DNA of 34,580 nt from Deltaproteobacteria bacterium (lineage in GTDB: Bacteria; Myxococcota_A; Polyangia; HGW-17; JAJRWW01): contig JAOZUO010000083.1 in assembly GCA_029938605.1 (NCBI GenBank), forward strand, positions 1-34,580, in the 5' to 3' direction. Below are positions 1 through 34,580 of this stretch, one piece after another (within the stretch, counting starts at the first letter, position 1; every line of letters begins with the position of its first letter). The notes under the pieces are model-generated. The model was given only the letters and a program-made list of their open reading frames with translations, was not told the origin of the DNA and searched no databases. A program made the translations under genes and the position numbers.

Positions 1-421
<421 letters not shown>

Positions 422-437
422 AAACTGGTGAGATGAT

Positions 438-531
438 CCGGAACTTTCGTTCCGGTTACTCTGAAAAATGGTTGAAGACTTAATCGTCTTCATTTGGATT
501 CCACGAACATGTTCCGTACACTACGTACGGA
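438..531 (-). other. three perfect hairpins in the 16S rRNA leader
   Basis: Three separate perfect inverted repeats follow one another between the boxA and the 16S 5' end: CCGGAAC/GTTCCGG at 438-455 with a 4-nt loop, TGAAGAC/GTCTTCA at 473-492, and TCCGTAC/GTACGGA at 513-531. In the precursor rRNA these should fold as local stem-loops close to the processing site. They may guide folding or RNase processing; that role is an inference. Confidence 0.6.
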
Positions 532-546
532 TTTCATTTCGATCTG

Positions 547-566
547 CTATTCAGTTTTCAAAGATC
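547..566 (-). promoter_or_regulatory. rRNA leader boxA antitermination site
   Basis: The minus strand reads GATCTTTGAAAACTGAATAG, which closely resembles the boxA-type element (CTTTGAAAACT) in many bacterial rRNA leaders. It lies downstream of the rRNA promoters and about 125 nt before the 16S 5' end, the expected position for Nus-factor loading. Confidence 0.6.
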
Positions 567-600
567 GACTTGCTGTCACAAGAACCGAACCGAGCCAACA

Positions 601-628
601 ATCTTATCGAAGCCCGGTCGGCTGTCAA
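601..628 (-). promoter_or_regulatory. rRNA promoter, proximal
   Basis: On the minus strand a perfect -35 box TTGACA (628-623) is separated by 16 nt from a -10 box TAAGAT (606-601). Transcription would start near 594 and run through the boxA into the 16S gene. Confidence 0.7.
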
Positions 629-701
629 GGGCTAAAAGTACTGCCCTTTCCACCTGCTCTCTAACTGATCCCCTTTGGGATTCCGTGTCGAGCGAGAACG
701 G

Positions 702-730
702 GTTGTACTCTCTCGACCGAACACTGTCAA
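702..730 (-). promoter_or_regulatory. rRNA promoter, distal
   Basis: A second minus-strand promoter has a perfect TTGACA (730-725), a 17-nt spacer and TACAAC (707-702). Tandem promoters about 100 bp apart are typical of rRNA operons. Confidence 0.6.
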
Positions 731-1045
731 CAAAAAATACAAACAATTTGGAAACCCTGTCATATTGTCACAAGCACCGAAAATCAATGCTGTTTTTGCG
801 ATGGAAAAGCGGCCATTGATCCCAAGATCTTCGCCTTGTTGGGGGGCAACCACTCCTCGTAAGCCATTATTTCGGACTCCGTCGTACATGTCCGACGGAT
901 CGATTGCTGGATCCAGTGCGTTCGGGGCCCTCCTACCGATCGCCGCGCAGCACTTGCGCCTTCCGCCCCGCCTAGGCTACCATGGGCCACTCCGAAACAC
1001 CTCGTAAAATGCGGTCTCACCGCGCAGCCTTTAAAGGAAGTCCAT
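731..1045. other. intergenic region between rRNA promoters and the MCE gene
   Basis: About 315 bp without a credible gene. The left end (731-780) is AT-rich and may hold further upstream rRNA promoter elements (a minus-strand GTGACA at 771-766 and an ATGACA at 763-758, neither with a convincing -10). The right end carries the ribosome-binding site AAAGGAAG at 1033-1040 for the MCE gene. A weak plus-strand pair, TTGCGC and TACCAT with an 18-nt spacer, lies near 974-1003. Open frames on both strands here overlap rRNA promoter DNA and look like noise. Confidence 0.5.
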
Positions 1046-2071
1046 TTGCGTAGCCGAAGTCTGCAAATCAAGGTTGGCCTCCTGGTCTTGGTGGCCCTGG
1101 GTGTGCTCGGCGGGTTCATCTTCGCCCTGGGACATTTCTCTACATCCAAGGGTGAGGTGTTCTACGTCGACTTCAAGTTCGTGGGCAACCTGGCCGAGGG
1201 AGCTCCGGTGAAGGTATCGGGCATCAAGGTCGGCAAGATCCGTGAGATTCAGTTTCACGCCGGCAAGTACGACGCTAAGCTCAAACGTCGCGTGTTCGTA
1301 CGGGTGAAGATCTGGGTGGAGGACCGAGCGCTCAAGGCCATCCGCACGGATTCCAACTTTTACATTAATACGCAGGGCGTTTTAGGGGAGCAGTATCTGG
1401 AGATTACGCCGGGCAACCTGGACGACAAGAAGCAGCGTCGCATCGCCGCCGGTGAGATCCGCCGGGGTGAGGACCCTCCGAGGGCGGACCTCATCGTAGC
1501 TCGGCTCTACACCTTTTTAGAGACGGTTACCGACCTGCTCAAAAGCGAGCGGCAGACCATCGTTGACGTGGTTAAAAACGCCGGAAAGTCCCTGGAAACG
1601 CTGAATAAAATGCTCGTTGAGAACCGAACCAGAGTCACCACGCTCCTGGATGACACCGACAAGCTGGTGGTGGAGGCCACAGGGTTGACCAAGGACGTAC
1701 GTCATGGCCTGGATGGAGGCCGGTCCATCCGCTCTACCCTCGCCAACGTGAACCGGGTCACCTACACCCTGTCCAGGGAGCTGGATCCACTGCTGGCCAA
1801 AACCAAGAAGGCCTTGGACAGCGCCGCTGAGCTGGGCAAAATTATCGGCCCCGAACAGCGAAAGAAGCTGCTGGCCATCCTGGACCGCATTCTGGAGATC
1901 ACCGGTAAGGTGGATACCATGGCCGGCGACGCCGCGGTCATCGTGTCGTCCGTGCGGCGCGGCCAGGGCACCGCTGGTGCCTTTGTCATGGACCGGGAGA
2001 TCTATGAAGACGTCAAGGAGATGGTGCGCGATCTGAAGCGTAACCCCTGGAAGTTCTTCTGGAAGGAATAG
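1046..2071 (+). CDS. MCE/MlaD family lipid-transport protein (first of two)
   Basis: 341 aa. A short basic N-terminus and one membrane anchor (about residues 10-29) precede an MCE domain (about 36-115) with the typical VSGIKVGKI turn; a long helical region and the tail motif RGQGTAGAFVMDREIYEDVK follow. MCE proteins bind lipids in the periplasm and feed them to or from an ABC transporter (MlaEF-type). The start is TTG at 1046, chosen because AAAGGAAG lies 5 nt upstream and the membrane anchor follows at once. The next gene, 26 bp downstream, is a paralogue with the same layout. No MlaE permease or MlaF ATPase is in the window, so the direction of transport and the partner are unknown. Confidence 0.85.
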   Translation: MRSRSLQIKVGLLVLVALGVLGGFIFALGHFSTSKGEVFYVDFKFVGNLAEGAPVKVSGIKVGKIREIQFHAGKYDAKLKRRVFVRVKIWVEDRALKAIRTDSNFYINTQGVLGEQYLEITPGNLDDKKQRRIAAGEIRRGEDPPRADLIVARLYTFLETVTDLLKSERQTIVDVVKNAGKSLETLNKMLVENRTRVTTLLDDTDKLVVEATGLTKDVRHGLDGGRSIRSTLANVNRVTYTLSRELDPLLAKTKKALDSAAELGKIIGPEQRKKLLAILDRILEITGKVDTMAGDAAVIVSSVRRGQGTAGAFVMDREIYEDVKEMVRDLKRNPWKFFWKE

Positions 2072-2097
2072 GCTGAGGGTTTCGACCCCGCGAAACC

Positions 2098-3144
2098 ATG
2101 CAAGACGAGCGGCTGCATATGATCGTCGGCCTGATCCTGCTCCCACTCATCGTGGCGGGGATCATCGGCGTGCTGATCATCGGAAGTCGGCCCCTGCGCC
2201 CCTCGGTGCACTTCTCCGTGGAGTTTGACTATGTGGGCCAACTGGCCGCCGGATCCAAGGTGAAGATGGCCAACATGGAGATCGGCAAGGTCAAGCACAT
2301 CACCTTTGTCGACAAGGTCGTCAACGGCAAGCCGGTGCGGCGGGTGCGGGCGTACCTCTGGATCTACAAGCGCCATCAACACCAGGTCTACCGGAACTCC
2401 CAAGCCTTCATCGCATCGGCCAGCCTCATCGGAGAGCGCCACCTGGAACTGGCGGCGCCCGACATCGCGCCAGACAAGATCATTCAATCCGGGGACGTGC
2501 TCCAGGGAAAGTCCGCCTCCTACCTGGACCGGTTCCTCGCGCTGGGCTACCAGAACCTCGTGGTGGCCCAAGACCTCGCAGACACTCTCAAGCCTCACTG
2601 GAAGCGGCTGACCACCGGCCTGGCCACCGCCCAGAAGGAGCTCGAGCGACTGCGCGCGCACGAAACCCACATCCGCCTCCTGGTCAAGCGTGCCGAGGCG
2701 ACGGCCCAGGACGCCAAGGGGAGCTACAGAACCCTGCAGGCCGCCACGGACGACTTCCGCGCTCTCAAGCGCCTGGAGTACAAATGGAAAGGTCTGGCGC
2801 GCCGCACCCGCAAGGGGGTGGGCCCACTGGTGAAGGATGTGGAGCGACTCATCACCCTGCTTGACTCCCTGGTGGTGGTCATGAAACAGCGCGCCGGGCC
2901 CGCCGTAAAGCTCATGCGCACCCGCGCCGACCGTATCGCCGCGCGGTTCAAGCGCATCGAGAAGTGGCTCGCGGTGGTACAGAAGTACGTGGAGACCGGC
3001 CGGGGCACCGTGGGAGCCTTCCTGAAGGAGCGCGAGCTCTGGGACGACTTCAAGGCCTCGGGCAAGATCATCCGCCAGAAAATCTGGCTCAACATCACCC
3101 GCCCCAAAAAGACCACCGTCAAGGGCCACCCCGCGCTCCCCTAA
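2098..3144 (+). CDS. MCE/MlaD family lipid-transport protein (second of two)
   Basis: 348 aa. It has the same plan as the preceding gene: an N-terminal membrane segment (about residues 7-27), an MCE domain (about 33-115; VKMANMEIGKVKHITF is recognisable), a long alpha-helical stalk with many charged residues, and a C-terminal block, GRGTVGAFLKERELWDDFK, clearly related to the tail of the first protein. The two probably form a mixed hexameric MCE ring or a periplasmic lipid tunnel (inference from the family). The start is ATG at 2098. The stop codon TAA at 3142 is also the first three bases of a 14-bp tandem repeat. The gene is convergent with the POT transporter. Confidence 0.85.
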   Translation: MQDERLHMIVGLILLPLIVAGIIGVLIIGSRPLRPSVHFSVEFDYVGQLAAGSKVKMANMEIGKVKHITFVDKVVNGKPVRRVRAYLWIYKRHQHQVYRNSQAFIASASLIGERHLELAAPDIAPDKIIQSGDVLQGKSASYLDRFLALGYQNLVVAQDLADTLKPHWKRLTTGLATAQKELERLRAHETHIRLLVKRAEATAQDAKGSYRTLQAATDDFRALKRLEYKWKGLARRTRKGVGPLVKDVERLITLLDSLVVVMKQRAGPAVKLMRTRADRIAARFKRIEKWLAVVQKYVETGRGTVGAFLKERELWDDFKASGKIIRQKIWLNITRPKKTTVKGHPALP

Positions 3145-3183
3145 GGGTCGGGCCCTAAGGGTCGGGCCCTAAGGGTCGGGCCC
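3142..3183. repeat. 14-bp tandem repeat x3 at a convergent gene end
   Basis: Three perfect copies of TAAGGGTCGGGCCC lie head to tail, and the first TAA is the stop codon of the second MCE gene. Each copy ends in the palindrome GGGCCC, so neighbouring copies can pair (GGGCCC, 8-nt loop, GGGCCC). Together with its position between two convergent genes, this suggests a bidirectional terminator, though there is no T-tract. Confidence 0.8.
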
Positions 3184-3186
3184 TAT

Positions 3187-4680
3187 CTACTCTTTGCTCA
3201 ACACCTCGCCCGGGTCCATGCGCCCACTCTTTTTGTCCATGTGGTTGACCACCAGGCGGAATATGAACAGCGCCACCCCGGCGGTGAAGCCAACGCCGAC
3301 GAAGTAGTACCAGATGTGGTGAGCATGAGAGTAGAAGAGCTCACGCTGGGCCGCGGTGAGATCGGAGATCTCCGCGATGTCGGCGAAGCGGGGCATCTGG
3401 AAAAACACATGGTCCCCACCGCCCTCGACGTGCACCAGATTCCGAAGGCCGTCGATGAGGGGCAGCTGTTTGGGGTTCGGGCAGTAGGCCTGCAGCATGA
3501 AGCCGGAGATGAAAAAGCCCACGAGGGCCGAGATGGCGCTGTGCATGTGGGAGAACCCCAGGTAGGTGCCCTCCTCACCCTTGGGCGCCTGGAGGGAGAA
3601 GTACTCCAGGAACCGCGGGGAGATGAAGCACTCGGCCAAACCCTGAAGAGCGATACCGACAATCATCATCACCGTGATGGGATGCAACACCGTCAGCCAC
3701 ACGTTCACCTCGGCGCCCGTGTACTGCACCAGGGTGGTGGAGAAGGCCATGGCCGCCGCGGAGAACGGCATGATCAGCATCCCCACCATGATGGAGGTCA
3801 CCGCCCGACGCTTCTTCATGAGCTGGGTGACCAACACGACGAAGAGCACCACCACCAGCGGGTTCACGTTGGCCAGCCACTCAGGCTTGGCACCCTCCCC
3901 CAGCAGCCGGATGACGTACTTGGGCATGGTGGAGTACATCTGCATCTGGATCAGCCAGAACCCGGACACGATGATCGTGAGGACCATGAGCCGCACGTTG
4001 GTCAGGATGCGCCCGGCGGACGTGAGGATCTCACGCGCGGACTTGCGCTCCTCCTTGGCCTCGGTGGGCTTGAAGATCAGCAGGGCCACCAGGAGCGCCA
4101 GCACGGCCATGGCCGCCGAGAAAAAGTTCACGTACTCGAGGCCCACACCCTGCCGGATCCAAGGCACCACGGTCTTGCCGCCGAAGGCGCCGATGTTGAC
4201 CACCCAGTAAAATAGCGAGTAGGCCCGGGCCCTATTGGCCGCGTTGGTGGTCTTGGCCACCGTCCCGGTAATGAGCGGCTTGATGAACGAGCCCCCCACC
4301 ATGGCCATGGAGAGAAACAGAATCACCATGGGCTTGGAAGAGACAATCCCCAGGAAGAAGTACCCCACAGCGAGCAGCCCGAACGCGAGAATCAGCCCAG
4401 CCTTGAAGCCGATGCGGTCGGAGATACCGCCCACGAAGGGTGGCAGCAGGTACACGCCGCCGTAAAACAGCCCGGCCACAAAGCCCGTCTCCGTGTCCGA
4501 GAACCCGGCCACCCGGGTCAAGTACAGCGTCAGAACGATGAAGAACCCGTAGTAGGCCGCCCGCTCGCAAAGCTCCATCAGGTTTGCGAACCAGAAGGTC
4601 GAGGGGAACCGCCAGGTGGAACCCGGGGCCGATTCTTTGTCGGTGGTACGCTGCTCGTCGGGGGGGGTGTCTTTACTCAT
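3187..4680 (-). CDS. POT/PTR2 family proton-coupled oligopeptide transporter
   Basis: 497 aa inner-membrane MFS protein with about 12-14 hydrophobic segments. The POT signature is at the N-terminus: ELCERAAYYG near residues 36-45 contains the ExxER proton-coupling motif, and the loop GGISDRIGFK follows the second or third helix. The family imports di- and tripeptides with protons; some members carry nitrate or other solutes, so the substrate is not certain. ATG at 4680 is preceded by AGGAG at good distance. The gene starts 41 bp after the end of the upstream lipoprotein gene on the same strand and may share its promoter. Its 3' end faces the second MCE gene across 42 bp filled by the 14-bp repeat. 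Confidence 0.9.
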   Translation of the reverse strand: MSKDTPPDEQRTTDKESAPGSTWRFPSTFWFANLMELCERAAYYGFFIVLTLYLTRVAGFSDTETGFVAGLFYGGVYLLPPFVGGISDRIGFKAGLILAFGLLAVGYFFLGIVSSKPMVILFLSMAMVGGSFIKPLITGTVAKTTNAANRARAYSLFYWVVNIGAFGGKTVVPWIRQGVGLEYVNFFSAAMAVLALLVALLIFKPTEAKEERKSAREILTSAGRILTNVRLMVLTIIVSGFWLIQMQMYSTMPKYVIRLLGEGAKPEWLANVNPLVVVLFVVLVTQLMKKRRAVTSIMVGMLIMPFSAAAMAFSTTLVQYTGAEVNVWLTVLHPITVMMIVGIALQGLAECFISPRFLEYFSLQAPKGEEGTYLGFSHMHSAISALVGFFISGFMLQAYCPNPKQLPLIDGLRNLVHVEGGGDHVFFQMPRFADIAEISDLTAAQRELFYSHAHHIWYYFVGVGFTAGVALFIFRLVVNHMDKKSGRMDPGEVLSKE

Positions 4681-4721
4681 GTGCGCTCCTCGTGGAGCGG
4701 CACCATATCATGTGGATTGGT

Positions 4722-6272
4722 CTACTGGGCGCCGAAGATACCGCGGAGGTTCGTGGGCGTGGTTCCCAGCTCCAGGGCGATGGAAAAACCATCCACGAAG
4801 CGCCGGTTGCCCTCGCTGTCGAGGGCCTGGGTGCAATGCTCGATGACCACGGTGGCGTCCATGGTGTCCTGGACCATGGTGCCGTCGCCGTCGATGCAGG
4901 TGTCCACGGCTTCGATGGTGGGATCCCCGTCCAGGTTCAGATCCAGGAAGATCTCCACCCCGTCGTCGTCCACATCGATGTCCGGCGCGCGCACGTCGGA
5001 CTTGCACCGGTAGTTTTCCATGTCGCCACAGTCATCATTGCTCTCGCAAAAAAGCAGCGGGAGCATCATCTCGACGCCGTCTCTCCGGGGCACGCAGATC
5101 CGTACGGTGGGCAGCGACAGCACCGCGCCCACCGACCCCACGATAATGTCGAGCAGGGTGGAGTTCTCGTCGCCGCCAAGGAAGTCCGCGGCGATGTTCG
5201 GTACCAGGTCCAGGCTCCGCCCCGAGAGGACTCCACCGAGCAGGCCGTCGGTCAGATGTAGCCCGTACTGGTCGATGGTCACGTCCGCAACGAGCATGGC
5301 GTTGGTGAGGTTCAGCTCCATGGGGCGCCCCTCCAGATCCACCACGAAGGAGAACCGGGACGGCCCGGCGTACAGCACGCCCCCCTCCACCCGGCCCGAG
5401 CGGAAGACGATCATCGCCTCGGACAGGTCCTCAGTGAGCCCCAGGGCGTCGATGGGGATGGTCTCGTCCACGCCGTCTTCAGTGATCATCGGGTTGCAGC
5501 CCTCATCAGCCTCGCCGTTGCAGTTGTTGTCGAAGCCGTCCCCGCAGATCTCCGCCTGGTCGGGGTGAATGAGCTGCGCATCCCAGTGATCCGGCGCGTC
5601 GGGCCAGTCCGACGGGATTCGGTCGTCGCAGTCGCCATCCTCCAGGGTGTAACCGTCACCGTCGTAGTCGGCCGTGTCCGTGGAGGGCGTGTAGTCCGTG
5701 CCGTCGAAGGTCTCGTCCGCCATGCCGTTGCAGTCGTTGTCCACGCCATCCCCCGGGATGTCCGTGGCGTTGGCGGGGGTGATGGTGGCGTCCCAGTCGT
5801 TGCAGTCCGCGTCCGTATCGCCCACGGCTCCGGCGGTGCGCTCCCCGTCGTCGTCCTGATCCGGCGCGAAGGTGCCCACCAGGAAAGTGAAGTTCACGCA
5901 GTCGTCGTCAACATCGGAGTCCAGCCCGAAAAACTCCATGGGGATGATGATCTCGGCCACCTCCATGGAGTCGTCGATGTAGGGGTTGGCGATGGAACCC
6001 AGGGGCCCCAGGAGGTTGTCCGTGTCTCCGTCGAAGTCCAGGTCGATGCCCCGCGAAGGCGAGGCAATGCCCAGGTGATTCACCAGGGTCTGGTGGCTGC
6101 CGCCAAAGACCGGAACGGGGTCGTCCTGACAGTCACCGATATACACGTCCGGGCGCACAATGGCGTCCGAGCCCGCATCCAAATTGTTGTTGTCTCCAGG
6201 GCTGTCGTCGCCACAGCCAACGGCGAAAAGTACCGGAACGGCGACCAACAGGGAAACCAGCGCAATCTTCAT
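4722..6272 (-). CDS. lipoprotein with MopE-type Asp/Asn-rich metal-binding repeats
   Basis: 516 aa. A signal peptide ends in FAVGC, so Cys20 is the likely lipidated residue (Ala at -3 is slightly off consensus). A short D/N-rich linker follows. Residues about 138-260 hold two MopE-like modules: each has an Asp-rich DDDG or YDGDGY start, a D-C-N-D or D-C-D-D block, and a GDGVDNDCNG or GDGFDNNCNG end with a Cys pair. In this family such loops bind calcium and are read as extracellular. The rest (about 265-516) is beta-rich with a D-rich stretch near the C-terminus and has no family I recognise. The protein is probably on the outer-membrane surface. RBS AGAAGGAG precedes ATG 6272, and a good promoter lies at 6353-6324. 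Confidence 0.85.
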   Translation of the reverse strand: MKIALVSLLVAVPVLFAVGCGDDSPGDNNNLDAGSDAIVRPDVYIGDCQDDPVPVFGGSHQTLVNHLGIASPSRGIDLDFDGDTDNLLGPLGSIANPYIDDSMEVAEIIIPMEFFGLDSDVDDDCVNFTFLVGTFAPDQDDDGERTAGAVGDTDADCNDWDATITPANATDIPGDGVDNDCNGMADETFDGTDYTPSTDTADYDGDGYTLEDGDCDDRIPSDWPDAPDHWDAQLIHPDQAEICGDGFDNNCNGEADEGCNPMITEDGVDETIPIDALGLTEDLSEAMIVFRSGRVEGGVLYAGPSRFSFVVDLEGRPMELNLTNAMLVADVTIDQYGLHLTDGLLGGVLSGRSLDLVPNIAADFLGGDENSTLLDIIVGSVGAVLSLPTVRICVPRRDGVEMMLPLLFCESNDDCGDMENYRCKSDVRAPDIDVDDDGVEIFLDLNLDGDPTIEAVDTCIDGDGTMVQDTMDATVVIEHCTQALDSEGNRRFVDGFSIALELGTTPTNLRGIFGAQ

Positions 6273-6323
6273 AGGACTCTCCTTCTATCAGTATGAACTA
6301 CTTACAAGTGTAGACTCTAGCTC

Positions 6324-6353
6324 AGCATAGGTCGAATTGACGAGTCCGGTCAA
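6324..6353 (-). promoter_or_regulatory. sigma70-type promoter of the MopE-repeat lipoprotein gene
   Basis: The minus strand has TTGACC (6353-6348), an 18-nt spacer and TATGCT (6329-6324). Transcription would start near 6317, giving a leader of about 45 nt before ATG 6272. Confidence 0.55.
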
Positions 6354-6486
6354 GGAGTCGGGCGGTCGTAGCACGCCTGATCACTCTCCATCGGGCCAAC
6401 AGCAGAAACAGATGTGCTACCTAAGACGCGCTACGTTGTATATACTCTCCGAACCTTTAACGTCATCTCTCAGGAGGCATACAACG

Positions 6487-7269
6487 ATGAAAGTCCTAAG
6501 TGGCTTGATGGCAAGCATCATGCTCGTGACCCTGGCCGCCGCCGGCTGCGGCATCCCCGAAGAACAGCACAACAAGGCGCTGGCAAAAAACAAAAAGCTC
6601 CAGCGAGAGCTCAACGAGCTCAAGCTCCTGTCGGAGAAGCAGCAGGGGCAGCTCTCCGCCCTCGAGACCGACCTCAAGAAGGTGAGAGACAGCTTCGAGT
6701 CCCGGCTCGCCGCCAAGAAGGCTGAGCTGGCCCGTAAGCTGGCCGAGCTGGCCATCGCCAAGCAGGCCGCCGAGGAGCTGGCCAAGATCAAGAAGGAGCT
6801 GGCCGCGCAAAAGGCGCTGCAGGATCAGCTCAAGCAGCAGTTCCAGGCCATGATCTCGGCCGGGAAGCTTCAGCTGGTCAACATCAATGGTCGCCTGGTG
6901 ATCAAGATGGCCTCAAAGATCCTCTTCAAGTCCGGGCGAGCCAAAACCTCGAGGAAAGGCTCGGGCACCCTCAAATCCATCGCCGGGATCCTGAAAAAAA
7001 TCGACCGGCACTTCCAGGTGGCCGGTCACACGGACAACGTGCCCATGAAGAGCCGTAGGTTCAAGGACAACTGGGCCCTGTCCGCCCGCCGGGCCGCGGT
7101 GGTCGTGCGCCTGCTCGAGAAGGCCGGGGTCCCCGGAAACCGACTCAGCGCCGCCGGCTTCAGCCAGTTCCAGCCCGTCGCCTCCAACAACACCAAGGTG
7201 GGCAAAGCCAACAACCGCCGCATCGAGATCACCCTCCTTCCCTCCATCCCCGGCCAAGTCAAAGACTAA
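6487..7269 (+). CDS. OmpA/MotB-domain peptidoglycan-associated lipoprotein
   Basis: 260 aa from ATG 6487. A longer in-frame reading begins at 6337, but AGGAGG at 6472-6477 and a lipoprotein signal starting at 6487 fix this start. The lipobox LAAAGC makes Cys21 the lipidated residue. Residues about 25-125 form a highly charged coiled coil rich in Lys, Glu, Leu and Ala. Residues about 130-255 are an OmpA-like domain: AGHTDNVPM has the peptidoglycan-binding Asp183, followed by WALSARRA with Arg201, GFSQFQP and NNRRIEI. The coiled coil may span part of the periplasm, so the protein would tie the outer membrane to the wall, like Pal or a MotB relative. There is no linked flagellar or Tol gene. Confidence 0.88.
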   Translation: MKVLSGLMASIMLVTLAAAGCGIPEEQHNKALAKNKKLQRELNELKLLSEKQQGQLSALETDLKKVRDSFESRLAAKKAELARKLAELAIAKQAAEELAKIKKELAAQKALQDQLKQQFQAMISAGKLQLVNINGRLVIKMASKILFKSGRAKTSRKGSGTLKSIAGILKKIDRHFQVAGHTDNVPMKSRRFKDNWALSARRAAVVVRLLEKAGVPGNRLSAAGFSQFQPVASNNTKVGKANNRRIEITLLPSIPGQVKD

Positions 7270-7278
7270 ACCTGGCCC

Positions 7279-7398
7279 CCTGGCTCGCGATCCTGCGCGA
7301 TATCCTTCGTAAGCTCCTGCGGTGCGTGCTCGCGTACTCAAGTACGCTCCGCGCGCTCCTCGTCGCTTCCTCGGCTATCGCTGGTCTCACGAGCCAGG
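7279..7398. repeat. inverted-repeat intergenic element, copy A
   Basis: A 120-bp element is bounded by a perfect 9-bp inverted repeat, CCTGGCTCG (7279-7287) and CGAGCCAGG (7390-7398). The repeat extends imperfectly inward on both sides (GCGATA and CC blocks). At its centre is a second palindrome, GCGTACT-CA-AGTACGC (7332-7347). It lies between the 3' ends of two convergent genes. A shorter element of the same design is at 13417-13479. It could act as a terminator hairpin or belong to a dispersed REP/MITE-like family. Confidence 0.65.
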
Positions 7399-7476
7399 CA
7401 GCCAGGTTTCCCCATTTTGGCGAAGAGGGGAAAAGTATATATCTCCCGGCAAAGCCTCGGGGACTCCGATTAGATG

Positions 7477-9162
7477 CTAGCGGCATTTCCAGCGGCCTAC
7501 TGTGATGGGCTGGGGCGCTCCGGGCACCGCGCTGGTTTGTTGGGGGGGGGTCCAGGAGACCAGGAATCCCTGTGGTGACGCCACCACGCCGCCAAGGCGG
7601 CCCACGGTGGCCAGGACCGCGGGGCTCGCGGCCAGGCGTCCATCCCGCTTGTATTCCACCGCCATGAGGCGGCGACCGGCCACGCCGCGCACCGCGGCCT
7701 CCAGGGCCACCACCACCAGGTGCCGTCGGGTGGGCACCAGCCACACCGGGCACAACCAGGCCGGCGTGCGGCCCACCCGGAAGGGCAGGTCCAGGTCCAC
7801 GGCCGGGCCAGCATACCGCCCCGAAGCGTCGAACCCCACCAACACCGCGCCGCCCCGACCGTCCGCCCGCCGCCCCACCGTCAGCGTGGTAAAACGTCGC
7901 GCTGTCCGGGCAATGACCGTGCACAGGGGATCCAACATCCCGTGTCCCCGACGCAACGCCACCCGGAGCGCCGGCCCCAGGGGGGCAGCCTGGGCGTCAA
8001 GCCGGGCGAAGTGCAGATGTTGCAAGGTGGTGACCGCCACCGCGTACCCACTGGGCCCGCCCCACAAAGCCGGCGAGCCATAAGCGCCGCCCAGGAGGTC
8101 GTCGGCCAGCAGCCGCACCCGGGACAAGGGGCGCCCGTGGTCGCGCGCGAATCGCAGCAGGGATACCCGGTGTCCCTGGTCGGCCACCGACAACCAGGCC
8201 GGCTGCGGAACCACGGCGAAGCGTCTGGGCGCTACCCGTCGGGCGTGGGCCAGCACCAGCCGGGCCGGACCCTGGCGCCGTAAATGGGATCCCAGGGGCT
8301 GCACCAGTTGGTCCCCGTCGCTGCCGTATAGCAGGATCGCGCCAGACGGAGCGCTCCGAACCACGAAGGGCTCACCGAGGTCCCAGTGAGTCACCTTCAC
8401 CCCGGTCTCCGTCACCGCTCCGGAGGCAAGCCCCTCGGGTGTGAGTCGCTGCAAGGCGATGGAGTCGGCGCCGCAGGTCGGAGTGGCCGCCGCGCAGTCC
8501 CGACGCCAGGCCACCATGGGTTCACCCCGCACCAGGGCCAGACTATGCGCCACCGCTCCGGCCCGCTGACCCACCACCTCCCGCTGGCCCCGGGCGAGGC
8601 AGGTATTGTAAGACGCCCCACCCCGGGCGCGGCCCCCCCCCGTAAGCTTTCTGTCCAGGTCCAAGACCGGGAGTCGGATCAGGGGCAACTTCGCCAGCGG
8701 ACTGCGCTCGAGGTGTAGTCCCAGCTTTCGCCGCGCCAGCACGGCCAGTCGATCCAGGGCGTCGAGCTGCTCGGCGGCCGGACCCCCGGGATCAAGGGCG
8801 TCTTCCATCTCATCGTTGATGGCGACAATGGCGACCAGGGCCTCACAGGCGCGGCGCCGCTCGCGATCCCGTCTATCCTGCGCAACCAGTCCCTCACCCC
8901 GGCCTCCGCGACAGGCGCGGCGGGCCGCGTGTTCCAGACGTCTCATCCCCAACCGTAGCCGACCGATAGCCCGCCTGGCCCGGGGACGTTGGCCGGCCAG
9001 GAGCCCCGCCAGGGCCTCTCCCTGGGCCAGGCGCACCCCAGTGGTTTCCAGGGAACCCGACGCCACAACTTCCGGAGTGCCAAAATTCACGAGGCGGGTA
9101 CGATCCCCGCAGCCCGCCAGGAGCATCACTGCCGAGAGCGCCAAAGGGAGCTCAAATCTCAT
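7477..9162 (-). CDS. large lipoprotein of unknown function
   Basis: 561 aa. The start is ATG 9162, because a compact lipoprotein signal follows at once: 17 residues ending LLAG, then Cys18. A longer frame from 9207 would add 15 non-signal residues. Residues about 45-150 are Arg/Ala/Leu-rich and helical. The rest alternates short beta-like stretches (for example AILLYGSDGDQLV and YAVAVTTLQHLHFARL), as in beta-propeller-like secreted proteins, but I recognise no named family. Two 9-base homopolymers lie inside the gene (C9 at 8633-8641 and G9 at 7542-7550 on the plus strand). The start codon has no clear Shine-Dalgarno, and a promoter lies directly upstream, suggesting a leaderless mRNA. Confidence 0.75.
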   Translation of the reverse strand: MRFELPLALSAVMLLAGCGDRTRLVNFGTPEVVASGSLETTGVRLAQGEALAGLLAGQRPRARRAIGRLRLGMRRLEHAARRACRGGRGEGLVAQDRRDRERRRACEALVAIVAINDEMEDALDPGGPAAEQLDALDRLAVLARRKLGLHLERSPLAKLPLIRLPVLDLDRKLTGGGRARGGASYNTCLARGQREVVGQRAGAVAHSLALVRGEPMVAWRRDCAAATPTCGADSIALQRLTPEGLASGAVTETGVKVTHWDLGEPFVVRSAPSGAILLYGSDGDQLVQPLGSHLRRQGPARLVLAHARRVAPRRFAVVPQPAWLSVADQGHRVSLLRFARDHGRPLSRVRLLADDLLGGAYGSPALWGGPSGYAVAVTTLQHLHFARLDAQAAPLGPALRVALRRGHGMLDPLCTVIARTARRFTTLTVGRRADGRGGAVLVGFDASGRYAGPAVDLDLPFRVGRTPAWLCPVWLVPTRRHLVVVALEAAVRGVAGRRLMAVEYKRDGRLAASPAVLATVGRLGGVVASPQGFLVSWTPPQQTSAVPGAPQPITVGRWKCR

Positions 9163-9168
9163 CCGCCA

Positions 9169-9198
9169 ATTGTGGCTCTGCCTGGCCAGCGGTGTCAA
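9169..9198 (-). promoter_or_regulatory. promoter directly abutting the lipoprotein start
   Basis: The minus strand has a perfect TTGACA (9198-9193), an 18-nt spacer and CACAAT (9174-9169). The ATG at 9162 is only 6 nt beyond the -10 box, so the expected start of transcription falls on or next to the start codon. Confidence 0.5.
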
Positions 9199-9249
9199 AC
9201 AGCCCACCGGAATCGAATCCGCAAATCACCCAGTCTTGACGAAACACTA

Positions 9250-9282
9250 TGTGGAAAACCTGTGGAAAACTCGTGGGAAACC
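9250..9282. repeat. three 11-bp direct repeats resembling DnaA boxes
   Basis: TGTGGAAAACC, TGTGGAAAACT and CGTGGGAAACC lie head to tail with an exact 11-bp period. TGTGGAAAA differs from the DnaA box complement TGTGGATAA at one base. The repeats lie in the 247-bp region between two divergent genes (lipoprotein at 9162, zinc-ribbon/GYF protein at 9410), where they could bind a regulator on one DNA face. Confidence 0.65.
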
Positions 9283-9409
9283 TTCTGGTTCGCCCAGAGC
9301 ACCACCCCAAAAAGATCCCCAGTCCCCCTCGGGTGGGCCGCGAGGTTGACTCTCCTGGTCACAGGGACTACACAAAGAGGACGGTAGAAAATGGAGGCCA
9401 AACCTCAAG

Positions 9410-10177
9410 GTGAGCCAACAGAATCTCTGTCCGCGCTGTAATAGCGTGATCCCACCCCTGGCCAGCGGGTGTGTGCATTGTGGCCCGCCCGCTGCGGTGG
9501 ACATGCGCTTCAATGTGGTCAAGGCGGGAGAGCCCTTCCACGCCGCTGCCAACGCGATGGCGCCGGTATCGGTCGGGTTGCCGGCGGACGTACTGACCAT
9601 CGGCGAGAGTGACCAGGTCTGGTACTGTCGCATTGGTGGCCAGAATGTTGGGCCAGTCACGGCGGAGGAGATCCGCGGAGCCTTTGCCAAAGGCCAGATC
9701 GACGGCCAGGCCTCCGTGGGCATCCAGGGAAAGCAGGATTGGTTCCCCATCCGCTCCCTACCTCAGTTTTCGGACCTCCTCACCGGCATCGGCCCCGCAC
9801 CCACCTCGCGGCCGCTGCCCCTGCAGACACCCGTTGCTGCGGACTTGCCGCTCCCCAATACGGCCCCCCAACGACCGGCGCCCGCGAACCGACCTCCCCT
9901 GGTCCGTCCGGCCAATACGGCCCCCGTAGCGCCCACCCCGGTAGCGAGCCCCAATCGGGACGACAAAACCGAGATCGTGCCTCCCCTACCTCCCCCGGGA
10001 CCGATGCCCGGCGCCCAGTACGCCACGCCGGTTCCGTCACGTAACCTTCCTCCGCCCATGGCGGTGCTCCAGGACGAGATCAGGCGCCTCCGACGCCTGG
10101 CCCTGATCCTGGGATTCGTAGCCGGTTCGCTCTTCATTGCCACCGCCGCCCTGCTGGGTCTCCTCGCCGCAGGCTAG
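9410..10177 (+). CDS. zinc-ribbon / GYF_2 / membrane-anchored protein
   Basis: 255 aa. Cys7, Cys10, Cys21 and Cys24 form a short zinc ribbon. Residues about 68-125 match the GYF_2 pattern: WYCRIGGQNVGPVTAEEIR, then GQIDGQASV and QDWFPI. A Pro/Ala-rich linker (about 130-215) leads to a C-terminal membrane segment (about 228-254). The protein is probably tail-anchored with its domains in the cytoplasm. GYF_2 domains are protein-interaction modules; no partner is known here. The start is GTG 9410; GGAGG at 9393-9397 is 12 nt upstream, slightly far. A 16-codon ORF (ATG 9391 to TAA 9441) with its own AGAGGA overlaps this start in another frame. Confidence 0.78.
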   Translation: MSQQNLCPRCNSVIPPLASGCVHCGPPAAVDMRFNVVKAGEPFHAAANAMAPVSVGLPADVLTIGESDQVWYCRIGGQNVGPVTAEEIRGAFAKGQIDGQASVGIQGKQDWFPIRSLPQFSDLLTGIGPAPTSRPLPLQTPVAADLPLPNTAPQRPAPANRPPLVRPANTAPVAPTPVASPNRDDKTEIVPPLPPPGPMPGAQYATPVPSRNLPPPMAVLQDEIRRLRRLALILGFVAGSLFIATAALLGLLAAG

Positions 10178-10182
10178 CTGAT

Positions 10183-10219
10183 ATGCTGTCCCCGGCCTAC
10201 GGGGGTTCGCATGTTTTTT
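10183..10219 (+). terminator. probable Rho-independent terminator
   Basis: A two-part stem, ATGC...GCAT enclosing CCCC...GGGG (10183-10212), is followed directly by G and a run of six T (10214-10219). It lies just after the stop codon of the zinc-ribbon/GYF gene and separates it from the sigma-factor operon. Confidence 0.55.
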
Positions 10220-10247
10220 GAAACCGATCCCATCTTTGCGGACTACT
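10220..10247 (+). promoter_or_regulatory. possible ECF-type (autoregulated) promoter
   Basis: GAAACC (10220-10225) is separated by 16 nt from ACTACT (10242-10247). The GAAAC-type -35 is typical of ECF-sigma promoters and lies just upstream of the sigma gene, as expected for autoregulation. The -10 is weak, so this is a suggestion only. Confidence 0.3.
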
Positions 10248-10275
10248 AGGTACCAGGAGCACACACACAGGTCTC

Positions 10276-10842
10276 ATGGCTGAGACAAGGATCACAGATG
10301 CCGACCTCTCTAGACGCTGCCGCCAGGGTGACCCCGAAGCGTGGCGGATTCTCATCCGTCGCTGTTCGCCCCTGGTGTACCGGGTGGCCCTGCGTATGGT
10401 CGCCGGGCCGGCGGAGGCCGAAGACGTGTGTCAGGAGGTGTTCATGAAAATTCACAGCGCCTTCGATACGTTCGATCCCACACGGCCCCTGTCACCCTGG
10501 GTGGGACGCATCACCTACAACACCTGCCTACGTAGGCTCAAGGGTGTGGCCCGGGCGGGCGTCCCCACGGAGCCGTCCCGTTTCGACTGGATGGAAGACG
10601 ACCGACAGCCCGGCCCCGAGGTCATGGCGGCACGGTCCGAGGCCGGAGATCTCCTGCTCGAAGCCATGGACCGGCTCGCCGCCCAGGATCGGGCGCTGCT
10701 CACCATGCGGTACCGGGAGGGGCTCTCGGACACAGAGGTGGCCGAAGCCACGGGGATGCCCGTAAACACTGTGAAGACGAGAATTTTTCGGGCGCGCAGA
10801 CTGCTCAAGAAACGGCTCGCACCCCAACTGAAGGACGAATAG
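10276..10842 (+). CDS. RNA polymerase sigma factor, sigma-70/ECF type
   Basis: 188 aa, the usual ECF length. Region 2 spans about residues 24-90, with the conserved AEDVCQEVFMKIH core recognition helix and the TRPLSPWVGRITYNTCLRRLK DNA-melting part. A short acidic linker follows, then region 4 (about 127-180) with LAAQDRALLTMRYREGLS and the helix-turn-helix VAEATGMPVNTVKTRIFRAR. It directs RNA polymerase to its own set of promoters. ATG 10276 is preceded by AGGAG at 10255-10259 (far) and a weak AGG nearer. The stop codon directly abuts the ATG of the next gene, a probable anti-sigma factor, so the two are translationally coupled. Confidence 0.93.
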   Translation: MAETRITDADLSRRCRQGDPEAWRILIRRCSPLVYRVALRMVAGPAEAEDVCQEVFMKIHSAFDTFDPTRPLSPWVGRITYNTCLRRLKGVARAGVPTEPSRFDWMEDDRQPGPEVMAARSEAGDLLLEAMDRLAAQDRALLTMRYREGLSDTEVAEATGMPVNTVKTRIFRARRLLKKRLAPQLKDE

Positions 10843-11376
10843 ATGCGACGGCCGGACGAATCAAACGATCTCAATGCGCTGAGCGAGTCCGAGCAACTCG
10901 AGATCCTGGTGGAGTCCTACCTCGACGGGCTGCTCTCCCCCGAGGAGACGGCTCTGTTCGAGCGACGGCTCCTGGAGCCGGCCGTGGCCGAAGCCTTTCG
11001 GGAAGCGCTGATGCTCCGCGCGCTCCTGGCCAACATGCCCCCGGATCAACCGCCACAAGAGCTGGTGGCTGCTCTGGAGGCGGCGCTGGTGGCGGACGTG
11101 CGCCTGGCACGAAAAGCCGCGCGGATGCCGCGACTCCGGGCAGCCCTGTCGGGCATGAGCTGGATGGTTCGAGGGCCGGCCCAGGCCATTGGGGCCGCCG
11201 GCACCTCCTCGGGTGAGCTGGGAAGTCCCCTACGCGATGGACTGTCCACCATGCGATACGCCCTGGGCCCCCTGGCTGCAGGTGGAGGAGTACGCGCCAA
11301 ACAGGACCGGGCTCGGCCCTGGTGGCGACGCGCCCTTGCCCGTGGACTCCGCCGCAAAGCGAAGGAGGGCAGGTAG
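10843..11376 (+). CDS. probable anti-sigma factor (degenerate, no zinc motif)
   Basis: 177 aa, ATG directly after the TAG of the sigma gene. The N-terminus (about residues 17-60: LVESYLDGLLSPEETALFERRLLEP) has the helical pattern of anti-sigma N-terminal domains, where LDGxLSPEE is very common, but the His-Cys-Cys zinc ligands of ZAS domains are absent. The rest is Arg/Ala/Gly-rich, ends in a strongly basic tail, and has no clear membrane segment. The role rests on position plus this motif and is an inference. The following DUF2953 gene starts 4 bp after its stop, with GAAGGAGGG inside this gene's 3' end. Confidence 0.6.
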   Translation: MRRPDESNDLNALSESEQLEILVESYLDGLLSPEETALFERRLLEPAVAEAFREALMLRALLANMPPDQPPQELVAALEAALVADVRLARKAARMPRLRAALSGMSWMVRGPAQAIGAAGTSSGELGSPLRDGLSTMRYALGPLAAGGGVRAKQDRARPWWRRALARGLRRKAKEGR

Positions 11377-11380
11377 CCCC

Positions 11381-12058
11381 ATGCTGTCCCTGATTCACTC
11401 CACCGCCACCGTCGTGGTCTTTGCCTCGGCGATATCCACCGCGGGCCTGGTGCTGATGTGGATCGCCGTTGGGTTGGGGGCTGTGCTCGCTCTGCTCGTG
11501 CTGGTTCCCATCCACGTGCGGGCCAACGGCGGAATAGACGACCTGGACCTCACGGGCCAGGCTCAAATCCGTTGGGCATGGGGGGTGATCTCGCTGCGGA
11601 TGACCCGGGAACGGGGCACCACTATCCACCTCCTCGGTCTACGGATCTGGACCCTGGGCCAAGGAGGACTCGACGATAAGCCCCGTGAAAAACCCAAAGC
11701 CCCGAAGAAACGGGCCAAAGGGTGGTTCCCGTGGTTGGTCCAGCACCGCCACACCGGGCTGCGGTTCGTGAAACGACTGATCCATACCCTACGATTGCAA
11801 ATCCATTTACAGGGTGTGGTGGGCCTGGATGATCCCACCGCCACGGCCCTGATGAACAGAATGCTATGGGAGCTCAACCGCGCCTCTCCGTCGCTCCGCT
11901 TGCAGGTGGAACCGGATTGGTTGGACGAGCGGGTACAGCTCGACGGCAGCCTGACTGCGCGGATCTGGCTGGCGCATATGGGCTTGGTGCTACTGGGCGG
12001 ACTGATCCACCGTGATACGAGACAAATGATACGCACCGTTCCACGCGCGGCACGGTGA
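11381..12058 (+). CDS. DUF2953 family membrane protein (YtfI-like)
   Basis: 225 aa from ATG 11381, chosen because GAAGGAGGG (11361-11369) precedes it; a longer open frame from 11189 would overlap the previous gene. Two N-terminal hydrophobic stretches (about residues 8-45) are followed by a basic region and the DUF2953-like core, in which VGLDDPTATALMNRMLWEL corresponds to the conserved GxxDPxxT block. In Bacillus the DUF2953 gene ytfI sits directly before ytfJ (GerW), exactly as here, which supports the assignment. Molecular function is unknown. The stop codon at 12056-12058 overlaps the ribosome-binding site GAGGAGG of the next gene. Confidence 0.75.
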   Translation: MLSLIHSTATVVVFASAISTAGLVLMWIAVGLGAVLALLVLVPIHVRANGGIDDLDLTGQAQIRWAWGVISLRMTRERGTTIHLLGLRIWTLGQGGLDDKPREKPKAPKKRAKGWFPWLVQHRHTGLRFVKRLIHTLRLQIHLQGVVGLDDPTATALMNRMLWELNRASPSLRLQVEPDWLDERVQLDGSLTARIWLAHMGLVLLGGLIHRDTRQMIRTVPRAAR

Positions 12059-12069
12059 GGAGGACAACG

Positions 12070-12366
12070 ATGAAAGACTTCAGGGAAATCTTTGCAGCAG
12101 TGAGTGACCGTGTGGCCAGCCTGGCCAAGAGCAACGCAGTGGTGGCCAAGCCCATCTCCGTGGGAGACCGGCACGTCATCCCCCTATGCGAGCTGAGCGT
12201 TGGCTTCGGAGGAGGAGGAGGCGTCGGTGAGGGCGAAGCGATCAAGCCCGGGGACGATCTGATGACCGGCTCGGGTGGAGGCGCCGGTGGAGCGGCCAAG
12301 GCCACTCCGGTGGCAGTGGTGGTGATCGAAAACGGCAAGGTGCATATCCAGCACCTGGGACAGTAG
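12070..12366 (+). CDS. GerW/YtfJ family protein (first of two)
   Basis: 98 aa from ATG 12070; GAGGAGG at 12057-12063 is 6 nt upstream. It shows the YtfJ pattern: an N-terminal helix (MKDFREIFAAVSDRVASLA), the VVAKPISVGDRHVIPLCELSVGFG beta region, a Gly-rich loop (GGGGGVGEGEA, then SGGGAGGAA) and a final AVVVIENGKVHIQHL strand. In Bacillus this family is a spore protein needed for germination, but members also occur in non-sporulating bacteria, where the role is unknown. No signal peptide is present, so it is cytoplasmic. It is followed 10 bp later by a longer paralogue. Confidence 0.85.
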   Translation: MKDFREIFAAVSDRVASLAKSNAVVAKPISVGDRHVIPLCELSVGFGGGGGVGEGEAIKPGDDLMTGSGGGAGGAAKATPVAVVVIENGKVHIQHLGQ

Positions 12367-12376
12367 GAGAGCACAC

Positions 12377-12793
12377 ATGCAACACGTAAAAGAGCTACTG
12401 GACCTGGTAATCGGCAAGTTGGAGACCGTGGCCCAAAGCGACGCCGTGGTGGGTGAGCCCATCGAGCTGGGCGGGGTCACCCTGGTGCCCCTCACGCGAA
12501 TCAACCTGGGCTTCGGCGTAGGGGGAGGGGAGGGTGAGGGGCAGGGGTTCGGACCCGGTCCACACGGCCCAAAAAAGCGGGTGGGCGGTGCCCAGGGCAA
12601 GGGCGTCGGCGGCGGCACAGGCGGCGCGGCCAAGGTCCGGCCCGTGGGGGTGGCGATCTTCAGCGCCGATGGCGTGGAGATCCTGCCCATCAAGGACAAA
12701 AAGGGGCTGATGGACCGGCTCTTCGACAAGATCCCCGAATTGGTGGAGATGGTCAAAGAGGCCACCGAAGGCATGGACAAGTCGACCAACTGA
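12377..12793 (+). CDS. GerW/YtfJ family protein (second of two)
   Basis: 138 aa from ATG 12377, with TAGGAGAG just upstream overlapping the stop of the first copy. The core matches the family well: VVGEPIELGGVTLVPLTRIN, then LGFGVGGGEGEG, a second Gly-rich stretch and VGVAIFSADGVEILPI. It differs from its neighbour by a longer Gly/Pro loop (about residues 58-85) and a C-terminal helical extension of about 30 residues (KDKKGLMDRLFDKIPELVEM). The two may form a hetero-oligomer (inference). Its stop codon lies inside the first unit of a 12-bp tandem repeat. Confidence 0.85.
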   Translation: MQHVKELLDLVIGKLETVAQSDAVVGEPIELGGVTLVPLTRINLGFGVGGGEGEGQGFGPGPHGPKKRVGGAQGKGVGGGTGGAAKVRPVGVAIFSADGVEILPIKDKKGLMDRLFDKIPELVEMVKEATEGMDKSTN

Positions 12794-12834
12794 CCGGCCA
12801 ACTGACTGGTTAACTGGCTGGTTAACTGGCTGGC
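12788..12834. repeat. 12-bp tandem repeat, four units, spanning a stop codon
   Basis: Units AACTGACCGGCC, AACTGACTGGTT, AACTGGCTGGTT and AACTGGCTGGC follow one another. The TGA stop of the second GerW gene (12791-12793) is inside unit 1. The stretch lies between convergent genes. Confidence 0.75.
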
Positions 12835-12849
12835 GAGTCCGCCGGATTC

Positions 12850-13323
12850 TCAGTCAGTGAGGGCGACTACCCGCCAGCGATCCTTTTCGGGCGCCAACAC
12901 AACGATGAGCCCACCCCGACGAAACCGCCCGAAGGCGACCACCAGATCCTTGCCGTGCAGCTTCAACCGAGCCGGCGGCGGACCGAAGATCCGCCGGGCC
13001 TGCGCCAACGTCAGCACCGCCACCTTTCGCAACCGCCTGCGGACCTTCATCCGGGCCAGGACCTGACGCAACCGCTTGAGTACGGCTTTTTCCCCCTTCA
13101 CCTGGTGACCGTCGAAGTCCACGGTGGCCGCGCACAAGGGCGCCGCGGTCTTCAGATCGCGATCCACCAGCGCCCTCAGGAAAGTCTTGGCCACCAACAC
13201 CGCGAGCAGGGGGATCTTCTTCGGTGCAACCCGGGGCCCGGCGGCCCGGGCATGGTCACCCGAGGTTGTCACACCGCCCACCGCGACCACCGCGACCACC
13301 ATTGAGAACAAGATGCGTTTCAT
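12850..13323 (-). CDS. secreted NTF2/SnoaL-like small protein
   Basis: 157 aa from ATG 13323 (a TTG 12 nt upstream in frame is possible). A signal peptide with a hydrophobic core (MVVAVVAVGGV) ends at ARA-A near residue 28. The mature part has the feel of an NTF2-like fold: a helix (LVAKTFLRALVDRDLKTAAPLC), VDFDGHQVKG, a basic helix, then strands DLVVAFGRF, GLIVVLAPE and DRWRVVALTD. Such domains serve as enzymes or small-ligand binders; no catalytic residues could be assigned. It is convergent with the GerW operon. GGGGGG lies just before the ATG and may act as the ribosome-binding site. Confidence 0.6.
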   Translation of the reverse strand: MKRILFSMVVAVVAVGGVTTSGDHARAAGPRVAPKKIPLLAVLVAKTFLRALVDRDLKTAAPLCAATVDFDGHQVKGEKAVLKRLRQVLARMKVRRRLRKVAVLTLAQARRIFGPPPARLKLHGKDLVVAFGRFRRGGLIVVLAPEKDRWRVVALTD

Positions 13324-13335
13324 CGTACCCCCCAA

Positions 13336-13364
13336 TTGTTACTTTCCGTACCTCCCGTGGTCAA
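13336..13364 (-). promoter_or_regulatory. possible promoter of the NTF2-like gene
   Basis: The minus strand has TTGACC (13364-13359), a 17-nt spacer and TAACAA (13341-13336). Transcription would start near 13329, leaving a leader of only about 6 nt before ATG 13323. Confidence 0.35.
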
Positions 13365-13416
13365 CCTAAGGACCCGCTCGGATATTAGTTGTCCAGTGCA
13401 GGGCGTCGAGGCGCCC

Positions 13417-13479
13417 GGCTCGCGAGGCACGACGAGGCGCATACTTATTGATATGCAACGAGAAGTAACGAAGCGAGCC
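13417..13479. repeat. inverted-repeat intergenic element, copy B
   Basis: A 63-bp element is bounded by the perfect inverted repeat GGCTCGC (13417-13423) and GCGAGCC (13473-13479). In the middle is a CGACGAGG block followed by the partial palindrome GCATACTTATTGATATGC (13439-13456). The end sequences, the CGACGAGG block and the central palindrome correspond to copy A at 7279-7398 read on the minus strand. Confidence 0.6.
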
Positions 13480-13560
13480 AGCGATGCATCGGCGGCTTGA
13501 GTGATCAAGTAATATTCGATCGGGTCCTAAGGCGATATCCTCGGCTTCCTACGAATTAAT

Positions 13561-13590
13561 TTGAACCCTTTCCCGTCCAGGGCCTATGAT
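13561..13590 (+). promoter_or_regulatory. promoter of the phosphatase-superfamily operon
   Basis: TTGAAC (13561-13566), an 18-nt spacer and TATGAT (13585-13590). Transcription would start near 13597 and give a leader of about 98 nt that contains the 17-bp direct repeat. Confidence 0.5.
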
Positions 13591-13606
13591 CCCAGCCCAC
13601 CGGCAT

Positions 13607-13640
13607 AGTACCATCCGGGCCCGAGTACCATCCGGGCCCG
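13607..13640. repeat. 17-bp perfect direct repeat in the operon leader
   Basis: AGTACCATCCGGGCCCG occurs twice head to tail (13607-13623 and 13624-13640). It lies between the predicted transcription start and ATG 13695. Each unit contains the palindrome CGGGCCCG. Confidence 0.75.
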
Positions 13641-13694
13641 GGTTGCCGTACTGCCAAAAGTGATGCCATTTACGATACCAATAGCGATGCCCCT

Positions 13695-15887
13695 ATGACC
13701 CAGACGGAAGATTCGAGGCGCGAGCCGCGCACCACCCCGAACCACCGCTGGCCCCGACGCATCGCTGATTGGCTTAGCTGCGGTCCCGTCGTCGGCGTGC
13801 TCATCGGCTTGGCCCTCTTCGTCCGGGGCGTTACGTCCCTTGGTGAGCTGAACTACCTGGGTCAGGGCACCGAGGAGGCCCGGCAGATCGCCATCCGGGT
13901 CTTTGGAGTTGACGTGGTCCGAGAACACCTCAAGCTCTTGGCTCTGTACCTGGGCCTCGGCTTGGCTGGAGGGCTCGCGGCCTCTGGCCTGTGCGCTCTA
14001 CGGGATCACCTCCGTGGGCGGCGGCCCCGGTCCCGCCTCTGGCGCATGGGGCGGTACGCGCTGGTGATAAGCGGCCTGCATCTATTTCTGTTCGCCCGGT
14101 CCGTGGTGGTCTATCCACAGCTCTACGCCGAGTACTTCTACGACAAGGGCGGGTTTAAGAAACAAATGCAGATGGTGCTCACCGACACCTTCTCGCCGGG
14201 CCTGATGGACGGCCTGATGCTGCTGGCGCTGACCCTTTTTGTGCTCCTGCCCCTGGTGGGCACCCTCCGCTCCGGGGGCTGGTCCTGGCGACCACCGCCC
14301 CTTCGACGCCTGGCGGGCTGGGGGACCTCCCTGGGCCTCATCACCGTGGCCCTGGTGAGCCTCGCCGTGGCCACCGGTCCCCGGGTCGCGCACGACAACA
14401 AAGGCCCCAACGTGCTGATTATCGCCGTGGACAGTCTGCGGGCGGATCGCCTCTACCAGGATCGGTACCGCCGGGTGGCCCCGCGACTCCATCGGTTCAC
14501 GAAAAAGAGCGCACGCTTCTCGCGCGCCTACGTCACCCTGGCCCGGACGTTCCCCTCCTGGCTGAACTTTCTGTCAGGACAAGAGCCCCACACCCACGGC
14601 ATCCGGCATATGTTCCCCACCTGGCGAGCCCGGCGGCGGGCGGGGATGACCCTACCGCTTCACCTTCGGCGGGCGGGCTACGAAACCGCCGTGGTCTCCG
14701 ACTACGCCGGTGAGATCTTCGGCCGTATCCCCATGGGCTTCCACCACCGGGAGGTCTCCTCCTTCTCCTTTTACGAGATCATACGGCAGCGGGTGCTCAA
14801 GGCTCATGCCCACCTGATGCCCTACCTTTCCACGGGCCTGGGGCGCCGCCTGGCGCCGCCCATGGCGGGAATGCCGGAAAACTCCGACCCGCACATCATG
14901 GCCCGGCAGGTCAACCGCATGCTCACCCGGGTGGCCCGAAAGAAGCGCTTTTTCATGGTGGCCTTCTTCTCCGCGTCGCACTTCCCCTACTCGGCGCCCT
15001 ATCCCTACTACCAGCGGTTCACCTCTCGCAGCTACACCGGACGCTTCCGCTACCACAAGCAGCTCCTGCTCAATGAGGGCCCCCCCACCACCACGGACAT
15101 CAAGCATATGCGGCAGCTCTACGACGGTACCGTCGCCGCCGCCGACGACGCCATAGGCCGAGTCCTGGATCACCTCCACACCCTCGGCATTGCCGACAAG
15201 ACCATCGTAGTGCTGACCGCCGATCACGGAGAAAACCTGTATGAGCCCACCCTCGGCATGGGCCACGGAGACCACCTACGGGGCGAGGTGGCCACCAGGG
15301 TACCCCTGGTGATCTACGATCCCGTGAACCGCACCGCCCCCCGACGGGTAAGCTCCATCGTACGGGACGTGGACCTGGCGCCCACCCTGGCCGCCCTGGT
15401 GGGCAAGCCCATGAAGAACGCCATGGCCGGGCGGAGCCTGCGTCCCCTCATGCAGGGCAAACCCGCCCGAGGCGACCGCGCCGCCTTCATGGAGACCGGC
15501 CTGTGGTTCACCCCCAAGCCGCAAGGCGTCGCGGCGAACCTGCGCATGAACTATCCGCCCGCGCTCAGTGGCCTGGTGCGCCTGGACGAGAAGCGACGGG
15601 GAGACCTTGTGCTCAACGACCGCTACCGATCCATTGTGGTGGCCGCCAAGCACAGGGCCATCCGCACCGGGCGGTGGAAGCTGATCTATGTCCCCCTTGT
15701 CCAGGGCGTGCGCCACCTGCTGTTCGACGTCAAGGTCGATCCGAACTGCACTCGGAATGTGGCCGCCAGCCACCCCCAGGTGACGGCACGGCTGGCCAAG
15801 CGGCTCGCACGTTGGATGCGCGGCGAGCCGGGCTCAATGCAAGTGGGTGACTACGTGCTGCCCGGACCCCAAGGAAAGAAACCATGA
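13695..15887 (+). CDS. membrane-anchored alkaline-phosphatase-superfamily enzyme ('sulfatase' fold), Thr-type
   Basis: 730 aa. About five N-terminal membrane segments (near residues 32-50, 80-101, 121-140, 170-190 and 210-228) are followed by a large periplasmic sulfatase-fold domain (about 236-700). The metal-site motif LIIAVDSLRADRL has Asp246, and VVLTADHGEN has Asp510 and His511. At the nucleophile position the sequence is ARTFPSW: Thr285 stands where sulfatases have the Cys or Ser that becomes formylglycine. Five helices plus a Thr-nucleophile domain is the plan of LtaS-type phosphoglycerol transferases, so transfer or hydrolysis of a phosphate ester fits better than sulfate removal (inference). 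It overlaps the next gene by 4 bp (ATGA), indicating coupled translation. Confidence 0.85.
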   Translation: MTQTEDSRREPRTTPNHRWPRRIADWLSCGPVVGVLIGLALFVRGVTSLGELNYLGQGTEEARQIAIRVFGVDVVREHLKLLALYLGLGLAGGLAASGLCALRDHLRGRRPRSRLWRMGRYALVISGLHLFLFARSVVVYPQLYAEYFYDKGGFKKQMQMVLTDTFSPGLMDGLMLLALTLFVLLPLVGTLRSGGWSWRPPPLRRLAGWGTSLGLITVALVSLAVATGPRVAHDNKGPNVLIIAVDSLRADRLYQDRYRRVAPRLHRFTKKSARFSRAYVTLARTFPSWLNFLSGQEPHTHGIRHMFPTWRARRRAGMTLPLHLRRAGYETAVVSDYAGEIFGRIPMGFHHREVSSFSFYEIIRQRVLKAHAHLMPYLSTGLGRRLAPPMAGMPENSDPHIMARQVNRMLTRVARKKRFFMVAFFSASHFPYSAPYPYYQRFTSRSYTGRFRYHKQLLLNEGPPTTTDIKHMRQLYDGTVAAADDAIGRVLDHLHTLGIADKTIVVLTADHGENLYEPTLGMGHGDHLRGEVATRVPLVIYDPVNRTAPRRVSSIVRDVDLAPTLAALVGKPMKNAMAGRSLRPLMQGKPARGDRAAFMETGLWFTPKPQGVAANLRMNYPPALSGLVRLDEKRRGDLVLNDRYRSIVVAAKHRAIRTGRWKLIYVPLVQGVRHLLFDVKVDPNCTRNVAASHPQVTARLAKRLARWMRGEPGSMQVGDYVLPGPQGKKP

Positions 15888-18592
15888 CCGCCCGGATCGT
15901 CTGGAGCGTGAGTCGCTCCGTCGCGCCCTATCTGCTCGGTCTGGCGACCGTGGGGCTGCTGTTGACGGTGGGGCGCCTGCCGGATCTGCCTCCACCGTGC
16001 CCCAAACCCGTCACCGACACCGCACTGACGGCCCACCGGCAACGCCACACCATCGACCCGGCGAAAGTGGGCAAGGGTACCACCGAGGCCATCGCCATTC
16101 GTCTGCTGGATCATCTGAAGACTGCCACGCGGGTCCACCCGCGGCTGGTCCGTTCCTATCAACGACTCGCCCGAGGCAACGGCGCGCCGGGGCACTGGCG
16201 CCACTACATCGATCCCTGGTCCCGTCTGCCGGCGCCACTCCAGCCCCTGAGAGTCCAGATGAACTTCGCTTTCCAGGACGTCCGCGCCTATGCCCACCCC
16301 GAGGGCTGGACCCGCCCTGTAGCCCGGCGGGCCAGGAGAACCACCAACAAGCGCGCTCGTAAACGCCCGCCCCGGCGACAGTTCGGTCGGGACAGGGGAA
16401 TGAACAAGACCCCTGGGGTCAACGAAACGCGGCTGAGCCTATTCGCACCCACCCCGGCGGCCTTCACCTTCCGCGTGGCGCTGGACCAGCGCGCCGCGCT
16501 TACCTTCGGTGCCGGAGTGCCCGTAAACTCCACCCGGGGACCGGTCACATTCCAGGTGGAGGTGGCCACGGGCAAAGATCCCGCCAAGGTCGTCGCCGAG
16601 CTGACCGTAACCGGGGCTCAGCGCCACCAGTGGCACGACCGACGCGTGGACCTGTCGGCCTGGCAGGGCCAGGAGATCCAGCTTACTCTGCGCACCAAGG
16701 GGCCCCGGAACGCCTTTGCCTTCTGGTCAAATCCGGTGATCTGGAAGGCCGGAGCTGCCCGCCCCGGCAAGAACGTGATCTTCATCCTCGTCGACACCCT
16801 GCGGGCCGACGGCGTGCGGGCCGTGACCGGGAAACACGCCATCACGCCACACATGGATGGTCTTGCCAAGCGCGGCGTGACGTTCACCAAGTGCTTCTCC
16901 ATGGCGAGCTGGACCCGATCCTCCCTGCTCGGGATATTCGCCAGCGAGCACGTCACCCGCGTAGACCCCCAGCTGAACACCCAATTCAAGCTCCACCACC
17001 GCTTCCGCAAACAGATATACAAACGGTGGCCACGGCTTCTGACCTGGCACCTGAAAAAACAAGGGTATTGGCTCGAGGCAATCGGAAACAACTTCTTTCT
17101 GCCGTCCTACACCCCCATCGGCTTCGACCGGGGCTTCGACCACGTCACCGATATCCGCGCCCACATCCACGACACTCCGGCCATCACCCGGGGCGCGATC
17201 CGGTTTCTACGCGCCCACCGGGACAGGCCGTTCTTTTTGTACCTGCACTATGATGGACCCCATTCGCCCTACTGGAGCCCCAAGGGCTACCGCGTAAAGG
17301 GTGCCCGGCCTCCGGGCGGCCCACACGACCGCCGCTTCGAGGAGTACCTGGGAGAGAGCCGCTGGACCGACAGCAACCTCGAGCCGCTCTTCACCGAGCT
17401 CAAGAAGCTGGGGCTCAACAAAAACACGGTGGTCGTGCTCACCGCCGACCACGGCGAGGTGTTCCACCGGGCCCACGACTACCTGGTGGGCCGCCGCAAG
17501 AAAAACCGCACCCTGCACCATCATGGATGGTCCGTCTACGAGGAGGTGCTGCACGTCCCGCTGATCATCACCGCGCCCGGAATTCGGGCAGGACGACGCA
17601 TCACCGCACCGGTGAGCCACATCGATCTGGCGCCCACCCTGCTGGACCTGGCCGGGGTGGTCCCCATGGAGGGCACCATGGGTCGCAGCCTGACCCCGGC
17701 GATTCTGCACAACAAGAAGATCGACCTCCGCCCCATCGCAGCGGTGGCGCGCTGGTCCTACGGCTTGCGAAAAGGACACTGGCGCTACATCCACCGGTTC
17801 GGCGCCGGACGAATTCTGCGCAATCCTTCCAAACCAAAGCGCACCACTCATGTCTCCGACGAGCTGTATGATCTGAAGTCCGACCCCGACGAGACCAAGA
17901 ACCTCGCCCGCGCCCGGCCGCAGCTCACCCGGAACCTGCGCAAGGAGCTCTTCTCCATCGTTTTGGGTAGCGGCGGCAAGGGCGGTCACAACACCCCGCG
18001 AGTCCAGTCGAGCCCGAACGTCTTCACCAAACCGGGGTTGCGATTGAGCCTTCGGCTCTGGGGCGGGCAGGGAAACCACAAGATCACGGGCAGCCTCTGG
18101 TGCCCGGGCACAGTGGTGGTACGGAACCTGCGAGGCCCCTCGTCCCATGCGACCTACCGGACCAGGGGTCGGGTGGACGTGCTGCTGGGGTACCACGACG
18201 GCAACCCCGCCGAAGTGGAGCTCGCCTTCGTGGGCTGCGCCCCGTCCACCATCAGGCTGGACCTGCGGCTGGACGGCAAGCCCCTGCGGGGTGAACAAGT
18301 GGCAGTGGGCCCGGTGTCCCTGCGTCTGATGCCAAAGCCCACCCGCCTGCCCTCCACGAGCCTTCGGGCCTTCGTGAGCCATCGGCCGCCCCCGCTGCTG
18401 CCATCAACAACGCCGCGCTTGCACCTGTGGCTGGGCTCGACCTACGAGGGCGATCTGAACCTGGATGACGGCGCAGGCTCGGCGGCACGCCTGGCCGACA
18501 AGATGCTGCGTGACGCCGGCTACTCCAAGGGATCGGCCCGACCCCGGCCCCGGCCCCGGCCCCGGCCCCGGCCCCGGCCCAAATCTCGCTGA
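15884..18592 (+). CDS. membrane-anchored alkaline-phosphatase-superfamily enzyme with N- and C-terminal beta domains
   Basis: 902 aa. One N-terminal membrane segment (about residues 12-30) is followed by a basic linker, a beta-rich module (about 180-290) that could be a carbohydrate-binding-like jelly roll, and then a sulfatase-fold domain (about 295-690). NVIFILVDTLRADG has Asp304 and VVVLTADHGEVFH has Asp522 and His523. The nucleophile region reads ASWTRSSLLG: Thr344 sits at the Cys/Ser position and the usual Pro is replaced by Ser345-347 context (T-R-S-S), so the formylglycine signature is absent. A second beta-rich region (about 705-880) and a tail of seven Arg-Pro units end the protein. 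It is co-transcribed with the preceding enzyme and probably acts on the same envelope polymer. Confidence 0.85.
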   Translation: MTARIVWSVSRSVAPYLLGLATVGLLLTVGRLPDLPPPCPKPVTDTALTAHRQRHTIDPAKVGKGTTEAIAIRLLDHLKTATRVHPRLVRSYQRLARGNGAPGHWRHYIDPWSRLPAPLQPLRVQMNFAFQDVRAYAHPEGWTRPVARRARRTTNKRARKRPPRRQFGRDRGMNKTPGVNETRLSLFAPTPAAFTFRVALDQRAALTFGAGVPVNSTRGPVTFQVEVATGKDPAKVVAELTVTGAQRHQWHDRRVDLSAWQGQEIQLTLRTKGPRNAFAFWSNPVIWKAGAARPGKNVIFILVDTLRADGVRAVTGKHAITPHMDGLAKRGVTFTKCFSMASWTRSSLLGIFASEHVTRVDPQLNTQFKLHHRFRKQIYKRWPRLLTWHLKKQGYWLEAIGNNFFLPSYTPIGFDRGFDHVTDIRAHIHDTPAITRGAIRFLRAHRDRPFFLYLHYDGPHSPYWSPKGYRVKGARPPGGPHDRRFEEYLGESRWTDSNLEPLFTELKKLGLNKNTVVVLTADHGEVFHRAHDYLVGRRKKNRTLHHHGWSVYEEVLHVPLIITAPGIRAGRRITAPVSHIDLAPTLLDLAGVVPMEGTMGRSLTPAILHNKKIDLRPIAAVARWSYGLRKGHWRYIHRFGAGRILRNPSKPKRTTHVSDELYDLKSDPDETKNLARARPQLTRNLRKELFSIVLGSGGKGGHNTPRVQSSPNVFTKPGLRLSLRLWGGQGNHKITGSLWCPGTVVVRNLRGPSSHATYRTRGRVDVLLGYHDGNPAEVELAFVGCAPSTIRLDLRLDGKPLRGEQVAVGPVSLRLMPKPTRLPSTSLRAFVSHRPPPLLPSTTPRLHLWLGSTYEGDLNLDDGAGSAARLADKMLRDAGYSKGSARPRPRPRPRPRPRPKSR
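18539..18580. repeat. 6-bp tandem repeat coding for an (Arg-Pro)7 tail
   Basis: Seven hexamers of the form CGGCCC (first copy CGACCC) lie in frame at the 3' end of the second phosphatase-superfamily gene, ten bases before its stop codon. Being a multiple of three, copy-number changes would alter tail length without a frameshift. Confidence 0.85.
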
Positions 18593-18593
18593 G

Positions 18594-18624
18594 TTGACAG
18601 CCGTCCCCCGACCCATCGTATACT
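18594..18624 (+). promoter_or_regulatory. promoter of the Cys-rich lipoprotein gene
   Basis: A perfect TTGACA (18594-18599) begins one base after the preceding stop codon. TATACT (18619-18624) follows after a 19-nt spacer, slightly long. Transcription would start near 18631, about 24 nt before the GTG start. Confidence 0.5.
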
Positions 18625-18654
18625 GATGACCCTACAACCATTGGAGGTCGCGCC

Positions 18655-19407
18655 GTGACGCGCCGTATTCTATTCCCAATCCCCATGATGCTTCTGGCTG
18701 GGATCTTACTCATATCTTGCCTGGACGAGCCCAGCAACGGCGACGACGCCGGATTGAACAACAACAGCACGATTCCCGACGCCGCGGTGGACTCCGAGGT
18801 CACACCCGACGCGGCGATGACCTGTCAGTCGGATGATCTCGTCTCTCAGCTCACCTGCGGTAGCGGCAGGAAGTGCACCCTCATCGACGACGAAAACCAC
18901 GTGGGCTGCGCGTCCACGGGCTTCACCCCCGCCTACGCGTCCTGCACGGAGTCGCGCCCCGATGACTGCGCCCTGGCCACTCTGTGCAGCAATGCGGACG
19001 ACTCCACTCGCTTCGTCTGTCTGCCCTTCTGCGAAGAACTGAACTCCGCGTGCCTAAACGGCAAATGTAGCCACGTCATCTCCCTGGCGGGGGGCGGTTC
19101 GGCCTACCTGTGCGCACCGGCTGACGAGTGTGATCCGGTCACAAACGGTGGCTGCAACCTGGATCAGTACTGCTACCTCGACCGGACAGGTGGCGGACTC
19201 ACCTTCTGCGTGGACACCCAAGGCACTGGCACAGCGGGACAGTCGTGCACCGACGACTACGCCTGCGTACTTGGCCAGACGTGCTTTGGTCCCATAGGCA
19301 CCGGCACCTGCACCCCGCTGTGCCACGCCGGCAACGACTCCGATTGCGATCCGGGCGTCAGCTGCTCCCAGATACCCAACACCGACTACGGCCTCTGCTT
19401 TAACTAA
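18655..19407 (+). CDS. Cys-rich secreted lipoprotein of unknown function
   Basis: 250 aa. The start is GTG 18655, with GGAGG at 18643-18647 7 nt upstream. The signal peptide ends LLISC, so Cys22 is lipidated. A D/N-rich linker (about 25-52) is followed by about 195 residues with many Cys in pairs (for example LTCGSGRKC, CNLDQYCYL, CVLGQTCFG, CDPGVSCSQ), probably disulfide-bonded small repeats of the sort common in myxobacterial surface lipoproteins. I recognise no catalytic family. It is probably located in the outer membrane or on the surface (inference). Confidence 0.78.
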   Translation: MTRRILFPIPMMLLAGILLISCLDEPSNGDDAGLNNNSTIPDAAVDSEVTPDAAMTCQSDDLVSQLTCGSGRKCTLIDDENHVGCASTGFTPAYASCTESRPDDCALATLCSNADDSTRFVCLPFCEELNSACLNGKCSHVISLAGGGSAYLCAPADECDPVTNGGCNLDQYCYLDRTGGGLTFCVDTQGTGTAGQSCTDDYACVLGQTCFGPIGTGTCTPLCHAGNDSDCDPGVSCSQIPNTDYGLCFN

Positions 19408-19427
19408 ACCAATAAACTTAGGTGGGG

Positions 19428-20279
19428 CTAGAAGTAGAGCAGCCGGTTCAGGTTCTCTTTTTCCCAGCGTTCGGAGGCGTCAGCCCATTCGAAGGTACGC
19501 TCCTGGGCCTTGAAGGCGGGGGTGTGGAAATGGTGGCGCCCGTTGACCACGGGGATCTCGTGCACCTGGTGTAGCATCTCGTGGAAGACCACCGCCTCCA
19601 CGAAAAAACGCGGAACGAAGGATCGGTCCAGGGAGTTGTGGATGCGGATCAGCTGATCCTCCACGGAGTAGGACCCCATGTTGACGCTGCCGTGTCGCCG
19701 GGCGGGCCCTCGGAGGCGCCGACCCCAGGTGATGTCCGCCTCGATTCGGCCACCGAAGTAGCGCTGGTTCAAGGCGTGGAAGATCTCCTCGAGGTCGAAG
19801 AACTGGCCTCCGGGAATGAGCGTAATCTTGCGTACGCGGGGCGGTAGGGAGTGCCGGATCTTATCCTGGTGCTTGTCGATGTACACATTGATCGTAGCTG
19901 ACGCCTCGGTGTCGTTCCGGGCGATGTACCGAGCCAACGCTCTTACGATGCCCACCTCGGCGTCCACGAACATGTGGTGCAGACGCGCCTCGAAGGTTCC
20001 CTTTCCACGCTTGACCGAGATGATGCTGTAGCGGTTGTCGGTGACCGTCACCTGCAGCTCCCCACGCAAATGCGCACCGATGCGTCGCTGGAGCCGGAGG
20101 CGAGCCGCCTCGTCAATCTTCCGCACCAGGGGAAGCTGACCCTGCCGCGGATCCATCACGGCTACCCCGAAAGAATTGCGTGGAGCCCGTCTGCGCTGGG
20201 GGACCAGCGCTCCGGGCGGGGACGCGGGCACCCTACCGTTGAATCCGAACAGCATCTGTTCGTTCGTAGCCTGCCTCAA
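19428..20279 (-). CDS. SprT-like zinc metallopeptidase
   Basis: 283 aa if it starts at TTG 20279 (GAGG lies 8 nt upstream); an in-frame ATG at 20255 would remove 8 residues. The zinc motif is clear: VVFHEMLHQVHE has His233, Glu234 and His237, with a third ligand probably in the RHHFHTPAFK block near 249-252. The C-terminal half also has the SprT-like order ALNQRYFGGRI, then ADITWGRRL, a strand-rich part and HEMLH. The N-terminal half (about 1-150) is basic and has no family I can name. SprT/Spartan-like enzymes cut proteins, in some cases DNA-crosslinked ones; the substrate here is unknown. No signal peptide, so it is cytoplasmic. Confidence 0.8.
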   Translation of the reverse strand: MRQATNEQMLFGFNGRVPASPPGALVPQRRRAPRNSFGVAVMDPRQGQLPLVRKIDEAARLRLQRRIGAHLRGELQVTVTDNRYSIISVKRGKGTFEARLHHMFVDAEVGIVRALARYIARNDTEASATINVYIDKHQDKIRHSLPPRVRKITLIPGGQFFDLEEIFHALNQRYFGGRIEADITWGRRLRGPARRHGSVNMGSYSVEDQLIRIHNSLDRSFVPRFFVEAVVFHEMLHQVHEIPVVNGRHHFHTPAFKAQERTFEWADASERWEKENLNRLLYF

Positions 20280-20532
20280 ACGGGAAACCTCGATAACGTT
20301 GATAAATAGTTTAAAATCAATGCGTTAACTAGAAAGAGTTTCTCTTTCTGAGCCTGTTGAGTCTACTGCGAAACCCCCTTTCGGGCAAATTTCAGCATCT
20401 GCTCAAAAAAGAGGCTGATTTTGGGATGTCTGGGAGGGAATCCCTGAAGCGATCATCAAGGGATTGTGGAAAAAAAAGCGAAATCCCGGCGATCAGGGCG
20501 TAAGGCTTAGGGCTTGAACAGGCTGGTTGCCC
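20280..20532. other. AT-richer intergenic region with stem-loops
   Basis: No gene is seen. It holds a perfect hairpin AGAAAGAG-TTT-CTCTTTCT (20331-20349) and, further right, the blocks AATCCCT, AGGGATT and AAATCCC (between about 20440 and 20490), in which the middle block can pair with either neighbour. A run of eight A (eight T on the minus strand) lies between the last two blocks and may help terminate transcription coming from the FHA operon. Confidence 0.4.
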
Positions 20533-23199
20533 TTACTCGTCCTCGTCCTCGTCACCGCCGCCCACGAAGTATCGCCGACGCGGAGGCCGACGCGGTCTGA
20601 CCCGCATGGCCCTCCGTCGGGGCGGGGTGTACCGCCGACGGGGCGGGGTGTACCGCCGACGACGCGCGACGTAACGCCGGGGCGCGACGTAACGCCGCAT
20701 GGGCGTCGCGACCGCAGTCCCACCGCCACTGTTCTGTAAATAGAACGTCGCCTTCTTGTGCCACTTGTTGGAAGCGGGCACCATGCGGCGAACCTGCCTC
20801 CATAGGGTCTTGGCCTTGGAGAGGTTTTTGCCCCGCGCGACGTAGCCTTCCTCCAAGATACGCTTGGCCTGGGCGCTCAGTTGTTCCCGCAGCCGGTCCA
20901 GGCCGAGGCTACCGTACTGGGCGGCCTGGTTCACCGCAGCGTAGCAGGCGCCGTACTTGCCCTGGGAAAGCAGCATCGACGCCCGAACCCTGGCCACTCG
21001 GAAGAGCTTGCCCTTGATCATCGCCTGGTGCGCACCGCCAAAGCCGGCATCGTGGGCCAGAGCGTTTCTGTACTGAACAATGGCGCCGGCCCGGTCCGAG
21101 GAAATCTTGGCGTCGCCACTTTTGAGGGCCGTAGACAGGGCAGACATGGTCCCGGCGAGCTTCTGAAGCTTCTTGCCCGCAGCCCCCGCGCGCTTGGTGG
21201 CGATGCGGTTGATCTCCCGCACTGCCCCGGCAAAGTCCTGGGCCTGATAGAGTGTCTTGGCGCTGGCGGGCATGCCCCCGTAGCTTCCGGAAGTCACCAC
21301 CGGGCCCCCTGCAGGATCCACCAAGGCAGCCGGATCGTCTTTGTCCGCCAAAATACGGTCCAGCTCGGGATCGGGCTTTGCCGTGGGTGGCGCGCCGCCG
21401 AGCTCCGCCCGGATTTTCTGGGCCGGGTAGGCGTCAGGTGCGATCTTCAGAGCCTCCAGTATCTTCTCCATGGCCCGGGCACGTGTCTTCTTCTTCCTGC
21501 TCTTGGCCATCTCTCGGGCATCGGCCACCAGGGGCGCCGCCTTCATGAACCGCACCCGCCGGGCCAGACGCCTGGCCGCCTTACAAGTAGGAATTTCGAC
21601 TTTGCAGGTGCCCTTATCTACGAAGCGCTTGTCCTCCAGGAAGTCCTCGCTGATGCGCAGCTCCGCCCGCACCAGCTTGCCCGCTCGAATGGCCTGCCGC
21701 GCTTTCTCGAGCACGGTGTTGGCCTTGATGTTGTTCTCCACGAAGGTGGCGTTGTCGTTGTAGACCTTGCTCTGGGGATCGTGCGCCTGCAGCTTTTTGA
21801 GCAGCACCAGGGCCTTGGTCCATCGCTTGGCCTTAATGTGGGCCGAGGCTTGGTTGAACACTTGCTCCGGGGTGGGCCCCTGTGGATCGTTCGCTACGGT
21901 CTTGGTCTTGCCCTTCTTGGACCCGGAGGGCCCCATGAACGAGGTGATGATGCCGACGAACAACAAGAACCCGAACAACCCCACCACGCCGAAGAAGATA
22001 CGCTTCTTCGGTTTGGTGTCCGTCATCTTGGCGTAGATCGCCTTGAAGCCCTCGCCCGAGACCTTGACCTTCACCTTGACCTGAACGTCCGGCACCTCCG
22101 CGCCGGCATCCAGGGGCAGATCCGCCGAGACCTCCATGTTGGGCGGCGCCAGAGGCAATACCTGGGCCGTCTGGTTGGCGTTGAGGATAGCCTGCGGAAT
22201 GGCGGGCTCCGCAGATACCTGCCCGTTAACGGCCAGACCACCTCCCTGGTCGACAGGGACCGCGGCCACGGCCACGGGCTGCGCTGCAGGGGGGGCGGCC
22301 ACGGGCTGCGCTGCAGGGGCCGGCGTGTGCGCCGGAACCCCGGCCTGTGCAACCGGGGCGGCGACCTGCATGGCGGGCGCTGCAGCCTGGGCCGGTTGCC
22401 CTCCGATCTCGAACTGTAACTCCGTCTTGCCCAACCCGATGATGTCGCCGTGGTTCAGCGTCTGGGTCCTCACCCGTACGGCATTGATTTTGGTGCCGTT
22501 ACCGCTGCCCTGATCCGTAACCGATACGTTCCTGCCGTCAAAATTGAAGGCGCAGTGCCGTCGGGACACGGCGATGTCCGCCAACACCACGTCACAGTCA
22601 GCACCGCGACCGATGACGCCCTCCCCTAGAGGAAGCGCGAACACCCGCCCCATGTCGGCGCCGGATTTGACCCGGAGCACGGCAGCGGGCACTTCTTCGA
22701 CGGGCACCGGCGGCTCAAAATGGGGCGCGAAGCCGGACTCGATGACCGTATTCTCCGCTTCGGGCATGGCCGAGGGATCAGTCTGCATTCCCTCACCCAC
22801 CTCGGGCGCGGGCGCGGGCTCCGGCGGCAATGATGCCGGACGCTGGGGTGCTGGACGACGAGGAGCCGACCTGCGAGGCGGCGGTCCCTTGCCGGTGGGC
22901 CGGCGGGGAGGTCGACGCCCAGGCGTCGGTCGCGGTCGCGCTGGGCTCCGCTCATCGTAGCCCTTCGTCATATCTTGCGCCGAAGGCCCGCGAGGCGCAC
23001 CCCTGGGAGCAGGCCCACGTGGCGCGCCCTTGGGAGCAGGCCCGCGAGGCACTGCCGCAGGACTGGGCCCGCGAGGCGCACCCCCGGGGCGAGGCCCGCG
23101 AGGCGCACCCTTTTCAGGGGGCCGACGGGCCGGTTGGCGGCGGCGTTGAGGACCGGACGGAGCCGGACCACGCGTTCTTCGAGGTGCATCAGCCATCAC
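20533..23199 (-). CDS. FHA-domain transmembrane protein with Pro/Arg-rich repeats and helical-repeat C-terminal part
   Basis: 888 aa. Residues 1-130 are Pro/Arg/Ala-rich, with five 9-residue repeats of the APRGPAPRG type (about 32-75). A full FHA domain follows (about 172-266: IGRGADCDVVL, SRRHC with Ser212 and His215, GSGNGTKIN), so it can bind phosphothreonine peptides. An Ala/Pro linker leads to one membrane helix (about 401-421). The 430-residue part beyond looks like TPR-type helices (LLKKLQAHDPQSKVYNDNA and similar) and ends in an Arg/Tyr-rich repeat tail closed by GGGDEDEDE. The FHA would be cytoplasmic and the helical part periplasmic. The start is GTG 23199 or ATG 23196 with no Shine-Dalgarno. 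It is last in the Tad/FHA gene set, with its own likely promoter. Confidence 0.85.
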   Translation of the reverse strand: MMADAPRRTRGPAPSGPQRRRQPARRPPEKGAPRGPRPGGAPRGPSPAAVPRGPAPKGAPRGPAPRGAPRGPSAQDMTKGYDERSPARPRPTPGRRPPRRPTGKGPPPRRSAPRRPAPQRPASLPPEPAPAPEVGEGMQTDPSAMPEAENTVIESGFAPHFEPPVPVEEVPAAVLRVKSGADMGRVFALPLGEGVIGRGADCDVVLADIAVSRRHCAFNFDGRNVSVTDQGSGNGTKINAVRVRTQTLNHGDIIGLGKTELQFEIGGQPAQAAAPAMQVAAPVAQAGVPAHTPAPAAQPVAAPPAAQPVAVAAVPVDQGGGLAVNGQVSAEPAIPQAILNANQTAQVLPLAPPNMEVSADLPLDAGAEVPDVQVKVKVKVSGEGFKAIYAKMTDTKPKKRIFFGVVGLFGFLLFVGIITSFMGPSGSKKGKTKTVANDPQGPTPEQVFNQASAHIKAKRWTKALVLLKKLQAHDPQSKVYNDNATFVENNIKANTVLEKARQAIRAGKLVRAELRISEDFLEDKRFVDKGTCKVEIPTCKAARRLARRVRFMKAAPLVADAREMAKSRKKKTRARAMEKILEALKIAPDAYPAQKIRAELGGAPPTAKPDPELDRILADKDDPAALVDPAGGPVVTSGSYGGMPASAKTLYQAQDFAGAVREINRIATKRAGAAGKKLQKLAGTMSALSTALKSGDAKISSDRAGAIVQYRNALAHDAGFGGAHQAMIKGKLFRVARVRASMLLSQGKYGACYAAVNQAAQYGSLGLDRLREQLSAQAKRILEEGYVARGKNLSKAKTLWRQVRRMVPASNKWHKKATFYLQNSGGGTAVATPMRRYVAPRRYVARRRRYTPPRRRYTPPRRRAMRVRPRRPPRRRYFVGGGDEDEDE
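20615..20699. repeat. in-frame repeats encoding the Arg/Tyr-rich tail
   Basis: Two 21-bp units (20615-20635 and 20636-20656, sharing GGGCGGGGTGTACCGC) and two 18-bp units (20664-20681 and 20682-20699, sharing GCGCGACGTAACGCCG) lie in the 3' end of the larger FHA gene. They encode RRYTPPR and RRYVAPR-type repeats. Confidence 0.7.
22985..23113. repeat. 27-bp degenerate tandem repeat, about five units
   Basis: Units start at 22985, 23012, 23039, 23066 and 23093, each beginning GGCCCGCGAGGCGCA or a close variant. In frame they encode the 9-residue Pro/Arg/Gly repeats at the N-terminus of the larger FHA protein. Confidence 0.75.
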
Positions 23200-23203
23200 T
23201 ATG

Positions 23204-23232
23204 AGAATATGGGATCTTTACAAGCCCGGCAA
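23204..23232 (-). promoter_or_regulatory. promoter placed directly before the larger FHA gene
   Basis: The minus strand has TTGCCG (23232-23227), a 17-nt spacer and TATTCT (23209-23204). The first possible start codon (23199) is only 4 nt past the -10 box, so transcription should start at or within the first codons. This fits the missing Shine-Dalgarno. Confidence 0.4.
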
Positions 23233-23340
23233 GGATCCCATCACGAAAAGCGCAACCTTTACTTTTGAACCCCTCACCCTCCAGAGCGTCGACTTTCGTC
23301 CCAAAGGGTTGGTCATGGGCACTTCTTCTGCGATTCGGGC

Positions 23341-24702
23341 CTACTGACCCATGGCTCCCAGGACCTCTCTAAGCTTGATAAATCGCGGATCCCGCGGGTT
23401 GGCTTTGAAGTACAGCAAGGTCTGCTGGAGCTGGGCCCGGGCCTGATCCGTCTGCCCGTACCGCCACTGACGCTGGGCGTCGAAGATCGCCGTCTTGTAG
23501 ATCCGGGACAACTCCCTGTTGATGCGATCAATTTCGCGGGTGGCCACGGCGTACGTCGGCGGTTTACGGGGCAACTCTTCCAGATAGTCCCGGGCGCACT
23601 CATAGTTCGCGATGGATTTCTGTAGATTGGCCGGATCCACCTTGCGCTGATCGTAGGCGTTCTTGGCGTTGAAAAAACACTCCCTGGCCTTACCCTGGTT
23701 CGGCGCCGGAATGGCGGTCTCCCGAAGCTTCACGTAGGCGATCTCCCACATCTCCGAGCCGCTCTTATCGTTCTTGGTGTTGTCAAAGGTGACGAGGTTC
23801 TCTCCGTCCTTGAGCGCGGCGGGATCGATCACCTGACGCAGGCCGTAGTCGTACTTGTACGAAACAGCCCCCTGAACGCTGATTTTGCGGGTGGCCGGCA
23901 CCGTACCGATGCGCTTGCCGTTGACGAGGATCACCACCTCTTCGGAGTCATCCACGCCCCAAGCGCCGTACTCAAGGGTCACCCGGAGCTTCTGCTTAGG
24001 CTTAACGTAGCGGAAGGTGACTTTGTCCCGGAAGTTCCGGTTATAGTTGCCGTAGCCGAAGGCCCAGTCCCAGTAGCCCTTGGCGTGATACTCATCGTAG
24101 TCGATGGCCTGCGCCGACATCTCCCGGGTGTCTGCCTGGCGCTTCTTTTTTCCTCCCATGCACTGCTTGCCCAACCCCGCCATGAGCAGCAGCAGGGCCA
24201 TGGAGCCCCCCACCGCCATGAGCTTGCCCCGAGGAGTCTTCCACAGCTCGGCCAGCTGCTCCTTGGGGCCCCCGCTGACGCCGGAATGGTCCAAACGTGC
24301 CTTCTGCTTATCCGTAAGCCGAATGCGGGCCGTTTCGTCCCCCGACCGCGTCATGTCCAGGTTGGAGAACTGGACGGTGGCCTGGCCTATGCCCACGTAG
24401 TCTCCATCCCGCAGCACCTCGGGGCCCTCAATGAGCTCCCCGTTTAAGCGCGTACCGTTGGACGAACCCAGATCTTCCACCAGGTAGACCCCGCGCTTGC
24501 CATGGAGCCGGGCGTGCTGCCGAGAGATGCCCGGGTCTACGAGGATGACGTCGTTTTCATCTACCCGGCCGATCTTACAACGGGACTCGAAGTGATACTC
24601 CCGCCCTTGGGCCTGGCCGTCGATGACGGCGAGGAGGAACCCGTCTACCTTGTCCTTGTCCTTGCGCCCCTTGCGACCGCTTTTCCCGCGGGACCTTTTC
24701 AA
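23341..24702 (-). CDS. FHA-domain transmembrane protein
   Basis: 453 aa. A basic N-terminus is followed by an FHA domain (about residues 22-115) with KIGRVDENDVIL, SRQHARL (Ser60, His63) and GSSNGTRLNG (79-88), one membrane helix (about 161-178) and a 270-residue outer part. That part starts with beta-rich sequence containing KVTFRYVKPKQKLRVTLEYG and EVVILVNGKRIG, and ends with helical, TPR-like segments. By topology the FHA is cytoplasmic and the rest periplasmic. The start is TTG 24702, overlapping the TGA stop of tadC (TTGA), with GGGGG just upstream, so it is translationally coupled to the Tad genes. It probably links phospho-signalling to the Tad membrane platform (inference). Confidence 0.85.
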   Translation of the reverse strand: MKRSRGKSGRKGRKDKDKVDGFLLAVIDGQAQGREYHFESRCKIGRVDENDVILVDPGISRQHARLHGKRGVYLVEDLGSSNGTRLNGELIEGPEVLRDGDYVGIGQATVQFSNLDMTRSGDETARIRLTDKQKARLDHSGVSGGPKEQLAELWKTPRGKLMAVGGSMALLLLMAGLGKQCMGGKKKRQADTREMSAQAIDYDEYHAKGYWDWAFGYGNYNRNFRDKVTFRYVKPKQKLRVTLEYGAWGVDDSEEVVILVNGKRIGTVPATRKISVQGAVSYKYDYGLRQVIDPAALKDGENLVTFDNTKNDKSGSEMWEIAYVKLRETAIPAPNQGKARECFFNAKNAYDQRKVDPANLQKSIANYECARDYLEELPRKPPTYAVATREIDRINRELSRIYKTAIFDAQRQWRYGQTDQARAQLQQTLLYFKANPRDPRFIKLREVLGAMGQ

Positions 24703-25574
24703 AACTGGCCCCCGTACATGAGTCGGAAAACGATGGGACCGAACAGGATCATGAACACCGTGGGGAAGAAGCAGGCCACCAGGGGCATCAGCATCTTCAC
24801 CGGCGCCTCGTTGGCCAGCTTCTCGGCGCGCTGGGTCCGATCGATGCGCATCTGCGTGGACTGGATGCGGAGGATCCGCCCCAGGCTGGTGCCCATGCGG
24901 TCGGCCTGGATCAGGTTCGTAACAAAGGCGGTGAGCACCGGCAGTTGCACGCGATCGGCCAGGTTCCGCAAGGCCTCTTCCCGGGTCTTGCCCAGCTTGA
25001 TCTCACCCAGGGTGATGCCCAGCTCCTCCATGAGCGGCCCCGGCTTGCCCTTTTCCACCACCGTGGCGATGGCCGCCTGAAAGTCCAGCCCCGCCTCCAC
25101 CGACAGGGTCAACAGATCGATGGCGTAGGGCAGGGTTCGCTGGATCTTGTGGTGACGCTTCTTGATCTGATCCGCCAGCCAGATGAACGGAAAGAGCCCA
25201 CCGAACAGAGCAAAGAAAACTCCGGCGATGAGCGGCTTGTGGAGCAGGTTCATCACCAGGACGCCGAGCACTCCGAACAGGATAGCGCACAGCTCCATCA
25301 TGGCGATGAAATCCTCGGCCACCATGTGCGGCTTGCCCATGGCCACGAAGCGTCGCCCCATCTTGCGCGCGAATCCCGCGCTCACCAGGGGCCGGTTCAA
25401 CGCCCCGAGGCGACCGAGGACCACCTGGCCCCCGGAGCGAACAGCGCTCTCACCCTGGGACGCCATCTGCGCCTGGGTCGCTGCGATGAACCGGCGGGGG
25501 TAGACGGTCCAGGCCACCAGAAACACGGCGGCGAACACCAGCACCACGAAGCTCAGGGTCATCAACGGACTCAT
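24699..25574 (-). CDS. tadC: TadC-like type II secretion F-domain platform protein
   Basis: 291 aa inner-membrane protein. One N-terminal membrane helix (about residues 5-25), a cytoplasmic stretch and two helices (about 88-133) are followed by the T2SSF domain (about 145-260), with LPYAIDLLTLSVEAGLDFQAAI and GTSLGRILRIQSTQMRIDR, and a last helix near the C-terminus. TadB and TadC form the platform of Tad pili or related secretion systems. ATG 25574 lies 12 bp after the tadB stop. The gene overlaps the following FHA gene by 4 bp. Confidence 0.88.
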   Translation of the reverse strand: MSPLMTLSFVVLVFAAVFLVAWTVYPRRFIAATQAQMASQGESAVRSGGQVVLGRLGALNRPLVSAGFARKMGRRFVAMGKPHMVAEDFIAMMELCAILFGVLGVLVMNLLHKPLIAGVFFALFGGLFPFIWLADQIKKRHHKIQRTLPYAIDLLTLSVEAGLDFQAAIATVVEKGKPGPLMEELGITLGEIKLGKTREEALRNLADRVQLPVLTAFVTNLIQADRMGTSLGRILRIQSTQMRIDRTQRAEKLANEAPVKMLMPLVACFFPTVFMILFGPIVFRLMYGGQF

Positions 25575-25586
25575 ATCAAAACCTGT

Positions 25587-26429
25587 CTACACATCTATGG
25601 ACACGATGCGACGAATCAACCAGATGCCCATGATCTCCATGAGGATGATGCAGCCGATCAGGATGTACCCGAAACGGTGATGCAGCATGGGCTGCATGAG
25701 ATCGGGGCGACAGTGGTTGAGCACCAATCCCAGAATCAGCGGCATGGACGCCACCACCCAGGCCTGCATCTTACCCTGGGCCACCAGGGACTGGATCTTG
25801 CCCTCCAGACGGAACCGCTCCCGAATGGTGCTCGCGATGATATCGTACATCTCCGCCATGTTGCCACCGAGCTGCCGCGAAACGTTGGTGGAGATCACCA
25901 CCAGCTCCAGGTCATCGCTGCCCACACGATAGGACATGTTCTCGAGGCCCTCCTCCACAGTGACACCCAGCTTGAGCTCCTTGACGAAGAGATCGAACTC
26001 CTGGCCAATGGGGGCCGGCATCTCCCTGGCGATGTTCTCCGCGGCCTGGGATAGGGTGAGCCCGGCCTTGAAGGCGGCGGCCATCTGCACCAGCGCGTCC
26101 ACAAGCTGGCGGTCGAATTTCTGGATGCGCTTTTTCCGAAGGTGGCGGATACCCGCCATGGGGGTCACAAAGCCAACCGTGCCGAGGATGAGCCCCGCCA
26201 CGAAATTCATGGCCGCCAGGCCCAGCAGGAAAAAGATGCAGCCCAGGGCCATGGAGAGCACCAGGATCTGGCGGGGCGTCACGAACATGAACATCCCCTC
26301 CAAGGTCTGGGTACCCTTGGTGGCGTAGCGATCCTCGTACTGTTCCAGCCCCCGGGAAATGATGGCTGACACCACCACCACCAGGATGAACACCGCAATA
26401 AACGTGAACAGTGCGACCAGGCCGAGCAC
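25587..26429 (-). CDS. tadB: TadB-like type II secretion F-domain platform protein
   Basis: 280 aa. Membrane helices near residues 5-25, 55-95 and 225-275 flank a cytoplasmic T2SSF domain (about 105-225) with FDRQLVDALVQMAAAFKAGLTL, then SQAAENIAREM and VGSDDLELVVISTNVSRQLGG. This is the standard TadB layout. It would pair with the TadC product encoded 12 bp downstream. The start is GTG 26429 with AGGAGGAG just before it; the gap from cpaB is 10 bp. Confidence 0.88.
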   Translation of the reverse strand: MLGLVALFTFIAVFILVVVVSAIISRGLEQYEDRYATKGTQTLEGMFMFVTPRQILVLSMALGCIFFLLGLAAMNFVAGLILGTVGFVTPMAGIRHLRKKRIQKFDRQLVDALVQMAAAFKAGLTLSQAAENIAREMPAPIGQEFDLFVKELKLGVTVEEGLENMSYRVGSDDLELVVISTNVSRQLGGNMAEMYDIIASTIRERFRLEGKIQSLVAQGKMQAWVVASMPLILGLVLNHCRPDLMQPMLHHRFGYILIGCIILMEIMGIWLIRRIVSIDV

Positions 26430-26439
26430 CGAGCTCCTC

Positions 26440-27249
26440 CTACTTCCTGAGGCCGGGCAGACCGCGGATGATCTTGATGCGCTGGATGGTCTTATACCGC
26501 TCTTCCCGCAGCTTCTTCACCCGCTCACCGGTGATGAGAGTCGTAATCGTGGTTCGGGCCCGCTCCTGGTATACGTCCAGATCCTCGGGGTTCCGCAAGG
26601 TCATGTACAGATTGCCCAGCTCTTGGGCCAGCACCAGAATCTCCGCCTCGGCGGGCAACACCAACAGGGTCAAGGTGGAGTACTCGTGGGCCTTGGACGA
26701 ACGCATGCCCCGATGCATGGGCCGAAGCTGGCCGGTGGCCAGCACGATGATGTTCTGCAGCAGCGTCACGGCGATCATGCGGTTGGTGGTGGGATCCCGG
26801 AACGTGCCCAGCACGTCAACGTGATCCGCCGGCCGGACCATTCCCCCCACCGAAGAGCGCTCCGTCACCGACACGGTGATGGCGCGGCCCTTTTTGGTCA
26901 CCGCCTTGGAGAGGCGATCTTCGGCCGTCTCACGGCCCCGGAGATGATGCCAGCTCAGGGGGTCGCCCTTCTGGATGGGGAACACCACCTCATTGCCGAG
27001 TACGGTGTCCAACTCCTTGGGAATGACCATGTCCGCCGTGCGAAACTTGCGCGGTATCTTGTCGGTGGTAATCAGATCCTCAGATAGGATCGTCCCTGGC
27101 GCCACGTTGGCGCTGGCCACCACCACGCTGGTCAGCTCCCACCCGGCCCGCGCCCGTTTCTTTTCGCTCTCAACAATGCCCCAGAAAAGAACAGCCGCGA
27201 GAGCTGCCAACACTACGGCTATGATAATCGGGATGATACCCTTGGTCAT
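26440..27249 (-). CDS. cpaB: CpaB/RcpC-type Tad pilus assembly protein
   Basis: 269 aa. An N-terminal membrane helix (about residues 5-24) is followed by a SAF-like domain (about 38-105: VVVASANVAPGTILSEDLI, WHHLRG) and the RcpC region (about 110-230), with AITVSVTERSSVGGMVRPADHVDVLG as the clearest match. CpaB is a periplasmic partner of the outer-membrane secretin in Tad systems. ATG 27249 is preceded by AGGAG. It is the first gene of the cpaB-tadB-tadC-FHA operon. The secretin, CpaE, the CpaF ATPase, prepilin peptidase and pilin genes are not in the window. Confidence 0.88.
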   Translation of the reverse strand: MTKGIIPIIIAVVLAALAAVLFWGIVESEKKRARAGWELTSVVVASANVAPGTILSEDLITTDKIPRKFRTADMVIPKELDTVLGNEVVFPIQKGDPLSWHHLRGRETAEDRLSKAVTKKGRAITVSVTERSSVGGMVRPADHVDVLGTFRDPTTNRMIAVTLLQNIIVLATGQLRPMHRGMRSSKAHEYSTLTLLVLPAEAEILVLAQELGNLYMTLRNPEDLDVYQERARTTITTLITGERVKKLREERYKTIQRIKIIRGLPGLRK

Positions 27250-27313
27250 ACTACTCCTAGGGTGACCGGCCTCGCCTTAGATCCTCTAGTCTGAGAGGCG
27301 GTCCACCGTGGCC

Positions 27314-27342
27314 ATTCTACTGATCCACCACCCCTCCGTCAA
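27314..27342 (-). promoter_or_regulatory. promoter of the Tad/FHA operon
   Basis: The minus strand has TTGACG (27342-27337), a 17-nt spacer and TAGAAT (27319-27314), a near-consensus sigma70-type promoter. Transcription would start near 27307, about 58 nt before the cpaB ATG. Confidence 0.65.
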
Positions 27343-27466
27343 ACAGCTTGGCTGCGATGCAACCCGTCAACCCAACACATAAAACCGCCAGTACAGCGCC
27401 CATCGGAGGGGCGGTGGAAACGGCAAAAGCCGAACCCCCTTGCGCCCGGGACCCGAAGCGACGATC

Positions 27467-30400
27467 ATGATCTCCCTAACCATGAAACGGCTCGTACGGA
27501 GGATATTCAACGTTCACCCGGGAGAGGGCGCCCAGGTCCTGATCCTGATGCTGTTCATCTTCTTTATCCAGTCGGTGCTCTCCACCGGCAAGGTGCTGCA
27601 GTACTCGGTATTTCTAGACTCCTTCGGCCGTAAATCCCTGGCCTTGGCCTTTGTGTTGGCGCCCCTGGTGTTGGCGCTGGTGGCGGCTTTCTACTCCGCC
27701 CTGACCCGCCTGGTACGGATCGCCGTGCTGGTGCCGGTGACCCTGGTGGTGTTGGCCGCGGGCTTCATCTTCTGGCGACTGCTGCTGGCACCGCCTCCCC
27801 CGGATTTCCCCATCCTGGGCACCTGGGTCCCCGAACCCCTGCCGGATCCCTACGGCACCTTCTTCCTGTACATCTGGGTGGAGGTGGCGGCCTCCATCGC
27901 CATCGTCCAGGCCTGGGCCTTTGTCAGCGACGCCTTCGATCCTCGCCAGGCCAAGCGGCTGATCCCCCTGGTGGGTCTGGGGGCGAGCTTCTCCTTTCTG
28001 CTCAACGGCTTCGTAGTGCACCCGCTGGTCAAGTACGTCATCGACGCCGAGGACCTGACCTGGCTGGTGGCCTTCTCCTTCCTGATGTCCATCGTGCTGT
28101 TTTGGGTAGCCCGGCACCGGGGCATCGGGGGCCGAGACAGGCCCAGCCGAGACAGGTCCAGTCGGCCTACGCCCATCCAGAGAAAAGGGAACCCAGACAG
28201 CTTCTTCGGCTCCATGATGGTCGGCTTCGAGCAGATTGGGCGCACGCCCCTTTTGCGCCTCTTCGCCATCATCACCGTGGCCACGATCCTGTCCCAGGGG
28301 CTTTTGGACTTCATCTTCATGTCCACCCTCAAGATGCACTTCGAGAAGAACGAGCTGGCCGGCTTCCTGGCCATCTTCTATGGGTCGCTCGGGGCCATTC
28401 AGGTGCTTCTGCAGATGTTCGTATCCGGGCGACTTCTGACGAGACTGGGCAGCGCCGTGTGCCTGTCGATCCTTCCTCTGGCGGTGTGCCTGGGTTCCCT
28501 CGTATGGGTGATCCTGCCGGCCTTTGGGCTGCTGGTGGGGCTGCGCTTTGGCGACCGTCTTCTCAAGCAGGCTTTCTACAGCCCCAGCCTCCAGGCCCTC
28601 TACACGCCGGTGCCCAAGATGGCCAAGCGGCAGGCCATGATGCTCATCAAGGGCGTGATCTCTCCGCTGGCCTTCGCGGTCTTTGGACTGATTCTGTTCT
28701 TTTTCGGTGTGGGTCTCAAGCTGCAGTACCTCGCCCTGGGCCTGGTGGCCATCGCGGGGACGGCCTTCGGGATCATGGTATTCCGAGCCCGGCCGGCCTA
28801 CGTGAAGGCCCTGTCCGAAGCCTTGGAGCGACGGAAGCTCGACCAGTTCGAGGTGGTGGAGGACTTCGCCGTGGGCATGGACGGGGAGACCATCGCCTTC
28901 ATCCAGGCGGCGGTCTTTGAGCAGGATGACGAAGGCAAGGCCGTGTTCGCCCTGCGCATGCTCGCCGGAGTCCGCTCCGTTCAGGTGACCGAGCTGCTCT
29001 TCAAGGCCTGCCGCCATCCCTCTGCCCTGGTCCGCAAGGAGGCAACCCTCCTCATCGCCGAGATGGAGCGGGCCGCGGACGCCCCCGCCGTTGCCGCCCT
29101 GGTGGCCGACGAGGAGGATCCCGAAGTGGTGGCCCAGCACCTGGTGACCCTGGCTACCCTGGGCACCGAGGGCACCGCCGGCACGGTAGAAGGGCTGCTC
29201 AACCACCCACGGCGGCGGGTACGTGCGGCCGCCACCCTCTGCGCCCAGCGGCTGGATCTGGCCACCGACCTCGCGGACCAGACCTTCGACAGCCTCGCCC
29301 ACGCACCCAAGGAGGCCGACCGGCTGATCCTGGCCCAGGTGATGCTCCCCTTTGCCCACGAGAGCCTGGCCCCCCGCTGCCTGATTCTTCTGGCGGACGG
29401 ATCAGCGGCGGTGCGGGGCGCGGCCCTGCGCGCAGCGGGCACCATCGGGTCCCCTACGCTGCTGGCTGACCTGCTGGTATGCTTCACCTGCCTGGGACCT
29501 GCTGACGAGGCCGGCGTGGCCCTGGCCGCCCTGGGAGACGTGGCCGTGCCCGAGCTGGGAAAGATCGCCGCGAGCAAGGACGCCCCCTTGATGCTGCGAC
29601 AGCGGGTTCCCCGCATCCTCGCTACGGTGGACACCGATCAGGCGGGCCGCGTGCTCGAGGACCTGCTGTCTGATCCCCATGACGACATCAGGCTCTACGC
29701 CATCCGCTCCCTGAACCGCATCACCGACAACCCAGGCGGCTACGACCGACCGGCCCAGACACTCATCGTGGAGCGCATCCGAGCCGAGGTGATCACCGGA
29801 CAGGTGCTCGCCACCACCCGGCGCGGCCTTTCGGGGCTGCTGGATCCCCACCAGACTTCGCTCCTCAGCCAGGAGCTCGAACACCGCCTGGCCGCCTGCC
29901 TCACCCGTCTGTTCGGCCTCGCCGCCCTGGTAGAGGATCCGAAGATGACTGCCATCATCCACTGGAACATCCAGTCGGGTGATACCCGCTTGACCGCCCA
30001 CGCCATCGAGCTCATCGACACGGCCTTCTCCCGAGAAGTAGCGGAGTTGGTTGTGCCCTTGGTGGAAAGTAAAACCCGCACGGTGGACCTGGCCAAGAGC
30101 CTGCCTGAGGCCGCCGAGAATCTGCGCCTGGCGGCCAAGAACCCGGTCAAGGCCGTGGTCACGGGCCAAGACCAATGGCTACGGATCTGCGCGGCAGTGG
30201 GCTGGCCCGAGCTCACCCAATCCATCGACGCCCCCCTCTACCAGGAGGTTCAGACCATGGTTCCCCTCATCGAGCAAATCCTCTTCCTTCAGTCCGTTCC
30301 CATCTTCCGGGAGCTGTCGGGCGAGGAGCTGCACTTCATCGCAGGCATCACCGAGCACCTCTCCATCGCCAAGGATGAGACCCTGTTCCACGCCGGAGAT

Positions 30401-30721
30401 CCGGGGGACGCCATGTACCTCATCCTCCACGGCTCGGTGTCCATCCAGCTCGGTGACCTGGAGATAGTGCGCATAGAGCGCCGGGACTGCTTCGGAGAGA
30501 TGGCGGTCATCGACAACCTCCCCCGGAGCGCCGACGCCGTGGCCGCCGAGGACACCGATCTGCTCCGCATCGACGCCCAGTCCTTCGACGAGCTCCTCCA
30601 GGAGAAGCACCAGATCGTCAAGGGCATCTTCAAGGTCCTGTCCTCCCGCCTCCGCGAATCCACCGCCAAACGCGTCACCGGCCCCGCCCCCATGGTCTCC
30701 GCCCCCACCTCCGACTCGTAA
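27467..30721 (+). CDS. NTT-type (Npt1/Npt2-like) MFS protein fused to HEAT repeats and a cyclic-nucleotide-binding domain
   Basis: 1084 aa from ATG 27467; a TTG at 27440 would add 9 residues and an ATG at 27482 would drop 5. Residues about 20-440 form about 12 membrane helices of the nucleotide-transporter/MFS type. About 480-800 are HEAT-like helical pairs rich in Ala and Leu (for example HPSALVRKEATLLIAEM, NHPRRRVRAAATLCAQ). The C-terminus (about 939-1070) is a complete cNMP-binding domain: FHAGDPGDAMYLILHGSVSI and the phosphate cassette FGEMAVIDNLPRSADAV (Phe1009, Glu1011, Arg1020). It may be a transporter or sensor gated by cAMP/cGMP, with the HEAT part as a coupling scaffold (inference). 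It is divergent from the Tad operon. Confidence 0.85.
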   Translation: MISLTMKRLVRRIFNVHPGEGAQVLILMLFIFFIQSVLSTGKVLQYSVFLDSFGRKSLALAFVLAPLVLALVAAFYSALTRLVRIAVLVPVTLVVLAAGFIFWRLLLAPPPPDFPILGTWVPEPLPDPYGTFFLYIWVEVAASIAIVQAWAFVSDAFDPRQAKRLIPLVGLGASFSFLLNGFVVHPLVKYVIDAEDLTWLVAFSFLMSIVLFWVARHRGIGGRDRPSRDRSSRPTPIQRKGNPDSFFGSMMVGFEQIGRTPLLRLFAIITVATILSQGLLDFIFMSTLKMHFEKNELAGFLAIFYGSLGAIQVLLQMFVSGRLLTRLGSAVCLSILPLAVCLGSLVWVILPAFGLLVGLRFGDRLLKQAFYSPSLQALYTPVPKMAKRQAMMLIKGVISPLAFAVFGLILFFFGVGLKLQYLALGLVAIAGTAFGIMVFRARPAYVKALSEALERRKLDQFEVVEDFAVGMDGETIAFIQAAVFEQDDEGKAVFALRMLAGVRSVQVTELLFKACRHPSALVRKEATLLIAEMERAADAPAVAALVADEEDPEVVAQHLVTLATLGTEGTAGTVEGLLNHPRRRVRAAATLCAQRLDLATDLADQTFDSLAHAPKEADRLILAQVMLPFAHESLAPRCLILLADGSAAVRGAALRAAGTIGSPTLLADLLVCFTCLGPADEAGVALAALGDVAVPELGKIAASKDAPLMLRQRVPRILATVDTDQAGRVLEDLLSDPHDDIRLYAIRSLNRITDNPGGYDRPAQTLIVERIRAEVITGQVLATTRRGLSGLLDPHQTSLLSQELEHRLAACLTRLFGLAALVEDPKMTAIIHWNIQSGDTRLTAHAIELIDTAFSREVAELVVPLVESKTRTVDLAKSLPEAAENLRLAAKNPVKAVVTGQDQWLRICAAVGWPELTQSIDAPLYQEVQTMVPLIEQILFLQSVPIFRELSGEELHFIAGITEHLSIAKDETLFHAGDPGDAMYLILHGSVSIQLGDLEIVRIERRDCFGEMAVIDNLPRSADAVAAEDTDLLRIDAQSFDELLQEKHQIVKGIFKVLSSRLRESTAKRVTGPAPMVSAPTSDS

Positions 30722-30800
30722 CTCGCAATTCGTATCCGAGCGTCGTTGCAGCTAGTCCGCACTTTCTGATTTTCTGATCGCCGGATAACGAAAGACAGCG

Positions 30801-30830
30801 TATTATCATATTGTAATGCAATGTAATATA
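30801..30830 (+). promoter_or_regulatory. AT-rich operator/promoter of the toxin-antitoxin pair
   Basis: The 30-bp stretch before the antitoxin gene is sharply AT-rich compared with its surroundings. It contains TGTAAT twice, 10 bp apart (30812-30817 and 30822-30827), one helical turn, the spacing preferred by ribbon-helix-helix repressors, and possible -10 boxes TATTAT (30801) and TAATAT (30824). Autoregulation by the antitoxin is expected. Confidence 0.45.
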
Positions 30831-30853
30831 CGCCCTGAAGGGAGGAACCATCC

Positions 30854-31117
30854 ATGGCCATGACGAGCGTGCGGATGCCGGATGAAATGGCGGAGCGGTT
30901 GGAGCAGCTGGCTGCGCGCCTCAAACGGGCAAAGGGGTGGGTCATCAACGAGGCGCTGCGGGAGTATCTGGAGCAAGCCGAGCTTCGGCAGCGCATGGTC
31001 GTCGACACTCTGGAAGGCATCGAGGCGCTGGAGGCCGGAGAGATCATCGACGGTGACGATGTCGTGACCTGGCTCGATAGCTGGGGGACACCAGACGAGC
31101 TGCCTCCACCTGAATAG
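30854..31117 (+). CDS. ribbon-helix-helix antitoxin (ParD/CopG-like)
   Basis: 87 aa. The N-terminus MTSVRMPDEMAERLEQLAARL is a typical RHH strand plus first helix, followed by KGWVINEALREYLEQAE. The remainder (about 50-87) is acidic and probably flexible, the part that wraps the toxin. GGAGG at 30841-30845 is 8 nt before ATG 30854. Its stop codon overlaps the toxin start by one base (TAGTG). It should neutralise the toxin encoded next and repress the shared promoter. Confidence 0.88.
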   Translation: MAMTSVRMPDEMAERLEQLAARLKRAKGWVINEALREYLEQAELRQRMVVDTLEGIEALEAGEIIDGDDVVTWLDSWGTPDELPPPE

Positions 31118-31392
31118 TGAAAATGAAACTGGTCTTTAGCGCCAGGGCTCTCGACGATTTGGTGCGTCTACGTGAGTTCATCGCAATGAAGAACCCCCAG
31201 GCTGCCGAGCGCGTGGCGCGGGTGCTGTTGACCGCCCTCCAAAGGCTCGTTGATCACCCTCAGCTTGGACGGCCCGTGGAGGAGCTCCCTGCCTGCAGAG
31301 ATCTGGTGGCCGGCACCTACGTTGTAAGATACCGATCTACGGTGGAGAGAGTCGAGATCATCCGGATCTGGCACGGCAAGGAATATCGGTAG
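31117..31392 (+). CDS. RelE/ParE-family toxin
   Basis: 91 aa from GTG 31117 (ATG 31123 is equally possible and gives 89 aa). The sequence has the RelE/ParE pattern: VFSARALDDLVRLREFIAMKNPQAAERVARVLL, HPQLGRPVEEL, CRDLVAGTYVVRYRSTVERVEIIRIWHGKEYR. Whether it cleaves mRNA (RelE) or poisons gyrase (ParE) cannot be told by eye; the RHH antitoxin and the C-terminal IRIWHGKEYR are more usual in ParDE pairs. It is translationally coupled to the antitoxin. Confidence 0.88.
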   Translation: MKMKLVFSARALDDLVRLREFIAMKNPQAAERVARVLLTALQRLVDHPQLGRPVEELPACRDLVAGTYVVRYRSTVERVEIIRIWHGKEYR

Positions 31393-31427
31393 GGCCCGAG
31401 GTCAAGAAACAACAATATTGCCCTCTC

Positions 31428-32513
31428 TCAGAAACGAAACCGCAGGTTCATCATGAACGTACGCCGGCCAAGATCTGGGCGCTCCACTCGCCGCTGGTGG
31501 CGGACGATCCACCAGCCATCGTCGAGGGGCGCGGTCCTGGTCGGAGGAACGGTCGGACGCGGCGCGTCGAAATCGAGCTGATGCTCGGGCCTGAGGGAGT
31601 CCGAAATCTTGCCGACGCCGATGAAGATCATGGGAATGCCGACAGCCGTGACGATCGCTCCGGGGATCAGGAACACCGCGCCCAACGCGCCGATGAGTGC
31701 ATGCCCAAGACAGGTGAGCCCTCCAGACGTACAGGACAGGGAGTAGGCCACCAAAACCGCCCCGAGCCCCGTGGCTAAACCCCCCGGGATGACCAGGCCT
31801 ATTCCCCAGTTGCGAAGGCGGCGGCCCGAGGAGCGAAGATCAGCTCGCTGCGCCCGGCTGGAGGGGCGAGTGTAGCGCCAGTCGTTGTTGACGAACCACA
31901 GGAACCTCCGCATGGCCCGAGCCACACGCCGCACCGCGGTCGGGTCGCCCTCCCCCAGCCGCAGCACAAAGCGCCCGCTCCAAACCGTCGTGCCGTCATG
32001 CCGGGTCAGCGTCACGCACTTTTCGCCGCTCCGACGGCAGTACACCGTCACCTGTCCCCGCCCCGAAGACGCGCCCACCTTGCCCAGGTCGTGCACGTTC
32101 ACCTTCACCGCCCCGACCCCTGCCCCCGAATGGTCACCAACAAGTCCACACCGCCGCCCGCTGCCCCCGCGCCACGACGCCCCGGCCACGCGGACCATCC
32201 GCAAAACCCCATTGTTCGTCAGGGTCAGGGAGAGCCGCCCGCGACCACACCCGTCCCCATCTGCCACGTAGCGGCCCAAAACCCTCTTCAGGTGACGCAA
32301 CGTGTCCTCCGTGGTCAAAAGCCTCCTCTGGCGCGAAGCAGTAGGAGGTACCGGCTTACGTCGGTGTAAGACCTTCGATCGGTCTTCGCTCCCGCCAGCC
32401 GGTGCATCGAGAGCGGGTGCCCCGACGGCGACTTGGCCTCCGGCGCAAAGGCTCCCCGCAACAATAGCCACGAGCGTGATGCACAGCGCCTTGGATATGG
32501 GCCGAGTCGTCAT
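31428..32513 (-). CDS. secreted/envelope protein of unknown function with a C-terminal hydrophobic pair
   Basis: 361 aa from ATG 32513. A longer frame to 32621 exists, but AGAGAAG lies directly upstream of 32513 and a signal peptide (hydrophobic core CITLVAIVAGSLCAGGQVAVGA) begins there. The mature N-terminal half has Cys residues and an Arg/Gly-rich region (about 95-160), then a FVLRLGEGDP block and a basic helix. Two long hydrophobic stretches (about 245-315) with small residues suggest a membrane hairpin, and the protein ends in NLRFRF. I do not recognise the family. It is convergent with the toxin gene; the gap is 35 bp. Confidence 0.65.
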   Translation of the reverse strand: MTTRPISKALCITLVAIVAGSLCAGGQVAVGAPALDAPAGGSEDRSKVLHRRKPVPPTASRQRRLLTTEDTLRHLKRVLGRYVADGDGCGRGRLSLTLTNNGVLRMVRVAGASWRGGSGRRCGLVGDHSGAGVGAVKVNVHDLGKVGASSGRGQVTVYCRRSGEKCVTLTRHDGTTVWSGRFVLRLGEGDPTAVRRVARAMRRFLWFVNNDWRYTRPSSRAQRADLRSSGRRLRNWGIGLVIPGGLATGLGAVLVAYSLSCTSGGLTCLGHALIGALGAVFLIPGAIVTAVGIPMIFIGVGKISDSLRPEHQLDFDAPRPTVPPTRTAPLDDGWWIVRHQRRVERPDLGRRTFMMNLRFRF

Positions 32514-32671
32514 TTTCTTCTCTTGCGAGAGTCGAGCCTTAGACCACTTCCTACATTGGACGAATTCGAGGTCGAGGGAGTGGTCGGCCTTCATTCTGGA
32601 AGTGACCATTTCCAGAAGCATACCACCGCACCTGTTGCACTGTCCGCTTCACTGCTCAGCGCCGGCACTCA

Positions 32672-32947
32672 TCATAGGTCGTCGGCCTTCGCTTCCATCC
32701 GGACGTTGCAGTCGGCGCAGTACCGGGCGGCGCCGGCGCCAAACAGCGCCACCACGCCGATCCCGGCCACCATCACGCAGGCGAGCAGGAGCCACCAGGG
32801 GGCGCGCCAGGGGACTACGGCCAGGGTGGACATGGCCAGGATGGCGGCGAAGATCAGGGCCCAGCCCGTGATCCGTCGCATGGGCCGCAGGTCCTTTTCC
32901 CGGTGACCACCGCACTGCGGGCACTTCAGTCTTGTGGGGTCGGTCAT
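32672..32947 (-). CDS. small two-helix membrane protein with two Cys pairs
   Basis: 91 aa from ATG 32947. LKCPQCGG near residues 8-14 and YCADC near 76-80 form a split CxxC...CxxC zinc-ribbon pair. Between them are two hydrophobic segments (about 27-45 and 52-72). Both Cys pairs would lie on the same side of the membrane and could share one metal ion. Function is unknown. It lies upstream of the 361-aa envelope gene on the same strand, 158 bp away. Confidence 0.65.
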   Translation of the reverse strand: MTDPTRLKCPQCGGHREKDLRPMRRITGWALIFAAILAMSTLAVVPWRAPWWLLLACVMVAGIGVVALFGAGAARYCADCNVRMEAKADDL

Positions 32948-33014
32948 GCAGCGCAGCCTATCAACCTGGCGCCCTTTGGCAACCAGTGTTCAGCTACGGT
33001 GTGGAGCTACGGTT

Positions 33015-33043
33015 GCGCCTGTCGGGTTGAAGGATGATACTTC
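33015..33043 (+). promoter_or_regulatory. possible promoter of the Memo-family gene
   Basis: TTGCGC (33015-33020), a 17-nt spacer and GATACT (33038-33043) precede the strong AGGAGG (33052-33057) of the Memo gene. The match is weak, and transcription would start close to the ribosome-binding site. Confidence 0.25.
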
Positions 33044-33066
33044 TTTCTCACAGGAGGTATTGGGCG

Positions 33067-33930
33067 ATGGACATAGTGAAGCGTGGTGACTACTTCGCGG
33101 CCCAGGGCTGGTATCCGGCCCAGCAAAAGGCCTGCGGCCGGCAAATCGAGGAGTTCCTCAAAGCCCTCGACTCTCAGACGTTGCCTGCCCAGCGGCTGCG
33201 CTGCGGCATCGTGCCCCACGCCGGGTGGATGTTCTCCGGCAGGCTGGCGGCCTGGACAATTGGAGCCCTTGCGCGGCATGCGGACCAGGTGGACACGGTG
33301 GTGCTGCTGGGGGGCCACCTGGGACCGGGGTCCGGGAGCTGGATCCTCAAAGACGGTCGCTGGCCCACCCCCGTGGGCGACCTCGAAGTGGACCGGGACC
33401 TTTCCGAGGCAGTGGCCCGGGAGACCGGCTGGCGCCTCACCGGACCCGCCGACTACCAACCCGACAACACCCTCGAGCTGCAGATGCCGATCTTGCGCCA
33501 CTGCTTTTCGAACAGCCGCCTGGTGGCCGCCGGGGTGGCGGCGGATCCCGACTGTATCGATGCCGGCGCCGCGGTGGTGCGCGCCGCCGCTGATCTGGGT
33601 CGGGACATCGTGGTCATCGGCTCCACCGATCTCACCCACTACGGTCCGAACTACGGCTTCAACCCCGCCGGCTCCGGCGCCGAAGCGGTGACGTGGGTCA
33701 AGGAGGTCAATGACGCCCGGGGTGTGGAGCTCATGGTGAACCTGGACCCCAAAACCCTGGTGTTAGAAGCTCTCGAGAAACACTTCTGCTGCTGCCCCGG
33801 AGCCACCGCCGCCACCCTCGCCGCCGCCCGCGCCCTCGGCGCCGACAAAGGCCACGTCCTGTCCACCCTCACCAGCTACGACGTCCATCCAGGCGAAAGC
33901 TTCGTAGGCTACGCCGCCGTCGTCTTTTGA
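33067..33930 (+). CDS. amrB: Memo-family protein, AmmeMemoRadiSam system protein B (AmrB)
   Basis: 287 aa from ATG 33067, with AGGAGG 9 nt upstream; an earlier in-frame start at 33034 lies before that site. Family motifs are present in order: VPHAGWMFSGRLA (His51), VVLLGGHLGPGSG (His84), ELQMPILRH, VVIGSTDLTHYGPNYG (His191), FCCCPGAT (Cys241-243) and SYDVHPGESFVGYAAVVF at the end. The human MEMO1 metal site uses two His and one Cys at matching positions, so metal binding is likely. The usual partners, an AMMECR1-domain protein and a radical SAM enzyme, are not adjacent. Cytoplasmic. Substrate unknown. Confidence 0.9.
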   Translation: MDIVKRGDYFAAQGWYPAQQKACGRQIEEFLKALDSQTLPAQRLRCGIVPHAGWMFSGRLAAWTIGALARHADQVDTVVLLGGHLGPGSGSWILKDGRWPTPVGDLEVDRDLSEAVARETGWRLTGPADYQPDNTLELQMPILRHCFSNSRLVAAGVAADPDCIDAGAAVVRAAADLGRDIVVIGSTDLTHYGPNYGFNPAGSGAEAVTWVKEVNDARGVELMVNLDPKTLVLEALEKHFCCCPGATAATLAAARALGADKGHVLSTLTSYDVHPGESFVGYAAVVF

Positions 33931-33936
33931 CTCCAT

Positions 33937-34580
33937 TCAAGATGCAATTCCAGCGAGGTCTCTTATACCATCGCGAAAGAACTGAAAGCTCTCGGACTGG
34001 TTGGCGTCGACATCTATCTTTGGGGCGATTTTCTGCGCCCACTCACATTTTGCGCGACCAGGGGCGGGCCAACCTTCCTTCTTTAACGCCTTCGCTCCTC
34101 CCTTCTGAATCGCATCTGCTAGCAATTCCCACGTCCCGCAAATCGAATCCTGCTGGTAGCCATCTAGAATCTGTGTCTTGGCTTTTGGGTACGCGCCTAC
34201 CACCGCATTGCGATCGCCGAGTAGCCATGCCTCCATTTCCTCGATGGCGATACGAAACAGCGTCGTCGGTCCTGGGTTGCAGGCAGCTTGTACTTCAATC
34301 AACTCCTGCTTGAAATTCGTGCAGGTACGGTCGTCGAGATCCACTACTACCACCACAGCCGCGTCAAAGTCCTGGTGACTCTTGCCATAGCCTTCGAGCA
34401 ACTTCGGTAGCCGATCCAGAAGAATTCGCTTTCTAACATCGATCTTCCCGGTCATTCCCTTGGGAAGATGCCCAACGCCTCTGTAGCAGATGATTCGATA
34501 GCTGTGCTCCACACCATTTGGGCCAAGGATTTTTTCCACCAGAGACTGGAGTGCGAGCCTCCCCGACGCATCTTCAACCA
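33937..34580 (-). CDS. DUF4276 family protein, partial (5' end beyond the window)
   Basis: The reading frame stays open to the right edge: before the GTG at 34539 it reads VEDASGRLALQSL, which fits the VE(D/G)-type beginning of DUF4276 proteins, so the true start is probably just outside. Seen here are about 214 residues. VVVVVDLDDRTC resembles a TOPRIM-like DxD strand, followed by IAIEEMEAWLLGD and a helical C-terminus. DUF4276 genes often sit next to an AAA ATPase gene; that would be to the right, out of view. Base composition is unlike the neighbours (about 47-50% GC in two 60-base lines counted by hand), pointing to a horizontally acquired cassette. Six bases separate its stop from the Memo gene's stop. 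Confidence 0.75.
   Translation of the reverse strand, partial: VEDASGRLALQSLVEKILGPNGVEHSYRIICYRGVGHLPKGMTGKIDVRKRILLDRLPKLLEGYGKSHQDFDAAVVVVVDLDDRTCTNFKQELIEVQAACNPGPTTLFRIAIEEMEAWLLGDRNAVVGAYPKAKTQILDGYQQDSICGTWELLADAIQKGGAKALKKEGWPAPGRAKCEWAQKIAPKIDVDANQSESFQFFRDGIRDLAGIAS

Follow-up and report, generated by a model that had tools for sequence, protein, structure and literature searches.

Gene content of the locus

The window, that is, the whole stretch of 34,580 nucleotides that was analysed, carries a run of five plus-strand genes at positions 10276-12793. A preliminary description made from the letters alone had reported a tight cluster with gaps of 0-11 bp; its coordinates and gene order were found to be right, with intergenic gaps of 0, 4, 11 and 10 bp. 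The genes are as follows.

10276-10842 (+): extracytoplasmic function (ECF, group IV) sigma factor, 188 aa, assigned by TIGR02937 and Sigma70 profiles
10843-11376 (+): putative anti-sigma factor, 177 aa, soluble, zinc-less and class-I-like, with an N-terminal anti-sigma domain and an invariant YLDG, assigned by family profile
11381-12058 (+): DUF2953-type (YtfI-like) membrane protein, 225 aa, with one predicted N-terminal transmembrane (TM) helix, assigned by family-level PF11167 match and hydropathy
12070-12366 (+): GerW1, short Spore_YtfJ paralogue, 98 aa (PF09579, 45.6 bits), in a clade of its own
12377-12793 (+): GerW2, full-length Spore_YtfJ paralogue, 138 aa (PF09579, 63.3 bits), in a clade of its own

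The upstream neighbour (9410-10177) encodes a GYF_2 protein and ends 98 bp before the sigma gene, and the downstream neighbour (12850-13335) is convergent to the operon. Elsewhere, the window holds the 5′ end of a 16S rRNA gene (1-421, minus strand, 394 bits), which runs off the contig end and helps to place the organism. Two neighbouring sulfatase-family proteins are encoded at 13695-18592 (plus strand); the first of them has several hydrophobic segments near its N-terminus. A 1093-aa fusion at 27440-30721 (plus strand) joins a TLC ATP/ADP-transporter-like membrane domain to HEAT repeats and a cyclic-nucleotide-binding domain. A Memo-like protein (33034-33930, plus strand; PF01875, 114 bits) is adjoined by a DUF4276 protein at 33937-34539 (minus strand).

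The sigma factor and its putative inhibitor

The first gene product, previously called an ECF-like sigma factor, is confirmed as ECF by its profile matches: TIGR02937 at 100.6 bits against a cut-off of 42.9, Sigma70_r2 at 62 bits (residues 26-90) and Sigma70_r4_2 at 55 bits (residues 126-177). It consists of sigma2 and sigma4 only, with a linker of fewer than 50 residues, which is the domain make-up of the ECF (group IV) class. The protein is 46-53% identical to eight orthologues, and an anti-sigma-like gene lies adjacent to the sigma gene in all 13 loci compared, the co-location typical of ECF factors.

The window anti-sigma protein gives a weak zf-HC2 match (E 0.05, below the Pfam cut-off). 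A match of this type, weak but present in 9/9 members of the family (best E 2.6e-4), bears out its earlier description as a probable anti-sigma factor. Of 379 genomes from the phylum, only seven, all with the GerW operon, have a full-length match to the family profile (at least 168 bits), and the next best match scores 43 bits; the linkage that the preliminary description had proposed to check is thereby upheld. An ECF sigma gene is present in every one of the loci fetched for the 23 strongest remote matches to the profile, and in 21 of them its position was measured as immediately before the match. These remote matches align mainly the N-terminal part and mostly lie in much longer open frames than that of the window protein.

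Cysteine is absent from all nine family members examined, and with it the Hx3Cx2C zinc motif, which is optional in anti-sigma domain (ASDI) proteins. Nor was a TM segment found in any of the nine, the maximum KD19 hydropathy being 0.75-1.13. As the family has neither feature, the second gene product would be a soluble, zinc-free anti-sigma factor of the class I type, an assignment that draws on the remote N-terminal match. Sequence searches gave no credible relative of it among solved structures.

The DUF2953 protein and the GerW pair

Both GerW proteins score above the curated PF09579 (Spore_YtfJ) cut-off of 25, so the family assignment made earlier is sound. Profile coverage is 1-63 of 81 positions for GerW1 and 4-81 for GerW2, and a C-terminal helix region present in GerW2 is missing from GerW1. 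Against the GerW equivalog model TIGR02874 (cut-off 116.3), the two score 32.0 and 56.6 bits, both below. Judged by these profiles, they are members of the Spore_YtfJ family and not GerW equivalogs. The GerW tree places GerW1 and GerW2 in a clade each (support 100/98 and 92/86, respectively), which implies that the pair is old. The gene had been described as duplicated here; a recent local event is rejected by the tree, the paralogue clades being common to all these loci.

The window DUF2953 protein has no Pfam match of its own. Within the alignment of its family, 6 of 13 members match PF11167 (best E 9e-4), more than match any other profile. Its hydropathy reaches a KD19 value of 2.84 at residue 24, and the AlphaFold model (pLDDT 85.9) shows a single long helix at the N-terminus and a domain of mixed alpha/beta structure. 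In the model of GerW2 (pLDDT 68.9), long strands surround a glycine-rich loop that is poorly predicted, and there is a C-terminal helix. Searching solved structures by sequence returned no credible relative of either GerW2 (best E 0.027, judged to be chance) or the DUF2953 protein, and comparison of the two models with solved folds gave nothing significant.

DUF2953-like genes adjoin GerW in many other layouts, including GerW-DUF2953-GerW, and both families are matched in Bacillus subtilis and Methanosarcina acetivorans. On these grounds the two proteins probably work together, and a membrane-tethered DUF2953-GerW complex can be inferred. GerW of Bacillus has been recovered in an RNA-binding proteome (PMC12456014).

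Conservation and distribution of the unit

The sigma factor, anti-sigma factor, DUF2953, GerW1 and GerW2 genes occur in identical order in 13 distinct genomes, 12 of the Myxococcota type and that of delta proteobacterium NaphS2. The set was drawn from profile searches of GerW loci and a scan of named genomes with the GerW1 alignment, and includes metagenome-derived genomes, in which mis-binning of contigs is possible. Kept in 13 genomes, the five-gene order is not a product of chance. Gaps between the sigma, anti-sigma and DUF2953 genes are mostly -8 to +4 bp, so that these genes are usually translationally coupled; the gaps that precede the GerW genes span -4 to 186 bp in all and are usually 10-186 bp. 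Flanking genes differ between the loci and are common only to close relatives (the pair L059/L064), and the unit thus behaves as a cassette.

The NaphS2 locus (L062) has the taxonomy entry unclassified Deltaproteobacteria, and the organism is presumably a member of Desulfobacterota. Among 395 sampled genomes of its phylum, it is the sole one with such a GerW pair and sigma gene, which makes horizontal transfer of the unit likely. Within Myxococcota, GerW is missing from 354 of the 379 genomes sampled.

The DUF2953-GerW1-GerW2 set also occurs without the sigma pair, at L044, L046, L047, L065 (Anaeromyxobacter oryzae) and L076. The coupling between sigma pair and GerW genes is therefore obligatory in one direction only. 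As most sigma-less loci nest among the sigma-bearing ones in the GerW tree, it is suggested that the sigma pair was lost in most of them. Separately, six loci from one family of the same class (L045, L049, L050, L052, L053 and L054) carry GerW, DUF2953-like and GerW genes without sigma or anti-sigma genes, and a locus in the phylum of NaphS2 (L202) has a GerW-DUF2953-GerW-like layout without a sigma gene.

A predicted promoter upstream of the sigma gene

A search of the 260 bp upstream of the sigma gene revealed tGAAACC-N15-GG(A/C)TA in 13/13 loci, the spacer always being 15 bp. In the window, its parts are as follows.

10219-10225 (+): predicted -35 element TGAAACC of an autoregulatory promoter, conserved ahead of the sigma gene in each of the 13 loci
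10226-10240 (+): 15-bp spacer, of the same length in 13/13 loci
10241-10245 (+): GACTA as the predicted -10 element, the consensus of the family being GG[AC]TA

At one mismatch or fewer, the motif is present in 11/13 loci (shuffled sequences: mean 0.04, maximum 2 of 13), and at two or fewer in 13/13 (shuffles: mean 0.56, maximum 4). With spacers of 10-14 and 16-21 bp, no locus has a site at one mismatch or fewer. The motif was first spotted by eye in the same sequences that were used for testing, the detached site in L069 alone being found afterwards. The upstream regions of the 13 loci can be aligned in two close pairs only, and the motif is therefore not leftover similarity. Two loci (L037 and L039) have GAAATG in place of GAAACC.

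When each whole locus (about 10-35 kb, the whole window included) was ranked with a leave-one-out matrix, the operon site came first in 12/13. In the exception, L069, it is second to an exact match at 4875-4900. This match lies 46 bp before another GerW1-GerW2 pair (4875-5626, site included), which stands apart from the sigma operon and has its own exact copy of the motif without DUF2953 or sigma genes. The sigma-less DUF2953-GerW loci have no site at one mismatch or fewer. A strict pattern, TGAAACC-N15-GRMTA, occurs twice in the 8.56 Mb genome of the window, one occurrence being 10219-10245. No sigma-70 promoter was found before the operon. Overall, the site has the look of an autoregulated ECF promoter and is predicted to be one. 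Its -35 element contains AAC in most loci, and its -10 element is GG[AC]TA, where the classical ECF element is CGT.

Extent of the regulon and proposed mechanism

Operon sites aside, exact motif matches in 20 genomes are about as frequent as matches to a reversed-pattern control, and the window genome has 54 matches at one mismatch or fewer versus 36 for the control. With matches beyond the operon near control level, a broad regulon gains no support from this search, and the sigma factor probably acts mainly on its own operon, together with the extra GerW pair in L069. In L152 (1193, minus strand) and L153 (1277, minus strand), from two operon-bearing genomes, the motif precedes a conserved protein (GVFLAGRACSDTLFHMVAGAYGHP...) by 83 bp, which makes the latter a possible second target; the two genomes are closely related, so that this shared candidate is not independent.

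The preliminary description had held the sigma pair to be coupled to DUF2953-GerW, and this survives in a sharper form. Because the gene order and the promoter-like site are both conserved, the pair very probably controls the DUF2953-GerW genes. There is good reason for confidence in the fuller reading, in which a narrow-regulon, autoregulated ECF/anti-sigma switch would govern its own five-gene operon with the DUF2953-GerW module as main target. At rest, the soluble, zinc-free anti-sigma factor would hold the sigma factor. A signal, perhaps some kind of stress, would free it, and the freed factor would direct RNA polymerase to tGAAACC-N15-GG(A/C)TA before its own gene for transcription of the whole operon. 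This would provide positive feedback and renewed inhibitor at once. The main product would be a membrane-linked module of the one-TM DUF2953 protein and two soluble GerW paralogues, their complex probably sitting at the inner membrane face.

The DUF2953 protein and the GerW pair might instead act as the sensor, reporting the state of the membrane or cytoplasm and directly controlling the soluble anti-sigma factor. ECF genes often share a transcript with a sensor gene, and an anti-sigma factor without a membrane segment is followed here by the gene of a single-pass membrane protein, usually at -8 to +4 bp and coupled. If so, the operon would be a self-amplifying sensor in which GerW serves as signal partner as well as product, and this would be a new mode of ECF control. 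This alternative is nevertheless considered unlikely: the wide occurrence of DUF2953-GerW without the sigma pair fits an output better, as does a second GerW pair that carries a copy of the site but neither a DUF2953 nor a sigma gene, and the genome-wide motif search gave no clear other targets.

It was also considered whether the unit belongs to a spore or dormancy system, with GerW proteins serving survival forms such as myxospores. Many Myxococcota form spores. In Bacillus, gerW is forespore-specific and sigma-F dependent (PMC4366231). The germination role of GerW is nevertheless disputed: the same study reported that its deletion leaves germination unaffected in two Bacillus species and that the protein is soluble and dispensable for germination (PMC4366231). 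The SpoIVA (PF09547) and GerA (PF03323) families are missing from 14/14 genomes, both being detected in B. subtilis with the same profiles. GerW is furthermore present in organisms that do not form endospores (Methanosarcina, NaphS2) and missing from most Myxococcota sampled. Taken with the scores below the TIGR02874 cut-off, these results leave the germination link drawn earlier weak. A spore or dormancy system of this kind is considered decidedly improbable; a stress or dormancy role, as the preliminary description had suggested, may still apply. That the five genes are mere neighbours, each separately regulated, with the motif serving the sigma gene alone, would suit the wider gaps, of up to 97 and 186 bp, that precede GerW genes in several of the genomes, but is very hard to credit, as the order is kept in distant genomes despite changed flanks and the separate GerW pair carries the same motif site.

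Significance and comparison with known systems

The autoregulated switch thus remains the preferred reading. The unit is best read as an autoregulated ECF/soluble anti-sigma pair dedicated to DUF2953-GerW, a target module unreported in the literature found; no paper that connects an ECF sigma factor with GerW or DUF2953 came up in the searches. GerW (Spore_YtfJ) and DUF2953 are widespread families without known function, present in organisms that do not make endospores, and for Bacillus the role of GerW in spore germination has been withdrawn. A compact operon that encodes a sigma factor together with an inhibitor, and has a predicted promoter, would offer a direct handle on the function of the GerW module through one sigma factor. 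It makes the family testable in bacteria without endospore genes, in the form of a portable, apparently self-switching unit, and the consensus promoter is specific enough for the prediction of targets.

The system resembles autoregulated ECF/ASDI pairs (reviewed in PMC8103513) in having sigma2 and sigma4 only, an adjacent anti-sigma gene, a -35 element with AAC in most loci and a predicted self-directed promoter, and differs from them in the -10 element, which is GG[AC]TA here and CGT there. Among ASDI proteins, about 35% are predicted to be soluble and about 65% have a membrane anchor; the zinc motif is present in about 72% of the soluble group (PMC7406223). Unlike most soluble ASDI proteins, the window anti-sigma factor is predicted to be both soluble and zinc-free. 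The sigma-less loci of Anaeromyxobacter oryzae and others share the DUF2953-GerW1-GerW2 order and, unlike the operon here, have neither sigma and anti-sigma genes nor a site at one mismatch or fewer.

Bacillus has one GerW, whereas two paralogues are encoded here and no endospore marker genes were found in the genomes searched. The sigma-F regulon of B. subtilis, as listed in PMC3097244, includes both ytfI and ytfJ. As in that ytfI-ytfJ pair, an alternative sigma factor is here associated with DUF2953 and Spore_YtfJ proteins. The B. subtilis factor is the forespore factor sigma-F, which governs many genes, whereas here a dedicated ECF sigma/anti-sigma pair lies inside the operon. DUF2953-GerW would thus be tied to alternative sigma factors in unrelated lineages.
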